Assembly (NCBI GenBank): GCA_020439945.1
Contig: JAGRPB010000002.1
Span: 37,988 to 101,987 of the forward strand
From: Verrucomicrobiia bacterium
GTDB lineage: Bacteria; Verrucomicrobiota; Verrucomicrobiia; Verrucomicrobiales; DEV007
DNA: 64,000 nt
Direction of reading: 5' to 3'
Part shown: one piece after another, positions 1-64,000 of the stretch
How the letters are laid out: each line of letters opens with the position of its first letter
Numbering within the stretch: position 1 is the stretch's first letter
The notes under the pieces: model-generated
Databases searched by the model: none
The model's input: the letters and a program-made list of their open reading frames with translations, nothing else
Told to the model about the DNA's origin: nothing
Translations under genes and position numbers: made by a program

Positions 1-1146
1 TTCGACGTGCTCCGCAAGGAGTCGCTGTCGTTCGAATTGCGTCCCTCGGTGGAGAAAGCCCTGCAAGCCGCCGAGCAAACGCGCATCGCCACCGAGGCGG
101 CAATGGAGAAAAGCCCGCGGGAGACCAGCTCGGACCTGATCATCGGGCGTTCGCCGGCGATGCAGGATGTGTTCAAGCTCATCGGCCGGGTCGCCCGCGC
201 CGACGCGCCGGTGCTCATCACGGGCGAGAGCGGCGTGGGGAAGGAAGTCGTGGCGAACGCGGTCCACAAGTTCAGCCGTCGCGCCAGCGCGGAATACGTG
301 GCCATCAACTGCGCGGCGATTCCCGGCAACCTGCTCGAGAGCGAGCTGTTCGGTCACGAGAAAGGCGCTTTCACCGGGGCGGTCAGCCAGCGCGTGGGCC
401 GTTTCGAACAATGCGACGGCGGCACGCTCTTCCTCGATGAAATCGGCGACATGCCGCTGGAAATTCAGAGCAAGCTGCTCCGCGTGCTGCAGTCGGGCGA
501 ATTCTCCCGCGTAGGCGGCAACCAGACGCTGACGTCGAATGTCCGCATTCTCGCGGCGACGAACAAGCACCTTGAGGCCGAGGTGGAAGGCGGTCGATTC
601 CGCGAAGACCTTTTCTATCGCCTGAATGTCGTCCGTATTCACATTCCGCCGCTGCGCCAGCGCCGTGAAGACATCCGACTGTTGGCCGAGCACTTCCTTT
701 CCCGACAGGGCGAAGGCAGCGGCATCGGACGCCGGATGCAATTTTCTCCGGAGGCAATCGACCAGTTGGAACATCACGATTGGCCCGGAAACGTCCGAGA
801 ATTGGAAAACACCATCCAACGAGCCTGCGTGCTGGCGACCGGCAATGTGCTGCTCCCCCGCGATCTCCCGCTCGGCCGGGTGCCGCGGATCGGCGACCGC
901 GACGGTGGACTGAGCGGTGGATCGAAATCGGGACAGGGCAGCAACGGTTCGGTATCCCTCGAATCGGCCGCTCAAGCCTTTCTCCAGGCATCGAAAAGCG
1001 ATCCCACGCTCGGCCCGGCGCTGGTCGCGGAACGCGAGATCATTCGCGCCGTGCTCGCGTCGACCGATGACGAGACGGCCGCCGCAAAACAGCTCGGCAT
1101 GACCAAGGCGATGCTGAAAAAGCGCCGCGATCAATTTCAGCTCTGA
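1..1146 (+). CDS. Sigma-54-dependent response regulator (NtrC family), 5' truncated
   Basis: The reading frame is open to the window edge, so the N-terminus is missing; the first residues (FDVLRKE...SVEKALQ) look like the end of a receiver domain. A complete sigma-54 AAA+ domain follows: Walker A GESGVGKE, the sigma-54 contact loop GAFTGA (about bases 364-381), Walker [12 protein letters not shown], and the arginine-finger region [20 protein letters not shown]. The C-terminus ([19 protein letters not shown]) resembles a shortened Fis-type helix-turn-helix. The family opens promoters held by sigma-54 RNA polymerase, usually after phosphorylation by a sensor kinase. The partner kinase and target genes are not visible. 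The family call is firm; the receiver domain is inferred. Confidence 0.93.
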
Positions 1147-1285
1147 GCTAGCGGCGGATTTCCCGCAGCTCTCGCAGAGACTTCAACTCTACGCCCTATT
1201 CTGTCGGCAATCGGCGAACACCCCCGTGTGGGATTCGCGATCCAGCCGGCCGGGAGGGCGTGTACTCGCTTCTACCACCGTCTCG

Positions 1286-4200
1286 ATGCCGAAAAAATCC
1301 CAGCGCAGCCACCAGTCACCGGACGACGCGAAGGCGGTGGTGTCCGCCTTGCTGGAGCGCGCCGCGGCCTGCCCGCCTTTTGCGGAGCGGTTGGATCGCC
1401 TCGACCTGGCGACTCCGGAGAATCCCGTCGCCTTCGATCACGTGGCGGAAGCAGGTCAGCCGTTTTACGCCGCGCTGACCGCTCAGCGTTGGCTGGCGGA
1501 TTCCGCAGCAGCGAACAACCACGGCACGCCCATTGTCTGGATCGCCTGTCCTCACGTGAAACTGCAGGAGATCGTTCACGCCGAGCTTCCGGTCTGGGGC
1601 GTCGACGCCGCGTTTTTGCCGGAATACGAGTGGGTGGGATTCGAGGACGTCATCCCCGATCCCGAGTCAGCCGCGGAACGGCTCGCCACGCTCCAGCGGC
1701 TCTGGGAAAAGCGTGCTTCCGGCAAACCACAGGTCGTGGTTCTCTGCCGCGGCAGTTTCGAGGAAGCCGCGCCGAAACCGGGTTCGCTGTCGGATCAATC
1801 CCTGCGCCTTTCCGTTGGCGACACCCACGATCCGGTGGCGTTGGCGGAGCAGTTGACTCAAGCGGGCTACGAGAAGGAAGCCCAAGTGTTTCAGCGAGGC
1901 CAGTTCGCGGTTCGCGGCGGCATCGTCGATGTCTTTTCGTGGCAATCGACCGCTCCGGTTCGTCTCGAACTTTTTGGCGATGAGATCGATTCGATCCGGG
2001 AATTCGACGTCGACGAACAGACCTCGGTCCGGAAACTGGAATCGACCGAGATTCTCCTCAGCGAAGCCAATCTCGAACCGGACGCGACCCTGGAGGATTA
2101 CCTCGATGAGAAGGCCGACCTCGTCATCGCCATCGAGCCCGATGCCGAAGAGTCCATCGCCAGCGTCAACATCACTTCTACCTCCTATTCCTATTCCTCG
2201 TCTTCTTCCTATTCCAAATCAGACGACAAGGAAGAAGAAGACGAGGAATATGACGAAGAGGGGGAAAGCTACGCCGTCGCCTGTTACGAAAATCCGCTTG
2301 GCGTCTTCGAAGCCGGCGACTTCATCCTCCAGGAACAACGCCGTCACGATTTCGCCCAACAGATGGCGGAATGGGAAAACGAAGGCTGGAACGCGGCGAT
2401 GGCCTTCAATTCTCAGGGCGAGATCGACCGCTTCCGCGAACTGGTTTACTCCGAGCATCTCGATTCCGGGATCCTGCGCACGATCTTCGGCTCGCTCAGT
2501 CGCGGCTTCACCATTCCCGAGGCGAAGATCGCGATTCTCTGCGATGCGGAAATCTTCGGCCGTTACCAACATCAGCGAACCCAGCGCCGCATGCGTCTGG
2601 CCCAGCAGCGGCAGGTCACCCAGCGACAGGCCAGTCTCAGCGAATTCAACTACGGCGACCTGGTCGTTCACGCCGACTACGGCATCGGGAAATTCAAGGG
2701 CATTCGCGACCGCGAGACCGATACCCGCGACGGCGCCAAGCGCGAGGAAGTCCTCGAGATCGAATACGCCGACGAAGCGCGGCTTTTCGTCCCGCTCGAC
2801 CAGGCGCATCTCGTCTCCCGCTATGTCGGCACCGGAAAAAAAGCGCCCAAGCTGAGCCGACTGGGAGACAAGCGCTGGTCGCGCATCCGCAAAGACGCCG
2901 AGCGTTCCATTCTCGACTACGCCGCCCGGCTCCTGTCGGTTCAGGCCGAGCGCCAGACTCACACCGGCTTTTCCCATCCGCCCGACAACAAGTGGCAGTG
3001 GGAATTCGAGAACGCTTTCATCTACAAGGAAACGCCCGACCAACTTCGCGCCATCGAGGATGCCAAGGAGGACATGGAATCGGATCGTCCCATGGACCGG
3101 CTGGTCTGCGGCGACGTCGGATTCGGCAAGACCGAGGTCGCCATCCGCGCCGCCTTCAAAGCCGTGATGAGCGGCAAGCAGGTCGCCATGCTCGCGCCGA
3201 CGACGGTGCTGGCCGACCAGCACTATCACAATTTCCGGGAGCGAATGTCGGACTTTCCGGTCACCATCGAACTGCTCAGCCGCTACCGGACCGCCGCCCA
3301 ACAGCGCCAGACTTTGGAGAAGATGGCGAACGGCAGTGTCGACATCGTCATTGGCACCCATCGACTCATCTCGAAGGACGTGCGCTACAAGGATCTCGGC
3401 CTGGTGGTGATCGATGAGGAGCAACGTTTCGGCGTTCAGCACAAGGAACGCTTCAAGGAGATGTTCCGCCTCGTCGACGTGCTCACGCTGTCTGCCACAC
3501 CGATTCCGCGAACGCTTTATCTCTCACTCATGGGCGTGATGAACATGTCCACCATCGAGACGCCGCCACCGAATCGTTATCCGGTCTCCACCTCGGTCTG
3601 TCCCTACGACGAGCGCACCATCCGCGCGGCTATCCAGAAGGAACTCGCCCGGCAGGGCCAGGTTTTCTTTCTCCACAACCGGGTGAAAACCATCCGGGGC
3701 ATGAAGAAGCGGATCGAGGATCTCGTGCCGGGCGCGCGAGTCGAGGTCGGCCACGGCCAGATGGACGACGATGAACTGGAAGAAGTGATGAACCGCTTCA
3801 TTCGCCAGGAAATCGACGTGCTTGTCTGCACCACCATCATCGAGAGCGGCGTCGACATTCCCAACGCCAACACCATCATCATCGACCGTGCCGACCGCTT
3901 CGGACTCGCCGATCTCTACCAGCTCCGCGGCCGCGTGGGCCGGGCCGACCGCCGGGCCTATGCCTACCTCATGCTCCCGCGCGACATGCTGACCGTGGGT
4001 GACGCCCGGAAGCGCATCAACGCCATCAAGCAATACTCCTCGCTCGGCGCCGGTTTGAAGATCGAGATGCGCGACCTGGAAATTCGCGGCGCCGGAAACC
4101 TGCTCGGCACCCAGCAGAGCGGCCACATCGCCGCCATCGGATTCGACCTCTACTGCCAGCTGCTGAAACAGAGCGTCGGGAAACTCAAAGGCGAACCCGT

Positions 4201-4633
4201 TGGCGACCGGATCGACATCGCCTGCCACGTCGATTTTCTCGCCACCAACGAGGCCCAGTATCAGCGCGCGCCCAAGGGCACCCTCCCCGCATTCATCCCG
4301 GCCAATTACATGCCCGAGGCCCGGCTCCGCATCACCGCCTACCGCCACCTGGCCGAGGCCAGCCGCCTGAGCGATCTCGAGAACCTGCGAAAAAACTGGC
4401 AGGACCGTTTCGGAAAATTGCCCGACGCCGCCGAGTTTCTTCTCCTTGCCACCGAATTGAAAATCCGGGCCGCGCACCAGGGCGTCGGTGCCGTGGAAAT
4501 CCGCGACGACAAGCTGATGCTCACCAAAAAGGGGAAATATCTGCAAATAAACGGCCGCTTTCCCCGTCTAGAAGGGAAAAGTCAGGCCCGGAAACTTCGA
4601 CACGCCGTCGAACTCGTCATGACCTTGTCATGA
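1286..4633 (+). CDS. mfd: Transcription-repair coupling factor Mfd
   Basis: Mfd displaces RNA polymerase stalled at DNA lesions and recruits UvrA. The order is as expected: UvrB-like N-terminal module, RNA polymerase-interacting segment (YGDLVVHADYGIGKFKGI, about residue 453), superfamily 2 translocase with Walker A GDVGFGKTE (about 608) and DEEQ (about 708), helicase motifs IESGVDIPNANT and QLRGRVGR, and a C-terminal TRCF domain. I chose ATG 1286 (MPKKSQRSH) over a GTG at 1226, which would add 20 atypical residues. At 1115 aa the length is normal. The oddity is a Ser/Tyr-rich then Asp/Glu-rich stretch at about residues 297-328, encoded by a dispersed palindromic repeat (see 2182-2250). Confidence 0.97.
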   Translation: MPKKSQRSHQSPDDAKAVVSALLERAAACPPFAERLDRLDLATPENPVAFDHVAEAGQPFYAALTAQRWLADSAAANNHGTPIVWIACPHVKLQEIVHAELPVWGVDAAFLPEYEWVGFEDVIPDPESAAERLATLQRLWEKRASGKPQVVVLCRGSFEEAAPKPGSLSDQSLRLSVGDTHDPVALAEQLTQAGYEKEAQVFQRGQFAVRGGIVDVFSWQSTAPVRLELFGDEIDSIREFDVDEQTSVRKLESTEILLSEANLEPDATLEDYLDEKADLVIAIEPDAEESIASVNITSTSYSYSSSSSYSKSDDKEEEDEEYDEEGESYAVACYENPLGVFEAGDFILQEQRRHDFAQQMAEWENEGWNAAMAFNSQGEIDRFRELVYSEHLDSGILRTIFGSLSRGFTIPEAKIAILCDAEIFGRYQHQRTQRRMRLAQQRQVTQRQASLSEFNYGDLVVHADYGIGKFKGIRDRETDTRDGAKREEVLEIEYADEARLFVPLDQAHLVSRYVGTGKKAPKLSRLGDKRWSRIRKDAERSILDYAARLLSVQAERQTHTGFSHPPDNKWQWEFENAFIYKETPDQLRAIEDAKEDMESDRPMDRLVCGDVGFGKTEVAIRAAFKAVMSGKQVAMLAPTTVLADQHYHNFRERMSDFPVTIELLSRYRTAAQQRQTLEKMANGSVDIVIGTHRLISKDVRYKDLGLVVIDEEQRFGVQHKERFKEMFRLVDVLTLSATPIPRTLYLSLMGVMNMSTIETPPPNRYPVSTSVCPYDERTIRAAIQKELARQGQVFFLHNRVKTIRGMKKRIEDLVPGARVEVGHGQMDDDELEEVMNRFIRQEIDVLVCTTIIESGVDIPNANTIIIDRADRFGLADLYQLRGRVGRADRRAYAYLMLPRDMLTVGDARKRINAIKQYSSLGAGLKIEMRDLEIRGAGNLLGTQQSGHIAAIGFDLYCQLLKQSVGKLKGEPVGDRIDIACHVDFLATNEAQYQRAPKGTLPAFIPANYMPEARLRITAYRHLAEASRLSDLENLRKNWQDRFGKLPDAAEFLLLATELKIRAAHQGVGAVEIRDDKLMLTKKGKYLQINGRFPRLEGKSQARKLRHAVELVMTLS
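2182..2250. repeat. Palindromic repeat inserted in frame within mfd
   Basis: A 17-bp inverted repeat (arm TATTCCTCGTCTTCTTC at 2192-2208, complement at 2234-2250) encloses 25 nt. The 34 bases at 2182-2215 match 47084-47117 between two genes at 32 of 34 positions. It encodes the low-complexity SYSYSSSSS / KEEEDEE segment of Mfd without breaking the frame. Confidence 0.8.
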
Positions 4634-4670
4634 CCCCTTTTTCGTCCTACTCTTCGCTTCCCGTTTCACC

Positions 4671-5696
4671 ATGAAAGCCCTTTCACACGCCCTCACCTTC
4701 CCGGCCCTGGTTTGCGCCGGGCTGGTCGTTTCCCAGTTTCAGCCCATCAACACCGCCGCCGCGTCCGGATTCCAGGAAATCAACGCGCTCAAGGCGGTCG
4801 TCAATGGCGAGTCTATCACCTCCATCGAGGTCGATACCGCCGTCGCCACCCAGATCCAGATCTGGCTGCTCGAACACAAAAACGATCCCGGTCTCACCCA
4901 GGCCATCGTCGATGCCAAGGTCGAGGAGATGAAAAAGGAGGCCCTCAAGGATCTCATCGATCGCAAGCTGATCCTCGCGGAATTCAAGAAGATGGGCGGT
5001 TCCATCAAGGAAACCTACGTCGATACCGCCATCGATGAATTCATCACCAAGCGCTTCAAAGGCGACCGCGACAAGTTCCTTTCGGAACTGAAAAAAAGCG
5101 GCATGACCATTCGTCAGTTTCGCGACATGCAGCGCGAGCAGATCACCATCCAGGCGCTGCGCGGTCAGAACGACGGCCCCGAAACTCTCATCAACACGCC
5201 CACCGAGATGCAGGCGAAATACGACGAGATCAAGAACGAGTACGCCGAGGATCCGGAGATCATTCTCCGCATGCTGTCGCTTCCCAAGCAGACCGCCGAG
5301 AGCGATGAGGCCGCGCAAAAGCAACTCGTCAACGACATCCGCAAGCAACTCCAGGGCGGCGCCGATTTCGCCACCATGGCCCGGGCTCATTCCGCCGACA
5401 GCGCCGCCGCCGATGGTGGACTGGTGGGCGGCGGTCCGATCGGAAAAGACTATCTCAATGAAAAGCTGACCAGTATCGCTTTCGGTCTTTCTCCTCGCAA
5501 AGTCAGTGACGTGATCGACGACGGCCCCTACTGGCGCCTGATGTACGTGGATGCCCGCCAGGGTGGCGCCGTTCCGTCCTTCGAAGAGCTCAAGGACACT
5601 TGCGACAAGCTCCTCACCCAGGAGAAGCGCAAGGGCTACGTCGATCGCTGGCTCGAGAAACTGCGCCAGGACGCCGGCATCCGGGTCTACGATTGA
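4671..5696 (+). CDS. Secreted SurA-like peptidyl-prolyl isomerase (parvulin)
   Basis: 341 aa. A signal peptide (MKALSHALTFPALVCAGLVV) is followed by a SurA-type N-terminal chaperone region beginning ALKAVVNGESITSIEVD, then a PpiC/parvulin domain at about residues 195-295 (ILRMLSLPK, FATMARAHSAD, ADGGLVGGGPIGKDYL). Proteins of this kind assist folding of outer-membrane or periplasmic proteins. Start is ATG 4671, 37 nt after mfd on the same strand. The single parvulin domain and length suit a short SurA/PrsA relative rather than the two-domain E. coli SurA. The role is inferred from family. Confidence 0.9.
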   Translation: MKALSHALTFPALVCAGLVVSQFQPINTAAASGFQEINALKAVVNGESITSIEVDTAVATQIQIWLLEHKNDPGLTQAIVDAKVEEMKKEALKDLIDRKLILAEFKKMGGSIKETYVDTAIDEFITKRFKGDRDKFLSELKKSGMTIRQFRDMQREQITIQALRGQNDGPETLINTPTEMQAKYDEIKNEYAEDPEIILRMLSLPKQTAESDEAAQKQLVNDIRKQLQGGADFATMARAHSADSAAADGGLVGGGPIGKDYLNEKLTSIAFGLSPRKVSDVIDDGPYWRLMYVDARQGGAVPSFEELKDTCDKLLTQEKRKGYVDRWLEKLRQDAGIRVYD

Positions 5697-5710
5697 TCGA
5701 GAACGGTATC

Positions 5711-6172
5711 GTGAAGATCCGGCACCTCTATCTCTCTCCCGCCCACGTTTACGTGGGGCGCTACGGCAAGCCCGCCGGCACCGAACCGATGATCTCGGTC
5801 GACGAGGTCGAGTGCGTCGCGGGGAAGGGATTGCGAGGAGACCGCTACTTCGATTTCAAGGAAGACTACAAGGGGCAGATCACCTTTTTCTCCCTCGAAA
5901 CGTGGGAAGATCTCTGTCTTCGGTTCAACGTGGCCGATCGCGGCCCCGATGTTTTTCGACGCAATGCGATCGTCAGCGGCGTGGATCTGAATTCATTGAT
6001 CGATCGGGAATTCGAGATTCAAGGCATCCGATTTCGCGGGACCCAGGAAGCCGCGCCCTGCCTCTGGATGAACCAGGCTTTTGCCGAAGGCGCCGAGGAA
6101 GCGCTCAAAGGTCGCGGCGGATTGCGAGCCAGGATCCTCACTGACGGCGTGCTGCGGACCGAACAAGACTGA
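5711..6172 (+). CDS. MOSC domain protein
   Basis: About 153 aa. MOSC domains bind or relay sulfur in molybdenum-cofactor chemistry. Visible motifs are the strand-rich start (VKIRHLYLSPAHVYVG), ECVAGKGLRGDRYF, QITFFSLETWEDL, RRNAIVSGVDLN and the conserved Cys in APCLWMN. I place the start at GTG 5711, just after the PPIase stop; a TTG at 5693 overlapping that stop is the alternative. The reading frame extends further upstream inside the PPIase gene, but that part does not look like protein. It ends 7 nt before the mobA-fdhD fusion, so the two are probably cotranscribed, which supports a role in cofactor handling. Confidence 0.85.
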   Translation: MKIRHLYLSPAHVYVGRYGKPAGTEPMISVDEVECVAGKGLRGDRYFDFKEDYKGQITFFSLETWEDLCLRFNVADRGPDVFRRNAIVSGVDLNSLIDREFEIQGIRFRGTQEAAPCLWMNQAFAEGAEEALKGRGGLRARILTDGVLRTEQD

Positions 6173-6179
6173 CCCACTC

Positions 6180-7604
6180 ATGCCCCGCATCCAGGCTGCA
6201 CTCGTTGCTGGAGGACGCTCAACCCGCATGGGAAGCGACAAGGCCTTTCTCGACTGGAAAGGCAGGCCGTTGTTCGCCATTCAACTGGAAAAGCTTTTCG
6301 CCGCGTGCCCGGATTCAGAATTTCCCGTTCTACTGTCCGCCAACGAAGCCCAGCCCTTCCCTGATTTCATCGATGGCGTGAGAATCGTCCGCGATACCAT
6401 GCCCGATCTGGGCCCGCTCGGTGCGTTGCGCGATTGTCTCGCTGCTGCGGAAAAGGACGGCGCGGACTTTCTCCTCATTCTGGGTGTCGACCTGCCAGCC
6501 TTTCCGAGCGATGGGCTGAAGTCCTTGTTCGATCAGTGCAGAAAATCAGGGAAAGGCGTGGTGCCTTTCAACGAGGAGCGCTGGGATCCGTTGGTGGGCA
6601 TCTATCCGGTCTCGGCACTCCCTCTCGTTCAACTGAGAATTGCCGAAGACCTGTTATCGATGCAGCGATTCTGCGATCGCGCGGAAAACGAGGGCCTGAT
6701 AGTCCGGACCGAAGTCAGGAGCGACTGGTTGCAGAACATCAACACGCCCGAGGAATACGATCAACTTCAACAGGGTATGTTCGATCACCCAACCCTGTTA
6801 AGCCGTTTCGAGACGAAACGCGGGTTTACCAAAGTCCATGATCGACTCGCTGCGGAGGAACCATTGGAAATTCGGGTCGAAGGCAAAAGCATTGCCGTGA
6901 TGATGCGAACGCCAGGGCACGACGAAGAACTGGCGGCAGGCTTTCTCGTGACCGAGGGAGTGGTTCGCAACGCCGATGACATTTTCGAGATCAATCGCTG
7001 TCGCGACATCACCGATCCGGAAGCCGCGGGAAACGTGCTCGACGTGAAGCTCGCCTCCCATCACAACGCCGACCTCGAAAAGCTGACCCGGCACGTCTTC
7101 ACCAGTTCCAGTTGCGGTGTCTGTGGCAAGGCCACCATTGATTCGATCTTTCAGGATTTCTCACCCATCGAGTCCGACATTCACATCAGCCCCAAGCGTT
7201 TACTCTCGTTGCCGGATCGACTGCGCGCCGCCCAGGAAACGTTCGAAAAAACGGGTGGTCTCCACGCCAGCGCCCTTTTCGACGCGCGAGGAACTCTACA
7301 ACTGCTTCGCGAGGATGTCGGCCGTCACAACGCGCTCGACAAGGTCATCGGCCGCGCGCTCCTCGACGGGAAACTGCCGCTGAGCGATCGCATTCTCCTC
7401 GTGAGCGGCCGCATTTCGTTCGAACTCATCCAGAAAGCCCTCGCCGCCGGCATCCCCATCATTGCCGGCATTTCCGCGCCGAGCAGCCTCGCCGTCGAGT
7501 TTGCCAAGCAAAGTGGTCAGACGCTGGTTGGATTCCTTCGCGAGAAAGGCTTCAACGTTTACGCCGACCAAGGAAGAGTGCTGACACCGAAAGACAACTC
7601 CTAA
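6180..7604 (+). CDS. MobA-FdhD fusion (Mo cofactor guanylyltransferase + FDH sulfurtransferase)
   Basis: 474 aa with two domains. Residues 1-195 are MobA-like: the nucleotide-binding motif ALVAGGRSTRMGSDKAF, the metal-binding segment LGVDLPAF and the sugar-like core. From about residue 205 the protein is FdhD: the CGVCGK motif near 312 carries the sulfur-relay cysteines, and HASALFD, REDVGRHNALDK, SGRISFELIQKA and APSSLAVEFA are typical. MobA makes the guanine dinucleotide form of the cofactor; FdhD passes sulfur from IscS to it and is needed for formate dehydrogenase activity. Joining them could channel cofactor from nucleotide attachment to sulfuration (inference). ATG 6180 was chosen because the 33 residues upstream overlap the MOSC gene and lack domain features. 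Confidence 0.93.
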   Translation: MPRIQAALVAGGRSTRMGSDKAFLDWKGRPLFAIQLEKLFAACPDSEFPVLLSANEAQPFPDFIDGVRIVRDTMPDLGPLGALRDCLAAAEKDGADFLLILGVDLPAFPSDGLKSLFDQCRKSGKGVVPFNEERWDPLVGIYPVSALPLVQLRIAEDLLSMQRFCDRAENEGLIVRTEVRSDWLQNINTPEEYDQLQQGMFDHPTLLSRFETKRGFTKVHDRLAAEEPLEIRVEGKSIAVMMRTPGHDEELAAGFLVTEGVVRNADDIFEINRCRDITDPEAAGNVLDVKLASHHNADLEKLTRHVFTSSSCGVCGKATIDSIFQDFSPIESDIHISPKRLLSLPDRLRAAQETFEKTGGLHASALFDARGTLQLLREDVGRHNALDKVIGRALLDGKLPLSDRILLVSGRISFELIQKALAAGIPIIAGISAPSSLAVEFAKQSGQTLVGFLREKGFNVYADQGRVLTPKDNS

Positions 7605-7606
7605 CC

Positions 7607-8434
7607 ATGCAGATTCCCATCGAAGACCTTTTTGAAGACATCATCGGCAAAGCGATGCGCGGCCGGCACATCAGCGAAAGACTCCTGAGCGAACGGACCG
7701 GCGTGGAACTCGACACGCTCGGCCGACTCTGTCGCGGTGAGTTCTGCGATGAAAGCGCCCTGCTGAAAATTGCGCCGGTGCTGGGACTTGATCCCGGTTC
7801 GCTGACAATCGCGGCGTCAAAGGCGTGGTATCCGAAGTCAGTTTCGGTCGAAGGTCTGGCGCAATTCAATACGCCCTACCGGGACATGCGAGTGAATGCC
7901 TACCTCGTCTGGGATTCCGAAACCAAGGAAGCCACTGCCTTCGACACCGGCACCGACGCAGGCCCGCTGATTGCCGAAATCGAGCGACTAGGTCTTTCGC
8001 TGAAACAGATTTTCCTGACCCACACCCACAACGATCACGTCGCCGACCTCGATCGCCTCAAGGCCGCTGCGCCAGGTGCCACCGTCTACGCAAACCGCCT
8101 CGAGCCATGGCCCGGCTGCGAGGAATTCGTTGAAGGCGCCACGTTTTCGATCGGTTCACTGAAGGTTGAAACCCGTACCACCAGCGGTCACTCGGTTGGT
8201 GGCACGACCTACGTCATCTCTGGTCTCGAAAAGCCGATCGCCGTGGTGGGTGATGCCATGTTCGCTGGTTCGATGGGTGGTGGAATGGTTTCCTTCGATG
8301 ATGCAATCGAGAACAATCGGAAGAAAATCATGACCCTTCCCAATGAAACGGTGCTTTGCCCGGGACACGGTCCACTGACAACGGTCGGCGAGGAAAAACG
8401 ATACAATCCGTTTTTCCCTGAACTCAAGGGTTAG
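7607..8434 (+). CDS. Metallo-beta-lactamase hydrolase with N-terminal HTH-like domain
   Basis: 275 aa. Residues 1-70 resemble a short Xre-like helical domain (LLSERTGVELDTLGRLCRGE, then LLKIAPVLGLDPGSL). The rest is a glyoxalase II-like metallo-beta-lactamase domain with all expected metal ligands: THTHNDH (about 137-143), SGHSVGGTTY, VVGDAMFAGS and CPGHGPLTTV. Family members hydrolyse thioesters or related bonds with two metal ions. The start lies 2 nt after the FdhD stop, so it is very likely cotranscribed with the cofactor genes. The true substrate is unknown. A persulfide- or thioester-linked role would fit the neighbours but is speculation. Confidence 0.88.
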   Translation: MQIPIEDLFEDIIGKAMRGRHISERLLSERTGVELDTLGRLCRGEFCDESALLKIAPVLGLDPGSLTIAASKAWYPKSVSVEGLAQFNTPYRDMRVNAYLVWDSETKEATAFDTGTDAGPLIAEIERLGLSLKQIFLTHTHNDHVADLDRLKAAAPGATVYANRLEPWPGCEEFVEGATFSIGSLKVETRTTSGHSVGGTTYVISGLEKPIAVVGDAMFAGSMGGGMVSFDDAIENNRKKIMTLPNETVLCPGHGPLTTVGEEKRYNPFFPELKG

Positions 8435-8440
8435 GTATTT

Positions 8441-8512
8441 CGGAGAGGCGATTTGCAATCGCCTGCACTACCCGCGCTTGCCACTTCGGGCGATTGCCAA
8501 TCGCCCCTCCGG
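8441..8512. repeat. Nested palindromic repeat between convergent genes
   Basis: Two small palindromes, GGCGATTTGCAATCGCC (8447-8463) and GGGCGATTGCCAATCGCCC (8488-8506), form a larger imperfect palindrome with each other. It fills the gap between a plus-strand stop (8434) and a minus-strand stop (8514) and could act as a two-way terminator. The same architecture occurs at 11669-11731 and 46258-46320. Confidence 0.8.
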
Positions 8513-8513
8513 T

Positions 8514-9005
8514 TCATCGCTCGCTGAGGCGGGCGATTCCGGATTCATCCATCCGGACCACTCTCCAGTCTGGCAGGATCTCGGCCCCAGCGGCCCGGTA
8601 AAAATCGATCGCGCGCTGGTTCCAGTCGAGCACGTTCCATTCGTAGCGTCCGCTCCCGCGCTGCTTCGCTTCTCCAGCCACGGCGACGAGCAACTGTTTC
8701 CCGGCGCCCTGCCCCCGCCAATCCGGCCGCACGTAGAGATCTTCAAGCCAGAGACCAGCCTTCCCGAGAAAGGTCGAAAAGGTGGTGAACCAGATCGCAT
8801 AACCAATCAGTCGTCCGGTTTCGCCTTCCTCCGCCACGAGCGCTCCCGCGACCGGAGTCTCGCCGAAGAAACTTTCCGTCAAATCGTCCACCGTGGCGAC
8901 GAATTGGTGCCGGAGGTCCTCGAAGGACGCCAGTTCACCAATCATGGTGTGAATCTCGGACACATCAGCGGGCTCGGCGGATCTGACATGAATCGTTCCG
9001 GGCAT
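8514..9005 (-). CDS. GNAT N-acetyltransferase (diamine/spermidine type)
   Basis: 163 aa. A single GNAT fold with acetyl-CoA-binding motif RGQGAGKQLLVAVAGEA and the typical LEDLYVRPDWRG strand; WNVLDWNQRAIDFYRAAGAE resembles the spermidine/spermine acetyltransferase subgroup. These enzymes transfer acetyl from acetyl-CoA to an amine. I chose ATG 9005 (MPGTIHVRSAEPADV), 10 nt after the upstream gene's stop, rather than the start at 9059 that would overlap it. The substrate cannot be set from sequence. Confidence 0.88.
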   Translation of the reverse strand: MPGTIHVRSAEPADVSEIHTMIGELASFEDLRHQFVATVDDLTESFFGETPVAGALVAEEGETGRLIGYAIWFTTFSTFLGKAGLWLEDLYVRPDWRGQGAGKQLLVAVAGEAKQRGSGRYEWNVLDWNQRAIDFYRAAGAEILPDWRVVRMDESGIARLSER

Positions 9006-9015
9006 ATTCTCTTTC

Positions 9016-10413
9016 TCAGCTTCCGTAAACGGTGAATCGCCCGTCGGCGTCGTCTCCAACGGAGCGCAGCTTGATCTCTGCCGATACTGCCTGGGCGATC
9101 TCCGCGGAAGTGAGGACTCCAGCGGACAGCTTTTGCGTCAGACCGTTGATCGAGGCGATCCGTCCCGCAACGCCGGTGTCTCCAGCGGAAAGGCTTTTCT
9201 GAGGAATGTCCACGCTGACGCCCAACCACGGCCGGTCTTCCAAACGCCCCTCGGCCATCCAGCGCCAGAAAAGCTTCTCCGTTTCCTTCCGCACCTTGAA
9301 CGCCGCGCGAACCGCCCGCAGCGGCGCATCGGACCCGGGGACTCCCTCGCCCCCAAAAACGGCCAGTAGACCTTCGCGATGAAACGCGGCCACTTCGCCG
9401 CCGTACTCGACAACACCTTCAATGACGGTAGCGCAGAGTTCCTCGATCAAGGCCGAGGAATCCTCGCCCGCCTCGGCGGCAAGCTGGGCGGAGGCGTCGT
9501 GAAATCCAGCGAACAAAAGCGCCACGCCGTTCGCCGCAGCATCGGCGTCTTCACTGGCGATTCCCGGCTTCAGCGCCAGTCGCCCGGCGACCTGATCACC
9601 GACGACCCGGGCAAGGTTTTCCTTCAAGGTCTCACGTTCTCGCAGGGCACGCGCCGCCGATTCCAAGGCGCGCGCGAGACGTTCGAATTCATCGCCGCGG
9701 GGCAGATTGGTCGCCACCTCGTAATCGCCGCGACCGACTTTCTCGACCGCTTGCTCGATGGCGACAATCGGGCGGTTCACCCAACGGTAGATTGCCCATG
9801 CAATTCCGACCGCCAACAGAAAAGCAATTGCCAACGCCCCCGCCCCTTGCCACCAGAGGGTCGCGAGCACGCTGCGAACGCTTTCAGCGGAAACATCGAC
9901 TCCCAGCACGGCGATCGGTTTACCGGCGGCGTCACGAATCGGCGCGCTCGCGCTCAGCCAGGTTCCCCATTGATCGGTGGAAAAATTTCGATCGGCCCGC
10001 GCTTCATCCAAGCGCAAGGACTCGGGCAAATCGGGAAATTCATCACCGGGGAGCGACACGTTTTCGGCCGATTCCTCCGCGTCTCCAACAAACTCGAAAC
10101 CGCTGGGATAGTCTGGATTCGGCCTCGCGGTGTAAACGTATTTGACCCGCATGTCCTCGCGCCGGTTCGCGTCGCGGATCTGACGAAGGTTCATTACCAG
10201 GGCCTCGTACTCCGGCGAATCCTCGCCGGTGACGCGCTCGTGAGCCGCGGCATCAATGGTCAGCGCTCCGGTGGCTGCGATATTGGCCACCTGGACGCGC
10301 AGTTCCTCGAACAGGCTGTTTCGCGCCGAACGGTAAACGAGCACAAACAGAACCCCGTGGGTGAGAATGGCCGCACCCAGCAGCACCAGCAGCACTCGCG
10401 TCGAAAATCTCAT
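9016..10413 (-). CDS. Membrane sensor with HAMP and degenerate class III cyclase domain
   Basis: 465 aa. TM helix at about 8-30, an extracytoplasmic Cache-like sensor (YVYTARPNPDYPSGFEFVGD; VLGVDVSAESV), a second TM at about 176-198, HAMP (WVNRPIVAIEQAVEKVGRGD), then a cyclase-homology domain from about 285. The domain keeps the overall pattern (VALLFAGFHD; GLLAVFGG; PLRAVRAAFKVRKE) but both metal-binding positions differ from active cyclases: the first Asp is Gly (LFAG rather than LFAD) and the second is in FHREG rather than FIGDA. Catalysis is therefore doubtful and a signalling role without cAMP synthesis is possible. ATG 10413 was chosen because it begins the first TM helix; the upstream 72 codons look non-coding. 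Confidence 0.8.
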   Translation of the reverse strand: MRFSTRVLLVLLGAAILTHGVLFVLVYRSARNSLFEELRVQVANIAATGALTIDAAAHERVTGEDSPEYEALVMNLRQIRDANRREDMRVKYVYTARPNPDYPSGFEFVGDAEESAENVSLPGDEFPDLPESLRLDEARADRNFSTDQWGTWLSASAPIRDAAGKPIAVLGVDVSAESVRSVLATLWWQGAGALAIAFLLAVGIAWAIYRWVNRPIVAIEQAVEKVGRGDYEVATNLPRGDEFERLARALESAARALRERETLKENLARVVGDQVAGRLALKPGIASEDADAAANGVALLFAGFHDASAQLAAEAGEDSSALIEELCATVIEGVVEYGGEVAAFHREGLLAVFGGEGVPGSDAPLRAVRAAFKVRKETEKLFWRWMAEGRLEDRPWLGVSVDIPQKSLSAGDTGVAGRIASINGLTQKLSAGVLTSAEIAQAVSAEIKLRSVGDDADGRFTVYGS

Positions 10414-10576
10414 CGCTTTTCGGCCGACACGCGTCGGCTCTGCCACCCTGCCGCCGAACGAAGCAGTTCGCGAGTGATTTTCTTTGAGCCTCAATCTCGA
10501 TCCGGGCTTGCAGTTTGGCATCGCTGAAATACTGTTCAAATTAACACTTTTCGCAAGCGGACTTTTTGACAATCGA
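10414..10576. promoter_or_regulatory. Divergent intergenic region
   Basis: This 163-bp AT-richer gap separates the minus-strand sensor from the plus-strand radical SAM gene, so promoters for both should lie here. I see no convincing -35/-10 pair or operator palindrome. Confidence 0.4.
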
Positions 10577-11665
10577 ATGAGCCATTTTATCGACGATCGC
10601 GGACGCGGAACGGTTTCAAACCTTCCCAATCGTTTTGAGAAACTCCAGGTCGAGATCGATGACGGGGCGATGGAGGAACTCGCCGCCGCCGATCCGGAGT
10701 TCGAAAAAGCGCGGCCGAAAACGGTCTACTATCGCGACGACAGCCAAAGCCTGATCACCACCAACGCGAGCCCCGATCTCGGTTTCGAAGCCAGTCTCAA
10801 TCCCTATCGTGGTTGCGAGCACGGCTGCGCCTACTGCTACGCGCGTCCCTATCACGAGTATCTCGGTTTCAATGCCGGGCTCGATTTCGAGACGAAGATC
10901 ATGGTGAAGGAACATGCCGCCGACCTGCTCGAATGGGAACTGGCCTCCAGCCGATGGAAACCGAAACACCTCGCCTGCAGCGGAGTGACCGACTGCTACC
11001 AACCGATCGAACGAAAGCTGGAAATTACCCGGGCCTGTCTCGAGGTGCTGGCTCGATTCCGAAATCCGGTTGGCATCGTCACCAAGAATGCGCTCGTCAC
11101 CCGCGACCTCGACTACCTCGTCGAGCTGGCGCAATTTCAGGCCGCCACCGTGGCCATCTCCCTCACCAGCCTCGACGCGAATCTCGCGGGAAAGCTCGAG
11201 CCGAGGGCGTCGCGGCCGGAAGCTCGGCTGCAGGCGATCCGGGAACTGAGCGATGCCGGAGTGCCGGTGGGCATTTCCCTGGCGCCGGTAATTCCCGGTC
11301 TCAACGATCACGAGATTCCCGCCATTCTCCAAGCCGCCGCCGATCACGGCGCCAGATTTGCCAGCTACACCGTGCTGCGATTGCCCTACGGGGTGAAAGA
11401 GATTTTCTCAGGATGGCTCGACAGGCATTTCCTTCAGTCGCGCGAGAAAGTGCTGGGCCGGGTTCGCGAAATGCGCGGCGGCGGCGATCGTCTCAACGAC
11501 AGCACCTTCGGCACGCGTTTCACGGGCGAAGGCGCGGTCGCCGAAGAGATCCGAACGCTGTTCCGAGTCTCCGCGAAACGCTGCGGGCTCGATGGCGATC
11601 GGGTGAAGCTTTCCACCGAGCATTTCCAGCGGCATTCGCCGGGTCAGTTGGAACTCTTCGACTGA
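10577..11665 (+). CDS. PA0069-family radical SAM protein
   Basis: 362 aa. The 4Fe-4S motif CEHGCAYCYAR sits near residue 80 in the context NPYRGCEHGC typical of the PA0069/spore-photoproduct-lyase-like group. DRGRGTVSNLPNRFEKL at the N-terminus is the usual family opening and fixes the start at ATG 10577; the upstream in-frame extension to 10484 lacks family features. ACSGVTDCYQPIE and ISLAPVIPGLND are further family signatures. The biochemical function of this group is not established, although a DNA-repair-like reaction has been suggested from its relation to SPL. Confidence 0.92.
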   Translation: MSHFIDDRGRGTVSNLPNRFEKLQVEIDDGAMEELAAADPEFEKARPKTVYYRDDSQSLITTNASPDLGFEASLNPYRGCEHGCAYCYARPYHEYLGFNAGLDFETKIMVKEHAADLLEWELASSRWKPKHLACSGVTDCYQPIERKLEITRACLEVLARFRNPVGIVTKNALVTRDLDYLVELAQFQAATVAISLTSLDANLAGKLEPRASRPEARLQAIRELSDAGVPVGISLAPVIPGLNDHEIPAILQAAADHGARFASYTVLRLPYGVKEIFSGWLDRHFLQSREKVLGRVREMRGGGDRLNDSTFGTRFTGEGAVAEEIRTLFRVSAKRCGLDGDRVKLSTEHFQRHSPGQLELFD

Positions 11666-11668
11666 GAA

Positions 11669-11731
11669 TGTGGGGCAGATTTGCAATCTGCCATTCTCCT
11701 AGATCGAGACAGATTTCAAATCTGCCCCACA
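11669..11731. repeat. Nested palindromic repeat between convergent genes
   Basis: Left arm 11669-11692 (GGGGCAGATTTGCAATCTGC core) and right arm 11709-11731 (CAGATTTCAAATCTGCCCC) are each palindromic and also pair with one another. It lies between a plus-strand stop (11665) and a minus-strand stop (11736), matching the layout at 8441-8512 although the core letters differ. Confidence 0.8.
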
Positions 11732-11735
11732 ATAC

Positions 11736-12449
11736 TCACCAGGGAATCGGTTTCCGATCCCGGAGAAACTGGCCCGTCACCGACTGCGGTGCCTCGGCCG
11801 CGAGCCAGACGACGGTGTCCGCGCCTTCATCGACTGAGCGCGGTGCGCTTTCGCCGCCCATGTCCGTCCGCACCCAACCGGGACAAACGGAATTCACGGA
11901 TATTCCTTTCGATTTCAACGAAGCCGCCAGCTGTCGCGTCACGGCATTGAGCGCGGTTTTCGAGATCGAATAGGTAGGCGCGTCGGCCTCCATGTCGCTG
12001 AGTTGCCCGAGACCGGAAGACAGATTGATGATCCGCCCGCCTTCAGTTGATTTTTCGAGGTAGGGACGAAAAAATCGCGCCACGAGCAGCGGCCCGAGGG
12101 TGTTCGTGGTCAGGGTGCGGAAAAAGGCCTGCCGATCGACTTCGAGGATCGAGCTCTCCCCTTCCGGAAAAATGCCGGCGTTGTTGACCAGCACATCGAG
12201 TGATTCATGACGCTCGCCGAAGAACTTCGCCGCCGATTGAATGCTGACATCATCGGCAACATCGAGCGCCAGCGATTCGACGCCGCCGCCGGTCTCCTCC
12301 GCGATTTCCTGCGCCGCCTGTTTACCATCGTCGGCATTCCTCGTCGCGACAATCACGCAAAACCCGCGTGCCGCCAGGGTGCGCGCCGTTTCGCGACCAA
12401 TGCCGCGATTGGCGCCGGTGATGAGGACCGTTTTCTTCGAAGAATTCAT
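11736..12449 (-). CDS. Short-chain dehydrogenase/reductase
   Basis: 237 aa, classical SDR. The NAD(P)-binding motif TGANRGIGRETA is near residue 10; NNAGIFPEG, the catalytic Ser and YSISK, and PGWVRTDMGG are all present. It would reduce or oxidise a carbonyl/alcohol in the cytoplasm; Arg-Gly after TGAN suggests NADP(H) but is not decisive. ATG 12449 (MNSSKKTVLITG) is preferred over a TTG at 12464. The gene ends in the 11669-11731 palindrome region. The substrate is unknown. Confidence 0.93.
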   Translation of the reverse strand: MNSSKKTVLITGANRGIGRETARTLAARGFCVIVATRNADDGKQAAQEIAEETGGGVESLALDVADDVSIQSAAKFFGERHESLDVLVNNAGIFPEGESSILEVDRQAFFRTLTTNTLGPLLVARFFRPYLEKSTEGGRIINLSSGLGQLSDMEADAPTYSISKTALNAVTRQLAASLKSKGISVNSVCPGWVRTDMGGESAPRSVDEGADTVVWLAAEAPQSVTGQFLRDRKPIPW

Positions 12450-12599
12450 GGGAGGAGCGAGCAACGTTCGAATGCAAACAATCTCCGAGCGTCGAAACGC
12501 ACGGAGACCTCAGCAACGGAAACACAGATGCCACGAGTCGCCCGGAAAAAATCCGGACGATTTTGTAATGACTCGTTGTGTAGCCGTTAGCTCCTGGCG
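12450..12599. other. 150-bp gap without a gene
   Basis: The sequence between the kinase stop and the SDR start (both minus strand) carries no open frame with protein-like composition. I see no clear hairpin-plus-T-run terminator, and no promoter I would defend. Confidence 0.4.
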
Positions 12600-13697
12600 T
12601 CAGCGCACCACGCGAGCACTGCCACCGCCAGCGGTCTTCTGGACTTCGGCGAGGCTGGCCATGCTGGTGTCGCCGGGCGTGGTCATCGCCAGGGCACCAT
12701 GGGCGGCACCGAATTCGACGGCCATCGCGGGATCGTTTTGATCGAGGAATCCGTAAACCAGGCCGGAGGCGAAACTGTCTCCGCCGCCGACGCGGTCGAG
12801 GATTTCCAGCTTTTCGTACTGGCGAGACTCGTAGAATTCGCCGTCGTGCCAGGCGATCGCCGCCCAGTCATTGACCGTGGCGGTGTGAACTTCGCGAAGC
12901 GTCGTGGCGGTGGCCTTGAAATTCGGAAACTCCTTCACAGCAGTGGCGATCATCTTCTTGAAATTGCCGACGTCGATTCCGCGAACGTGTTCGTCCACGC
13001 CTTCGACCTCGAAGCCGAGGCTGGCGGTGAAATCTTCTTCGTTGCCGATCATGACATCGACATACTTGGCGATTTCGCGATTCACTTCCTGCGCCTTCGC
13101 CAGGCCACCGATGGATTTCCAGAGCGAAGGACGGTAGTTCAGGTCGTAGCTGACAATGGTGCCGTGCTTCTGCGCCGCCTTGCAGGCCTCGATCGTCAGT
13201 TCGGCGGTCGATTCGCTGAGCGCGGCGTAGATGCCTCCGGTATGAAACCAGCGCGCCCCGTGATTGCCAAAAATGTCCTCCCAATCGATGTCGCCCGGCT
13301 TCATCTGCGAGGCCGCCGTATTGGCCCGATCCGGACAACCCACCGCGCCGCGAATGCCGTAGCCGCGCTCGGTGAAATTCAGCCCGTTGCGCACTTCGCG
13401 ACCGATGCCGTCGTAGTCGCGCCACTGGATGAAACGGGTATCGACCCCGCCCTGGAGAATGAAGTCCTCGATCAGGCGTCCCACCGGATTGTCGGCGAAA
13501 GCGGTGACCGTGGCCGTCCGCAGACCGAAGCAACGCCGCAGCCCCCGAGTCACATTGTATTCGCCGCCGCCTTCCCACGCGGCAAAGGAACGCGCCGTAT
13601 GCACGCGACCTTCGCCCGGATCGAGCCGGAGCATGATTTCACCGAGAGAGATGCAGTCGTAAGCGACTTCCGAAGCAGGACGAATATTGAGGGCCAT
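12600..13697 (-). CDS. PfkB-family sugar kinase, probable 2-keto-3-deoxygluconate kinase
   Basis: 365 aa ribokinase-family enzyme. The N-terminal CISLGEIMLRLDPGEGR with GGGEYNVTRGLRR resembles KdgK proteins, and the C-terminal anion-hole/catalytic motif is DRVGGGDSFASGLVYG, with the catalytic Asp in GGGDSF. The family phosphorylates sugars or keto-sugar acids; KDG kinase feeds the Entner-Doudoroff-like route from uronates or gluconate. Upstream on the same strand lies a D-2-hydroxyacid dehydrogenase (14601-15575), a sensible partner for sugar-acid use, but the two are now split by a repeat-bounded segment. At 365 aa it is longer than the usual 310-340. Substrate assignment is tentative. Confidence 0.88.
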   Translation of the reverse strand: MALNIRPASEVAYDCISLGEIMLRLDPGEGRVHTARSFAAWEGGGEYNVTRGLRRCFGLRTATVTAFADNPVGRLIEDFILQGGVDTRFIQWRDYDGIGREVRNGLNFTERGYGIRGAVGCPDRANTAASQMKPGDIDWEDIFGNHGARWFHTGGIYAALSESTAELTIEACKAAQKHGTIVSYDLNYRPSLWKSIGGLAKAQEVNREIAKYVDVMIGNEEDFTASLGFEVEGVDEHVRGIDVGNFKKMIATAVKEFPNFKATATTLREVHTATVNDWAAIAWHDGEFYESRQYEKLEILDRVGGGDSFASGLVYGFLDQNDPAMAVEFGAAHGALAMTTPGDTSMASLAEVQKTAGGGSARVVR

Positions 13698-13709
13698 GAC
13701 GAAGAAATG

Positions 13710-13740
13710 AAACGCGGAGCGCGGAAGGCGGAACGCGGAA
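13710..13740. repeat. 31-bp repeat, copy 1 of an inverted pair
   Basis: A GCGGAA-rich 31-mer (AAACGCGGA...GCGGAACGCGGAA) just upstream of the kinase start. Its reverse complement, about 26 of 31 identical, occurs at 14570-14600. Together they bracket the four-helix remnant and DUF6428 gene. Confidence 0.75.
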
Positions 13741-13750
13741 AGGTTGAAGG

Positions 13751-13846
13751 TTAAGAGCGCTTTTTGGCGGTGTTGAGGGAAGCGACGGTAATCGCGAGTA
13801 ACTCGTTGGCTTCTTTGAGCAGATCTTCAACCAGATCTTTACCACT
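13751..13846 (-). pseudogene. Remnant of a four-helix-bundle (S23/IVP-like) gene, C-terminus only
   Basis: The minus strand encodes 31 residues ending in a TAA stop: the run EDLLKEANELLAITVASLN followed by TAKKRS. This looks like the last helix of the four-helix-bundle family related to 23S rRNA intervening-sequence proteins, which are common in Verrucomicrobiota. No start codon or upstream helices exist; the similarity stops at 13846, a few bases from a GC-rich palindrome. The frame is too short for normal ORF calling. The family match is from memory and needs a profile search. Confidence 0.5.
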
Positions 13847-13854
13847 CAAATGGA

Positions 13855-13876
13855 GGGCGGGGCTCCGTCCCCGCCC
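13855..13876. repeat. GC-rich palindrome
   Basis: Arms GGGCGGGG (13855-13862) and CCCCGCCC (13869-13876) flank CTCCGT. It sits at the truncated edge of the four-helix remnant. Confidence 0.7.
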
Positions 13877-13952
13877 AAGCTGGTGCTCATTCGGATGCGA
13901 TCAAGCAATCCAATCCGGATTCAAGATTCGCGAGCTTTCGGAAGGAAAAACA

Positions 13953-13977
13953 GGGCGGACACGGAGGTCCGCCGTCC
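13953..13977. repeat. Dispersed palindrome, copy 1
   Basis: Core GGCGGACACGGAGGTCCGCC. The 25-mer starting at 13953 matches the 25-mer at 62501-62525 at 22 of 25 positions, including the inverted arms, so this is a dispersed element. Confidence 0.7.
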
Positions 13978-13982
13978 AGCTT

Positions 13983-14498
13983 TCAGCAACATCCGCCACC
14001 CGGCGTACAGCAAGACGATGCCGCCGTCGCCGGGGCCGGACGGAAAACCAGATCGCCCACGCCCGATTCCTCGAAAGCGAGCCCGCATTTGTCTGCGGCG
14101 AGACAGGCGGGATGCGGCAGGGCCAGTTGAAACTCGATTCGCTCGGGCGACGACTCGATCGCGATCACCGGGAAGGCGATGGTCCGACCGTCCTCGTGTT
14201 CCACCACCAACGGAAGCTCCTCCCCATTCAGCAGCGGCTGGCTCATTTCGAGAATCTTCGCGAGCTTCCCGGCCTTCAGCCGATGATCCACGTCGCTTGC
14301 GACCAAGAGTTGAAACTGGCAATGCGTCGCGCTGCGCACCGTGCCGCCGCAATCGATGAAATCCTTCTGCACCCGACCGATCTCGGTGACGTGGAAATGC
14401 GCGGGAACGAAATCCCCCTCCGGCAGTTGCATCGCGAGCTCCGCCTCCGGATTTGCAGCGAGCAGGGACATCAGTTCGTTGACGTGAGGAGGATTCAT
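13983..14498 (-). CDS. DUF6428 family protein with Cys-rich tail
   Basis: 171 aa. The segment DFVPAHFHVTEIGRVQKDF with FIDCGGTVR identifies the DUF6428 family, as I recall it. It ends in SSCCTPGGGCC, four cysteines that could bind a metal or metalloid. No signal peptide or membrane helix is visible, so it is probably cytoplasmic. Family function is unknown to me. The gene is isolated in a segment bounded by inverted 31-bp repeats and accompanied by palindromes and a gene remnant, suggesting it was inserted between two sugar-acid genes. Start is ATG 14498. Confidence 0.75.
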   Translation of the reverse strand: MNPPHVNELMSLLAANPEAELAMQLPEGDFVPAHFHVTEIGRVQKDFIDCGGTVRSATHCQFQLLVASDVDHRLKAGKLAKILEMSQPLLNGEELPLVVEHEDGRTIAFPVIAIESSPERIEFQLALPHPACLAADKCGLAFEESGVGDLVFRPAPATAASSCCTPGGGCC

Positions 14499-14569
14499 CG
14501 TGGTCTTTCAGGATTCGAATTCAGTCTCCGGCGAAGTCGGCCGATTCGCAGCGCACACACTCAGAAAAT

Positions 14570-14600
14570 TTCCGCGTTCCGCGCTCCGACTTCCGCGTTT
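14570..14600. repeat. 31-bp repeat, copy 2 (inverted)
   Basis: Reverse-complement relative of 13710-13740; the outer 9 and 13 bases are identical. It directly abuts the stop codon of the dehydrogenase gene at 14601. Confidence 0.75.
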
Positions 14601-15575
14601 CTAAAACTTGTTCGCCTGAATGTAGTCGGAGTCGCCGTTGAGGAAATTGACAAGATTGTTGGTTGCTCGCAGGGCCTGGCGCTGGACGCTCTCGTACGTG
14701 CGCGAGCCGATGTGTGAGGTGACGATGCAGTTTTTCGCCGTGAGCAGCGGGTGATCGGCGGGCGGGGGCTCCTCGTCGAGCACGTCGGCGCCGTAGCCGC
14801 CCACCTTGCCGGACGCGAGCGCCTTCACGATGCAGTCCGTCTCCACCAGTTCGCCACGAGCGCAGTTCAGAACGATCACGCCGTCCTGCATTTCCGCGAT
14901 CTTGGCGGTGTTGATCATGCCGCGCGTGTTTTCGTCGAGGAAACAGTGCAGACTGACCACGTTGGCGCGGTGGAGGACGTCGTCCATCGACTCGCAGCGC
15001 TCCACGCCGTATTCGGCGGCGAATGCCTCGTCGAAATAGGGATCGAACGCGATCACAGGCATCCCGAAGGCCTTCGCGCGGATCGCGACTTCCTTGCCGA
15101 TGCGGCCCAGCCCGATGATGCCCATCGTCTTGCCGAGAATCTCGTTGCCGATCGGCTTCTTCCAGCCCGCCACCCACTTGCCGTTGCTCACGTCGACCGC
15201 GTTTTCCTGGATCTTCTTACACAGCCCCAGCAGCAGGCCGAAGGTGTGCTCCGCCACCGTGGTGTGATTCACCCCCGGCGTGTTCAGCACCGGCAGCTTC
15301 TGGGTGCTGGCAAAAGCCACGTCGATCTTGTCCAGTCCGATGCCGTATTTCGCGATCACCTTCAGGCGCGGCAGCGACTTCTCGATCACCGCCTGGGTGA
15401 TGGCGTCGTCGCCACAGAGAAAGCCGTCGAATTCTCCCGCCAGTTCCAGCATCGTCTCTTCCGGCAGCGGGCCGCGCTCGCGCACGATTTCGTAGCCCTG
15501 CGATTCCAGCAATTCGTGATGCGGTCCGGGCGTGTCCTGGTAGGAGGTGGTGGTGAGGAGAATTCGAGTTGTCAT
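14601..15575 (-). CDS. D-2-hydroxyacid dehydrogenase (phosphoglycerate dehydrogenase-like)
   Basis: 324 aa. The NAD-binding motif GIIGLGRIGKEV, the active-site Arg in NCARGELV, Glu in DVLDEEPP and His in TSHIGSRTYE form the expected catalytic set; the lid domain contains YGIGLDKIDV and GVNHTTVAEHTFGLLL. It would interconvert a 2-keto acid and a D-2-hydroxy acid with NAD(P)H in the cytoplasm. It lacks the ACT/ASB regulatory domains of serine-pathway SerA, so a role with sugar acids alongside the KdgK-like kinase seems more likely. ATG 15575 is preferred over an upstream TTG at 15587. A small plus-strand gene diverges 45 bp away. Confidence 0.92.
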   Translation of the reverse strand: MTTRILLTTTSYQDTPGPHHELLESQGYEIVRERGPLPEETMLELAGEFDGFLCGDDAITQAVIEKSLPRLKVIAKYGIGLDKIDVAFASTQKLPVLNTPGVNHTTVAEHTFGLLLGLCKKIQENAVDVSNGKWVAGWKKPIGNEILGKTMGIIGLGRIGKEVAIRAKAFGMPVIAFDPYFDEAFAAEYGVERCESMDDVLHRANVVSLHCFLDENTRGMINTAKIAEMQDGVIVLNCARGELVETDCIVKALASGKVGGYGADVLDEEPPPADHPLLTAKNCIVTSHIGSRTYESVQRQALRATNNLVNFLNGDSDYIQANKF

Positions 15576-15620
15576 GAGTTTCGCCAACGATTAGCGATCC
15601 CCCGTCCCGAATCAACCCCA

Positions 15621-15881
15621 ATGGAAACCCCGCCATCCCCTGAATCCGCCGACCGAAACCACGGTCCCCAGCCCCTCGACGCCATCCTGACCGAGCTGGG
15701 CATCGACAATCATGAACTCGTCGCCGCCAGCACCGAGCAGCTCACCCACAAGCAGGTCCAAAAAGGTCGCAAAGGCCGCCAGCTGACCGCGAACCTGCAG
15801 CGAAAAATCGCGAATGCTCTCAACGCCCTCAGCCAGGATCGGCAATTCCGCGTGGATGAGTTGTTTAGCTATCGCGGGTGA
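15621..15881 (+). CDS. Small conserved HTH-like protein, function unknown
   Basis: 86 aa. ILTELGIDNHELVAASTEQL followed by a basic stretch (THKQVQKGRKGRQLT) and NLQRKIANALNAL looks like a compact helical DNA- or RNA-binding protein of a type I associate with PVC genomes. Start ATG 15621 is downstream of divergent regulatory DNA shared with the dehydrogenase at 15575. The frame extends far upstream but only as the antisense of that gene. It could regulate the adjacent sugar-acid genes; that is a guess from position. Confidence 0.65.
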   Translation: METPPSPESADRNHGPQPLDAILTELGIDNHELVAASTEQLTHKQVQKGRKGRQLTANLQRKIANALNALSQDRQFRVDELFSYRG

Positions 15882-15889
15882 TCTAGAGG

Positions 15890-16010
15890 AACGTCAAAGA
15901 ACAGGCGGCCCGACCTTCATGGCGGCGCTCCCGATTCCAGCTGCCGAATGAAACCACCAAAACCGGAACGCAAAAAGGCCGCTGTATGGGGTCGCCTTGC
16001 TCGGCTTGTT
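15890..16010 (-). other. Weak attC-like site C (cassette recombination site candidate)
   Basis: Follows the stop of the minus-strand gene at 16015 by a few bases. On the minus strand it starts GAAACAAGCCGAGCAAGGCG and ends TTTGACGTTCC, with AAC and GTT at the two ends and a possible imperfect stem between the GGCG-rich parts. Pairing is poorer than in sites A and B. Confidence 0.35.
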
Positions 16011-16014
16011 TCAA

Positions 16015-16605
16015 CTAGAAAGTAATTTCTTGGTTTGGATCGATGCCTTTGGCTCGCAGGCGCTTCTCATCTTCTTGCGTCTTGGACTTCTCGTCTAGCC
16101 CCACTTCCTTTAGTATCTTCTTCAGCTTCTTGAGAGACTTTCGCCTCTTCCAAATTGAAGCTCCATCAGGGTGCAGATACGGAGAAAAAACCTGCTCAAT
16201 CGGGTAGGCGAAACTCTCAAAATCGTCTACGACATCGACGCACTTTAGGCTCCACTCATCGACCTCGAATCTCATCTCCTCTCCACGTATCTTGTAGGGC
16301 TCCGTAAGGCGGACCCATTCCAGAAGCGATCCATAAATCTCGGAGATAAGCTCCCTGACCTCGGTCCCAAACAGAAAGTCGGCTTCAGTTAGCGAATGTG
16401 TCCAATCCAATGCGTCTTGCATGCACATCGGTTGAGACGCCCTCACCTTGTGGAGAACGCTCACGACCTGATTGTAGACCTTGAGACGGCGGTCATACAT
16501 GATTAGAGCCTTCTCGTCCCTCCTCAGCCGGTATTGCTGGTACGCAATGAGTGTCGTCAAAACGGCGATCAATGGCGTCAGGAGCGCTTGAAGGAGGTCG
16601 ATCAT
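16015..16605 (-). CDS. Membrane-anchored protein of unknown function, cassette-like
   Basis: 196 aa. A single N-terminal TM helix (LLQALLTPLIAVLTTLIAY) is followed by a charged, largely helical cytoplasmic part ending in a Lys/Glu-rich tail (KSLKKLKKILKEVGL). I recognise no domain. Base composition is clearly less GC-rich than the neighbours and no Shine-Dalgarno sequence is obvious. It is flanked by attC-like sites (15890-16010 and 16630-16746), as expected for an integron-type cassette gene. The ATG at 16605 is the only sensible start. Confidence 0.7.
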   Translation of the reverse strand: MIDLLQALLTPLIAVLTTLIAYQQYRLRRDEKALIMYDRRLKVYNQVVSVLHKVRASQPMCMQDALDWTHSLTEADFLFGTEVRELISEIYGSLLEWVRLTEPYKIRGEEMRFEVDEWSLKCVDVVDDFESFAYPIEQVFSPYLHPDGASIWKRRKSLKKLKKILKEVGLDEKSKTQEDEKRLRAKGIDPNQEITF

Positions 16606-16629
16606 CTAATCACTAGCAGTTTTTGCGCT

Positions 16630-16746
16630 AACTTCCGAGTCATCTCAAATCTGACCGAGGGTGAACTCCGACTTCTGGGTTGACGGTTGAATAGTCATGG
16701 TGCCTCCGATTCGCCAAGGGTCAGGTGTTGAGGCGGATGTCTTGTT
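16630..16746 (-). other. attC-like recombination site B
   Basis: On the minus strand: CCGAACAAGACATCC...CCTGACC, a 62-nt centre, then GGTCAGATTTGAGATGACTC...GTTAGC. Paired blocks are AAC/GTT at the ends, TCAA/TTGA, and CTGACC/GGTCAG, separated by unpaired spacers. It begins 5 nt after the stop at 16751 and ends about 25 nt before the next start. The first half shares CGAACAAG and CCTGACC with site A. Confidence 0.55.
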
Positions 16747-16750
16747 CGGT

Positions 16751-17500
16751 TCAGTCGCTTCCCAAGCTGTTTTTCTTCCACCCAGCGTTGATGAGTTTTT
16801 GAAGCTGTTCATTGCTGTGGCACGCAGCCTTATAGGAGTAGCATGGAACAACTTTACCGTCTGACATCTCAAACTCATAGAATACAGAGGCGAGAAGATA
16901 TCCGTCAGGATGAGAATAAAATGTCTCTTCGTTTCTCCAAACATGTTTCCAAAGTTTGTCCCTCCCGCCGGTCCAGATCCGTCGCGCATCTCGAAAGATT
17001 GAGGGAGGCGTTTCGTCTCCATACATGCCGGCCGAATTGCTTGAATACAAAATAGAGGCTAGCGAGAGCGTCACGATAAATGGTGCAAGATCACCTTCCG
17101 TAACCGTCCACTCATCTGTCTTTCTTCCGGCCCGGGTTACGATCTCATGACCATGTTCTGCCGGTCTTACGCCGAGCTCGATTAGGTTCTCGCGGCCCAC
17201 AAGGACAAGGATATCGTCCTTGAGCGGCGGCGGCCAGTCAACAGCATGCGAGTGCCAATGACGAGTTGCTTGAGGATATCGCTCAGCGAGCGAGTAGAGA
17301 GTATCAATGATTTCAGGATATTCCTTGGGAAGAACTACAGGCGGTGCAGTAGGTTCAGCTGGCGTTTTTCGATACCATCCTTCGACAAACCTTCCCAGGA
17401 TATCGCAGAATGGCTGTCCATCGGCAAACGAAGAGAGCGGTGCCGCCGTAGACGCAACCGAAGCCGCAAGGATTCGTTTCAGGAATAGTCTCCGATTCAT
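16751..17500 (-). CDS. Putative Tat-exported protein of unknown function, cassette-like
   Basis: 249 aa. The N-terminus MNRRLFLKRILAASVAS fits a twin-arginine signal (RRLFLK) with a short hydrophobic segment and AxA-like cleavage region before DGQPF. The mature part has no domain I recognise; it contains KEYPEIIDTLYSLAERYPQA and a Cys pair late in the chain (PCYSYKAACHS). Start ATG 17500 is chosen over 17524 because it begins the Tat motif and lies 8 nt after the attC-like site A. GC content is low compared with the region. Confidence 0.72.
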   Translation of the reverse strand: MNRRLFLKRILAASVASTAAPLSSFADGQPFCDILGRFVEGWYRKTPAEPTAPPVVLPKEYPEIIDTLYSLAERYPQATRHWHSHAVDWPPPLKDDILVLVGRENLIELGVRPAEHGHEIVTRAGRKTDEWTVTEGDLAPFIVTLSLASILYSSNSAGMYGDETPPSIFRDARRIWTGGRDKLWKHVWRNEETFYSHPDGYLLASVFYEFEMSDGKVVPCYSYKAACHSNEQLQKLINAGWKKNSLGSD

Positions 17501-17507
17501 TTTAAAC

Positions 17508-17630
17508 CGAACGTCAGAGCACACACACCGCCTGACGGCAGCCGCGCGTTGACTGTGGGTTTAGGGTTCTAATCACGGTAAGAATTCGACTCAGAGCGGG
17601 TCAGGCGGTTGTCGTGCTGCGGCTTGTTCG
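17508..17630 (-). other. attC-like recombination site A
   Basis: The best of the three sites. On the minus strand the halves are CGAAC-7 nt-AGCAC-4 nt-ACCGCCTGAC and GTCAGGCGGT-4 nt-GTGCT-5 nt-GTTCG, separated by 63 nt. Conserved AAC/GTT ends, two paired boxes with unequal spacers, and a long central region are the hallmarks of integron attC sites. Its R'-like end (GTTCGGT, one mismatch from GTTRRRY) is 8 nt from the next start. Confidence 0.65.
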
Positions 17631-17652
17631 CCTTGTTTTGTTAGGTGAGGTT

Positions 17653-18054
17653 CTACGACACCCAATACTTCTTGAGGGGCGTCCAGCGCACGTAGCCAAA
17701 GGCCCAAAACACGAGACGGCGCCCCCCAAAGCCGGATAGGATGTGGTCCTGCCAGGCAGCTTCGTCGATGATCACGAACGGAGCAACAGCCACGCCACGT
17801 GATCGGCATCTCCAAGGCGTCTCGGGCACGTAATCGGGAAATGATGGCGGAAAACTGAGCTCGAACATCGCGATCCGCTCCACTGGCATCTCGACATTCG
17901 ACGGTCCGCCGAATCCGACCGAACCCATCGCCAGTTCTCGGTCGAAGGCATCGTCTACTTGAGGCAATCCTACCAGAGCAGTCATCGCCCAAAGGAAGAG
18001 GTATCCACCCGCCAGCCAGATGAGCACCTTCTTCTTGCGTGTTAGGCTCTTCAT
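17653..18054 (-). CDS. Small membrane protein of unknown function, cassette-like
   Basis: 133 aa from ATG 18054 (MKSLTRKKKVLIWLAGGYLF), giving a basic N-terminus and one TM helix, then an extracytoplasmic region with PSNVEMPVERIAMFELSFPP and GFGGRRLVFWAFGYVRW. The frame is open upstream to 18267 but that part lacks protein character. GTTCGCC lies 6 nt before the ATG, like the R' ends of the attC-like sites. No domain recognised. First gene of the presumed cassette run. Confidence 0.65.
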   Translation of the reverse strand: MKSLTRKKKVLIWLAGGYLFLWAMTALVGLPQVDDAFDRELAMGSVGFGGPSNVEMPVERIAMFELSFPPSFPDYVPETPWRCRSRGVAVAPFVIIDEAAWQDHILSGFGGRRLVFWAFGYVRWTPLKKYWVS

Positions 18055-18472
18055 TTTGTGGCGAACAGTAGTGTTTACGCACCTGCATATCGATATATTT
18101 CTGACGAAACGGGCTGCGCCTTTCGAAAGTATATGCCGGGCAACCGCGTTTGCGTCAATCCTTTCCAAGGCTATTGCGACCCACGATCGGCACGCGGGAA
18201 TCGTTTCGGGATTCTTGATCGTTGGTGCCAGTTGATTGCTGGATACCTTTCCTAAAATATCCAGCATTCAGGATATCCGTAACACCTTGCCGCCGTCGTT
18301 TGGACACTTCGCGAGCTGCGAGTGGCTTTCCCGAAGGTGAGCGCGAAAAGTTCAAGAAGGGGCGGTTTCCAACCGCCCGCACTGCCATGAAGAACGGAGG
18401 CATGGGCTTCGCAGGCGATTTCAAATCGCCTCTCCTTGAGTTCCGCCCGCAGTCTCGCCTTTTCTTGTACCC
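18055..18472. other. Gene-free region with palindromic repeats
   Basis: No credible gene. 18360-18378 (GGGCGGTTTCCAACCGCCC) and 18413-18431 (AGGCGATTTCAAATCGCCT) are palindromes of the type seen at 8441-8512, separated by 34 nt beginning GCACTGCC, similar to the GCACTACC spacer there. The part at 18060-18300 is AT-richer and may hold the promoter or integration point of the cassette genes, but I cannot identify it. Confidence 0.6.
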
Positions 18473-18538
18473 AAGAGGGTCAGGTCGCGGACCTAAGAGG
18501 GTTGAGTCGCGGACCCAACAGGGTTCAATCGGTGGTTG
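18473..18538. repeat. Three tandem 22-nt repeat units
   Basis: Units start at 18473, 18495 and 18517, each beginning AAGAGGGT or AACAGGGT, the first two followed by a GTCGCGGACC block. The third runs into the 3' end of the gene at 18525. Related units occur at 29083, 47046 and 61726. Confidence 0.75.
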
Positions 18539-18947
18539 TTCCTTCGATGGTTGGCTTTGTTTCTTCGGGATGAAGGAGGGCGGGCCAATCGATGAGTTTT
18601 CCAGAGACTCGAACGATCTGGATGCCATACCAGAAGCCGGGCAGGTAGAGCGCGAAGACGATGAGGAAGGTGATCCAGAGGCGAAGACGGAGCTTCTGAA
18701 ACAGGATCGGGATGAGGGTCAGTAGGATGACGGTTCCCAAGGAGAAGAATCGGAACGCCCGATCGTTTCGCAGGACTTCGATCGCGTGGTCTGTCTTTTC
18801 GTTCTGCAGTAGGAAAAATTCTCGCTGCTCGGCTTTCCAGAAGGCGTAGTCGCGATTGTAGCTGATCACGCCGAAATGGAGGGCAATGACGAAGATCGCG
18901 AATGCGATCGCCCAGGTCCGCTCCATGGGTTCCGGCTTCGACTTCAT
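18525..18947 (-). CDS. Small multi-pass membrane protein, unknown function
   Basis: 140 aa with about three TM helices: AIAFAIFVIALHFGVI, FFSLGTVILLTLIPILF and LWITFLIVFALYLPGFWYG. The ATG (18947) overlaps the stop of the sulfatase upstream by 4 bp (ATGA), so translation is coupled. Its last codons are formed by a dispersed repeat unit. No family recognised; by context it may serve the sulfatase, but nothing in the sequence shows that. Confidence 0.7.
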   Translation of the reverse strand: MKSKPEPMERTWAIAFAIFVIALHFGVISYNRDYAFWKAEQREFFLLQNEKTDHAIEVLRNDRAFRFFSLGTVILLTLIPILFQKLRLRLWITFLIVFALYLPGFWYGIQIVRVSGKLIDWPALLHPEETKPTIEGTTTD

Positions 18948-20494
18948 CTTTTTTCAGCCGCCTGACGAGCGGAGGTGTCGCGGACTTGGTCGAGGAGCTG
19001 GCTCATGGCGGTGAGGCGGTCGGGTTCTTGGGGCCAGCGATTGGCTTTTTCCTGGGGATCGCCGCCGAGGTGATAGAGCTGGCCTTCGGGTTCGCCGGGT
19101 TTCGGCTTCAGGATATTCGGACGGGTGAAGCCACCGGAGGCGCGGCCTTCGATGTATTTCCAGTCGTCTTTTCGCAGGGCGAACATGCCGCGGAGGGAAT
19201 GATGAATGGAAAACGGACGCGCGGTTTCGGCTTCGCCGGTTAGGACGGGCAGGAAGGAAAAGCTGTCCATGCCGGAGGTCCCCTCCCCGCTCTGGCCAAC
19301 GAGCTCGGCGACGGTGGCGAAGACGTCGGTGAGTTCGACGAGGGCGTCGCTGACCTGGCCGCCTTTGACCCGGGCGGGCCAGCGGACGAGGAAGGGCACG
19401 CGGTGGCCGCCTTCGTAGATGTCGGCCTTGGTGCCGCGCCAGTCGGCGTTGCTCTGGTGACCGAACTGTTTCACGTAATCGCCGCGCGGGGTGAGCGGGA
19501 TTTTTCCGCCGTCATCGTCGGCGTGGAAATCCCACCAGTGCCAGAGTCCGCCGTTGTCGCTGGTGAAAAGGATGAGGGTGTCGTCGCTCATTCCGGCGGT
19601 CTCGAGCGCGGCCATGACTCGGCCGACTTCACGATCGGTTTCCCAGACGAAATCGCCGTAGTCGCCGGCCTGGCTTTTGCCCTTCGCATCGACGGACGGC
19701 GCGACGGGCAGGTGCGGGGAATTGAGCGGCAGGTAGAGAAAGAGAGGCTCGTCGTGACCGGCGTGACTCTCGATGACGGAGACGGCTTCGTCGCCGAAGC
19801 GCGGGAGGACGTCGTGAATGTCGAAGCCGGGCGATTTCACGCCGGAGACTCCGGCGAGGAAGGTGGTGTCCTCGACCTGCTCGTGCCACTCGGTCGGCAG
19901 GGTCTCGACGCGGCGGTCGCGCAGGTAGGCGTAAGGGCTCATGTCGAGCGAGGCGGAGATGCCGAAGTAGGTATCGAAACCGACATCGACAGGGCCACCG
20001 GTGATGTCGCGCTCGAAGTCGATGCCTTCGCCGGAGCGGAATTTCTGCGGACCGCGTTCGCCGATGGCGTTGCCGTCCTGGTCGTGCCACTGCATGCCGA
20101 GGTGCCATTTGCCGACGCAGGCGGTGCGGTAGCCGACGCGCTTGAGCATGGTGGCGAGGGTGTTCTCGTTCTCCCCAATCAGGGGCGGTCCGAAGCCATC
20201 GAGGACGCCCTGTTTCAGCCAGGTGCGCCAGCAATAGCGCCCGGTGAGGAGGGTGTAGCGGGTCGGGGTGCAGACGGATGAAGGCGTGTGGGCATCGGTG
20301 AAGCGCACGCCCTCGGCGGCGAGGCGATCGAGATTCGGCGTGGGGATTTTCGAATCGGCCTGGTAGCACTGCGGATCGCCCCAGCCCATGTCGTCTGCGA
20401 GAATGATGACGATGTGGGGGTTTTTCGCACTCGCGCCGGAGACGGCCAGAAGCGCGGCAACGGTGAGAGCGAGGGTGAAACGGGAGAGAACCAT
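18944..20494 (-). CDS. Secreted arylsulfatase (formylglycine-dependent)
   Basis: 516 aa from ATG 20494 (MVLSRFTLALTVAALLAVSG), a clear Sec signal peptide. The catalytic motif is CTPTR with Cys75 as the residue converted to formylglycine, inside SVCTPTRYTLLTGRYCWRT. Metal ligands are in IILADDMGWGD and FTSDNGG, and GKWHLGMQW supplies active-site Lys/His. The enzyme removes sulfate esters, probably from polysaccharide, outside the cytoplasm. It is most like the second sulfatase at 39511-41070 (shared WRT.L.QGVL.GF.PPLI). A longer frame to 20968 was rejected because it has no signal peptide and overlaps the divergent region. Maturation enzyme is not in the window. Confidence 0.95.
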   Translation of the reverse strand: MVLSRFTLALTVAALLAVSGASAKNPHIVIILADDMGWGDPQCYQADSKIPTPNLDRLAAEGVRFTDAHTPSSVCTPTRYTLLTGRYCWRTWLKQGVLDGFGPPLIGENENTLATMLKRVGYRTACVGKWHLGMQWHDQDGNAIGERGPQKFRSGEGIDFERDITGGPVDVGFDTYFGISASLDMSPYAYLRDRRVETLPTEWHEQVEDTTFLAGVSGVKSPGFDIHDVLPRFGDEAVSVIESHAGHDEPLFLYLPLNSPHLPVAPSVDAKGKSQAGDYGDFVWETDREVGRVMAALETAGMSDDTLILFTSDNGGLWHWWDFHADDDGGKIPLTPRGDYVKQFGHQSNADWRGTKADIYEGGHRVPFLVRWPARVKGGQVSDALVELTDVFATVAELVGQSGEGTSGMDSFSFLPVLTGEAETARPFSIHHSLRGMFALRKDDWKYIEGRASGGFTRPNILKPKPGEPEGQLYHLGGDPQEKANRWPQEPDRLTAMSQLLDQVRDTSARQAAEKR

Positions 20495-20612
20495 GGAGTT
20501 GGTGGTAGCCAATTCCGGAGAGGAAAACAAGCCGCCGGTGGGCGATGAACGCGCGACCGCTTGAAAAACAGGGTTTCCGACCGACCTTTCCGGCCAGATC
20601 ACGGTGGTAACT

Positions 20613-22652
20613 ATGGAGAGAAACATCCCAGCGGGCCGAATCGGACGGGCGGGCAAGACGGTGGCGATCAGCTTGGCATTCGGGCTGTGGTCGGCACTGG
20701 CATCGGCGTGGGGCCAGATCGCGCCCGATCCATCCCTGGGCAAGCCGGTGCCGATGGAGGGAACGGTGACGGCAGTGAAGGGGGAAACGATGACCATCGA
20801 ACTGGTCTCCGACGCGAAGACTCGCGCCGCGGTGGTGGAATTCCTGATCCGGGATTTCCCGCTGAACGGCAAGCTCGGCCCGATGATCAGCCACGAGGAG
20901 GACCGGACCCGGGCGACGATCAAGTACACGGCCTTCGACGACACGGCGGCGACGACGGATTCGTTCACCTACGCGGTGCGCTACCCGGGCGGGCTCTGGT
21001 CGCAGAAGGCCAAGGTGGACATCAAGCTGGAAGCCTCCGAACCGACCATTCACGCCACGGCGGAAGCGGATTTCGGCAAGGTGATGATCGGTCAATCGAA
21101 GGAGATGGAGGTGTTCCTCAGCAACAGCGGCAACGCGCCCTACCGGAACCAGATCCAGTTGCAGCCGCCGTGGTCGATCGTAGAACCGGAGAAGGGCCTG
21201 CTGAATCTGCCGGTGGGCGGGCAGCAGGTGGTGAAGGTGCGATACGAGCCCCAGATCGAGGGTCCGGCCCAGTACAACCTCGTCTTTTTCCGCAACCAGG
21301 GGGCGTCGACGCAACTGAAGGCGGCCGGCTACGCGCCTTTCGGGGTCGAGTCGGATGACATCACGCTGCGATGGGAGGAAAAGTCGCGAACCCGGATCGG
21401 CACGGTCACGCTCAACTGCAACGCGCCGCAATTGATTCCGGTGGCGCTTACCACCGACGAACGCCTGAAGGCCAGCGGCGGCGGCGCGATGTATTTGAAA
21501 CCCGGGGAACCGGCGACCTTCCAGATCTACCTGCCACCGACCGATGTGGCTCCCTACGAAGGGCAGTTCCAGATCGCGGCGGGAGCCTACACCGTTCCCA
21601 TCTCGGTAAAAGCGGGCATCGCCCCGGCCTACCTGGTGGTGGAAAACACCGGCACGGCCGAGGGCTCGCTCGATTTCGGCAAGATCGAACCCGGCGGCCT
21701 GGCGCAGGGGAGTTTCCAACTTCGCAACGCGGGCGGCACGGAGACCAAGGTGAAGCTGAGCACCGAGCCGCCGTTCGCGGTGCTGTCGGCGGGCGGCGTG
21801 ACCACGATGGATCCGCAGGAGGCCGAAGCCTTCGCGGTACGGGTGAACGCGGCCGAGGGCATCTCCGGGCTCTACGAGGGCACGTTGTGGATCGAGGCCG
21901 ACAATGGCCAGACGCTGCGGGTGCCTTTGCAGGCGGTGTTCCTGGGTTCAAACGAGGACCCGAATTCGTCGATGCCGGTCTTCGAACCGGGAACCACCCT
22001 GGGAGGCGATTCGCCAACAGGAACCAATCGAATTTCCAATGCCGACCGCCCTCCTTCGGCAGGCAAACCGGCAACCCAGGAGGAAATTGACCAAACCATT
22101 CGCGAGATGGATCAACTGCGCAGCCCGCTTGGTTTCATCACCTACCCCACGGTGGAACGCAAAGTCGATGCTTCGGTGCCCTCGGTGGCTCGTGACAAGA
22201 TCAAGTTGCTGGAGGAAGGCAAGCGGCATCTCACCGTTGGCTGGGAGCTGCCGGGAATCGGTTTTGATGAATTTGAAATTGAAGTCCGCATGATGCGCCT
22301 GGTCGATGCCGACCACATTCCCGAAAGTGTCTGGATGCCCTATCACGATGTCGACTACGAGACAGAAAAAGAGGGCGAGATGTCGGCAGACATTCGAGGA
22401 CTCAACCCCAACGCCACCTACGAATTTCGGGTCTTCACCCTAGGGGATGATGGAAAGGTTTCGCCACCTCTGGCATTCGCCGCCAAGACGAAGATGCCGA
22501 TGGACTGGACCTGGATTTACGTCGGGTTCGGCGTGCTGGTGGTGGGCGGAATCGGCTTTCTCATCTGGTGGCTGCTGGGAAATTCTTCGCACACGAATTT
22601 CCGAATCCCGGGGCTGTCGCGGGCCCGCGATTTCATTCACGGACTCGACTGA
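20613..22652 (+). CDS. Membrane-anchored multidomain Ig/Fn3-like surface protein
   Basis: 679 aa. Signal peptide (TVAISLAFGLWSALASAWG), a cadherin/Ig-like segment (EFLIRDFPLNGKLGPM, TAATTDSFTYAVRY), then repeated ASH/DUF1573-like beta domains (ADFGKVMIGQSKEMEVFLSN; LDFGKIEPGGLAQGSFQLRN), an acidic linker, a fibronectin type III-like domain ending GLNPNATYEFRVFTLGDDG, a TM helix near residue 640 (WIYVGFGVLVVGGIGFLIWW) and a short basic tail. It would sit in the cytoplasmic membrane facing the periplasm. ATG 20613 was chosen over GTG 20604. Ligand and role are unknown. Confidence 0.8.
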   Translation: MERNIPAGRIGRAGKTVAISLAFGLWSALASAWGQIAPDPSLGKPVPMEGTVTAVKGETMTIELVSDAKTRAAVVEFLIRDFPLNGKLGPMISHEEDRTRATIKYTAFDDTAATTDSFTYAVRYPGGLWSQKAKVDIKLEASEPTIHATAEADFGKVMIGQSKEMEVFLSNSGNAPYRNQIQLQPPWSIVEPEKGLLNLPVGGQQVVKVRYEPQIEGPAQYNLVFFRNQGASTQLKAAGYAPFGVESDDITLRWEEKSRTRIGTVTLNCNAPQLIPVALTTDERLKASGGGAMYLKPGEPATFQIYLPPTDVAPYEGQFQIAAGAYTVPISVKAGIAPAYLVVENTGTAEGSLDFGKIEPGGLAQGSFQLRNAGGTETKVKLSTEPPFAVLSAGGVTTMDPQEAEAFAVRVNAAEGISGLYEGTLWIEADNGQTLRVPLQAVFLGSNEDPNSSMPVFEPGTTLGGDSPTGTNRISNADRPPSAGKPATQEEIDQTIREMDQLRSPLGFITYPTVERKVDASVPSVARDKIKLLEEGKRHLTVGWELPGIGFDEFEIEVRMMRLVDADHIPESVWMPYHDVDYETEKEGEMSADIRGLNPNATYEFRVFTLGDDGKVSPPLAFAAKTKMPMDWTWIYVGFGVLVVGGIGFLIWWLLGNSSHTNFRIPGLSRARDFIHGLD

Positions 22653-22738
22653 AGCGGCCACTCGCCCTCGTATGCGCCAGTGTCGGCGGGCGGATTTGAT
22701 CTGGCCAAAGGGGCGAAGTCGTGGCATGTCGTCCGTCC

Positions 22739-25700
22739 ATGAAAAACCTAGCCCGGGCGATTTTCCCCGCCCTTACCCTCACCTTCGTTGGTCTGCTCAT
22801 CGCGCCGGCGGCTCTCGCCGAGGTCGAATTCAAGAAAGGCGATCACGTTGTCCTGATCGGAAATTCGCTGGCCGACCGCATGCAACACGATGGCTGGCTG
22901 GAGACGCTGTTGCAGTCCGCCATGCCCCAGCAGGATCTGGTCATCCGCAACCAGGGCCTTTCTGGTGACCAGGTCGCCAGCCGACCGCGGAGCAAAGGCT
23001 TCACCACTCCCGAGGACTACCTGAAACTGTCAGAGGCCGACGTGATCTTCGCTTTTTTCGGCTACAACGAATCCTTCGCGGGTGACGGCGGGATCGAACA
23101 ATTCAAGACCGACCTCGCCAAGATGGTCGACGACTATCGCGCGCTGAAACCGAACGGTGAAACTGAGCCGCGCATCGTGCTTTTCACGCCGATCGCTCAC
23201 GAAAATCTCAACGACCCCAACCTCTCGGACGGCAAAGCCAACAACAAACGCCTCGCCAAGTATTCCGCCGCCATCAAGGCCGTCGCGGAAGAGAAAAAGA
23301 CGGCTTTCGTCGACCTCTTCGAAGCCTCGAAAAAACTCTACGACGCCTCGGAAGCACCACTCACGATCAACGGTGTGCATCTCAACACCGAGGGAAACCG
23401 CCAGGTGGCCGAAGTGATCGCCGAGCAGCTGCTGGGTAAGAAAGTCGCCGCGTCCGAGGAACTCGACACGCTGCGCGAGGCGATTCTCGACAAGAACTGG
23501 CATTGGTACAGCCGCTTCCGCGCCACCGACGGGAACGACGTCTGGGGCAGCCGCTCGACCCTGGAATTCGTGGATGGCCAGACCAACGGCGAGGTCCTGC
23601 AGCACGAACTAACCATGCTCGACGTCATGTCTGCCAATCGCGATCAGCGTATCTGGGCGCTGGCTCGGGGCAGCGATCTGGTGGTTGATGACAGCAACGT
23701 TCCCAAGGCCGTGCCGGTCGAGTCGAACGTCGGCGGCAAGAGCAAGAGCTCCAGCGCCATGAAGGAGGGCAACCTCGACTACGTCAGCGGCGAGGACGGC
23801 GTGAAACACCTGAAAGTGCCAGAGGGCTTCAAGGTGAACCTCTTCGCCGACGAATCCAGGTTTCCTGAACTGGTGAATCCGGTGCAGATGCAGGTCGATG
23901 GCAAAGGGCGCCTCTGGGCCGCCGCCTGGAAGACTTACCCGAAATGGGAACCGCTCAACGAGATGCAGGACAGCCTGTTGATTTTCCCCGACGAGGACGG
24001 TGACGGCGTCGCCGACAAGTGCATCACCTTCGCCAAGGTGCACAACCCGCTCGGCTTTGAATTCTGGAACGGCGGCGTCCTCGTGACCCGCGGCCCCGAC
24101 CTCCTGTTCCTGAAAGACACCGACGGCGACGACCACGCCGACCTCGAAATCCGCTACCTCGGCGGGCTCGGCACGGCCGACACCCACCACGCCGCCAACA
24201 ACCTGATCTACGGCCCTGACGGTGCCATCTACTGGCAGAGCGGGATTTTCCTGCAGAACAACTTCGAGCATCCCTGGGGTCCGCCGTTGAGTTCGGGCAC
24301 CTCGGCGATGTTTCGCTTCGATCCGCGCCAGTACACCATCAGCCAGCACGCCGAAAACAGTCCCAATCCCCACGGCATCTCCTTCGACTACTGGGGCTAC
24401 CACTTCGCCAACGATGGCACCGGCGGCCGCGCCTACCAGGTGCGTCCCGACGGCAAGGGCTTCAAGATGTTCAAGCTCCTCGAAAAGGAAGTGCGTCCCG
24501 TACCGGCCGACGAGGTCGTTTCCAGCGCCAACTTCCCCGACGAAATGCAGCAGGATTTCCTGATCTGCAACGCCATCGGATTCCTCGGCATCAAGCAGTA
24601 TCATCTCGATCGCGATGGCGGCGCCGAATACACCGAGGAGATTGGAAAGGGCAAAGAGAAGCAGGTGGTCACGAAAAAGACCAAGTTCGGCGAAGTCTGG
24701 GGCACCCCCGACGGCGCCGATCTGACCATCCAGATGCCGGACCCGACCACCGGCGAAATGAAAGATAGCATCGCCCAGGGTTTCCTTGTCAGCGAAGACA
24801 AGAACTTCCGCCCTGCTGATGCCATCTTCGGTCAAGACGGCGGTCTCTACGTGGCCGATTGGCACAACGTGATCATCGGACACATGCAGCACAACGTCCG
24901 CGACCCCAATCGCGACCACCAGCACGGCCGCATCTATCGTGTCGTCAATACGAAGAAACCGCTCCAGGAGCCGGTGAAAATCGATGGCGCCAGCCTGCCC
25001 GAGTTGATGACCAACCTGGAGAATCCCATCGATGGCGTCCGCCAGCGCACCCGCGTCGAACTGAGCGAGCGCCCGACCAAGGACGTGATCGCCGCCTGCA
25101 ACGAGTGGATGAAGAAGTTCGACCCGAACAAGAAGGAAGACGCGCATCCCCTGCTCGAGGCCCTCTGGCTGCATCAGCAGCACAACGTTCGCGACACCAA
25201 GTTGCTCAACCAACTGCTCAAGTCACCCGAGCCCCACGCCCGGGTGGCCGCGCAGACCGTGCAGCACCTCTGGTTCAATGTCGACCTCAAGGGCGGCGGC
25301 GTGCAGGAAGGGGAAGACTTCCTCACCGAGTCCCAGGAAAAAGCCGGCGTCATCGAGGACAACGCGGCCCTGACCCGCGTCCACGTCGGCACCATCGTCG
25401 AGAAGCTCCGTTTCAACCTGAAGGAGTTCGAGGTGAAGGCGGGCAAACAGATCGAGTTGACCTTCCACAACTCGGACTTCCTGCCGCACAACTTCGTGAT
25501 CACCCAGCCCAAATCGGCCGACGAGGTCGCCATGGCCGCAATCGCTCTCGGCGCCGACGGATTCGCCAAAGGCTACGTGCCCGATCACGGGAAGATTCTC
25601 GTCCACACCAAGCTCCTCGACCACGACCAGGAGGAAGTCCTCGAATTCAACGCCCCGGACACTCCCGGCGACTACGAGTTCGTCTGCACTTTCCCCGGCC

Positions 25701-25741
25701 ACCACCTGCTGATGCGCGGCGTGATGAAGGTGGTGAAGTGA
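22739..25741 (+). CDS. Giant secreted protein: SGNH hydrolase-like + beta-propeller + HEAT + cupredoxin
   Basis: 1000 aa. After a signal peptide (ending PAALAE) comes an SGNH-like domain (VVLIGNSLADRM, FFGYNESFAG, INGVHLN; about 25-235), a linker, the sugar-dehydrogenase-like beta-propeller of PVC-type heme-binding proteins (LKVPEGFKVNLFADE to HQHGRIYRVV, about 365-745), HEAT-like helices, and a C-terminal blue-copper domain at about 880-1000. The copper ligands are visible: His in LPHNFVI (about 916) and Cys/His/Met in FVCTFPGHHLLMRGVM. There is no CxxCH heme motif. The protein could oxidise a carbohydrate outside the cell and pass electrons to copper; this is inferred from domains. GNSL and NGVH replace the usual GDSL and DGVH, which I believe is common in this family. 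Confidence 0.88.
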   Translation: MKNLARAIFPALTLTFVGLLIAPAALAEVEFKKGDHVVLIGNSLADRMQHDGWLETLLQSAMPQQDLVIRNQGLSGDQVASRPRSKGFTTPEDYLKLSEADVIFAFFGYNESFAGDGGIEQFKTDLAKMVDDYRALKPNGETEPRIVLFTPIAHENLNDPNLSDGKANNKRLAKYSAAIKAVAEEKKTAFVDLFEASKKLYDASEAPLTINGVHLNTEGNRQVAEVIAEQLLGKKVAASEELDTLREAILDKNWHWYSRFRATDGNDVWGSRSTLEFVDGQTNGEVLQHELTMLDVMSANRDQRIWALARGSDLVVDDSNVPKAVPVESNVGGKSKSSSAMKEGNLDYVSGEDGVKHLKVPEGFKVNLFADESRFPELVNPVQMQVDGKGRLWAAAWKTYPKWEPLNEMQDSLLIFPDEDGDGVADKCITFAKVHNPLGFEFWNGGVLVTRGPDLLFLKDTDGDDHADLEIRYLGGLGTADTHHAANNLIYGPDGAIYWQSGIFLQNNFEHPWGPPLSSGTSAMFRFDPRQYTISQHAENSPNPHGISFDYWGYHFANDGTGGRAYQVRPDGKGFKMFKLLEKEVRPVPADEVVSSANFPDEMQQDFLICNAIGFLGIKQYHLDRDGGAEYTEEIGKGKEKQVVTKKTKFGEVWGTPDGADLTIQMPDPTTGEMKDSIAQGFLVSEDKNFRPADAIFGQDGGLYVADWHNVIIGHMQHNVRDPNRDHQHGRIYRVVNTKKPLQEPVKIDGASLPELMTNLENPIDGVRQRTRVELSERPTKDVIAACNEWMKKFDPNKKEDAHPLLEALWLHQQHNVRDTKLLNQLLKSPEPHARVAAQTVQHLWFNVDLKGGGVQEGEDFLTESQEKAGVIEDNAALTRVHVGTIVEKLRFNLKEFEVKAGKQIELTFHNSDFLPHNFVITQPKSADEVAMAAIALGADGFAKGYVPDHGKILVHTKLLDHDQEEVLEFNAPDTPGDYEFVCTFPGHHLLMRGVMKVVK

Positions 25742-25776
25742 GTTTCACATCAATCTGAGAATTTCCAAACCAACAG

Positions 25777-25812
25777 AGCCACCGAATGCCTTGCGTTCGG
25801 TGGCTTTTTTGT
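25777..25812 (+). terminator. Rho-independent terminator
   Basis: Stem AGCCACCGAA (25777-25786) / TTCGGTGGCT (25796-25805), 9-nt loop, followed by a T run. It lies 35 nt after the cupredoxin-propeller gene and also just past the minus-strand toxin gene. Confidence 0.9.
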
Positions 25813-25839
25813 TGTGAAACAAATCCGGAAGGCTCGGGA

Positions 25840-26178
25840 TCACTGACCCCCGCCAGATCCTGAATCATTCCGCTCCGCCTCTTCGATCAACCGCTTCGGA
25901 AGATCCATGACTTCGTGGAGAACCGCGATGACTCCAAGCACTCCGTCGCTCAGTTCCCGAAAAAAGACAAAGTGATGCCGGTATTTGGCAAAATAGACGC
26001 CTGAGAAACCTTCTTCTCCCACCGGTTTCCATCGATGGCGGGATTTGGAAATCTTATCGAGTTCGGCAACCAAACCCGCAACGTAGCGGTCCGCCTGATC
26101 TTCGCCCCATTTCTCTTCGGTGTATTCCCAAACCTCGAGAATCCGTTCCCTCGCCGACGGATAAATCTTATGCGTCAT
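25840..26178 (-). CDS. RelE/ParE-type toxin
   Basis: 112 aa. MTHKIYPSARERILEVWEYT with EDQADRYVAGLVAELDKI, then FSGVYFAKYRHHFVFFREL, and VIAVLHEVMDLPKRL are the hallmarks of the ParE/RelE fold. ParE toxins inhibit gyrase and RelE toxins cut mRNA; which applies cannot be decided here. ATG 26178 overlaps the antitoxin stop by 11 bp, the usual antitoxin-first arrangement. The C-terminal 15 residues (ERNDSGSGGGQ) form a polar tail. Confidence 0.88.
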   Translation of the reverse strand: MTHKIYPSARERILEVWEYTEEKWGEDQADRYVAGLVAELDKISKSRHRWKPVGEEGFSGVYFAKYRHHFVFFRELSDGVLGVIAVLHEVMDLPKRLIEEAERNDSGSGGGQ

Positions 26179-26455
26179 TTTGCGAGCCAACCGTATCTGC
26201 TTTGCGCTTCTTGGCCTCCGCAATCAAAGCGTCGGGATTTAGATCGAGAAATTCCGATTCGTCGGCCGTCATTCCCGCAGACAATTCCCGCTTCAGAGCC
26301 ACCCACCTCCGTCGCTCCTCGGATTCGTAATCCCGCCGGATCAAGTCTCGAATGTATTCGCTGGCGGAACTGAAAAATCCGGCCTCGGAGTCGCACTTCT
26401 CCTTCACAAACGCCTGCAATTTCCCGGGAAGCCTGACATTGATGCCTTCGGACAT
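26168..26455 (-). CDS. ParD/CopG-like antitoxin (ribbon-helix-helix)
   Basis: 95 aa. The N-terminal 45 residues (MSEGINVRLPGKLQAFVKEK ... SASEYIRDLIRRD) match the ParD ribbon-helix-helix DNA-binding fold; the rest would wrap around and neutralise the toxin. It precedes and overlaps the toxin gene. A palindromic operator lies within its promoter (26462-26490), consistent with autoregulation by the antitoxin or the complex. Confidence 0.9.
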   Translation of the reverse strand: MSEGINVRLPGKLQAFVKEKCDSEAGFFSSASEYIRDLIRRDYESEERRRWVALKRELSAGMTADESEFLDLNPDALIAEAKKRKADTVGSQNDA

Positions 26456-26461
26456 GGTTAG

Positions 26462-26490
26462 ATGATGTCATTTGTCCCACAAATTGTCAA
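26462..26490 (-). promoter_or_regulatory. Toxin-antitoxin promoter with palindromic operator
   Basis: On the minus strand: TTGACA (26485-26490), a 17-bp spacer, and CATCAT (26462-26467). The spacer holds the perfect palindrome ATTTGTGGGACAAAT (26470-26484). The -10 element ends only 6 nt upstream of the antitoxin ATG, so the message would be leaderless or nearly so. Confidence 0.7.
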
Positions 26491-26619
26491 GATTGTGGAG
26501 AGAAAGCGATTTCACCACTCGTTTAAGTCTGAATGCGAAGTCTGGGATAGGAAACGCCAACACTTCTCTCTTAGAACGCAGAAAAAACACTCGCTAGTCT
26601 CGCAACCGACGCCCGAGAA

Positions 26620-27264
26620 ATGAGAATCGCCAATCGCCGTGCCGTCTTCTTCGCTACGATCACTTCAGCCGCAATCGTTCTGACCGCTGTCGGGTGGCAT
26701 TGGTGGTATGAAGCTGACTTTACCATGCCGCCGCTTCCGCCCGGCAAAGTGTTCGGTCTCGATTTCGAACGTTTGCGCTGGCATCTCGACCAGAAACAAA
26801 TGGACTTGGACTGGTGGAAAGATGGACGTGAGATCGATGAATTGGAGCTCGCAGGCACGTCGTGGGAAGACAACTATCACGGTTTGACCCTAAAATTCAG
26901 AGAGGATGGATTCCTCATTCTCAGACCATCCCCTTCCAAAACAGTATCCGGCAACAAGAGAGTTTTTCTCAGTCCATTCAGCAAACAGCCCTACATTCTT
27001 TCGCTTGAGGCCATGACGGGATTCTTAGATCAGATCGACGGATCTCGTTATCAATTCCTGTCCGAGGCGACTTGGCCTGCGAGACAGGATTGGTTGATGA
27101 AATCGTGCCCTCCCAATCTCGATCTCATCGATTCGGAATGGAGCGCGTTTCTCGTGCCTTGGGAGGGAAGCGGAAGACAACTCACTCTCTTTTTTCGATC
27201 CGAAGATCCCGCGCAGAAACCTTCAAGCACTCAGCACATCACTTTCTCGGAGATCTTCCCCTGA
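26620..27264 (+). CDS. Membrane-anchored or secreted protein, unknown function
   Basis: 214 aa. Basic N-terminus and one hydrophobic segment (AVFFATITSAAIVLTAVGW), then LDFERLRWHLDQKQMDLDWW and LAGTSWEDNYHGLTLKFRED, a lipocalin- or META-like strand pattern that I cannot assign. Lower GC than the sulfatase genes beside it suggests separate history. Start ATG 26620. No operon partner is evident. Confidence 0.6.
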   Translation: MRIANRRAVFFATITSAAIVLTAVGWHWWYEADFTMPPLPPGKVFGLDFERLRWHLDQKQMDLDWWKDGREIDELELAGTSWEDNYHGLTLKFREDGFLILRPSPSKTVSGNKRVFLSPFSKQPYILSLEAMTGFLDQIDGSRYQFLSEATWPARQDWLMKSCPPNLDLIDSEWSAFLVPWEGSGRQLTLFFRSEDPAQKPSSTQHITFSEIFP

Positions 27265-27337
27265 CGCGACAAAACACGTCGTAATCGGAGGATTTGCCTC
27301 CTCGACCCCGCAGTTGCGCCTCCCGGTATTCTCGGGC

Positions 27338-28978
27338 ATGAATGTGCCCATGAGATTGCTCCCCCTTCTCCTCAACCTCGGTCTGGCTTTTGTCGCCGCC
27401 GCGCTGCCTGCGGCCAAGGCGGACGATCGCCCGAACATCCTTTTCATTTTCACCGACGACCATGCCCCGCACGCCATCGGCGCCTATGACGGCTGGCTGA
27501 AATCCGTCAATCCCACGCCCGAGATCGACAAGCTCGCGGCCGACGGGATGCTGTTCGTGAACAGCTTTTGCACCAACTCCATCTGTGGCCCCAGCCGCGC
27601 CGTCATCCAGACCGGCAAGCACAGCCACAAGAACGGGTTCATGAACAACGGGAACTCGTTCGACTGGAACCAGCAGACCTTTCCCAAGATTCTGCAGAAA
27701 GCCGGCTACCAGACCGCCATCTACGGAAAATCGCACCTCAAGGGGAATCCCCAGGGTTTCGACGACTGGAAAGTGCTTCCCGGCCAGGGACTCTACTACA
27801 ATCCGGATTTTCAGACGCCGGAGGGGAAGGTCACCATCCAGGGCTACTGCACCGACATCGTCACCGATCTTGCCGTCGAGTGGTTGTCGGAAAAACGTGA
27901 CAAGGAAAAGCCCTTCATGCTGATGGTCCAGCACAAGGCCCCGCACCGAAACTGGATGCCGGCCCTGCGTCACCTTTCGCTCTACGACGACATCGACATT
28001 CCCGAGCCGCCGACGCTGTTCGATCACTACGAGGACAACGCGCCGCCGGCGCGATTCCAGGAGATGGAGATCGATCGTCACATGGACCTCAATTACGACC
28101 TCTTCGTCGACCTGACCGCCGATTACAGCCAGCCCGCCTCTCAGAAGCGCCAGGACAAATCCGCCTGGGCGAACATGAAGCGCATGACCGCCGAGCAGAT
28201 GGAAGCCTGGCGGGCCTACTACGGTCCCAGGGACAAGGAGTTCCACGATGCCAACCTCTATGGTGAAGACCTGGTCCGCTGGAAATTCCAGCGCTACGCC
28301 AAGAATTACCTGCGCTGCATCAAGGGCGTGGACGAAAGTGTGGCCCGGCTGCGAAAGACGCTCGATGACCTGGGCCTCGCCGACAACACGGTGGTCATCT
28401 ATTCCGCCGACCAGGGATTCTACGTCGGCGACCACGGGTGGTTCGACAAGCGGTGGATGTACGAGGAATCCCTCAAGATGCCCTTCATCTGCAGCTGGCC
28501 CGGTGTCACCAAGCCCGGATCGAAAAACCACGACCTCATCCAGAATCTGGACTACGCCGAGACCTTCCTCGACATGGCGGGCGCGTCGATTCCGGACGAC
28601 ATGCAGGGCAAATCCCTCGTGCCTCTGCTGAAGGGCGAACAAAAGGAGAAGTTCCGCGACGCCATTTACTACCACTACTACGAGTATCCCAGCGTCCACA
28701 TGGTGGCCCGTCACAACGGCGTTCGCACCGACGACTTCAAGCTGATCCATTTCTACCAGTTCGGCGACGAATGGGAATTCTATGACCTGCGCACCGATCC
28801 CGACGAACTGACCAACCAGTACAACAATCCCTACTACGCCGACGAGGTCGCCATGATGAAGAAGAAGCTCAAGGAGCTGGAAGACTACTACGACGACCAC
28901 AGCGACGACGACATGGCCGAAATGCCCAAGGATTGGCAGCAAGAAGTCCGCAAGCCCGAGCCGAAACCCGGTGCGTGA
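27338..28978 (+). CDS. Secreted sulfatase (formylglycine-dependent)
   Basis: 546 aa. Signal peptide (MRLLPLLLNLGLAFVAAALP), catalytic motif CGPSR with Cys83 as the formylglycine precursor (NSICGPSRAVIQTGKH), metal-binding FIFTDDHAPHAIG and YSADQGFYVGDHGW. The C-terminal YYHYYEYPSVHMVARHNGVR and WEFYDLRTDPDE fit the iduronate/heparan-type sulfatase branch rather than the arylsulfatase at 18944. Closest relative in the window is 41126-42802. ATG 27338 is used; ATG 27350 is equally possible and gives a cleaner signal peptide. It would act on sulfated polysaccharide outside the cytoplasm. Confidence 0.94.
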   Translation: MNVPMRLLPLLLNLGLAFVAAALPAAKADDRPNILFIFTDDHAPHAIGAYDGWLKSVNPTPEIDKLAADGMLFVNSFCTNSICGPSRAVIQTGKHSHKNGFMNNGNSFDWNQQTFPKILQKAGYQTAIYGKSHLKGNPQGFDDWKVLPGQGLYYNPDFQTPEGKVTIQGYCTDIVTDLAVEWLSEKRDKEKPFMLMVQHKAPHRNWMPALRHLSLYDDIDIPEPPTLFDHYEDNAPPARFQEMEIDRHMDLNYDLFVDLTADYSQPASQKRQDKSAWANMKRMTAEQMEAWRAYYGPRDKEFHDANLYGEDLVRWKFQRYAKNYLRCIKGVDESVARLRKTLDDLGLADNTVVIYSADQGFYVGDHGWFDKRWMYEESLKMPFICSWPGVTKPGSKNHDLIQNLDYAETFLDMAGASIPDDMQGKSLVPLLKGEQKEKFRDAIYYHYYEYPSVHMVARHNGVRTDDFKLIHFYQFGDEWEFYDLRTDPDELTNQYNNPYYADEVAMMKKKLKELEDYYDDHSDDDMAEMPKDWQQEVRKPEPKPGA

Positions 28979-28991
28979 TTTCACGACGGCA

Positions 28992-29062
28992 GGAAGGCAG
29001 GATTTTTTGTCTTCGCTCCCTGCTATCTCTCTTCATTTTCCATTCCTGCTTCCCTGCCTTCC
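28992..29062. repeat. Inverted repeat after the sulfatase gene
   Basis: GGAAGGCAGG (28992-29001) pairs with CCTGCCTTCC (29053-29062); the first arm is followed by a T run, so it may help terminate transcription. Confidence 0.5.
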
Positions 29063-29082
29063 TTATTAAAAGACTTTCACTC

Positions 29083-29113
29083 AACAGGGTCAGGTCGCGC
29101 ACCTGACCCTGTT
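29083..29113. repeat. Perfect palindrome of the AACAGGG family
   Basis: AACAGGGTCAGGT (29083-29095), loop CGCGC, ACCTGACCCTGTT (29101-29113). The 13-bp stem is followed by TGTTTTC. It lies 24 bp before the helicase start. Confidence 0.8.
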
Positions 29114-29136
29114 TGTTTTCACCGATTCCTGTTTCC

Positions 29137-32100
29137 ATGCCCGAACCTGTCGAGTTAACCACCAAGCTGCTCATGGATACGGGTGGCTGGCGGGAGATGA
29201 AGGAGGCCCGTGCCATGCACGCCGCGGGCGCGGTCGAGGAAGCGAGCTACCAAAACGGCAAGCTCGAGGGGCTTGTCTTCACCAAAGGTCAGACCCGCAA
29301 GGTGCGAGTCGACATCCGGACGCGGACGTGGTGGGACAATCATTGCAGCTGTCCCCTCGCCAAGCGCGACGGTGCCGTTTGCGCGCACGCACTGGCAGTG
29401 GCCTTGCAGGTGATCGATCCGGTGGAGAAACCGGAAGCAGTGAGCGTGGAGGGTGAGTCATCGACAGGGGGTCCGATCGCAACGCCTCCCAAACCAAAGC
29501 TCAGCCCTGACTGGCCGAAGATCACCGAGCGTCCCGACGATCCGGCGGCAGTTTCGGCGCAGCTTTTCGTGGTCCTTGCTCCCAATCTGGCCAGCGCCTG
29601 GGAAAAGGGGCGACTCACTGTCGGCATCGAGATCGAAGTCGAAGGGAAAACTCGATCGCTCCTCGGAGCGGCCAAAACCGGGAATGCCAAACTTTTCCTG
29701 GGTCCCCGCGATGTCGTTCTCTACCGCGCCCTCCAAGGCATCTCGCCGGAACAGGTTCCCGGCATGATGCAGGTCGGTCGCGCCGATTTCCTTGCCCTCC
29801 TCGACGCACTCGCCGGTCATCCGCGAGTGACTTTCGGCAAGAAACAGCCGACTCGCGTCGCTTTCTCTCCCCTTCGTCCCCGACTGGGTTTTTCGAAGGG
29901 CAGCCTGAAGGTCCTGTGGCCGGATTCCGCGACGCCGCTCGTCGACGAAGACCAGGCGTGGGTTCTCGAGAATCAGTCCACTTTCCGCCCTATTGCTCCG
30001 GGCCTGCCTACTGGACTGAGTTCAATTCTCTCGCCGACCGGTCTGAAACTGGAACCGGCCACCGCGTCGGCGGTTCTTGGCGTGCTAAGCGAGGTCTTCG
30101 ACCTTCCGGAAGAAACCGAAACCCGGCTCCCGCAGACCATCGCGCCCGCGGTGGAACTCGACCTCGAAGGCTCGCTCAACCATCTCGAAGCGACGCTCTA
30201 TTTCCGCTACGGCGATCGACCGCGAAAGCCAGCGGGCGCGGAGACGAGCGGCTTTCTTTCCGATCCGGACGATCCCGATCGCCTGCTGGTTCCCGACCTC
30301 GCCGCTGAACGTGCGGCCGTGGAGCGACTGACCCGACACGGTTTCGTTGGCCCGAATGCGAAAGGCGCTTTCGTTCTCAAGGACAAGGACGCCATTCTCC
30401 GTTTCTTCGCCCACGGATTTCCAAAGCTGGATGCGGCTTGGAAAGTTTCCACCGGCCAGCGCTTCAATCACGCCGCCAATCAGGTCGAACCGGTCTCGGC
30501 GAATTTCGAGTTCACCAGTTCGGGCGAAAACTGGTTCGCGATGGAACTGGAGTTCGACACTCCCTCCGGCGGCCGTTTTTCTCGTGAAGAAATTCAGCGC
30601 CTGCTCGAAAAAGGACAACACAGTCAGCAGGTCAAAGGCGGCAAGATCGCGGTGCTCGATCCCGACTTGGTCGATGACCTCAGCGAAGCCATCACCGATC
30701 TCGACGCCACCCAGAATCGCCCGGGCGTCTTCAAGGTCGGCGCCCAACATGCTGGCTACTTGCAGCAAACCGCTGCCGAAACCGGTATCGGCGTGCGTGG
30801 AGAGGTGCCTTGGAAAACGGTCGGCAGCGCGGTCGAGTTCGACGAAATCCCGGAATCGCTCGAGAAGCTCCTTCGCCCCTATCAGCGGGAAGGCATCACC
30901 TGGATGCAGACTCTCGCCTCTCGCGGAATGGGCGGCATCCTCGCCGACGACATGGGTCTCGGGAAAACGCTCCAAGCGCTTTCGGTCATTCGCTCATTGC
31001 GCGACGCCGGTCCCGCCTTGGTCGTCTGTCCCTCGTCGCTGGTTTTCAACTGGATGGCCGAGGCGGAGAAATTCGTTCCCGAACTGAAGGCGGTCGCTCT
31101 CCAAGGCCCGGATCGCCAGGAAGTCTTCTCCGCCAATCAAGACGCCGACCTTTTCGTCACCAGCCACGCATTGCTCCGGATCGATGCCGACGCCTACCGC
31201 GACCGCGAGTTCGGCATCGCCATTCTCGACGAGGCCCAGCATATTAAGAACCCGGACGCCCAGGTTTCGAAATCGGCTCACGCGCTGAAGGCTCGCCACC
31301 GTTTCGCGCTCACCGGCACGCCGATCGAGAACTCGGTTCGTGATCTCTGGTCCATCGCGCAATTCGCCCTGCCCGGCTACCTCGGACCGCGAAAAGAATT
31401 CGCCGAGCGTTTTGAAAAGCCGATCGCCTCCGGCAATGCCCCCGGCGTCCAACGCCGCTTGGCCCGGCGCCTGAAGCCGGTCGTACTTCGTCGCCTCAAG
31501 ACCGAGGTCGCTCGCGACTTGCCGGAGAAAATCGAGCAAGTGGTCTATTGCGAACTCCGCGACGAACAGCGTGCCGTTTACGATCAACTCGTTCGCGAAA
31601 GCCGCAGCGCCGTGCTCGATGCCGAGGGCGGTCGCAAGCGCATGATCGCCCTGACCGCCTTGCTACGACTTCGACAAGCCTGTTGCGATCTGCGGCTACT
31701 CGGTTTGCCGGATGTGAGCCCGGACGATGGTTCGGTGAAGATGGACGCCGTCGAAGAACTGATCTCCGATGCCGTCGAAGGCGGCCACCGAGTGCTGGTC
31801 TTCAGCCAATTCGTCGAGATGCTTCAGGTGCTGGTCCCCATGCTCGCCGAGCGCGGCTGGAAATCGGCCTACCTTGACGGCTCGACCCGAAATCGTGGCG
31901 AGGTGGTGAAGCGCTTTCAGGAAAGCGACGACATCCCTGTTTTCCTGATCAGTCTGAAGGCTGGGGGCGTCGGCCTCAACCTCTCCGCCGCCGACACCGT
32001 CATTCACGTCGACCCCTGGTGGAATCCCGCCGTCGAAGCGCAGGCCACCGACCGAGCTCACCGAATCGGACAGGAACGCGTCGTCACCAGTTACAAGCTC

Positions 32101-32241
32101 ATCGCCCGCGGCACGGTCGAGGAGAAGATCCTCGCGCTCCAGGAACGGAAAAAGGAAACCATCCGCGCCATGCTCGACCAAGGAGAGGACGGTGGGGACG
32201 CCGCACTGACCGAGGACGAGATTCTCGGGTTGCTGGAGTGA
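29137..32241 (+). CDS. SWIM zinc-finger SNF2-family helicase
   Basis: 1034 aa. An N-terminal SWIM zinc finger (NHCSCPLAKRDGAVCAH, about residues 68-84) precedes a long middle region and a C-terminal SNF2/Rad54-type ATPase: DDMGLGKTLQ (motif I), ILDEAQHIKN (DEAQ box), LTGTPIENSVRDLW, FSQFVEMLQVL, LISLKAGGVGLNLSAAD and TDRAHRIGQ. Such proteins are ATP-driven translocases on double-stranded DNA or nucleoprotein; the bacterial SWIM-SNF2 group is often linked to transcription or RNA polymerase recycling, but its role is not settled. ATG 29137 (MPEPVELTTKLL) is chosen over an upstream frame that enters the palindrome. Stands alone. Confidence 0.92.
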   Translation: MPEPVELTTKLLMDTGGWREMKEARAMHAAGAVEEASYQNGKLEGLVFTKGQTRKVRVDIRTRTWWDNHCSCPLAKRDGAVCAHALAVALQVIDPVEKPEAVSVEGESSTGGPIATPPKPKLSPDWPKITERPDDPAAVSAQLFVVLAPNLASAWEKGRLTVGIEIEVEGKTRSLLGAAKTGNAKLFLGPRDVVLYRALQGISPEQVPGMMQVGRADFLALLDALAGHPRVTFGKKQPTRVAFSPLRPRLGFSKGSLKVLWPDSATPLVDEDQAWVLENQSTFRPIAPGLPTGLSSILSPTGLKLEPATASAVLGVLSEVFDLPEETETRLPQTIAPAVELDLEGSLNHLEATLYFRYGDRPRKPAGAETSGFLSDPDDPDRLLVPDLAAERAAVERLTRHGFVGPNAKGAFVLKDKDAILRFFAHGFPKLDAAWKVSTGQRFNHAANQVEPVSANFEFTSSGENWFAMELEFDTPSGGRFSREEIQRLLEKGQHSQQVKGGKIAVLDPDLVDDLSEAITDLDATQNRPGVFKVGAQHAGYLQQTAAETGIGVRGEVPWKTVGSAVEFDEIPESLEKLLRPYQREGITWMQTLASRGMGGILADDMGLGKTLQALSVIRSLRDAGPALVVCPSSLVFNWMAEAEKFVPELKAVALQGPDRQEVFSANQDADLFVTSHALLRIDADAYRDREFGIAILDEAQHIKNPDAQVSKSAHALKARHRFALTGTPIENSVRDLWSIAQFALPGYLGPRKEFAERFEKPIASGNAPGVQRRLARRLKPVVLRRLKTEVARDLPEKIEQVVYCELRDEQRAVYDQLVRESRSAVLDAEGGRKRMIALTALLRLRQACCDLRLLGLPDVSPDDGSVKMDAVEELISDAVEGGHRVLVFSQFVEMLQVLVPMLAERGWKSAYLDGSTRNRGEVVKRFQESDDIPVFLISLKAGGVGLNLSAADTVIHVDPWWNPAVEAQATDRAHRIGQERVVTSYKLIARGTVEEKILALQERKKETIRAMLDQGEDGGDAALTEDEILGLLE

Positions 32242-32296
32242 CGTCTCAAACTTCAGGATTGCCCTGACCTTCACAAATCGGGATTCTCCCTTCGAA

Positions 32297-33046
32297 GTGC
32301 CTGACACAAATGACAGCGAATCGGATCTGCTGGTCGAGATCGACTCGGTAACCAAGCAGTTCGGAAAGAAGACAGTTCTCCAGGACGTCTCATGGTCACT
32401 CGCCCGTGGCCGAATCAGCGGACTCCTGGGCCCGAACGGAGCGGGAAAAACCACGCTTTTTCGCCTGCTCATGGGAATCCTGCAAGCCGATGCCGGTCAT
32501 CTGACGATCGACGGGCTCGATTGCTTCGAGGACCGAGTGCGGGTGAAACGTCTCGTCGGATTCCTGCCCGACGAGCCCGTTTTCTATTCCTACCTCAGTG
32601 GGAGAGAAGTGCTGGAATTGAGCGCCGGAATGCACGGTCTTGAGGTGTCCGACGCGCTGGCACGCGTCGAAACCCTGGTGGAAAGACTCGGCATGAGAGA
32701 AGCCCTCGACCAGTACGCCGACGACTATTCCCGGGGCATGAAAAAGAAACTCGGGCTCCTGCTGGCCCTGATTCACGAACCGCCCCTGCTCATTCTCGAC
32801 GAACCTACCAACGGCCTGGACGTGGAATCCACCCGGCTGTTTTTCGATCTCATGAGGGAGCAGGCCGCCAAGGGAACCACGATCGTCTTTTCCACGCACC
32901 TGATGGACCAGGTCGAACGCCTCTGTCGCGACGCCGCGATCATCGCCGGCGGCAGGCTGATCATTTCCGGCAGCCTGAATGAGATCCGGGCCGGGCGAAG
33001 TCTCGAAGAGGTCTTCGTGGAATTGACGCAACCGACTCCGAAATGA
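32297..33046 (+). CDS. ABC transporter ATP-binding protein
   Basis: 249 aa. Walker A GPNGAGKTT, signature YSRGMKKKLGL, Walker B LLILDEPTNGLD and switch His in STHLMDQ are complete. The GMKKK-type signature and absence of extra domains fit the ABC-2 (drug/Na+ export) subfamily. The start is a GTG at 32297; its stop overlaps the permease ATG by 4 bp (ATGA), so the two form one transporter. Substrate unknown. Confidence 0.94.
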   Translation: MPDTNDSESDLLVEIDSVTKQFGKKTVLQDVSWSLARGRISGLLGPNGAGKTTLFRLLMGILQADAGHLTIDGLDCFEDRVRVKRLVGFLPDEPVFYSYLSGREVLELSAGMHGLEVSDALARVETLVERLGMREALDQYADDYSRGMKKKLGLLLALIHEPPLLILDEPTNGLDVESTRLFFDLMREQAAKGTTIVFSTHLMDQVERLCRDAAIIAGGRLIISGSLNEIRAGRSLEEVFVELTQPTPK

Positions 33047-35670
33047 ACGGCAAGAGTGCGCCGCGACCGCCTACCTCGAGTTGGGCCGTTTTCAAACTCC
33101 TGTGGAAAGCCGCGAGATCCCGGAGCGCCGGCCGGACAAAGCGCCAGCGGCAGTTGATGCGCAGACGGAAGGGGTCCGACTCGAATCCGCTCGGTTGTCT
33201 CGCGACGGTGGGAATGATCGCTCTCGCCGTGATGGTTCACGGCATCCTCGGTTCGATGCTCACCGGTTCGCTGGACCTCGCGAGAAGTCTGGAGTGGAAA
33301 AAGCAGGGATTGATCGAGATTCCCAGCTACCTGAAGGACAACCTCGAGAGACTGGAAAAAGCCCGGCGGGAGATCGCGACCCTGAAAGAGAATTCGCCGG
33401 ACGATTCTCCCCCGACCCAGAAGAAGCTGGAGGACGCCGAAGCCAACCTCGAGCGGGAGATCGAGCAGTTCGCCAAATTTTCCAGTTTCCAGCGTAGCCG
33501 CCAATCCGGGCAATCCGAAGAAGCGGCCCGACAGGAAATCGCCGCCCAGTTTCGCTCCCTCGGCAGCGAGGGATTCGTCGTCGAGAAGGACGATTCGGAA
33601 GCGGTCTGGAAACAGCCGGCGGCGATTCCTCCCTCGGCCTGGGTTTTCTCCGGATTCGTTCTCTTGTGGTGGATCGCGATGTTGATCTGCCAGGGCGAGG
33701 GCCTGGAAGTCGACATCCAACGCCGACGCCACCCGCTCTGGGAATGGTTGTTCAGCCACCCGGTCAGGCCGATCGCCGCGTTTTCCGCCGAGATGCTGGC
33801 TCCGCTGGCGGCGAATCCCATCTACCTCACCGCCCCCGTCTTCTGGTTCGTCGTCTTTCTCAAGACCCATTCGTCCGCCGAAGCCATCGCGGGGGCCCTG
33901 CTGGTCGGCCTGCCGTTCGCCGTCGCCGCCTCATGTCTCAACAAATCCATCGAGATCGCCGCGATGCTGCGGCTCAGTCCGCGCCGGAGGGGCGCCGTCC
34001 TGGGCCTGTTTTCGTGGGCGGGCTACGTTGCGATGCTGGTGCCCCTTTTCACGCTTCAGCTATGGACCGCGAAGATGATGGTGATGAAATGGCTCGCGCC
34101 CCTGGCGAGTTTCACCCCATTCACCTGGCCCGGAAGGGTTCTCCTGGTCGGGTGGTCCGCGGACGGCGCCTGGTGGGAACCCGCCATCATCGCCTGGGTC
34201 GGCATGGGATGCCTTTTCGCCCTGGCCTTCCTGCTTGCCTGGCGCGGAGTCGCCCGGGGCCTGCAGGGAATTGGCGGGGATACGCCTTCGAGCCGGCGAT
34301 CCAAGAGCGGAAGCAGCTTTCTCTCGGGATCGAGATCGGGTAACCCGCTCTACCGAAAAGAACTACTCTGGCTCTGGCGCGACAAGGCGGCCGTCGTCCA
34401 GGTCGTGCTCATTCCCCTCACCATCGGCGCCCTGCAGGCATTCAATCTCCGAGGAGTCGCCCAGATGGCCGCCTCGCAATGGAATCTGCTTTGCGGGCTG
34501 GCCATCCTCTGCGGGACCTATTTTCTCCTCGTCCTGGGTCCACGCTCTCTCCTGTCCGAGGGCGGCGCACTGTGGATCGCGCTGACCTGGCCGCGAGGTC
34601 TGGAGGATTTGTTGAAAGCCAAGGCACGACTCTGGTGGTGGTTCTCCATGACCATCGTGGGAGGCATCCTGGTGGCTGGGATGTTCCTGTTTCCCGCCGA
34701 TTGGTGGCGCATCCTGCTGGTCGCCCTGGGATGGACGTTTTTCAGCCACGCCCTGGCCGAGAAATCCGTTACCCTCGTCACCGCTCCATCCTCCTCGGGT
34801 GAACCCGAGCCCGCGCCGAAAGGCCGACAGTTTATCGCCATGCTGGGAACGCTGGCCTTCGGAGCGGGAGTCCTCACCAAAACCTGGCACGCCGCCATGC
34901 TCGGCGTGGTGTTTTCCTCACTGACCGCCGCCGCCATGTGGCAGACCCTGCGAGCCCGACTACCACATCTCTTCGACCCGTGGTCGGAAAAACTGCCACC
35001 AGCTCCGACGATCCTGCACGCGATGGTCGGCATCGCTCTCATGGGAGAGGTGGTCGCGGTCCTTTCGGGAGTCGTCCACAGTTTTGGCGGATCGTCGAGC
35101 GTTTGGCTGGTTCATGCCATCGGTTACGGGGTCGTCGGGTTTTTCACCTGGGCCGGGATGACCCTGTTCCTCGAAAGCCGCGAGGTCAGGCAGAAGGATC
35201 TCTGGCGATGGACGCCGGGAATCACCAGGACCGTTCCCCAACAGGTCGGGGACTTCGGCTCCGCGCTGGTCGCCGGCCTCGGTCTCGGCGGCGTCGCGCT
35301 CCTTTACCTGACTTTCCTGCGACATTGGGGTCCGACCGAGGAGATGATGCAGAAACTGGACGAGGTCGCTCGCAATCATTCCGAAGCCCTCCCGTGGTTG
35401 CTTCTCCTGTCGGTCGGCCTGGCTCCCGTGGCGGAGGAGTTCCTGTTCCGGGGCTTGCTCTACCGATCCCTCGAACGGGAATGGAAAAGCTGGCGGGCCA
35501 TGGTCGGCAGTGCCGCCTATTTCGCCATCTATCATCCTCCGGTTTCGTGGCTGCCCGTATTCGGATTGGGGCTGCTTTCCGCCTTCTTGTTCAAAAGAAC
35601 AGGCCGTCTCTGGGCCTGTGTCGTGCTGCACGCCACTTACAATCTGGTCGTTATCCTGGGTGGAAATTGA
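33043..35670 (+). CDS. ABC-2-type permease fused to a CPBP intramembrane protease domain
   Basis: 875 aa. The N-terminal part has a TM helix, a coiled-coil-like charged stretch (LERLEKARREIATLKENS) and ABC-2 permease helices, with a second permease-like half beginning NPLYRKELLWLWRDKAAV. The last 200 residues are a CPBP (CAAX-like) membrane metalloprotease: EEFLFRG near residue 797, FAIYH, and HATYN supply the Glu, His and Asn/His metal site. CPBP proteases process or modify substrates within the membrane. Fusion to the exporter suggests the substrate is cleaved or matured during export, for example a peptide (inference). ATG 33043 overlaps the ATPase stop. Confidence 0.87.
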   Translation: MNGKSAPRPPTSSWAVFKLLWKAARSRSAGRTKRQRQLMRRRKGSDSNPLGCLATVGMIALAVMVHGILGSMLTGSLDLARSLEWKKQGLIEIPSYLKDNLERLEKARREIATLKENSPDDSPPTQKKLEDAEANLEREIEQFAKFSSFQRSRQSGQSEEAARQEIAAQFRSLGSEGFVVEKDDSEAVWKQPAAIPPSAWVFSGFVLLWWIAMLICQGEGLEVDIQRRRHPLWEWLFSHPVRPIAAFSAEMLAPLAANPIYLTAPVFWFVVFLKTHSSAEAIAGALLVGLPFAVAASCLNKSIEIAAMLRLSPRRRGAVLGLFSWAGYVAMLVPLFTLQLWTAKMMVMKWLAPLASFTPFTWPGRVLLVGWSADGAWWEPAIIAWVGMGCLFALAFLLAWRGVARGLQGIGGDTPSSRRSKSGSSFLSGSRSGNPLYRKELLWLWRDKAAVVQVVLIPLTIGALQAFNLRGVAQMAASQWNLLCGLAILCGTYFLLVLGPRSLLSEGGALWIALTWPRGLEDLLKAKARLWWWFSMTIVGGILVAGMFLFPADWWRILLVALGWTFFSHALAEKSVTLVTAPSSSGEPEPAPKGRQFIAMLGTLAFGAGVLTKTWHAAMLGVVFSSLTAAAMWQTLRARLPHLFDPWSEKLPPAPTILHAMVGIALMGEVVAVLSGVVHSFGGSSSVWLVHAIGYGVVGFFTWAGMTLFLESREVRQKDLWRWTPGITRTVPQQVGDFGSALVAGLGLGGVALLYLTFLRHWGPTEEMMQKLDEVARNHSEALPWLLLLSVGLAPVAEEFLFRGLLYRSLEREWKSWRAMVGSAAYFAIYHPPVSWLPVFGLGLLSAFLFKRTGRLWACVVLHATYNLVVILGGN

Positions 35671-35732
35671 ATGATGCGGCAGAACAAAATCTCCAGCCCC
35701 CTGCCTCATCGAATCTAACCCCAGCTTCTCTG

Positions 35733-35752
35733 CCTCTCTCGGCACAGAGAGG
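35733..35752. terminator. Hairpin between convergent genes
   Basis: CCTCTCT (35733-35739) / AGAGAGG (35746-35752) with a 6-nt loop, midway between the permease stop and the L,D-transpeptidase stop. No T run, so terminator function is uncertain. The remaining 120 bp holds nothing else I recognise. Confidence 0.4.
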
Positions 35753-35794
35753 AATCCAACCGAATCACCGGGACGACCGATTCCGAATAATCGA

Positions 35795-37012
35795 TCAATC
35801 CACCTGCGCCAGCATCGGATGGGGGGCGCTTTCCTCCTGAGGCGTCCACGCATCGACGATCTTCACGGGCGTGCCCGAGTTGACGTGGTCGAAGATCACC
35901 GGCGCCACGGTGTAGGGCAGGCGAACACATCCGGCGGAGGCGGGACGACCTGGCAGGTCGCCGACGTGTAGACCGTAGGCGCTGGTGCCGAGACGCATCC
36001 AGCAGGGCATCTCGCAGCCGTAGATGGTGGAGTGCTTGCCGCTGCGAATCCGCTCGGTGATGGTGAACTCACCGCGAGGTGTGTACTTGCCGGTGCGAGC
36101 CGTGGAGACGGCGGTGTCGATGGCGATCTCGCCGTCGATGAGGAGGTAGGCGCGCTGCTTGGTGATATCGACCACGATGCGACGGTCGACGCCACCGGTA
36201 TCCGCCTTCTCGAGCAAGCCTTTGTCAATCTTGGCGTCCTGGTGGGTGTCGACCCAGCCGGTGCGTTGCTTGTGCTGAACAACGGCTTCCGCCTTCTTTA
36301 CCGCCGTTTTCTCAGCCTCGCGCTCGGCTTTGTTCTCGCGATGATTTTCGACGAGCTTTTTGAAAAGCCCGGCTTCCGCTTTCGGTGTCGCGGCCAGGGA
36401 AATGCCGAACACGGCCAAGGTCATCGCGACTTCGCGGATTCCGCGTCCTTCGATTTCGGATTCTTCGTGGATCAATTCAACGCCTTCGCCGGCCGTGGCG
36501 CAGAATTCCTCGAATTGCTCATCGGTCGCGCGGAGAATGCCGAGCAACTGCACCTGGGCGCCGGGAGAATCGGAACCCTCGCGTTGCTGCCAGCGCACGA
36601 CGGGGAAATGCCGACCTTCAAAGGCGAGTTCGGGATCCTGATCGAGCGCCTTGCCGGCCAGCTCAACGAAACGTCGCACGTAGTCCGATGGCTCGGCCGC
36701 ATCGGAAAAATCATCGAATCCGACGCGTCCGCCGAGCATGGCGGTGAAATCGATCCGCCAGGCTTCATCGCCCGGAACCAGATCGTCCTCGGCGGTTTCG
36801 CCCAGGGTGAAGGACTGGAAAAGGTCGCCATTCAACAGGGTTCGAGACGGGACGATACCCTCTTCACTCAGTTCGAATCCGATCTCGGATCCGGCGAGAG
36901 CATCGGCGTAAAGGCCGAGAGAGGACGCTTCCTGGCGGTCCGGCTCATAGCCTTCGGCGGGAAATTGATCGACAGGGCCAAGGATGACGAGAGGTGACGT
37001 GGTCGGTTTCAT
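35795..37012 (-). CDS. L,D-transpeptidase (YkuD) with long N-terminal domain and internal signal
   Basis: 405 aa in one uninterrupted frame. Residues 1-195 form an unrecognised acidic region lacking a signal peptide. At about 197 a signal-like segment appears (MTLAVFGISLAATPKAEA), then a Lys/Glu-rich linker and a YkuD domain at about 260-390 (DITKQRAYLLIDGEI; YGLHVGDLPGRPASAGCVRL). The catalytic Cys and the first His are present, but the usual SHGC is SAGC. Such enzymes make 3-3 peptidoglycan crosslinks or attach lipoproteins. Either the N-terminal domain stays in the cytoplasm with an internal membrane anchor, or a shorter protein starts at ATG 36424; the sequence alone cannot decide. Confidence 0.75.
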   Translation of the reverse strand: MKPTTSPLVILGPVDQFPAEGYEPDRQEASSLGLYADALAGSEIGFELSEEGIVPSRTLLNGDLFQSFTLGETAEDDLVPGDEAWRIDFTAMLGGRVGFDDFSDAAEPSDYVRRFVELAGKALDQDPELAFEGRHFPVVRWQQREGSDSPGAQVQLLGILRATDEQFEEFCATAGEGVELIHEESEIEGRGIREVAMTLAVFGISLAATPKAEAGLFKKLVENHRENKAEREAEKTAVKKAEAVVQHKQRTGWVDTHQDAKIDKGLLEKADTGGVDRRIVVDITKQRAYLLIDGEIAIDTAVSTARTGKYTPRGEFTITERIRSGKHSTIYGCEMPCWMRLGTSAYGLHVGDLPGRPASAGCVRLPYTVAPVIFDHVNSGTPVKIVDAWTPQEESAPHPMLAQVD

Positions 37013-37066
37013 GACAGGACTGGGATGGTAGTTGATTTGAGTGACAGATTGTCGTCCGAGGAAGCT

Positions 37067-37870
37067 TCACCAGTTTGGATCCAGTTCCTCGGACCACGCA
37101 CAGACGATCCGGGGAAGCAGTTCATGCATTTTTGCCGGAGAAAGTGTCGGATGGACAGACAGAATGCGGGCGATGGCGGCGGTGAGACGCGGGGCGGCAA
37201 AGCTCGATCCCGTTTTCTGCTGGACCTGTCCGTCCTTCCACGCCACCTCGACATTTTCCCCGCGCGCCGCGTATTCGACCATGCGGCGCGGGCGATGATA
37301 GATCTCGTCCGACCCGGTCTTGGCCATTCCCACGGCGAAAACGTTCACGAAATGGGCCGGCCATTCGACGAGTTCGTCATCGTCATTGCTGCAGGCCGCC
37401 ACGGCAAAAACGCCGCGCAGCCAGGCTTCGTCGGCCCAGGCTTTGTGAGGCAGGATGAACTTGGCCAGTCCCCGACAACCGAAACTGCAATTGAGAATGT
37501 GGTAGCCGCGATCGAGCGCTTCGCGAATGGCGGCGGAAATCAGGGCGGTGCGGGAAAGGTTTCGCGAATCGATGGCTCGGAAGCTCCCGATCTCCGCCTC
37601 GGGCGCGAATTGATGGATCACTCCGGCGACGGCGGTGCCATGACCGAAGACGTCACTCCCCTCGCCTTCCATGGCGACGATCCGACCGTCCAAATCCTGA
37701 AATCCGACCGAATCGGCCAGGGACATCCCCGCCAATCGCGGGTGATCGGCCTCGATGCCGGTATCGATGACGGCGATCTTCACGCCACGGCCAGTCCCCG
37801 ATTCGTAGGCTTCCCGGGCGAGCACGGGATCGATCCAGGGTCGGTCTCTGTGGAACGGGAGCGCGATCAT
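37067..37870 (-). CDS. Cytoplasmic subtilisin-like serine protease (S8)
   Basis: 267 aa. Catalytic triad visible: Asp in VIDTGIEADHP, His in GHGTAVAGV, Ser in TGSSFAAPR; oxyanion Asn in AACSND. No signal peptide, propeptide or membrane helix, so it should act inside the cell. At this length it is a bare catalytic domain. ATG 37870 is 4 nt after the stop of the GAF gene and is preferred to a TTG at 37885. Coupling to a GAF sensor protein suggests regulated proteolysis of a specific intracellular or cotranscribed target; none is identified. Confidence 0.9.
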   Translation of the reverse strand: MIALPFHRDRPWIDPVLAREAYESGTGRGVKIAVIDTGIEADHPRLAGMSLADSVGFQDLDGRIVAMEGEGSDVFGHGTAVAGVIHQFAPEAEIGSFRAIDSRNLSRTALISAAIREALDRGYHILNCSFGCRGLAKFILPHKAWADEAWLRGVFAVAACSNDDDELVEWPAHFVNVFAVGMAKTGSDEIYHRPRRMVEYAARGENVEVAWKDGQVQQKTGSSFAAPRLTAAIARILSVHPTLSPAKMHELLPRIVCAWSEELDPNW

Positions 37871-37874
37871 CGGT

Positions 37875-38462
37875 TCAGAGATCAAGTCCCAGCAACCCGC
37901 TGAGAAGACGGAAGTTGAGGATTTGCTCGAGAGCGTTCGACAACCGGCTCATCCGGGCGAGGTCGGCCGAATCAAACTCCCGGGGATCCGGCGCGGAAGG
38001 CTCGGATTTCACCCTCACACAACTGACCACGCCCCGCAGCACGCCGCCGGCATAGCAGGGTACGGCGATCATCGAGCAGGTGGTGAGGCCGAGGGATTCG
38101 TCGGTAAGCTTGGAGTGATCGCGGTGCTCGTAAACGCGGTTCTCGCAGATCGGTTGCTCGGAACGCAGCACCAGGCTGACGAGGCCCTTGTCGAGCGGCT
38201 GGTCGCGATTCATCAGACTGTCATTGGCGGGATGAACGTGGCTGACGATCAGCCGGGTGCGGTCTCCACTCATCAGCCAGATCGACGCCGAGTCGGCCTC
38301 GAGACATTTCACCGTGACCGCCACCAGTTCCCGGCCGGCATTTCCCAGCAAGGCGCGCAGATCCTCGGGCTGCATTCGCCGCGAGCACGCTTCGAGACGT
38401 TGCTCGATCAGCACGGCGTGTTCCTCCAGCGTGACGTCCGGTTGCAGCAGATCAGAACGCAT
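37875..38462 (-). CDS. GAF domain protein
   Basis: 195 aa from ATG 38462 (MRSDLLQPDVTLEEHAVL). A helical start is followed by one GAF domain (VKCLEADSASIWLMSGDRTR, VLRSEQPICENRV, SMIAVPCYAGGVLRGVVSCV) and a short helical end. GAF domains bind small ligands such as cyclic nucleotides or heme, or sense redox state; no output domain is attached. The subtilase gene starts 4 nt downstream, so the two are translated together. Frame upstream to 38669 overlaps the divergent gene and was rejected. Confidence 0.85.
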   Translation of the reverse strand: MRSDLLQPDVTLEEHAVLIEQRLEACSRRMQPEDLRALLGNAGRELVAVTVKCLEADSASIWLMSGDRTRLIVSHVHPANDSLMNRDQPLDKGLVSLVLRSEQPICENRVYEHRDHSKLTDESLGLTTCSMIAVPCYAGGVLRGVVSCVRVKSEPSAPDPREFDSADLARMSRLSNALEQILNFRLLSGLLGLDL

Positions 38463-38580
38463 GGCCGGAAAACTACGACGGCCTCTGTCCTCGGCAAATC
38501 GGAAAATCGTTCTTCGCATTCCCCCGGCGAACCATTCGCCAGATCCGGTCGAACCATGTAGGGTCTGGCCCAACGGACTC

Positions 38581-39420
38581 ATGGCAAAAATCGGACAGTG
38601 GAACACCTTGATGGCGATCGAAATCGCGGATCGCGGCCTCATGCTCGACGGCGGTCCGCATGGACTCATTCTATGCCCGACGAAATACCTGCCCGAGGAC
38701 GCGGAGCCGGGTGAGGAATTTCGGGTGTTCGTCTATCTCGACTCCGAGGATCGCCTCATCGCCACGACCGAGGAACCGCTCGCCCAGGTCGGCGAGTTCG
38801 CTTTCCTGGAAGTCGTCAGTGTGAATCCACGAATCGGCGCGTTCCTGAACTGGGGGCTCGCGAAGGACCTGTTGCTTCCCTTCGGAGAACAGCTCGGGCG
38901 TGCGCGGGTCGGTCAAAAACTCGTGGTCGCCATTCTCATCGACGACCGCACCGGACGCATCATCGCCTCCCAGCGAACGCATCGGCAGCTCGACAAATCT
39001 CGACCGCTCTACGATGACGGCCAAGCGGTCAGCCTGTTCATCGCCGAGAAAACGCCGCTCGGGTACAACGCCTTCATCAATCACCGGCATCTCGGTCTGC
39101 TCTATCATTCCGACCTCGCTTCGCCGCTGGAGATCGGCCAAACGGTGGAAGGTTTCGTTCGACGCGTGTGGCCAGATGACCGTATCGACCTGAGTCTCGA
39201 CGCGTCGGGCTACGAACGAGTCGCCTCGCTCACCGATGATATTCTTGAAGCGTTGCGCAACAACGATGGTCACCTCGAGATTGGTGACAAGAGTTCGCCC
39301 GAAGAGATTCGACGCGTCTTCGGCGCCAGCAAGAAGGCTTACAAACAGGCGCTCGGCGCGCTTTACAAAAAACGCCTCATTCGATTCGAAAAGGATTCGG
39401 TTCACTTGGTCGAGTCGTGA
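38581..39420 (+). CDS. CvfB-like S1 RNA-binding protein
   Basis: 279 aa. N-terminal S1-like strands (GLMLDGGPHGLILCPTKYLP), a middle S1 domain (GAFLNWGLAKDLLLPFGEQ), a third S1 (HRHLGLLYHSDLASPLEIGQ) and a C-terminal winged helix (SPEEIRRVFGASKKAYKQAL) are the exact order of CvfB/YitL proteins. They bind RNA and affect expression of exported factors in Firmicutes; a role in Verrucomicrobiota is not known. ATG 38581 was chosen from the family start; the longer frame overlaps the antisense GAF gene. It is divergent from the GAF/subtilase pair. Confidence 0.92.
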   Translation: MAKIGQWNTLMAIEIADRGLMLDGGPHGLILCPTKYLPEDAEPGEEFRVFVYLDSEDRLIATTEEPLAQVGEFAFLEVVSVNPRIGAFLNWGLAKDLLLPFGEQLGRARVGQKLVVAILIDDRTGRIIASQRTHRQLDKSRPLYDDGQAVSLFIAEKTPLGYNAFINHRHLGLLYHSDLASPLEIGQTVEGFVRRVWPDDRIDLSLDASGYERVASLTDDILEALRNNDGHLEIGDKSSPEEIRRVFGASKKAYKQALGALYKKRLIRFEKDSVHLVES

Positions 39421-39510
39421 ATCGTGCCACTCGCACGGCTATCCGCCGTTGACCTGCCGGGGGAAATTCCGTTCACTGGCGACCCTCAGATTCGATCCTC
39501 GCTCGTGCCT

Positions 39511-41070
39511 ATGAAATCCCGCCTCCTCCTTGCTCTCGCTCTCTCTGTGGCCGCCCTTTTCGATGCGACCGCCGCCGAAAAACCGAACATCGTTTTCATC
39601 CTAGCCGACGACCAGGGATTCGGCGACGTCACCGCGCTGAATCCCGAAGGCAAGATCCCGACCCCGAATATCGATCGGATCGCCCACGAGGGCATGATCT
39701 TCACCGATGCCCACACGTCGTCCGCCGTCTGCACTCCCACGCGATACAGCGTCCTCACGGGCCGCTATCACTGGCGGACGCGCCTTCAGCAGGGAGTCCT
39801 GGGTGGTTTCTCTCCGCCGCTGATCACCGAGGACCGGCTCACGGTCGCCGGATTCCTGAAGCAGCACGGCTACCACACCGCCTGCGTCGGAAAGTGGCAC
39901 CTCGGCATGAACTGGCCCCTGAAAGGCGGCGGCACCGCCAATGATGGCGCGGATTTCTCCGGTGGTTTCAAGGGAGGCTGGGATGTCGACTATTCCGCCG
40001 AGATTCAGGGCGGTCCCGTCGATGTCGGGTTCGATCATTTCTTCGGCATCAGCGCCTCGCTCGACATGCCTCCCTATGTCTACATCAATGACCGCGTGCC
40101 CACCGAGCCCGCCACGGTCGAAAAGGCCTTTCATCGCCCCGGGCCGGCGGGGAAATCATTCGAGGCGGTCAACGTGCTGCCCGATCTCACTGCGGAAGTG
40201 GTGCGCTACCTCGGCGAACGAGCCGAACCGGCGAAGAAGGGTGATCCGTTCTTCCTCTACTTTCCGCTGAACGCGCCGCACACGCCGATCGTTCCGACCG
40301 ACGAATTCAAGGGCAAGAGCGGCATCAATCTCTATGCCGATTTCACGATGCAGGTCGACTCGACGGTCGGCCAGGTCCTGGCCGCCCTCGACGACAACGG
40401 TCTCGCGGAGAACACCCTGGTGATTTTCACCACCGACAACGGGTGTTCGCCTTCCGCCAAGATTCCCGAACTGCTCGCCGCCGGGCACAACCCCAGCTAC
40501 ATCTACCGCGGGCACAAGGCGGACATCTTCGAAGGCGGTCACCGCGTTCCTTTCGTGGTGCGCTGGCCGGGGAAGGTGAAGCCCGGCACGAAGACCGACC
40601 AACTCGTCGGCCAGATCGATCTGATGGCGACCTGCGCGGACATCCTCGATGACAGGCTTCCCGAAACCGCCGGCGAGGACAGCGTGAGCCTGCTGCCGAT
40701 ATTGTTGGGAAAAGCCACCGAACCGATTCGTCGGCACATCATCAGCCAATCGATCAACGGCAGTTTCGCCATCCGTGACGGACAGTGGAAACTGGAGCTC
40801 TGCCCCGGCTCGGGAGGCTGGAGCGATCCCCGGCCCGGCCGTTTCGATCCCACCGGCATGCCGCCGTTCCAGCTCTACGATCTATCGCAGGATCCCGGTG
40901 AGACAAAGAATCTCTTCGCGGGGAATTCGGAGCGGGTGGAGGCCATGAAAACGAAACTCGCCGAACTGATCGATCGCGGCCGGTCCACCCCCGGTCCCGA
41001 GCTGGAAAACGACGTGCCGATCGAAATGATCAAGCCGCTGCCCAAGCCGAAGGTGAAAAAAAACAAGTAA
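39511..41070 (+). CDS. Secreted arylsulfatase (formylglycine-dependent)
   Basis: 519 aa. Signal peptide MKSRLLLALALSVAALFDAT, formylglycine site CTPTR (Cys74), metal ligands FILADDQGFGD and FTTDNGC, and GKWHLGMNW. It is a paralog of 18944-20494: the segments around the active site and the GPVDVGF.H/TYFGISASLDM block are nearly the same. It carries an added loop (GGGTANDGADFSGGFKGGWD) and ends in a basic tail (KVKKNK). ATG 39511 begins the signal peptide. Probably cotranscribed with the next sulfatase 55 bp downstream. Confidence 0.95.
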   Translation: MKSRLLLALALSVAALFDATAAEKPNIVFILADDQGFGDVTALNPEGKIPTPNIDRIAHEGMIFTDAHTSSAVCTPTRYSVLTGRYHWRTRLQQGVLGGFSPPLITEDRLTVAGFLKQHGYHTACVGKWHLGMNWPLKGGGTANDGADFSGGFKGGWDVDYSAEIQGGPVDVGFDHFFGISASLDMPPYVYINDRVPTEPATVEKAFHRPGPAGKSFEAVNVLPDLTAEVVRYLGERAEPAKKGDPFFLYFPLNAPHTPIVPTDEFKGKSGINLYADFTMQVDSTVGQVLAALDDNGLAENTLVIFTTDNGCSPSAKIPELLAAGHNPSYIYRGHKADIFEGGHRVPFVVRWPGKVKPGTKTDQLVGQIDLMATCADILDDRLPETAGEDSVSLLPILLGKATEPIRRHIISQSINGSFAIRDGQWKLELCPGSGGWSDPRPGRFDPTGMPPFQLYDLSQDPGETKNLFAGNSERVEAMKTKLAELIDRGRSTPGPELENDVPIEMIKPLPKPKVKKNK

Positions 41071-41125
41071 CCTTCCCGGTCGTGCCGGCATTTGTGGTGG
41101 CTGTTTTCAACTCGATCCCCCCTCC

Positions 41126-42802
41126 ATGCTTCGCTCCCTCACTTTCTCGGCTCCGTTTTTCCTACTGCTGGCTGTTCTGGTCGATGTCTCGTCCGCCGAG
41201 GATACCCGTCCGAACATCCTCTACATCATGTCGGACGATCATGCGGCGCACGCCATCGGCGCCTATGGGAGCCGACTCGCCACGCTCGATCCGACGCCGA
41301 ACATCGACCGCCTCGCCAGGGAGGGCATCCTCTTTGAAAACGCCTTCTGCACCAACGCCATCTGCTCGCCGAGCCGGGCCTGCGTCATCACCGGTCAATA
41401 CGATCACACCAACGGCGCCTACGACTTGAGCGGCCGGATCGAGCCGGAACGCCAGTTCCTTCCCATCGAGATGAAGAAGGCCGGTTACCAGACGGCCATG
41501 ATCGGAAAGTGGCACCTCAAGGAGGAACCGGCCGCGTTCGATTTCTACACCGTCCTTCCCGGCCAGGGAAGCTACCACGATCCCGAGTTCCGGGTTCGGG
41601 GCGACAAAGGTTGGCCGAAGGACCTCATCTCGTTCGAAGGGAAACATTCCTCCGACGCCATCACGGATATCGCGCTCGACTGGTTCGAGAACGAACGCGA
41701 CCCGGAGAAGCCGTTTTTCCTGATGCATCACTACAAGGCGCCGCACGACTACTTCGAGCACGCCCATCGCTACGACAATTATCTCGCCGATGTCGACATT
41801 CCCCAGCCCGACAATCTCTGGCTGGAAAATCAGCCGAAGTTCGGATCGCTCGCCACCCGCGGCTACAACGACGAACTCGTGCCTCACATCGGCACCTCGA
41901 TCGGCGTTCGCAATCCTCGCCGTTCCTATGCCGACGACCTGCCGCGGATGTTTCCCCAGGATTTTCCGCCCGACTACGACCCGTCGAAGATGACGCCCGC
42001 CGAGATCAAGACAATGGCCTACAACGTCTACCTGCGGAAGTACCTGCGTTGCGTCAAGGGGATCGACGACAACCTCGGTCGACTCTTCGCCTACCTCGAG
42101 GAGAAGGGCCTGATGGACAACACCGTCATCATCTACACCGGCGATCAGGGGTTCATGCTGGGCGAGCACGACTATCAGGACAAACGCTGGATGTATGAGG
42201 AGGCGATGCGCATGCCGTTCCTGGTTCGCTACCCGAAGACCATCAAGGCCGGCACTCGGACCGACGCGATCGTCGAGAACGTGGATTATGCGCCGACCAT
42301 GCTCGACTTCGCCGGCGTGGAAACACCCGACTACATGCAGGGGCGCAGTTTCAAATCCATCTGCGAAACCGGGGCGGAGCCCGGAGGCTGGAAACAGGAA
42401 GCCTACTATCGCTACTGGATGCACATGGCCCATCACGACAATCCCGGCCACGTCGGCATCCGCACGAAGCAATACAAGCTGATCTTCTACTACGGCTGCG
42501 ACTACCAGGGCGGCTACCGGACTCCGCCGGCGTGGGAACTCTACGACCTGAAAAAGGATCCCAACGAGATCGTCAACCAATACGACAATCCCGAATACGC
42601 CGAGGTGGTGGCGGATTTGAAACCGCGTCTCGCGGCACTGCGGAAACGGGTCGGAGACACCGGCGAAGATTACCCCAAGGCCGAAGCGGTGATCCAGGAA
42701 TTCTGGGACTACGACGGCGAAGATCGCGCCAAGGCCATCGAGATTTCCAACCAGTTCCTGGAAGTTCGCAGAGCCGAGCTGGCGAAGCGAAAGAAGGGCT
42801 GA
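41126..42802 (+). CDS. Secreted sulfatase (formylglycine-dependent)
   Basis: 558 aa. Signal peptide LTFSAPFFLLLAVLVDVSSA, catalytic CSPSR (Cys80), metal ligands YIMSDDHAAHAIGAYG and YTGDQGFMLGEHD, and the IDDNLGRLFAYLEEKGL helix typical of iduronate/heparan-like sulfatases. It is the closest relative of 27338-28978. ATG 41126. The C-terminal 50 residues extend beyond the fold with Lys/Glu-rich helices. Works with the neighbouring arylsulfatase and phosphodiesterase genes, possibly on the same substrate (inference). Confidence 0.94.
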   Translation: MLRSLTFSAPFFLLLAVLVDVSSAEDTRPNILYIMSDDHAAHAIGAYGSRLATLDPTPNIDRLAREGILFENAFCTNAICSPSRACVITGQYDHTNGAYDLSGRIEPERQFLPIEMKKAGYQTAMIGKWHLKEEPAAFDFYTVLPGQGSYHDPEFRVRGDKGWPKDLISFEGKHSSDAITDIALDWFENERDPEKPFFLMHHYKAPHDYFEHAHRYDNYLADVDIPQPDNLWLENQPKFGSLATRGYNDELVPHIGTSIGVRNPRRSYADDLPRMFPQDFPPDYDPSKMTPAEIKTMAYNVYLRKYLRCVKGIDDNLGRLFAYLEEKGLMDNTVIIYTGDQGFMLGEHDYQDKRWMYEEAMRMPFLVRYPKTIKAGTRTDAIVENVDYAPTMLDFAGVETPDYMQGRSFKSICETGAEPGGWKQEAYYRYWMHMAHHDNPGHVGIRTKQYKLIFYYGCDYQGGYRTPPAWELYDLKKDPNEIVNQYDNPEYAEVVADLKPRLAALRKRVGDTGEDYPKAEAVIQEFWDYDGEDRAKAIEISNQFLEVRRAELAKRKKG

Positions 42803-42867
42803 AAAGCCATCGCCCGGCGCACGCGATCACTGCTTTGACATCGACTGTTAACGGCCGATTTTTCGGG

Positions 42868-43950
42868 ATGAACTTCCCCCGCCCGTTGCTTTTCGCCCTC
42901 GCCTGCCTGCCACTGATTGCGGCGCTTCACGCCCAGGAAACCGGCAAGCACGTCATCTTCATCAGCGCCGACGGCATGCGCCCGGACGCGGTTGACGCGC
43001 TCGGTCCCGAAAAGGCGCCCACCTTTTTCCGACTCCGCAAGGAGGGCGCGTGGACGAGCAACGCCCGCACCGACGTCGTCTACACCGTGACCCTGCCGAA
43101 TCACACCGCCATGATCACCAGTCGCGGCGTCACCGGACCCGAAGGTCACAGTTGGATCAAGAATTCCGATCCCCGGCTCGGAGAAAATCTACACAAGAAC
43201 CACAAGGGCTACCTCTCTTCCGTCTTCGCCGTCGCCCATGACAACGGCCTTTCCACCGCACTCTACGCCAGTAAATCGAAATTCTCGCTCTACGACATCA
43301 GCTACGATGACCACAACGGCGCCCCCGACACCACCGGCGAGGACAATGGTCGCGACAAGCTGGATCGCTATGTCATGGAGAGCGAGACCAACACCCTGGT
43401 CGATCGCCTGGTCGCGGATCTCGCTTCCGATCCCGCCGATTTCATCATGCTCCACCTGCGCGATCCAGACAGTGCCGGTCACGCCGAATCGTGGAACGTG
43501 ACCCCGGGCAGTCCCTACCTACAAGCCGTCGCCAGGGTCGATGAACTGGTTGGCCGAGTACTCGACGCGATCGAGAAAAACCCGAACCTGAAGGGAAACA
43601 CCTGGCTCATTCTCACCGCCGATCACGGTGGTCTCACCGGCGCCAAGGGACATGGTGAATCCGATGAAAAAGACAACTTCACGATTCCCTACTACGTCTG
43701 GGGCCCCGATGTTCCCGCGGGCAAGGATCTCTACGAGGTGTCGTCCTCGTCGCGTCTCGATCCCGGCGTCGCCAACCCGCCCTACACCACGCCGAAGCCG
43801 CCCATCCGCAACGGCGACTCCGGCAACCTGAGTCTCAGCCTGCTCGGTCTGCCGGCGATTCCGGGTTCGACCATCAACGCGCAGGAGGACTTGGTGGTGC
43901 GGGAAAAACACGAGGCCCCCATCCCGCCCGATCCCGCCGCGACGAAGTAA
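42868..43950 (+). CDS. Secreted NPP/alkaline-phosphatase-superfamily phosphodiesterase
   Basis: 360 aa. Signal peptide (LLFALACLPLIAALHAQ) then metal ligand Asp in ISADGMRPDA, Thr nucleophile in VYTVTLPNHTAMIT, LRDPDSAGH and TADHGGLTGAKGH supplying the remaining Asp/His ligands. The TLPNH motif separates it from sulfatases, which use Cys/Ser. It should cleave phosphodiesters or phosphate esters outside the cytoplasm. ATG 42868, 65 bp after the sulfatase; the upstream open frame is the shadow of that gene's end. Confidence 0.9.
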   Translation: MNFPRPLLFALACLPLIAALHAQETGKHVIFISADGMRPDAVDALGPEKAPTFFRLRKEGAWTSNARTDVVYTVTLPNHTAMITSRGVTGPEGHSWIKNSDPRLGENLHKNHKGYLSSVFAVAHDNGLSTALYASKSKFSLYDISYDDHNGAPDTTGEDNGRDKLDRYVMESETNTLVDRLVADLASDPADFIMLHLRDPDSAGHAESWNVTPGSPYLQAVARVDELVGRVLDAIEKNPNLKGNTWLILTADHGGLTGAKGHGESDEKDNFTIPYYVWGPDVPAGKDLYEVSSSSRLDPGVANPPYTTPKPPIRNGDSGNLSLSLLGLPAIPGSTINAQEDLVVREKHEAPIPPDPAATK

Positions 43951-43979
43951 CGGCTTCATTCCGCGCCGAAATCTCGGCA

Positions 43980-44020
43980 GACTCGCGCCATCGGGGGTGG
44001 CGAGATTCTTGGCGCGAGTC
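43980..44020. terminator. Hairpin between convergent genes
   Basis: Perfect 11-bp stem GACTCGCGCCA (43980-43990) / TGGCGCGAGTC (44010-44020), with a 19-nt loop, directly between a plus stop and a minus stop. It may stop transcription in both directions. No T run. Confidence 0.6.
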
Positions 44021-45553
44021 TCATTCCTTTTCCAAGGTCACCAGTTCCTCTCCCGGGTTCTCCGTCAGCACCAACCCGCGGAAGCGATATTCCTGCGGCT
44101 TCTCGTTCTTGTGCAGCTGCAGGCCGATGGGAGATTCCTGCAGCATCTTCGGTTCGTCGGTGAAATCGAACACCAGCTCGCCATTGTTCACGAATCGAAT
44201 CCGATTGCCCTTCACCAGGATTTCGATCCGGTTCCAGTCGCCCGTCCTTTCCGTCTGGGCGTGAAATCCGCCCTTCTGGTTCGGCGGCACGATCCGGTTG
44301 CGTCGATGCGCGTCCCACACGCCCCAGTCGTGACAGAACATCAGCAGCGGCCCTCGAAATCCGAAGGCATTGCCGCCCTCGTCCTCGATTCGTTCGCCCA
44401 GCGCGGCCACTGCGGAATGCATCGTGGAATGCGCGGGTGAGACCGTCTGCTTCACCTCCAGGAGCAGGCGAAAATCACGGTAGACGCCCCTGGTGAAAAG
44501 GTAGGTGCTCGATGGCACCGTGCCTTGATTCCGTCCCACGATGACCCCGTCCTCGACACTCCAGAACTTCGAGTCGCCGTCCCATCCCTTGAGATCCTGG
44601 CCGTTGAACAGGACATCTGGCTTTTCCCCTTCCGGAAGCGCCACCGTGGCGCGCGCGATTCCCAGGGGAAGCCCCGCTTTGACTCCCGGACGCAGGTGCC
44701 CGACATGGCTGACCCACGCGCTGTGCATCACCATTTGATCGGCGTGAATCGCCTGCAGCTTTTCCGCATCAAGCCGATCCACCGCTCCCGGATCGCGTCC
44801 GAGAGCGGAAAGGACGGCCTTGGCGAGCACGCGATGGCCCTCTTCGTTGAGATGCACCCCGTCGTTGGACAACGTGAAATCCGGATCCGTTTTCCGTTTT
44901 TCGGCCACATAGGTAAGCACCGGCGTGCGGGCATCGATCACACCCTCGACCCGGTCTTTCTGGGAAAGCACCCACTCGGAATACTTCGCCAGCACCTCCG
45001 TGTCGTAATTCTCGTAAATCTCCATCCACGAATAACTCTCCGCCCCGGGTCCTTTCACCTTGCCCTCGGCCCGCAACGGCTCAGGATCGAAGGGAGGCGG
45101 CGTGATCAGGACCAGAGGCGCTCCCGTCGCCTTCACCTTTTCGATGAGCTGGTTCATCCCTTTCTGATAAGCCGCAAAGCGATCCTCGGAAAACGGGTAG
45201 TAGATGCCGTCGTTCATCCCGTAGCAGGCGAAGACCACATCCGGTTTCACCTTTTCCAGCGCCCGGTCGAGACGTTCGTGGACGTTGGGCCTGGGAAAGG
45301 GATGAACCGGTTCCGAAAGGCCGGTGACGCCTTCGCTGGGAAGTCCGAGGTTGATCAGTTCGAAGCTGTCCGGATCGACGCCTTCCTCGAGCAGCACCGC
45401 TTCGATGTCCGACACGTAGTGACCGGCGTGGGTGATCGAATCGCCGAGAAACAGCACCGTCCCCTTGAGAGGCACGTCAATCGGATCGGCGAAAATCAGG
45501 GTCGTCGCCGAGGTCGACAGGAATAGGAAGAGAGCCAGAATTCGCGGGTTCAT
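44021..45553 (-). CDS. Secreted SGNH hydrolase fused to DUF1080 (3-keto-disaccharide hydrolase-like)
   Basis: 510 aa. Signal peptide ALFLFLSTSATTLIFA. The SGNH domain keeps all catalytic blocks: FLGDSITHAG, LGLPSEGV, YGMNDG and DGVHLNEEGH. From about residue 330 a DUF1080 jelly roll begins (DVLFNGQDLKGWDGDSKFW) and ends RFRGLVLTENPGEE. DUF1080 domains bind glycans or cleave 3-keto-glycosides; SGNH domains are often carbohydrate esterases. The pair suggests deacylation plus binding or cleavage of a polysaccharide. ATG 45553 was selected as the signal-peptide start. Confidence 0.92.
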   Translation of the reverse strand: MNPRILALFLFLSTSATTLIFADPIDVPLKGTVLFLGDSITHAGHYVSDIEAVLLEEGVDPDSFELINLGLPSEGVTGLSEPVHPFPRPNVHERLDRALEKVKPDVVFACYGMNDGIYYPFSEDRFAAYQKGMNQLIEKVKATGAPLVLITPPPFDPEPLRAEGKVKGPGAESYSWMEIYENYDTEVLAKYSEWVLSQKDRVEGVIDARTPVLTYVAEKRKTDPDFTLSNDGVHLNEEGHRVLAKAVLSALGRDPGAVDRLDAEKLQAIHADQMVMHSAWVSHVGHLRPGVKAGLPLGIARATVALPEGEKPDVLFNGQDLKGWDGDSKFWSVEDGVIVGRNQGTVPSSTYLFTRGVYRDFRLLLEVKQTVSPAHSTMHSAVAALGERIEDEGGNAFGFRGPLLMFCHDWGVWDAHRRNRIVPPNQKGGFHAQTERTGDWNRIEILVKGNRIRFVNNGELVFDFTDEPKMLQESPIGLQLHKNEKPQEYRFRGLVLTENPGEELVTLEKE

Positions 45554-45666
45554 GTCACTATCGTCCGGGGAATCCCGTGGTGAGAAAAGCGAAATCCCCG
45601 GCGCGATCGAGCGCACCGCGGCCTTGACCTTTTCCAGAGCGCAAGCGTTGCTGCGAAGCCTCCTCC

Positions 45667-46254
45667 ATGAACTCCGATCCCGTCCCTCCCACACCCGCGG
45701 CCTGGCGCCCGATCGCCGCCCTGGTACTCGGGATGCTCGGTTTCGCGGCGGCCGTGGCGACGCTCTACGCCACCCCGATCGAGGGCGTCACCGATCTCGG
45801 CTGCGGCGTGCGGGTGCTGGACTGCAGCGGCGTTCTCGGCAGTCACTGGGGCAAGATCGCGGGCATTCCCCTCGGCATTTTCGGCGGCGCCTACTTCGGC
45901 TCCTGGATCGTGGCGATCGGCAGTTGGTGGCGCTCCCGGGACTCGGCTCTGCTTTCGATCGCCACCTGGATCATGAGTTTCGGCGCAATCGTCTCGATAA
46001 CCTTGCTGTCCCTCCTGCTTTTCGTCATCGAAGGCAATTGCCTGTTTTGCCTGATCACCCATGCGACCAACCTCGGCGCCGCGATCCTGCTCTGGCCGTT
46101 TCGCCGCTGGCAGCTCTCCTCGCTGAAAGCGATCGCCATTCGCGGATCGCTCCTCCTCCTCATGTCCCTGCTGTTCGCGCTCGGCTTGTTCCAGCTCTAC
46201 CAGGCCCGGGTCGAACGCGCCGAGGCAAAGGCGCGCCAGGAAACGATCTGGTGA
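45667..46254 (+). CDS. Vitamin K epoxide reductase (VKOR)-family membrane protein
   Basis: 195 aa with four to five TM helices. Cys46 and Cys53 form the loop pair (LGCGVRVLDCSGVLGSHWGK) and CLFC (Cys125, Cys128) the quinone-side pair; GIPLGIFGGAYF is the family's typical turn. Bacterial VKOR reoxidises a DsbA- or Trx-like partner, driving disulfide formation in the periplasm using quinone. A thioredoxin-like gene follows at 46389. Start ATG 45667. Confidence 0.9.
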   Translation: MNSDPVPPTPAAWRPIAALVLGMLGFAAAVATLYATPIEGVTDLGCGVRVLDCSGVLGSHWGKIAGIPLGIFGGAYFGSWIVAIGSWWRSRDSALLSIATWIMSFGAIVSITLLSLLLFVIEGNCLFCLITHATNLGAAILLWPFRRWQLSSLKAIAIRGSLLLLMSLLFALGLFQLYQARVERAEAKARQETIW

Positions 46255-46257
46255 TCG

Positions 46258-46320
46258 GGAGGGGCGACCCTCCTGTCGCCCTCATGATCGGGAAACGGGC
46301 GACAGGATTGTCGCCCCTCC
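46258..46320. repeat. Nested palindromic repeat
   Basis: Left arm 46258-46281 and right arm 46297-46320 are near-perfect complements; each also contains its own palindrome (GGGCGAC...GTCGCCC). Spacer 15 nt. It sits within an apparent operon, just after the VKOR stop. Confidence 0.8.
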
Positions 46321-46388
46321 TTTCTCCCTTGCCAACGGGGACGGCCTTCGGAAGATTTACCGGACTCGTCACCCCTCCTGCCTCTCCC

Positions 46389-46832
46389 ATGCTCGCTTTC
46401 CGCCCGCTGATCATCTCGATTGCATCCGCTCTCTGCCTGCCGACTGCTGTCAGGGCAGAACCAAGCTCCGCGCCCACCTTTGCCGCCGCCCAGGCAAAGG
46501 CGAAGTCCGAACAGCGTCTGCTCTTTCTCCTTTTCAAGTCCTCGGATTGCAAGCACTGCCGGAAGTTCGATGAAAACGTCTTCTCGACTCCGGTATTCCA
46601 GGATTTCGCCCGCCAGCACCTGTCGCTGATGGTCTACGATGTCGATGCCTATGCCGCCCTTTCGGAAGACGAGAGAGAACTCGCTCTGAGCCTGGAGGAA
46701 AAATACGACGTCGACAAGATGCCGGCCATCGTCGTCTACGCTCCTGACGGGAAAGAATTGCTGAGAACCCAAGGCTATCGCGGCACGGAAGCGGAAAAGA
46801 TCGTGGCGCAGCTGAAAACGATGCTGCCCTGA
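46389..46832 (+). CDS. Periplasmic thioredoxin-like protein
   Basis: 147 aa. Signal peptide (LIISIASALCLPTAVRA), Trx fold with CKHC active site (Cys54, Cys57) in FKSSDCKHCRKFDENVF, cis-Pro region DKMPAIVVY, and a C-terminal helix. Related to DsbD-gamma/thioredoxin_7 proteins that exchange disulfides outside the cytoplasm. Located 134 bp after the VKOR gene. ATG 46389 begins the signal peptide; the upstream continuation of the frame passes through repeats and the VKOR gene. Confidence 0.88.
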   Translation: MLAFRPLIISIASALCLPTAVRAEPSSAPTFAAAQAKAKSEQRLLFLLFKSSDCKHCRKFDENVFSTPVFQDFARQHLSLMVYDVDAYAALSEDERELALSLEEKYDVDKMPAIVVYAPDGKELLRTQGYRGTEAEKIVAQLKTMLP

Positions 46833-46841
46833 GATGATGCC

Positions 46842-47042
46842 ATGGGCGATTGGCTGGATTCCCTCCTGCGTTTTTTCTCGGTCCTTCGGGATGCCGATTC
46901 CGAACTTCGCGACAACAGCCTCGTGGGAGAAACTCCGTTCGAGCGGAGATCGAGAAAAACTTTCGGATGCCTGGTCGGGGCGTTTACCGTTCTCCTGATC
47001 CTCCTGGGAATCGCCTGGGCCGCGTTCGTCAAATGGGGCTGA
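46842..47042 (+). CDS. Small single-pass membrane protein
   Basis: 66 aa. Amphipathic start (MGDWLDSLLRFFSVLRDADS), a basic stretch (FERRSRK) and a TM helix (LVGAFTVLLILLGIAWAAF) near the C-terminus. It begins 9 nt after the thioredoxin-like stop, so is probably in the same operon. No family recognised. Confidence 0.6.
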   Translation: MGDWLDSLLRFFSVLRDADSELRDNSLVGETPFERRSRKTFGCLVGAFTVLLILLGIAWAAFVKWG

Positions 47043-47045
47043 CTG

Positions 47046-47076
47046 AACAGGGTCAAGTCAGCCATCCTACCCTGTT
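47046..47076. repeat. AACAGGG-family hairpin
   Basis: AACAGGGT (47046-47053) pairs with ACCCTGTT (47069-47076), followed by a short T run. It may terminate the upstream operon. Same family as 29083-29113. Confidence 0.65.
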
Positions 47077-47083
47077 TACTCAA

Positions 47084-47137
47084 CTCCTATTCCTATTCTT
47101 CGTCTTCTTCTTATTCCGAAGGGAATAGGAATAGGAG
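47084..47137. repeat. Palindromic repeat, same element as in mfd
   Basis: CTCCTATTCCTATTC (47084-47098) pairs with GAATAGGAATAGGAG (47123-47137) around a 24-nt loop. Bases 47084-47117 match 2182-2215 at 32 of 34 positions. Here the element lies between two convergent genes. Confidence 0.8.
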
Positions 47138-47140
47138 GAT

Positions 47141-47899
47141 CTAGCGGCGATTGCCCTTTCGATACTGCAGCGGGGTCACCCCCATGTGACGCCGGAAATG
47201 CTGGGTGAAGGAACTCTGGTCGTAAAATCCCAACTCCACCGCGATCTCGGCGATCGCCGACTCCGACGTCCGCAAGGCCTCGCAAGCTGCCTGCACGCGG
47301 GTCTTCACCAGGAAATCACGCGGGCTCGTTCCGAAGGCTTCGCGAAAGCGGCGGTTGAACTGCCGCAGGGACATCCCGGCGATCCGTGACAATTCGGTCA
47401 CGGCGACGGGTTCGCGAAAATGCTCCCGCAGCCAGGTAACGGCCCGGTCGAGTTGCACGTGCGGCGTCATCGCCGCGCGCCGCCGCTCGTAACTCTGCAC
47501 GGTGCCCATCACCCCGATGACTTCGCCTCCGTTGCCGAACACGGGAAATTTGTTGGTGAAATACCAGTCGGGCAGCCCCTGGCGATTGAAGAAGAGTTCG
47601 ATGATCCGCAGCTTCGCCCGGCCGCTCTCCATGACCTCGGCATCGTCATGACGAAAATGCTCGGCAAGATGTGGCGGGAACAGATCGAAATCTGTTTTTC
47701 CCACCAGGTCACTCTCCGATCGACAACCCAGGCGTTCCCAGAAGTTCCGATTGCCCGCCACCAATCGAAAGGCCCGGTCTTTGACAAAGAAAGCCACCTC
47801 CGGCAGGTGATCGAGCAGCGCCCCGATCTGCGTCGCCGGCGACATGGCCTGGAAAAACGTCGCTCGGAGGTCTTCGGGGCTGAGGGTTTCGGTCTTCAT
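47141..47899 (-). CDS. AraC-family regulator with N-terminal PAS domain
   Basis: 252 aa. PAS-like domain at about 28-138 (LPEVAFFVKDRAFRLVAGN, GKTDFDLFPPHLAEHFRHDD, FTNKFPVFGNGGEVIGVMG) followed by two HTH motifs of AraC type (VTELSRIAGMSLRQFNRRFR; IAEIAVELGFYDQSSFTQHF). No transmembrane segment, so the PAS domain senses a cytoplasmic signal. It is divergent from the large ThuA/propeller gene 98 bp away, its most likely target. Start ATG 47899. Confidence 0.92.
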   Translation of the reverse strand: MKTETLSPEDLRATFFQAMSPATQIGALLDHLPEVAFFVKDRAFRLVAGNRNFWERLGCRSESDLVGKTDFDLFPPHLAEHFRHDDAEVMESGRAKLRIIELFFNRQGLPDWYFTNKFPVFGNGGEVIGVMGTVQSYERRRAAMTPHVQLDRAVTWLREHFREPVAVTELSRIAGMSLRQFNRRFREAFGTSPRDFLVKTRVQAACEALRTSESAIAEIAVELGFYDQSSFTQHFRRHMGVTPLQYRKGNRR

Positions 47900-47997
47900 G
47901 CTCGTGGCCGATTCGTCATAAATTTAGTCGCGTTCCCGCAAGACGGCATTTCCCCGGATCGCGTATTTTGTTACGGTCGAAATCCCCCACTGCCCCC

Positions 47998-50900
47998 ATG
48001 AAAACCTCCCACATCGGCTTCATTTTCGGAGCCGTCATCGCCTTCACCTGCCTCGCCGCGGAAGCCCGGCCGGACTCCGGACCGATCCGCGTGCTTTTTG
48101 TCGGTCACGACGTTGAACACCACAACAGCAACGCCTACTACCCGATGCTGGCCCAGGCGCTGGGGCGCGACGCCATCTACTTCGACTACGTCACCACCAC
48201 CGTCGCCGCTTTCGGCGATGCGGATTACCTCGACCACTTCGACGCCGTCCTGCTCTACGCCAATCACCAGGAAATCGATCCGACCCACTGGCAGAACCTG
48301 AAGACCTTCATCGAGAACGGCGGTGGTTTCGTCCCGATCCACTGCGCTAGTTGGTGTTTTCAAAACATCCCGGAATTCGATCAGGTCGTCGGCGGTCGCT
48401 TCGCCCATCACCAGACCGGCGTCTTCCGCCCGAAGACGATCGCACCCGATCATGCCGCCATCCAGAACGTGCCCGAGTTCGAGGCCTGGGACGAGACCTA
48501 CGTTCACGAGCGCCACAATCCCGAGGGACGTACCGTGCTCCAGGTGCGCGAGGTGGCCGAAAACGATAACATCACGGAACCCGAACCGTGGACCTGGGTT
48601 CGGGAGCAGGGCCAGGGTCGCGTTTTCTACACCGCCTCCGGTCACGACGAACGGGTCTGGAATCTGCCCGCATTCCAGCAACTCCTGAAGCGCGGCATTC
48701 TCTGGGCGGTCGGCGACACCCGGCGCTCGAGTTACGAAAAGTTCCTCTCCGATCGCCCGCCGCTGAAATACGAGAAGCGGGACAACATTCCCAACTACGA
48801 GAAGCGGCCGGAGCCCCTGCCGTGGCAATTTCCCCTCTCGCCGGAGGATTCACTGAAATACACCCAGGCACCGGTCGAATTCCGGATCGAGCTTTTCGCC
48901 GCCGAACCCGACATCGTCAACCCCATCGGTCTGGCCTGGGACGAGCGCGGTCGCCTCTGGGTCGCGGAGACGGTCGACTATCCCAACGAGGTTCGTGAGG
49001 CAGGCGGCAACGACACCATCAAGATCCTCGAGGACACCGACGGTGACGGGCGTTGCGACAAGGTCACGGTTTTCGCCGACGGGCTCAACATTCCCACCTC
49101 CCTCACCTTCTGGAACGGCGGTCTCATCGTCGCCCAGGCGCCGGATTTTCTGTTTCTCAAGGACGAGGACGGTGACGACAAGGCCGACGTCAAAACCACG
49201 CTCTTCACCGGTTGGGGCACCCGCGACACCCACGCCGGTCCGTCGAATCTCCGCTACGGGTTCGACAACTGGATCTACGGCGCGGTCGGCTACTCGGCCT
49301 TCGACGGCGAACTCGGCGGAAGACAGCACCGCTTCGGTTCCGGTCTCTACCGTTTCCGGCCTGACGGCTCGGCGATCGAGTTTCTCCACCAGTTTAACAA
49401 CAACACGTGGGGCCTCGGTTTCAATGCGGCCGGTGATGTCTTCGGTTCCACCGCCAACAACAACCCGAGTTTTTTCGGGGCGGTGCCGGCGAGCATCTAC
49501 GGTGACGAGGGCAAGGGAATGAGCGCGAAGATGATCGCCGACTCTCCGAATTTCCATCCCATCACCCCGAACATCCGCCAGGTCGATGCCTTCGGCGCCT
49601 ACACCGCGGGCGCCGGTCACGCCCTCGCCACCTCGGCCAACTTTCCCGAATGGTATCGTGACCAGGTGGCCTTCGTCGGCGGACCGACCGGGGATCTCCT
49701 GGGCCGGTTCCGCATTGAGAAAGACGGCTCCGGCTATCGGGCCAGGAACGCCTTCAGCTTTCTCGCCAGCGCCGACGAGTGGTTTTCTCCCGTCGCCGCC
49801 GAGATCGGGCCCGACGGGAATCTCTGGGTGGCGGACTGGTACAATTTCATCATCCAGCACAACCCCACGCCGAATTCCGAACGCGGCGGCTACGAGGGAG
49901 TCACCGGAAAAGGCAACGCCCACGAGAATCCCAATCGCGATCGCCAGCACGGGCGAATCTACCGAGTGATCTGGGAAAAGGCGCAACCGTCGAAGATCGA
50001 CTCGTTGGCCGGCGCCTCGGACGACGAACTCGTCGCGGCTCTTGGCGACAGCAATCTCTTCTGGCGCCAGACCGCCCAGCGCCTCCTTGTTGAAAACAAA
50101 AAAAGGGGCGCCGCGCCCTCCTTGCGGCAAACGGTGAAAACCGGAAAGACGCCCGCCGCCATCCACGCGCTCTGGGCGTTGGAGGGACTCGGTGAACTCG
50201 ATCGCGACACCCACCAGTTCGCGCTCCTCGGCGAGGACACCGACCTCAAGCGCAACGCCATCCGCGCCCTCGGAAACGACGAGGCCGCCATTCAGTTGTT
50301 CTTCGACACTGCGGTGGTCACCGATCGCGATCCCGCCGTCCGGCTGGCGGCTTTCACCAAGCTGGCGCTTTTTCCCGAGAACGAGGCCGTCAAACAGGCG
50401 GCCGAGCAGTTGATGAAGTCGCCGGAGAACCGCGACGACGAGTGGCTGGCGCTTGCGCTCAAGGCCGCCGGCGCGAAACAGGGCGCCCAGGGTCCGGCCA
50501 AACTGGGACCGAACCTGTTGAAGAACGCGTCGTTCGAAGAACTCACCGACGCCGGCCAGCCAACGCATTGGGAAGTGCGCACCTATCGCGGCACCGCCCG
50601 TCACCTGATCGACGAGGAATTTGCCCACAGCGGAAAACGCAGCGTTCTCATCGGCTCGGGGAACGGGGCCGATACCAGTTGGTTCACCAAGGTCAAGGTG
50701 ACCCCGCACACTGACTACCGACTCAGCGGCTGGATCAAAACGCAGGGCATCAACGGCGCACGCGGCGCGCAGATGAACGTCCACGAGATCCAGGGAGCCA
50801 ATTCAGCGCGTACCGAAGGCCTCCAGAAAAAGAACGACTGGACCGAGATGAGTGTCGAGTTCAACACCGCCGACCGCGACACCATCAGCATCAACCTGCT

Positions 50901-51288
50901 CTTTGGCGGCTGGGGACTTTCCACCGGCACCGCCTGGTGGGACGACATCGCCCTTCAGGAACTCACCTACGAACCGATCGGTGGAGAGATCGATCCCTTC
51001 ACCGCCGGCGACGCCAAGCGAGGCCGCAAAATCTTTGACGAGCACCAGGTCGCCGCCTGCATTCGCTGCCACAAGGTCGAGGGCCGCGGCGAAGGTGTCA
51101 TCGGCCCGCCGCTCGATGGCGTAGCCTCCCGGCACGAACCCGATTACCTGCTGGAAAGTCTCGTCGATCCCGGCGCCAAGCTCGCCGAGGGATTCCCCGC
51201 CGCGGTTTCTCCCATGCCGCCGATGGGCGTGCTCCTGAATCCGCAGGAACTGGCCGATGTGATGGCGTATCTGATGACGTTGAAGTAA
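47998..51288 (+). CDS. Giant secreted PVC-type heme-binding protein: ThuA + beta-propeller + HEAT + CBM + cytochrome c
   Basis: 1096 aa. Signal peptide (MKTSHIGFIFGAVIAFTCLA), ThuA-like domain at about 28-250 (VLFVGHDVEHHNSNAYYP, NGGGFVPIHCASWCF), the PVC dehydrogenase-like beta-propeller from about 300 (FRIELFAAEPDIVNPIGLAW to HGRIYRVIW), HEAT-like repeats, a carbohydrate-binding jelly roll (LLKNASFEELTDAGQPTHWE), and a C-terminal class I cytochrome c domain with CIRCH (about 1021-1025) and a possible Met ligand in PMPPMGVLL. Likely oxidises a sugar substrate outside the cytoplasm and passes electrons to heme. ATG 47998. Probably controlled by the divergent AraC-PAS regulator. Confidence 0.93.
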   Translation: MKTSHIGFIFGAVIAFTCLAAEARPDSGPIRVLFVGHDVEHHNSNAYYPMLAQALGRDAIYFDYVTTTVAAFGDADYLDHFDAVLLYANHQEIDPTHWQNLKTFIENGGGFVPIHCASWCFQNIPEFDQVVGGRFAHHQTGVFRPKTIAPDHAAIQNVPEFEAWDETYVHERHNPEGRTVLQVREVAENDNITEPEPWTWVREQGQGRVFYTASGHDERVWNLPAFQQLLKRGILWAVGDTRRSSYEKFLSDRPPLKYEKRDNIPNYEKRPEPLPWQFPLSPEDSLKYTQAPVEFRIELFAAEPDIVNPIGLAWDERGRLWVAETVDYPNEVREAGGNDTIKILEDTDGDGRCDKVTVFADGLNIPTSLTFWNGGLIVAQAPDFLFLKDEDGDDKADVKTTLFTGWGTRDTHAGPSNLRYGFDNWIYGAVGYSAFDGELGGRQHRFGSGLYRFRPDGSAIEFLHQFNNNTWGLGFNAAGDVFGSTANNNPSFFGAVPASIYGDEGKGMSAKMIADSPNFHPITPNIRQVDAFGAYTAGAGHALATSANFPEWYRDQVAFVGGPTGDLLGRFRIEKDGSGYRARNAFSFLASADEWFSPVAAEIGPDGNLWVADWYNFIIQHNPTPNSERGGYEGVTGKGNAHENPNRDRQHGRIYRVIWEKAQPSKIDSLAGASDDELVAALGDSNLFWRQTAQRLLVENKKRGAAPSLRQTVKTGKTPAAIHALWALEGLGELDRDTHQFALLGEDTDLKRNAIRALGNDEAAIQLFFDTAVVTDRDPAVRLAAFTKLALFPENEAVKQAAEQLMKSPENRDDEWLALALKAAGAKQGAQGPAKLGPNLLKNASFEELTDAGQPTHWEVRTYRGTARHLIDEEFAHSGKRSVLIGSGNGADTSWFTKVKVTPHTDYRLSGWIKTQGINGARGAQMNVHEIQGANSARTEGLQKKNDWTEMSVEFNTADRDTISINLLFGGWGLSTGTAWWDDIALQELTYEPIGGEIDPFTAGDAKRGRKIFDEHQVAACIRCHKVEGRGEGVIGPPLDGVASRHEPDYLLESLVDPGAKLAEGFPAAVSPMPPMGVLLNPQELADVMAYLMTLK

Positions 51289-51291
51289 GCA

Positions 51292-52035
51292 GTGATTTCT
51301 TCTTCTTCACATCCAGTTTCATCCCACCGACTCCGACGAGCGGGAAAAATTGCGATCGGTTCCTGCCTCGGTGCGGGCGTTGTTGTCGCGTTGTTCGCTC
51401 CTCTGATCGGGTTGACCACCACCAACCGCATCGATGAGAAAATGCTCGCCAGCCATGCTATCTCTCACCCAGATAGAGCTGCGGAGATCCTTTGGCCGGA
51501 GCAGCAGTTCGAGAACCATACCTGCGGCCTGCATGCGCTAAGCGCGATCTACCGCGGTTTCGGGTTGAATCCGGAATCAGAAAACCTGCGTATACGTCTT
51601 GGCGTCGATATTCCCGCCGTTCCCATCGACTCTACGACGACTGGAACGCTCCATCCCGATCTCTTGCGGGTTTTAGCGGAAGATGAGTTGGCTTGGAGAA
51701 TGATCGACCCCAGTCTCGCCAACGCGACTGGAGAGATCGCACAATCGCTCGCCGCGCGGCATCCTCTCCTGATTCTCATAAGTCGTCCCGAAAACGGACA
51801 TCTCCACTGGATAGCGGCCGATCGTTTCGACGGGCAGAATTTACGAGTGATCGATTCCCTGAAAGCTTCTCCAACCTTCTTCGAACTCGACGTTTTTCTT
51901 CGCGATCAAGCCTTGTCCGTCATTGAGATTATGCCGGCTCCGAATGACTTCAAGCCGAACGCTCACCTCGAAGGAATCCTGGAGATGAACGCTGTTCGGC
52001 AACGGTTGGCCGCTCGGATGCAAACTACACCCTGA
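51292..52035 (+). CDS. Membrane-anchored C39-like papain-fold cysteine protease
   Basis: 247 aa. One N-terminal TM helix (IAIGSCLGAGVVVALFAPL), then a papain-like domain with Cys78 in NHTCGLHALSAIYRGF, His172 in NGHLHWIAADRF and Asp188 in LRVIDSL. This order and spacing match peptidase C39-like proteins, which face the periplasm when anchored this way. GTG start at 51292, 3 nt after the heme protein's stop, so it may be cotranscribed. Composition is less GC-rich than that gene. Substrate unknown. Confidence 0.7.
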   Translation: MISSSSHPVSSHRLRRAGKIAIGSCLGAGVVVALFAPLIGLTTTNRIDEKMLASHAISHPDRAAEILWPEQQFENHTCGLHALSAIYRGFGLNPESENLRIRLGVDIPAVPIDSTTTGTLHPDLLRVLAEDELAWRMIDPSLANATGEIAQSLAARHPLLILISRPENGHLHWIAADRFDGQNLRVIDSLKASPTFFELDVFLRDQALSVIEIMPAPNDFKPNAHLEGILEMNAVRQRLAARMQTTP

Positions 52036-52124
52036 AAGAAACCGGCATCGCTCCAGACAACGTCCCACCAAGTTTGGCACCCGTCCCATCTTGCCATCCG
52101 GGGCGCACGGGCATAACTTTTCTC

Positions 52125-52403
52125 GTGCCGACCACCATCCATCCCGTTTGGCAAAAACATCCCGGTCTGGTCTGGTCCAACCGTCAGGCAAACGACTCCG
52201 TTCGCATTCGCGCGGCGCTGTCGCGGCCCCGGTTCGATCAATTGCTCGACGTTGTCGAGGCCTTCGGATTGAATCGGGTCCAACGCGAATGGTCCATGCT
52301 CGATCTCGAGAACACCGCGGAAACCCAGCGTGCCCGACCGATCGTGGAACGTATTCTCCGCAACATCGAAGAAGGTTTCCGACGTGCTGATTCCAGAAAC
52401 TGA
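52125..52403 (+). CDS. Small protein that usually precedes AbiEii-type nucleotidyltransferases
   Basis: 92 aa from GTG 52125. VWSNRQANDSVRIRAALSRP, FDQLLDVVEAFGLNRVQREW and RPIVERILRNIEEGF match, from memory, a small conserved protein found next to AbiEii/AbiGii-like toxin genes. Its 3' end overlaps the remains of such a gene by 20 bp. It may be the antitoxin-side partner, now without an intact toxin. A start at 52074 is possible but adds unconserved residues. Confidence 0.6.
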   Translation: MPTTIHPVWQKHPGLVWSNRQANDSVRIRAALSRPRFDQLLDVVEAFGLNRVQREWSMLDLENTAETQRARPIVERILRNIEEGFRRADSRN

Positions 52404-52607
52404 CGCTGTTTGGAGATTCCTGAACGATCGGCCGGAGCTGAATGGTTTTGTGCTGATCGGCGGCTCTGCGCTCGCTTTGAGAATCTGATCGATCCCGCTC
52501 CCACTTTGGAAGAAATAGCCCAGTTCTTCAGAGACCGGCGCGATGAATGGGAGATCGAGGAAGCCGAGAGAAGAAGATTATCGTCGGAGGCGGAGCCTAT
52601 CGATTGA
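52384..52607 (+). pseudogene. Broken AbiEii-like nucleotidyltransferase gene
   Basis: From GTG 52384 the frame reads LIPETDAVWRFLNDRPELNG then FVLIGGSALALRI and stops at 52488: the start of an AbiEii toxin including the GGSALAL nucleotidyltransferase motif. From about 52476, in another frame, FENLIDPAPTLEEIAQFFRD and the rest to 52607 match the C-terminal end of the same family. The middle of the gene, including the catalytic Asp residues, has been deleted with a frameshift at the joint. The toxin is therefore dead. Confidence 0.6.
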
Positions 52608-52672
52608 ACGCCAATTTTTCATCGTGGAGTTTTTCGCTCGCGCCATTTGGGCATTTCATCAATGCTTCCGCC

Positions 52673-53431
52673 ATGAACCTCGAAAACTCCCTGCTCTCCC
52701 GCCGTGACGCCCTCGTTGCCGGTCTGACCGGCAGCGCCGCCGCCGCGCTTTCTTTTTCTCCATCGACCTCCCGCGCCGAGGCGCCGAAATTGGCGAAAGG
52801 GAATGTCATTCTCTTCCAAGGCGACTCGATCACCGATGCCGGTCGCGATCGGAAGACGCAGGACCAGGCCAACGACAGCGCCATGCTGGGGCGCGGTTAT
52901 CCGCATTTCATCGCGGACGGTTTGTTGGCCGACCACGCCGATCTGGATCTGAAGATCTACAACCGAGGCATCTCCGGGAACAAGGTGCCCGACCTCGATG
53001 CCCGTTGGCAGAAAGATTGCCTCGATCTGAAGCCCAATATCCTGAGCATCCTCATCGGGGTGAACGACATCTGGCACAAACTCAACGGTCGTTACGACGG
53101 CACCCCGGAAATCTATCGCGATGGCTTTACCGCGCTGTTGGATCGCACGAAGAAAGCGCTGCCTGACGTGACTCTGGTGATCTGCGAACCTTTCGTGCTC
53201 AAGACCGGCGCCGTCAACGACACCTGGTTCCCTGAGTTCGAAACTCGCCGCGCTTTTGCCGAAGAGGTGGCAAAGAAAGCCAATGCGATCTGGGTACCCT
53301 TTCAGAAAATGTTCAACGATGCCGTCGCCTCCGGCACCGAGCCCGCTCACTGGGCAAAGGATGGCGTTCACCCGACGGCGGACGGTCACCAGTTGATGGC
53401 GAAGACGTGGCGGGAAACCGTCGGGATTTGA
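52673..53431 (+). CDS. Exported SGNH/GDSL hydrolase
   Basis: 252 aa. A probable twin-arginine signal (SRRDALVAGLTGSAAAALSF) precedes a compact SGNH domain with all blocks: FQGDSITDAGRDR, NRGISGNKV, LIGVNDIW and DGVHPTADGH. GDSIT with Ser nucleophile and DxxH at the end indicate an active esterase, possibly a carbohydrate acetyl esterase. ATG 52673 begins the Tat motif. It stands alone between the broken AbiEii locus and the AAA ATPase. Confidence 0.92.
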   Translation: MNLENSLLSRRDALVAGLTGSAAAALSFSPSTSRAEAPKLAKGNVILFQGDSITDAGRDRKTQDQANDSAMLGRGYPHFIADGLLADHADLDLKIYNRGISGNKVPDLDARWQKDCLDLKPNILSILIGVNDIWHKLNGRYDGTPEIYRDGFTALLDRTKKALPDVTLVICEPFVLKTGAVNDTWFPEFETRRAFAEEVAKKANAIWVPFQKMFNDAVASGTEPAHWAKDGVHPTADGHQLMAKTWRETVGI

Positions 53432-53552
53432 ACCCGAGACAGGACAGCAGGTGGCGGTCAGCTTCCTGACTGTCAACGGTGAGCACTGATTCCGACGGCG
53501 CCGTGGCCGTCCCTTGCCGGCCGCCGCGAGTGTTCTTTCATTACCGGTTTCC

Positions 53553-55100
53553 ATGAGCAACACCGCCCCCGACTTCCGGCTCCTCGTCGAGTCCTTTCAT
53601 CCGGTGATCGTGGTGGACTCGTTGGAGGAATCCCGGCTCGCTCGATTGCTCGAAGAAATCAGCGACGAACTGGTGATGCCGATCTTCACCTGGTCGGCCA
53701 CCGAAGGCCTTTGCCGGGATGCCGATAGGCGAGCGCTCGACCGGTCTACCACCCATCCTCTCGCCGCACTTCAGTACCTCCAGCAACTAAGCTGCGAATC
53801 CCTTTTCTTCCTCAAGGATATCGCCCCGTTTCTCAAGGATCCCGCCACCGCCCGTCAGTTTCGCGAGGTGGCCACCCAATTCCTCCACACCCGCTCCTGT
53901 CTCGTGGTTTCCGGGCACGGTATCGAGCTCCCGCCGGAAATCGCCGCGATGGCGGCTCACTTCGAACTTCAGTTACCGACTGCGGAAGAGATTGGCGCCG
54001 AATTGGACGCCACCGTCCGCTCGCTCCAGGAACGCGGGCAACTCGGCGCTGCTCCCACCGATCCCCATACTCGCGAGAGTCTCATCCAGAGTCTCAACGG
54101 CATGACCTTGAACCAGGCCCGCCAGTGCATCGCTCGAGCCGCGCTGGACGACGGCGTCATCGATCTCGACGATTGCTGGCGCATCATTCAGGAAAAAGCA
54201 AAGCAGATCCGCGAGGACAGCGTGCTCGAATACTTTCCCCCAGGCGACGACCTGCCGGCCTTGGGAGGATTCGACAACCTCAAGCGCTGGTTGCAGCGGG
54301 CCACGGTCGGTTTTTCCCCGGAGGCGCAGGCGCTCAACCTCGAACCACCCAAGGGTGTCCTCCTCACCGGCGTACAGGGTTGCGGCAAATCTCTCGCCGC
54401 CAAACTGATCGCCCGCGATTGGAACGTCCCGTTGCTGAAACTCGACGCCGGGCGGCTCTACAACAAATACATCGGCGAATCGGAGCGCAATTTCCGGAAG
54501 GCCACACGCCTCGCCGAATCACTGGCGCCGGCGGTCCTCTGGATCGATGAAATCGAGAAAGCGTTCGGTGGCGGAGCCAGCGGTGGCGAGAGCACCGACG
54601 GCGGCACCAGCCAACGCCTGCTCGGTGGATTCCTCACCTGGCTGCAGGAAAAATCCGCCGCCGTTTTCGTGGTCGGTACCTCCAACGACCTCTTCGCCCT
54701 GCCGCCCGAGTTTCTTCGCAAGGGGCGTTTCGACGAGATTTTCTTCATCGATCTGCCGAACGCCGGCGAGCGTCACCACATTTTCGACATTCATCTCCGG
54801 CGCCGAAATCAGGAGACCGAAACCTTCGATCTCGCCGCACTGGTCGTCGCCACCGAGGGTTTCTCAGGTGCCGAAATTGAGCAAGCCATCATCGCCGCCC
54901 TCTACGAATCGCTCTACCAGCGACAGCCGTTGACCACCGAGCTTTTGCTTCACGAGATTCGCCAGACGGTGCCCCTGTCCCGCACCCGCGCGGAGGACAT
55001 CCAGCGACTTCGGGCGGACGCCCACGGACGTTTCGTGCCGGTCACATCGATGACCGCGAAACCGGAGCGCGACGATCCTGGTCTCACCCCAGGTGCTTGA
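53553..55100 (+). CDS. Ycf46-type AAA ATPase
   Basis: 515 aa. A degenerate N-terminal ATPase-like half ([32 protein letters not shown]) is followed by an AAA domain with Walker A GVQGCGKS, Walker [36 protein letters not shown] and a C-terminal lid. The order is that of Ycf46/SpoVK-like proteins, which are cytoplasmic and whose role is mostly unknown. ATG 53553. It overlaps the convergent alkD gene by 17 bp at the 3' ends. Confidence 0.92.
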
Positions 55101-55764
55101 GTGCCTCGCGGCGACTCAAGGGACTGAGCGCGGTCCGATCGACATAGTCACGCACCCAGTCCGGATCGGTTCGGGCATACTCCCGCAGGGCCCAGCCGAT
55201 CGCCTTGCGGAGAAAAAACTCGGGCGACTCGCGGGTTCTCTCGATGGCAGTCACCAGCACCGCAGTATCGGTTTCGCCTTTCCATTTCAGCTGGCAGAGA
55301 ATCGCGGTGCGTTGCAGCCAGAGATCTCCCGAGTCGAGCCAACGCGTGGTCGCGTGAACCAGCTGGTCGCGATGCCGTTTCAAGATGTCGCTGGCGAGCT
55401 TCGTAGCCAGGACATCGACGGTGTCCCACCAGGCTTGATGGGTCAGCAATTCCTCGATCAGCGCCAAATCACCCGGCCCGAGCAGTCGCAACCGTTTTTC
55501 CAGCAGTTCCTGACCGCAGTAGTGCATCTCACGCTCGGGCTGGGACCAAAGCATTCGGCTTAGCTCTTTCGCCTGCTCCACTTTCGGCCAACCACCACGC
55601 CGCGCGACGAAGGTCCGCAACAGTCGCCGTCTCGGTTCCGTCCCGATCCCGAAAAAGACGAATCGATCCCTCAGGTAAGCCCGCATTCCCGCCGCCCGTT
55701 CAGGGTCGGCTTCCGCGGTCAGCATTTCTCGAAGATCGGCAACGAAGAGGTCGAGGTCATTCAT
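55084..55764 (-). CDS. AlkD-like DNA alkylation repair protein
   Basis: 226 aa of HEAT-like helical repeats. AWWDTVDVLATKL carries the Trp/Asp residues of AlkD active sites, and FFLRKAIGWALREYARTDP is typical of the family. AlkD removes N3- and N7-alkylated purines without base flipping. ATG 55764 overlaps the tspO stop by 4 bp (ATGA), so it is the last gene of the molybdate/TspO run. No functional link to molybdate is obvious. Confidence 0.92.
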   Translation of the reverse strand: MNDLDLFVADLREMLTAEADPERAAGMRAYLRDRFVFFGIGTEPRRRLLRTFVARRGGWPKVEQAKELSRMLWSQPEREMHYCGQELLEKRLRLLGPGDLALIEELLTHQAWWDTVDVLATKLASDILKRHRDQLVHATTRWLDSGDLWLQRTAILCQLKWKGETDTAVLVTAIERTRESPEFFLRKAIGWALREYARTDPDWVRDYVDRTALSPLSRREALKHLG

Positions 55765-56240
55765 CGATTCAGCCACCAGTTGCCGGCGTTGAGATAGGAG
55801 GCGTAACTCACCCACACGAGGTAGGGAACCAGCAGCCACGACGCGAGGCGATCAATCGGACAGAACTTCCGATTCGTCATCAGGATGGCGATCCACAACA
55901 GTACGATCACCACCAGCGCCGCGCCGAGCTGGTGCAGGCCGAAAAACACCGGGGTCCAGATCACGTTGAGCGCCATCTGGATGGCAAACCAGGTCAGTGC
56001 CCGTTTTTTCGGAAGCCCGGTCTCGCCTTGATGCCAGACCCGAGCCAAGGCGATGCCCATCAGTGCGTAGAGCGTTGTCCAGACAGGTCCAAAAACCCAG
56101 TTCGGCGGGGTGCCCGGCGGTTTCTCCAGCGTGGGATACCAGTCCTTCACCGAGGTGCTGGTGATGAAACCTCCCAACCCACCCAGCAGCTCAATCGCCA
56201 ACACACACAGCAAGGCTTTGACCCAGAATTTTTTCCTCAT
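55761..56240 (-). CDS. TspO/MBR family protein
   Basis: 159 aa with five TM helices. WYPTLEKPPGTPPNWVFGPV, ALNVIWTPVFFGL and the Trp-rich C-terminus are diagnostic. TspO proteins bind tetrapyrroles and other small molecules and are linked to stress and regulation. Its ATG overlaps the modC stop by 4 bp and its stop overlaps the alkD start by 4 bp. Confidence 0.94.
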   Translation of the reverse strand: MRKKFWVKALLCVLAIELLGGLGGFITSTSVKDWYPTLEKPPGTPPNWVFGPVWTTLYALMGIALARVWHQGETGLPKKRALTWFAIQMALNVIWTPVFFGLHQLGAALVVIVLLWIAILMTNRKFCPIDRLASWLLVPYLVWVSYASYLNAGNWWLNR

Positions 56241-56899
56241 GTCGTCTCCTTTTCTGAGGTCGAAAATACCCGCAGCTTCCCTTGTTCGAGAAAGAAGATT
56301 CGATCAGCGATTGCCTCGGCTTCCTTGCGGCTGTGGGTGATGTGGAGAGCGGTGATCCCATTCTCCGAAACCAGCCGCTTGATCAGCGCCGTCATCTCCG
56401 CGTGGGTATCCTCATCGAGCGCGCTGAGCGGCTCGTCCAGACAGATCACCCGCGGCTTTACCGCCAGGGCTCGACCGAGCGACACTCGCTGACGTTCGCC
56501 GCCACTGAGACCGAAGGGCTTTCGCTTCAACAGGGACTCGATTCCCAGCTCACCGGCCAACTCATCGACCCGCTTCTCGATCTCCGATTTTGACCAGCCC
56601 TGCACCTTCGGACCGAAGGCGAGATGCTGTCGCACCGTCATCGTCGAAAACAGGGTGCCGTCCTGGGGCACGAAACCAATCCCTCGGCGGCTCGCGGGCA
56701 ACTCGGTGACATCGCGATCTCCCAATCGAATGGTACCGCCCGTCACCTGCTTCAGCCCGCAGATGGCTTCGAGAATGGTCGTCTTGCCGCAACCCGTCTT
56801 TCCCATGAGCACGCCATATCCGCCCGCCGGAATCTCGAAGGAAATTCCGTCGAGCCGGAAGTCACCGGCGCGGACGCCGAGGTTGTGGACGGAGATCAT
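56237..56899 (-). CDS. modC: Molybdate/tungstate ABC transporter ATPase
   Basis: 220 aa. Walker A GKTGCGKTT, Q-loop FVPQDG, signature LSGGERQRVSLGRAL, Walker B VICLDEPLSALDED and switch His (HITHS) are complete. It lacks the C-terminal MOP regulatory domain of E. coli ModC, so cofactor feedback at the ATPase is unlikely. Position after modA and modB supports the substrate. ATG 56899 (MISVHNLGVRAG) is preferred over 56938, whose extension lies in a repeat. A 184-bp gap with an inverted repeat separates it from modB. Confidence 0.9.
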   Translation of the reverse strand: MISVHNLGVRAGDFRLDGISFEIPAGGYGVLMGKTGCGKTTILEAICGLKQVTGGTIRLGDRDVTELPASRRGIGFVPQDGTLFSTMTVRQHLAFGPKVQGWSKSEIEKRVDELAGELGIESLLKRKPFGLSGGERQRVSLGRALAVKPRVICLDEPLSALDEDTHAEMTALIKRLVSENGITALHITHSRKEAEAIADRIFFLEQGKLRVFSTSEKETT

Positions 56900-56911
56900 G
56901 GCAATGAAGTC

Positions 56912-57060
56912 GAACCGCAGATGGACGCAGATGAACACAGGTTTTCTGATCGGTAAGCCGATAGCCGCTTCACCTTTCCACTTGGGCTAATCGATCTGAA
57001 TCCCTCCGTGTTCATGTGTGGTAAAAAAATCAGCGAAGATAAGCGTCAATCAGCGGTTCC
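56912..57060. repeat. Inverted repeat pair inside the mod operon
   Basis: GAACCGCAGATGGACGCAGA (56912-56931) and its continuation ATGAACACAGG are matched, in inverted and diverged form, by 57031-57060 (ending AATCAGCGGTTCC). They frame about 90 bp without a gene between modB and modC. Confidence 0.65.
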
Positions 57061-57083
57061 TTTCTCTCATCAGCCTCAACAGT

Positions 57084-57950
57084 TCAAATCAGGATACGGT
57101 GTTGCTGGTTCTTGTCCCAGGCCCGCACCGCGACGAGCACGACGATGGCGATCGTCACCATCAGGAGCGACACCATCACCGCTCCCTCGAGATTGCCGAT
57201 ACTGATCTCGAGGAACACCGTGCTCGAGAGCACTTCAGTCCGTCCCCGGATGGTGCTGGCGAAAACGAGAATGGGACCGAATTCTCCCATCGCCCGCGTC
57301 CAGGCCAGCGTGCCCGCCGTGGAAATGCCGCGCCAGGATTCCGGCACCACCACCGAAAAAAAGGCCCGCGCCCGCGAGCACCCCAAGGTTCTCGCCACCT
57401 GCTCGGTGCGGGGCGAGATCTGGTCGAACGTATTGCGCATGGTTCGCACCGCGAAGGCACACGACACCGAAAACTGCGCGATGATCACGGCGGGAATCTT
57501 GTAGGTCACCCCGGCGTTCTCACCGAAAACACGCCGGACCATTTCCTCGAACGTTCCCATCCCCCACGATTCCGGCGGCATCTTGTTGAACAAAATCAGG
57601 AGGCTCAGCCCCACCACCAGCGGCGGCAGCACGATGGGGATATCGAGCACGGCATCGATGAGCACCTTTCCCCGGAAAGCGTAGCGCGAGAGCAGGTATC
57701 CCGCCGGCACCGCCACCACGATCGAGAGCAAGGCGGAAATCGTACAACTGACCAGAGTGAGCCAGACCGAGTAGCGGATATTCTCGTTTTTCAGGAGATC
57801 CGCAAATTCCCGACCGGAAACGTTGGTGCCGGCGTAGTGGACATCGGCCACCAGCATGCCGACGATGAGCAACAGATAGATGCCGCCAAGCGACACCAGG
57901 GCGGCAAAGAAAAGCAGGTCGGTCCCGCCCTGATGAAGCGTGCGTTTCAC
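57084..57950 (-). CDS. modB: Molybdate/tungstate ABC transporter permease
   Basis: 288 aa with about six TM helices. The binding-protein-dependent permease signature is present (SRARAFFSVVVPESWRGISTAGTLAWTRAMGEFGPI), the EAA-like loop contacting ModC. LDIPIVLPPLVVGLSLL is typical of the sulfate/molybdate class. Start is GTG 57950, overlapping the modA stop by 4 bp (GTGA); a further-upstream start at 57992 would overlap modA much more. Confidence 0.92.
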   Translation of the reverse strand: MKRTLHQGGTDLLFFAALVSLGGIYLLLIVGMLVADVHYAGTNVSGREFADLLKNENIRYSVWLTLVSCTISALLSIVVAVPAGYLLSRYAFRGKVLIDAVLDIPIVLPPLVVGLSLLILFNKMPPESWGMGTFEEMVRRVFGENAGVTYKIPAVIIAQFSVSCAFAVRTMRNTFDQISPRTEQVARTLGCSRARAFFSVVVPESWRGISTAGTLAWTRAMGEFGPILVFASTIRGRTEVLSSTVFLEISIGNLEGAVMVSLLMVTIAIVVLVAVRAWDKNQQHRILI

Positions 57951-59473
57951 GGTTTGGCGTTCGCCTTCGCCGCCTCCTGGCTCAACTCCCAACGAAAGCC
58001 ATATTTCAGGAAGCGTTCCTTACCCGTCTCGGAAACGCAGGCCTCGAGGAAGCGGGTCAACAGTCGCGGATAGCGCGAACTTTTCGCCACCGCGAACGGC
58101 TGGGTGGCGATGGCATTGGGCCGGTGGATGTTGAGAATGTCGAAGTCCTCCGCCGTCGAGGCCGCCGCCATGGCGTTGCTCCGGTAGACGATGACCGCAT
58201 CGAGCGAGCCCGCCTTGAGCTGGTTGACGAGAAAGTCGCCCGTCGGCGAATCGAGCTTGAGGTTCCCTGAGTCGACGATTTTCTGATAGAGCCCTTCCTG
58301 CTCCAGCAGGTACTTCGTCAGGAATCCCAGGGCCGATTTTTCCGGGTGGGCGAGACCGAGCCGCATTCCCGGTTTGGTCAAGTCGTCCAGTGTTTTGATC
58401 CCTTTCGGATTGCCCTTCTCGGTGAGGATCACCATTTCATTGGCGGTCACGATGGTCCTTTCGCCGAACCGGTCCTGGACCATGTCGAGAAATTTCACAT
58501 CGCAGGAAAAGTAGGCATCCGGCGTCTCCCCCGCCTTCATCTGGGCGACGAGAATGCCGCAGCCGTTGAAGATCGGGGTGATGGTGACACCCTCGCGTTC
58601 CTCGAACTTCGCGATCGTCTCCTCGATCGCCGGTCGCAGCATGGCGCCGCTGAAAAGCTCGATCTCAGGATGCTCGGCCCATTCGTCGCCGGCGATGATC
58701 TCGTAGCCGTCTTTCTCAAAAATCGGCAACCCCTTGTCGCGGGCGGTCAGGTAGCGGCAAAACTTCAGCGCTTCCGTGGGCTTGCTCGATTTCGTCAATA
58801 CACCGACGGTGATGTCCTTCTTCCGGGCATCGAATTCCGGCACGCCCACGAATTCGATTTCCGGATACTGGTGGGCCACCGCGTCCCAGAGAATGGCGGC
58901 GTCCACGGTGCCGAGCTTGATCGCGTTGGCCAGTTCGTTCACGGTGGGGAACTGGACTTCCGGTTTGAAGCCTTCCCAGAGTCCCTCCTCCGCCAGCACC
59001 TTCTGGGTGAATTTTCCGACCGAAGCCGCGTCCGGATTTCCGATGCCGATCCGAAGATCCTCCCGCTTCACGTCGGCGAGTTTCGAGATTTTCTTGGGAT
59101 TGCCCTTGGGCACTCCGAAACCGGCCCGCATGTAGGAGACCAGCATCGTCTCGGCGACGAGTCCCTTCTGCTTCGCCAGATTGGTGTAGCTGGAATCCGC
59201 GGCCAGGTAAATATCGCCCGGCGCCACTTCCAGGCTGGAGAGCAGCGTTCCGGACCCGGCGAACTGCAACTGCACCTTGGTGCCCGTTTCGGCTTCGTAC
59301 TGTTCGGCGATCGCCGTCACCGGCTGCTTCATTCCCGCGGCGCAGAACATGACGAGGGAGTTTTCGCCCCCAACCGAAGGAGATGACGAGGAGTTGGAAT
59401 CATCTCCGCAGGAAACCAGGACGGTTCCCACGGCGAGCGTGGCGAGGATTGCGAATGGGGAGTTCGATTTCAT
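57947..59473 (-). CDS. modA: Tandem-domain molybdate/tungstate-binding lipoprotein
   Basis: 508 aa, twice the usual ModA length. A lipobox (LVSC, Cys22) anchors it to the membrane. Domain 1 (about 38-262) starts LVMFCAAGMKQPVTAIAEQY and domain 2 (about 272-495) starts IELFSGAMLRPAIEETIAKF; both show the ModA pattern (AGSGTLLSSLEVAPGDIYL versus NGCGILVAQMKAGETPDAYF). Each should bind one oxyanion in the periplasm for ModBC. The duplication is in a single frame with no internal start needed. ATG 59473 overlaps the moeB stop (ATGA). Confidence 0.92.
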   Translation of the reverse strand: MKSNSPFAILATLAVGTVLVSCGDDSNSSSSPSVGGENSLVMFCAAGMKQPVTAIAEQYEAETGTKVQLQFAGSGTLLSSLEVAPGDIYLAADSSYTNLAKQKGLVAETMLVSYMRAGFGVPKGNPKKISKLADVKREDLRIGIGNPDAASVGKFTQKVLAEEGLWEGFKPEVQFPTVNELANAIKLGTVDAAILWDAVAHQYPEIEFVGVPEFDARKKDITVGVLTKSSKPTEALKFCRYLTARDKGLPIFEKDGYEIIAGDEWAEHPEIELFSGAMLRPAIEETIAKFEEREGVTITPIFNGCGILVAQMKAGETPDAYFSCDVKFLDMVQDRFGERTIVTANEMVILTEKGNPKGIKTLDDLTKPGMRLGLAHPEKSALGFLTKYLLEQEGLYQKIVDSGNLKLDSPTGDFLVNQLKAGSLDAVIVYRSNAMAAASTAEDFDILNIHRPNAIATQPFAVAKSSRYPRLLTRFLEACVSETGKERFLKYGFRWELSQEAAKANAKP

Positions 59474-60231
59474 GACGGGGGCTGGGACTGACAGACGGCG
59501 CAGTCCGGATTCCGCTGAATCCGGATCTGCTGGAAACGCATCGTAGCGGTATCAAAGTAGATCATCCGGTTCAAGGTGACTTCTCCGATTCCCGCCAGCA
59601 GCTTGATTCCCTCCATCGCCGCGATGTTCGCGGCAAGGGCCGAAACCGCGCCAAATACCGGGAAGCGCCGTTTCCAGTGCGGCGGCACCTCGGGATAGAG
59701 ACAGGCGAGACAGGGCGTCTTCCCGGGCACGATCGAGATCACCTGTCCCTCGAGACTGAACATGGCGGCATCGATGAGTGGCTTGTTCTGGCGGACACAT
59801 TCGCGATTGAGTGCGAAACGTTCCTCAAACAGCGGCGCCGCGCCGAATACGATGTCTACCTTTGCCACGAGTTCGGCGGCGTTGGCGTCGCTGACGTTTT
59901 CGGCGATCGCCTCCACTTCCACGTTCGGATTGAAACTCCGGAGCGTGGTCACGAGCGAGTCCACCCTCGGCTTTCCGATTCCATCGTGTCGCATCAGGAT
60001 CTGGCGATTGAGATCGTCATGGCGGAGATCGCCGGCGTGAGCGATGACCAGCTTCCCGATCCCCGCCGCGGCCAGAGAAAAGGCCAACGGTCCACCGAGT
60101 CCTCCGGCGCGCGAGACCAGTGCCGTGGCATTTCGCAGCTTCGCCTGCCCGGCTTCACCGAAACCAGGCACATCGAGCTGCCATTCGTAGAATGCGCGGT
60201 CGAGATCGGTGAGTTGGTAGTCGTCTTTCAT
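59470..60231 (-). CDS. moeB: MoeB/ThiF-type adenylyltransferase
   Basis: 253 aa. RAGGLGGPLAFSLAAAGIG is the ATP-binding loop (first G of GxGGxG is A), and the RxxN region (DLNRQILM) and two CxxC zinc pairs (CLAC, CAVC) are present. MoeB activates the C-terminal glycine of MoaD for sulfur transfer during molybdopterin synthesis. moaD lies upstream on the same strand; modA overlaps downstream. The substrate is MoaD by context, though ThiF-like sulfur carriers cannot be ruled out. Confidence 0.9.
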   Translation of the reverse strand: MKDDYQLTDLDRAFYEWQLDVPGFGEAGQAKLRNATALVSRAGGLGGPLAFSLAAAGIGKLVIAHAGDLRHDDLNRQILMRHDGIGKPRVDSLVTTLRSFNPNVEVEAIAENVSDANAAELVAKVDIVFGAAPLFEERFALNRECVRQNKPLIDAAMFSLEGQVISIVPGKTPCLACLYPEVPPHWKRRFPVFGAVSALAANIAAMEGIKLLAGIGEVTLNRMIYFDTATMRFQQIRIQRNPDCAVCQSQPPS

Positions 60232-60240
60232 TCAGTGTGA

Positions 60241-60260
60241 CACCGGCATCCCTGCCGGTG
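60241..60260. repeat. Short perfect palindrome
   Basis: CACCGGCA (60241-60248), loop TCCC, TGCCGGTG (60253-60260), between moaD and moeB. It may be a dispersed repeat or an mRNA stabilising hairpin. Confidence 0.6.
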
Positions 60261-60313
60261 ATTGATCCGCCAAGCGGGTTCCTGCAGAATTTCAGCATCC
60301 TCTCTTCAACTCT

Positions 60314-60598
60314 TCATCCACCCGCGATCGGCGTCATCAGCATCACGGTCCGGACGCCGTCGAGCGAGATCGCATTCTTGTCGCCGGTGGCCTGCTCCCC
60401 ATCCAGCACGATCAGCACCGTGGATCGCACGTTCCCGCCATCGTCGAAGATCATTTCGCGCCACCGGCCATCGTATCGAGAGGCGAGGTCATCCAGCGCG
60501 GCGCGCAAGAGCGCACCTTCCGCCAAATCGAGCGTTTCCTCCGGAGTTCCCGCCGCGTTGGCGAGTTGTCCTGTGTAGCTGAAAGTCACCTGGGGCAT
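60314..60598 (-). CDS. moaD: MoaD-like sulfur carrier (molybdopterin synthase small subunit)
   Basis: 94 aa ubiquitin-like fold beginning VTFSYTGQLANAAG and ending MTPIAGG, the di-glycine tail needed for adenylation and thiocarboxylation by MoeB. First gene of the minus-strand molybdenum run; moeB starts 82 bp downstream after a palindrome. moaE and other cofactor genes are not in the window. Confidence 0.88.
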   Translation of the reverse strand: MPQVTFSYTGQLANAAGTPEETLDLAEGALLRAALDDLASRYDGRWREMIFDDGGNVRSTVLIVLDGEQATGDKNAISLDGVRTVMLMTPIAGG

Positions 60599-60723
60599 GG
60601 GATTTCCATCATCGGGAGGGCGCCCATCGACGGCAAGCGAAAGCTCTGGCGCGATGACGAGAACGAGAGGCGAAAGGTGGCACAGTTCAGGCTCCCCTCA
60701 CCGGCTGAAAACCACCGACTTCC
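60599..60723. promoter_or_regulatory. Divergent region upstream of moaD and the flavodoxin-like gene
   Basis: 125 bp that must hold start signals for both directions. I looked for a molybdenum-cofactor riboswitch and ModE-like palindromes and found none I could support. Confidence 0.35.
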
Positions 60724-61368
60724 ATGAAAAAACTCCTCGTTCTCAGTTCCAGTCCGCGTCGCGACGGCAATTCGATTCGACTCGCCGAATCCGCCGCCCA
60801 CGGGGCCAACGAAGCCGGGCACCAGGTCGAGTTGTTCCAGGTCGATGATCACGTCAGCGCCTTTCTCCGCGATTGCCGCCAATGCCGGAAAGAAGACGGC
60901 GAGTGCGGGATCGAAGACGGTTTTCGCGAACTGTTTCTCGATCACTATCTGCCCGCTGACGGCGTCATCTTCGCCACTCCACTCTACTGGTACGGCATGA
61001 GCGGTCAGCTGAAGACCTTCTTCGATCGCACCTTCTGCTACTACGCCGCCTCGTGTCCCGAGAGCGCGGCCAACATCGACGGCATGTCGCGAAAACGCAT
61101 CGGCCTGCTCATCAGTTCCGAGGAAACCTATCCCGGCGCGACGCTCGGCGTGATTCATTCGATCCAGGAGTTCTCCCGCTACACTCACAGCGAATTCGTC
61201 GGAGCGGTTCAGGGAATCGGCAACCGGCGCGGCGATGTCGAGGACGATCCGGAGGATCCCCTCGCCCGGTCCGAGCGACTGGGAGCCACGATTTTCAACC
61301 GGCACTTTTCCGATTACCGGATCGACAGCGATCGCGCGGGAAGCGTTTGGACAAAGGGAATGGGGTGA
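60724..61368 (+). CDS. NADPH-dependent FMN reductase / iron-sulfur flavoprotein-like
   Basis: 214 aa flavodoxin-like fold: LVLSSSPRRDGNSIRLAESA is the FMN phosphate loop, ATPLYWYGMSGQLKTFFDRT the second flavin loop. CRQC and a further Cys (CGIEDGF) match the cysteine cluster of archaeal/bacterial iron-sulfur flavoproteins, so it may carry an Fe-S centre besides FMN. It would reduce quinones or other acceptors with NAD(P)H. ATG 60724. Confidence 0.88.
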   Translation: MKKLLVLSSSPRRDGNSIRLAESAAHGANEAGHQVELFQVDDHVSAFLRDCRQCRKEDGECGIEDGFRELFLDHYLPADGVIFATPLYWYGMSGQLKTFFDRTFCYYAASCPESAANIDGMSRKRIGLLISSEETYPGATLGVIHSIQEFSRYTHSEFVGAVQGIGNRRGDVEDDPEDPLARSERLGATIFNRHFSDYRIDSDRAGSVWTKGMG

Positions 61369-61757
61369 GGTCGCAAAGATGACCATTGGTCGGGCTCGCG
61401 CAGAAGAGAAAAGGCTACTGACTGGGAAGAAAACAGAAGGCGAACAGCATTTGGGCAGAGAGAGATCCCTCGGCTTCGCTCGGGATGACAAGGCTTACGG
61501 TTTTGGAAAATCCATTCATTTCCCGATTTGCCGAAGTGAGGGCGATGGCTGAGACAGGCAAATCTTGAAATCTCATCGCTCCCAAGCATTCCACCTTTAC
61601 TTGTCATTCCGAGCGAGCCTGCGAGTCGAGGGATCTCTCTCAGCCCCATCAACCGCGCACCAAAAACACCTTCCACAGAGCAGGCTCCATCCCTCCATGG
61701 CGAAAGCCTGGTGAATCGATGCCGGCTCAACAGGGTTAACTCCCCGACTCAACAGGG
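61369..61757. repeat. Gene-free region with three repeat types
   Basis: 61453-61492 and 61600-61646 are inverted copies of a GAGAGATCCCTCG-type repeat, separated by about 107 nt. 61726-61739 and 61748-61761 are two direct CTCAACAGGGTTAA units with 22-nt period, related to 18473 and 29083. I see no gene here. Confidence 0.75.
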
Positions 61758-62483
61758 TTAAACCAGACGTCCTCCCCGCATCTCGACCGATCTTCCCGCC
61801 ACCGCTTTGGCCCGATCGTCGTGCGTCACCATGAGGACGGCGCCCTCGCCGGAAGCGGCGAAATCTCCGAGATGCTCCAGGATGATGGCCGCGTTTTCGG
61901 CATCGAGATTCCCGGTCGGCTCGTCGGCGAGAATCAGGCTCGGCGAACGCAGGAATGCGCGGGCGAGCGCGACCCGCTGTTGTTCACCGATACTCAGTTT
62001 CGACGGCACGTGATGGAGCCGGTGACCGAGCTGGAAACGATCGAGCAATTCACGGGCCCGTTCACGAAACTCGCCATGGGGCAATGTTCCCGCCAATTCT
62101 CCGACGAGCACGTTGTCGAGCACATCGAGGAAAGGGATGAGGTGAAATTGTTGAAACACAAAACCGACCCGGTTCGCGCGAAAGGCCGCCCGCGCCTCGG
62201 CACCCAGCGCGTAGGGATTTTCCCCGGAAATGGCGATCGTCCCGCTGTCGGGCGAAAGCAGGGCGCCCGCCATCAGGAGAAGCGTCGATTTGCCGCAACC
62301 GCTCGGTCCATGCAGCGCGACGAAGTCGCCGGGTTCCAGCGACAGCGAAACGTGGTCGATCGCCTGAACGGTGCCTTCCGTCGTCCGGTATTGCTTCGCG
62401 ACTTCCGAGATGGAAAGCACGGGAGGGCGGATCTCCGTGTCCGCCGAAGCTTCATCGAGAGCGGTGTTGGTTGATTGCGACAT
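61758..62483 (-). CDS. LolD/MacB-like ABC transporter ATPase
   Basis: 241 aa from ATG 62483 (MSQSTNTALDEAS). Walker A GPSGCGKST, Q-loop VFQQFHLIPFLDV, signature LSIGEQQRVALARA, Walker B LILADEPTGNLD. The class is that of MacB/LolD/FtsE ATPases that power extracytoplasmic conformational change rather than transmembrane passage. Frame upstream to 62537 runs through a repeat. Its last codons are in a dispersed repeat unit. Partner of the permease at 62530. Confidence 0.93.
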   Translation of the reverse strand: MSQSTNTALDEASADTEIRPPVLSISEVAKQYRTTEGTVQAIDHVSLSLEPGDFVALHGPSGCGKSTLLLMAGALLSPDSGTIAISGENPYALGAEARAAFRANRVGFVFQQFHLIPFLDVLDNVLVGELAGTLPHGEFRERARELLDRFQLGHRLHHVPSKLSIGEQQRVALARAFLRSPSLILADEPTGNLDAENAAIILEHLGDFAASGEGAVLMVTHDDRAKAVAGRSVEMRGGRLV

Positions 62484-62500
62484 GGGGTCAATTCGAACGG

Positions 62501-62525
62501 GGGCGGCCCCGGAGGTCCGCCCTCC
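62501..62525. repeat. Dispersed palindrome, copy 2
   Basis: GGGCGGCCCCGGAGGTCCGC plus CCTCC; matches 13953-13977 at 22 of 25 positions. It lies between permease stop and ATPase start. Confidence 0.7.
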
Positions 62526-62529
62526 AAGG

Positions 62530-63789
62530 TCAGTCATAACGTAAAACCTCCGCCGGATCGCGCTGGGCGGCGGCGAGCGAGGGCAGCCACGCGGCGAGCG
62601 CCGCCAGCACCGGCGCGGCAGAGATGGCGGCGATCCATTCCCCGGTTTCGATGATGAGCCCGGAATCCATCGACGGTAGCCTCACGAATTCCGCGATGAC
62701 GGCGCCGATGATGCCTCCGACAAGTCCGGCCAGGATGGCCCGGCCGAGGAAGGCGCCGAGTATGGTGCGTCCTTTCACGCCGATGGCGCGGAGAATGCCG
62801 ATCTCGGGCAGTCGCTCGCGCACGTTGATGAAGGCCAGCAGACCGATCCAGATCATCGAGACCAGCGCGACCACGGGCAGCAGCCAGCCGGCGAGTTTTT
62901 CCCGTTCCGCCCGCAGGAGCGCTCGCTGTTCTTTCTTCGCCTCGATCTGGGCTTTCGCGGTGGCGGACGCCTGGTTGCGGGCCTCGGCCCGGGCGAGCGC
63001 GGTGCTCTGCGTTTCGATGATCTGGGTGTCCGGCAGGATTTCCATCAACTCGGTCCGGATCTCGCCGAGCCGATCAACGGTGGCGCAGTTGCATTCGAGC
63101 GCCTGGATCGCGTTGATCTTTTCCTGCATTCCGAGCATCGCCTGGCACTCGCCGAGATTCATCCAGAGTGTGATATCGTCCTTCGAACCGCGCGCTTCAT
63201 AGGTGTCCGAAACCTTGAAGTTCTTTCCCATGAAGGTCACCGGATCACCCTTCTCGAGCCCCAGGCTGCGGTGCAATTCATAACCGAGCACGAGTTCGCC
63301 CGGCGCCACCGGATCGATGATCGGCGCCTTGGGTTTGCGAAACGCGATCGGCACCTCGCCGCGCACCCCGATCAGGATCACGGTCCGTTTCTGCTCCGGC
63401 CACTCCAGCTTCTTCGTCAGGCTGGGCAGCAAGTGATTCACCGTGACCACGCCGCTCTCGGCCAGTTTCGTGACATAGGCTTCCGGCATCGTTTTCGAGG
63501 CAAAGCCTTCGGAGTAGACCTCGCCCATGTCCTGACCCGCCGGAAAAATGAAAAGATTGAACCCGAGTCCTTTCATCGACTTCCGGATCTCGTCTTCCAG
63601 CTTGGCCATCTCCGATTTCGTCGCCTCTTCCATCTGGTCGACCACGGCTTCCGTCTGGCGGTCGTAGGCCCGGAGCGAACCGAGCGTGGCCAGCACCACC
63701 GCCACGGCGATCACCGCGCCGAGCACGGAGAGGGCAAAGTTGGTTTTGCGATGACGAATTTCCCGCAGGATGAGACGAGCGAGGGTCAT
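62530..63789 (-). CDS. MacB/FtsX-type ABC permease
   Basis: 419 aa. N-terminal TM (FALSVLGAVIAVAVVLATLG), large periplasmic domain with a coiled-coil segment (AEARNQASATAKAQIEAKKE), and three C-terminal TM helices with INVRERLPEIGILRAIGVKG, the FtsX/MacB signature. Acts with the ATPase at 61758 as a mechanotransmission exporter. ATG 63789 overlaps the upstream gene's stop by 4 bp (ATGA). Confidence 0.92.
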   Translation of the reverse strand: MTLARLILREIRHRKTNFALSVLGAVIAVAVVLATLGSLRAYDRQTEAVVDQMEEATKSEMAKLEDEIRKSMKGLGFNLFIFPAGQDMGEVYSEGFASKTMPEAYVTKLAESGVVTVNHLLPSLTKKLEWPEQKRTVILIGVRGEVPIAFRKPKAPIIDPVAPGELVLGYELHRSLGLEKGDPVTFMGKNFKVSDTYEARGSKDDITLWMNLGECQAMLGMQEKINAIQALECNCATVDRLGEIRTELMEILPDTQIIETQSTALARAEARNQASATAKAQIEAKKEQRALLRAEREKLAGWLLPVVALVSMIWIGLLAFINVRERLPEIGILRAIGVKGRTILGAFLGRAILAGLVGGIIGAVIAEFVRLPSMDSGLIIETGEWIAAISAAPVLAALAAWLPSLAAAQRDPAEVLRYD

Positions 63790-64000
63790 GGCGTTTTCCG
63801 GCGAAGAATAAAATAGGTGCCCAGTCCGAGAATGACGACCAGGGCGGACGCCAACCCGATCAGGGACAACACGGTGACCGAACTCCGGGGAATCCCATCC
63901 GACACCTCAGTTTCTGCGGGCGCTGTTTCGGCGGGAGATGACACCGGCTCGGTCGAATCCCCCGCCTTGCCGTTTTCCTCGACGGACGCCGCCTGGGCCA
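63786..64000 (-). CDS. C-terminal end of a membrane-anchored protein, truncated by window
   Basis: 71 codons to the window edge. A Pro/Glu/Ala-rich linker (SSPAETAPAETEVSDG) is followed by a TM helix (VLSLIGLASALVVILGLGTY) and a short basic end (ILRRKTP). This is a type I membrane protein topology with the bulk outside. It overlaps the permease start, so it is probably the third component of the exporter. Too little is present to name a family. Confidence 0.7.
   Translation of the reverse strand, partial: AQAASVEENGKAGDSTEPVSSPAETAPAETEVSDGIPRSSVTVLSLIGLASALVVILGLGTYFILRRKTP

What the first reader, a model, noticed from the sequence alone, without database searches (positions are those of the whole stretch)
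15890..18066. Integron-like cassette cluster without integrase
Three consecutive minus-strand orphan genes (17653, 16751, 16015) have lower GC and no recognisable family. Each is followed by a structured site; sites A and B share CGAACAAG and CCTGACC, fold into AAC/GTT-ended stems with two paired boxes and 62-63-nt centres, and abut the next start codon. This matches attC sites and cassette genes. If real it would be a CALIN-type array in a Verrucomicrobiota genome, carrying an exported Tat protein and two membrane proteins of unknown role.
Basis: partly seen in the sequence, partly recalled or inferred. Interest (0 to 1): 0.7.

Follow-up and report, generated by a model that had tools for sequence, protein, structure and literature searches.

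The report
Integron array with attI, no integrase
A stretch of this Verrucomicrobiales genome is a genuine gene-capture array (three mobile gene cassettes behind their own landing site and probable promoter) that lacks the enzyme that moves the cassettes, and the same enzyme-less arrangement recurs across this genome and its relatives, which suggests that one integrase may serve many capture sites.

Summary
The finding is right, and incomplete. A covariance model built from 31 attC sites of related genomes (none from this genome) hits the 64-kb window three times, exactly at the three proposed sites on the minus strand (90.9, 49.5 and 19.7 bits). All three cassette genes have homologues lying inside attC-bounded cassettes elsewhere, two of them in integrons with an integrase. 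Close relatives have about 55 bp where this genome has 3.07 kb. So this is a promoter-position/attI/cassette platform without intI, not a bare attC cluster. The genome carries at least five such integrase-less, attI-headed arrays and one full-length intI, on another contig. A one-contig relative has a 16-attC integrase-less array 239 kb from its nearest intI, sharing a 99.6%-identical cassette with the intI-linked array. I conclude that these are probably non-autonomous integron platforms fed in trans; loss of intI from ordinary integrons is the main rival. Integrons and CALINs in Verrucomicrobiota are known; attI-headed, multi-copy integrase-less platforms look like a new variant.

The parts
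18064..18158 (-). attI site with conserved promoter-position box (-35-like TTGACG); cassette insertion point between G18066 and T18065
   Evidence: Only hit in the window of attI model R2 (built from 17 sites of other contigs and genomes, window excluded): 39.1 bits, E 5.4e-11. The same site lies next to intI in G001:C74, G001:C420 and G040. The promoter role is inferred; a strict sigma-70 scan finds none in the window copy.
17512..18065 (-). cassette 1 (554 nt)
   Evidence: Begins TTCGCC at the attI cut; complements R'' GGCGAAC of its own attC 7/7.
17653..18054 (-). cassette 1 gene, 133 aa, hydrophobic N-terminal stretch, no known family
   Evidence: 54% identical homologue is the first cassette at the attI of the intI-bearing integron G016:C10; no Pfam, NCBIfam or PADLOC hit.
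17506..17632 (-). attC A
   Evidence: R1 90.9 bits, E 6e-19; nearly the same site occurs in the G040 intI-linked array (L061:10874-11000).
16632..17511 (-). cassette 2 (880 nt)
   Evidence: Begins TTCGGT; complements R'' ACCGAAC of attC B 7/7.
16751..17500 (-). cassette 2 gene, 249 aa, Tat-like signal (MNRRLFLKR), no known family
   Evidence: 42% identical homologue in G109:C12 (another family), itself flanked by attC sites.
16626..16750 (-). attC B
   Evidence: R1 49.5 bits, E 1.6e-9.
15892..16631 (-). cassette 3 (740 nt)
   Evidence: Lies between the G|TT of attC B and of attC C; start TTAGCG does not match R'' TTGAAAC (3/7).
16015..16605 (-). cassette 3 gene, 196 aa, hydrophobic N-terminal stretch, no known family
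   Evidence: 63% identical homologue in G001:C420:1076-1666, a cassette of an intI-bearing integron; only 3 of 387 genomes of the order have a match, this one included.
15886..16014 (-). attC C, degenerate
   Evidence: R1 19.7 bits, E 0.011 in 64 kb; spacers AAGCCG and CTTTGAC match those of the C166 attC.
15882..18953 (.). segment absent from congeners (contains the array plus the gene at 18525-18947)
   Evidence: G002 has about 55 bp between the homologues of the flanking stop codons, G001 a similarly short gap.

Best explanation
This is a non-autonomous integron platform: a promoter-position/attI head followed by three gene cassettes read in the same direction, with no integrase gene in cis. 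Shown from sequence: attC sites, attI, cassette boundaries at G|TT, cassette homologues in other arrays, absence of intI and of any intI remnant nearby, absence of the locus in congeners. Inferred: an IntI encoded elsewhere in the cell (now or in the recent past) inserts incoming cassettes at this attI and can excise them through attC, and the cassettes are transcribed from the promoter-like box upstream of attI. Cassette 1, next to attI, would be the newest; cassette 3, with a decayed attC, the oldest and probably no longer mobile by itself. Sub-confidences: true cassette array 0.97; true attI at its head 0.93; fed in trans rather than a frozen relic 0.6.
For: attC: independent model hits the three sites and nothing else; the model rests on strong covariation (0 of 500 shuffles); six g19 genomes without intI give zero hits. 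attI: R2 hits the window once, abutting cassette 1, and sites of the same model adjoin intI at six loci of relatives. Boundaries: R'' complements the cassette's own start 7/7 for cassettes 1 and 2, and in 54 of 62 cassettes over 12 arrays, including 15 of 15 tested in the integrase-less G040 array. Mobility: all three cassette genes have homologues bounded by attC in other genomes. Trans action: integrase-less attI-headed arrays recur in G000 (C221, C287, C446, C180, C430), G001, G040 and G042; no IntI sequence near them; in one-contig G040 the integrase-less array is 239 kb from the nearest intI, yet shares a 99.6%-identical 517-bp cassette with the intI-linked array. A full-length IntI is encoded on G000:C166.
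Against: The IntI on C166 is only 46-49% identical to those linked to the window-type attI, and its own attI is not detected by R2, so the cognate enzyme of this attI may be missing from the 90%-complete assembly or lost. Trans exchange is suggested by shared cassettes in G040, not shown in G000. Cassette copies can also spread by homologous recombination between arrays. attC C is decayed. The promoter of the window copy deviates from consensus.
Confidence: 0.68

Rival explanations
1. Relic: an ordinary integron inserted here, intI was then deleted cleanly, and the attI and cassettes are now frozen remains.
For: Loss of intI is a standard proposed origin of CALINs (PMC8618304); attC scores fall away from attI (90.9, 49.5, 19.7) and the last cassette is inconsistent.
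Against: No intI remnant within the window or around any of the integrase-less attI sites; integrase-less attI arrays outnumber intI-linked ones in G000, and similarity between copies stops about 100 bp upstream of the cut, at the promoter box, in several pairs; intact boundaries throughout and a recently shared cassette in the G040 integrase-less array.
Confidence: 0.25
2. Off-target (attG) insertion of cassettes at a non-integron site by a distant IntI, which happens to give a CALIN.
For: Known route (Loot 2024, cited in PMC12901181; PMC8618304); the segment is absent from congeners.
Against: The DNA upstream of cassette 1 is an attI of the type found next to intI, not arbitrary sequence.
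Confidence: 0.04
3. Assembly artefact: a complete integron was split, so intI only seems to be missing.
For: G000 is a 474-contig assembly and arrays often end contigs.
Against: The array lies inside a 133.8-kb contig with 78 kb upstream of attI, and both flanks are collinear with G002 and G001; the same arrangement occurs in a one-contig genome.
Confidence: 0.02
4. Chance stem-loops between ordinary vertically inherited genes.
For: Folding energies do not stand out.
Against: Covariance hits at 6e-19 and 1.6e-9, boundary signatures, cassette homologues in other arrays, empty locus in congeners.
Confidence: 0.01

Closest known systems
[quoted passage not shown] IntegronFinder, PMC9024848)
   Different: Headed by a recognisable attI and a promoter-position box; CALINs as described are defined by attC only, and the passages I read do not report an attI at their head.
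Complete chromosomal integron of the same genus (G001:C74, G001:C420; also G040)
   Same: Same attI type and spacing to the promoter box, same attC architecture, homologous cassettes.
   Different: No intI gene or remnant upstream of attI.
SALIN (single attC without integrase; Shewanella, PMC9229058)
   Same: Other loci of this genome carry single cassettes far from intI (for example C287).
   Different: The C287 and C446 single-attC loci too are headed by attI.
attG insertion of cassettes (Loot et al. 2024, seen only as cited in PMC12901181 and PMC12444791)
   Same: Cassettes away from the intI locus, insertion at G|TT.
   Different: Here the insertion site is a conserved attI, not an unrelated genomic sequence.

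Membership tests
Integron gene cassettes (attC) | R''-L''-L'-R' stem with AAC/GTT ends and extrahelical base, found by covariance | tested here: met
   A and B strong, C weak (E 0.011).
Integron gene cassettes (attC) | Cassette start complements the R'' of its own attC (circular cassette origin) | tested here: met
   7/7 for cassettes 1 and 2, 3/7 for cassette 3; 54/62 overall.
Integron gene cassettes (attC) | Same genes occur as cassettes in other arrays | tested here: met
   All three.
attI site | Same sequence adjacent to intI in relatives, ending at G|TT where the first cassette starts | tested here: met
attI site | IntI recombines cassettes into it | not testable with these tools
   Needs an in vivo recombination assay.
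Complete integron | intI adjacent to attI | tested here: not met
   No IntI sequence on C221 (tblastn).
CALIN | At least 2 attC sites without intI nearby | tested here: met
   Met, but the array also has attI.
attG (off-target) insertion | Insertion site is neither attI nor attC | tested here: not met
   Upstream DNA matches the attI model.

The most novel reading that the evidence does not exclude
Genomes of these Verrucomicrobiales carry a distributed integron: several dispersed, integrase-less promoter-attI platforms, each receiving cassettes, all served in trans by one or a few IntI enzymes, so that capture and expression of cassettes is spread over many chromosomal loci instead of one.
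Probability: 0.5. Interest if true: 0.75.

Novelty: new variant of a known kind. Interest (0 to 1): 0.57.

Why it matters
Integrons are described as one platform with intI next to attI, and clusters away from intI are usually read as debris or off-target insertions. If attI-headed platforms are multiplied and served in trans, then part of what is counted as CALINs are working capture and expression sites, cassette copies can be expressed from several promoters at once, and integron surveys that look for attI only beside intI undercount them. It also gives three cassette families of unknown function with independent evidence of mobility.

Tried and rejected
Rfam gave nothing in the window. Minimum-free-energy folding did not separate the sites from shuffles, so I relied on covariance. 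A short pattern for attC ends plus start codon found nothing. My own stem scanner ranked site B only fifth among minus-strand candidates and was used only to collect sites beside intI genes. Empty-site tests for two other clusters (C287, C461) were inconclusive: the flanks match different contigs or mainly repeats. I first read C287 as an attG insertion and dropped that when its upstream DNA proved to match the window's and the attI next to intI. Structure prediction of cassette proteins 2 and 3 from two-sequence alignments failed (mean pLDDT 35 and 44), so no fold search was made. Pfam, NCBIfam and PADLOC gave no family for the three cassette proteins. A scan of 84,980 genomes found no relative of cassette protein 1, although tblastn on loci already held did. 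A strict sigma-70 scan found no promoter in the window copy.

Full report
WHAT WAS CHECKED. The finding proposes three integron cassettes without an integrase at 15890-18066, minus strand. The sequence features are there as described. To test them without circularity I located integron integrases (TIGR02249) in relatives (25 of 57 genomes, 24 above the curated cut-off), took attC sites from the arrays beside some of them, aligned 31 and built covariance model R1. The alignment has strong covariation (0 of 500 shuffles reach the observed score; sliding the partner destroys it) and a nearly invariant unpaired G in the L'' arm, as expected of attC. R1 contains no site of this genome. It hits the window three times and nowhere else up to E=10: 17506-17632 (90.9 bits), 16626-16750 (49.5) and 15886-16014 (19.7), all minus. 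Six genomes of genus g19, which lack intI, give no hit at E<=0.001, whereas 45 of 57 relatives do.

CASSETTE ANATOMY. In a cassette, the R'' box of the attC pairs with the cassette's own first bases, because the two were joined in the circle. In the window this holds exactly for cassette 1 (start GTTCGCC, R'' GGCGAAC) and cassette 2 (GTTCGGT, ACCGAAC) and fails for cassette 3. Over 12 arrays it holds 7/7 in 54 of 62 cassettes. Genes 1-3 match no family in Pfam, NCBIfam or PADLOC. Each has a homologue that is itself a cassette: gene 1 (54%) is the first cassette at the attI of the intI-bearing integron G016:C10; gene 2 (42%) lies between attC sites in G109, of another family; gene 3 (63%) lies between attC sites in the intI-bearing integron G001:C420. 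Homologues of genes 2 and 3 are rare: 2 and 3 of 387 genomes of the order, this one included. That is decisive for cassette identity.

THE LOCUS. The flanking genes are a sulfatase (upstream) and a convergent 86-aa gene next to a 2-hydroxyacid dehydrogenase (downstream; families). In G002, collinear on both sides, about 55 bp separate the flanking stop codons, against 3.07 kb here; G001 likewise. The 86-aa gene stays next to the dehydrogenase in 26 of 26 named relatives examined, none with the cassette genes. Record titles place these relatives in Verrucomicrobiales. The extra DNA also holds a 140-aa gene (18525-18947) whose origin I could not determine.

THE HEAD OF THE ARRAY. The bases before cassette 1 resemble those before an isolated cassette on contig C287, and both resemble the DNA between intI and the first cassette in G001:C74. 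Aligning 17 such sites, window excluded, gives a 100-nt element with TTGAC at a nearly fixed place about 95 nt from the cut and a nearly constant end (TAATACTG|TT). The resulting model R2 hits the window once, at 18064-18158 minus, 39.1 bits, E 5.4e-11, ending at the first bases of cassette 1. I take this to be an attI site. The TTGAC box is probably the cassette promoter; that is inferred from position and conservation, and the window copy fails a strict consensus scan.

INTEGRASE-LESS PLATFORMS RECUR. This genome has one full-length IntI (C166, 322 bits), 24 attC sites at E<=1 on 15 contigs and five R2-type attI sites (C221, C287, C446, C180, C430), none with IntI in cis although 1.9 to 78 kb of upstream sequence is available. 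G001 has 12 attI hits and three intI. The one-contig genome G040 has two attI sites: one beside intI and one 239 kb from the nearest intI, heading an array of 16 attC. The two G040 attI sites are 94.9% identical over 98 bp, with no similarity upstream of the promoter box. All 15 boundaries tested in the integrase-less array are intact, and it shares cassettes of 99.6% (517 bp) and 94.5% (492 bp) identity with the intI-linked array. This points to ongoing or recent exchange through a trans-acting IntI.

HOW IT MOST LIKELY WORKS. An IntI made elsewhere recombines circular cassettes into the attI at 18066|18065 and can excise them via attC; the cassettes are co-oriented and follow a promoter-like box. 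Shown: parts, boundaries, relatives, absence of intI. Inferred: activity, and which IntI acts. The C166 enzyme is only 46-49% identical to the enzymes linked to this attI type, and its own attI differs, so the cognate IntI may be missing from the assembly or lost. The decline in attC quality away from attI (90.9, 49.5, 19.7) fits oldest-last ageing; in the six G000 clusters with more than one attC, the attI-proximal one (or, where no attI is seen, the first in reading order) scores highest, which is suggestive only.

COMPARISON WITH WHAT IS KNOWN. Integrons are recorded in Verrucomicrobiota, and CALINs are attributed to off-target insertion, intI loss or rearrangement (PMC8618304). CALINs are defined by attC alone (PMC9024848) and can be mobilised in trans (PMC12444791, PMC9668308). 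Text searches for orphan, solitary, second or multiple attI returned nothing relevant to dispersed integrase-less attI platforms in the held open-access library, which is not proof of absence. I therefore file it as a new variant of a known kind.

Noticed in passing
L008:3462-4772 (G000:C166), L044, L042, L181: IntI proteins of this group (416-441 aa) carry about 100 extra N-terminal residues before the SAM-like domain (about 330-340 aa in the short-type relatives); the extension is alignable across genera.
   Followed up: partly
window 18475-18540 (minus); L098:7280-7320; L099:4450-4490; L129 about 1885-1915; L008 about 3228-3262: A palindromic intergenic repeat (ACCCTGTTGGGTCCGCGAC.CAACAGGGT) recurs in the genus; it occupies the empty site in G001/G002, and repeated left-arm copies lie upstream of attI here. 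Possibly a REP-like element or insertion target.
   Followed up: no
window 18525-18947 (minus): A 140-aa membrane-type protein gene overlaps the sulfatase stop and is absent from the G001/G002 locus; no family above cut-off.
   Followed up: partly
G001:C338 (L185:2087-2184 and 5053-5150): Two attI sites in the same orientation 3 kb apart on one contig, with attC sites between them and no IntI: tandem platforms.
   Followed up: no
G003: A 96%-complete congener with 31 attC hits but no IntI hit at E<=1e-60 and no attI of the R2 type.
   Followed up: no
L214:606-1400: Another Verrucomicrobiales genome has an unrelated cassette array two genes from the same dehydrogenase gene, in the same orientation.
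   Followed up: partly
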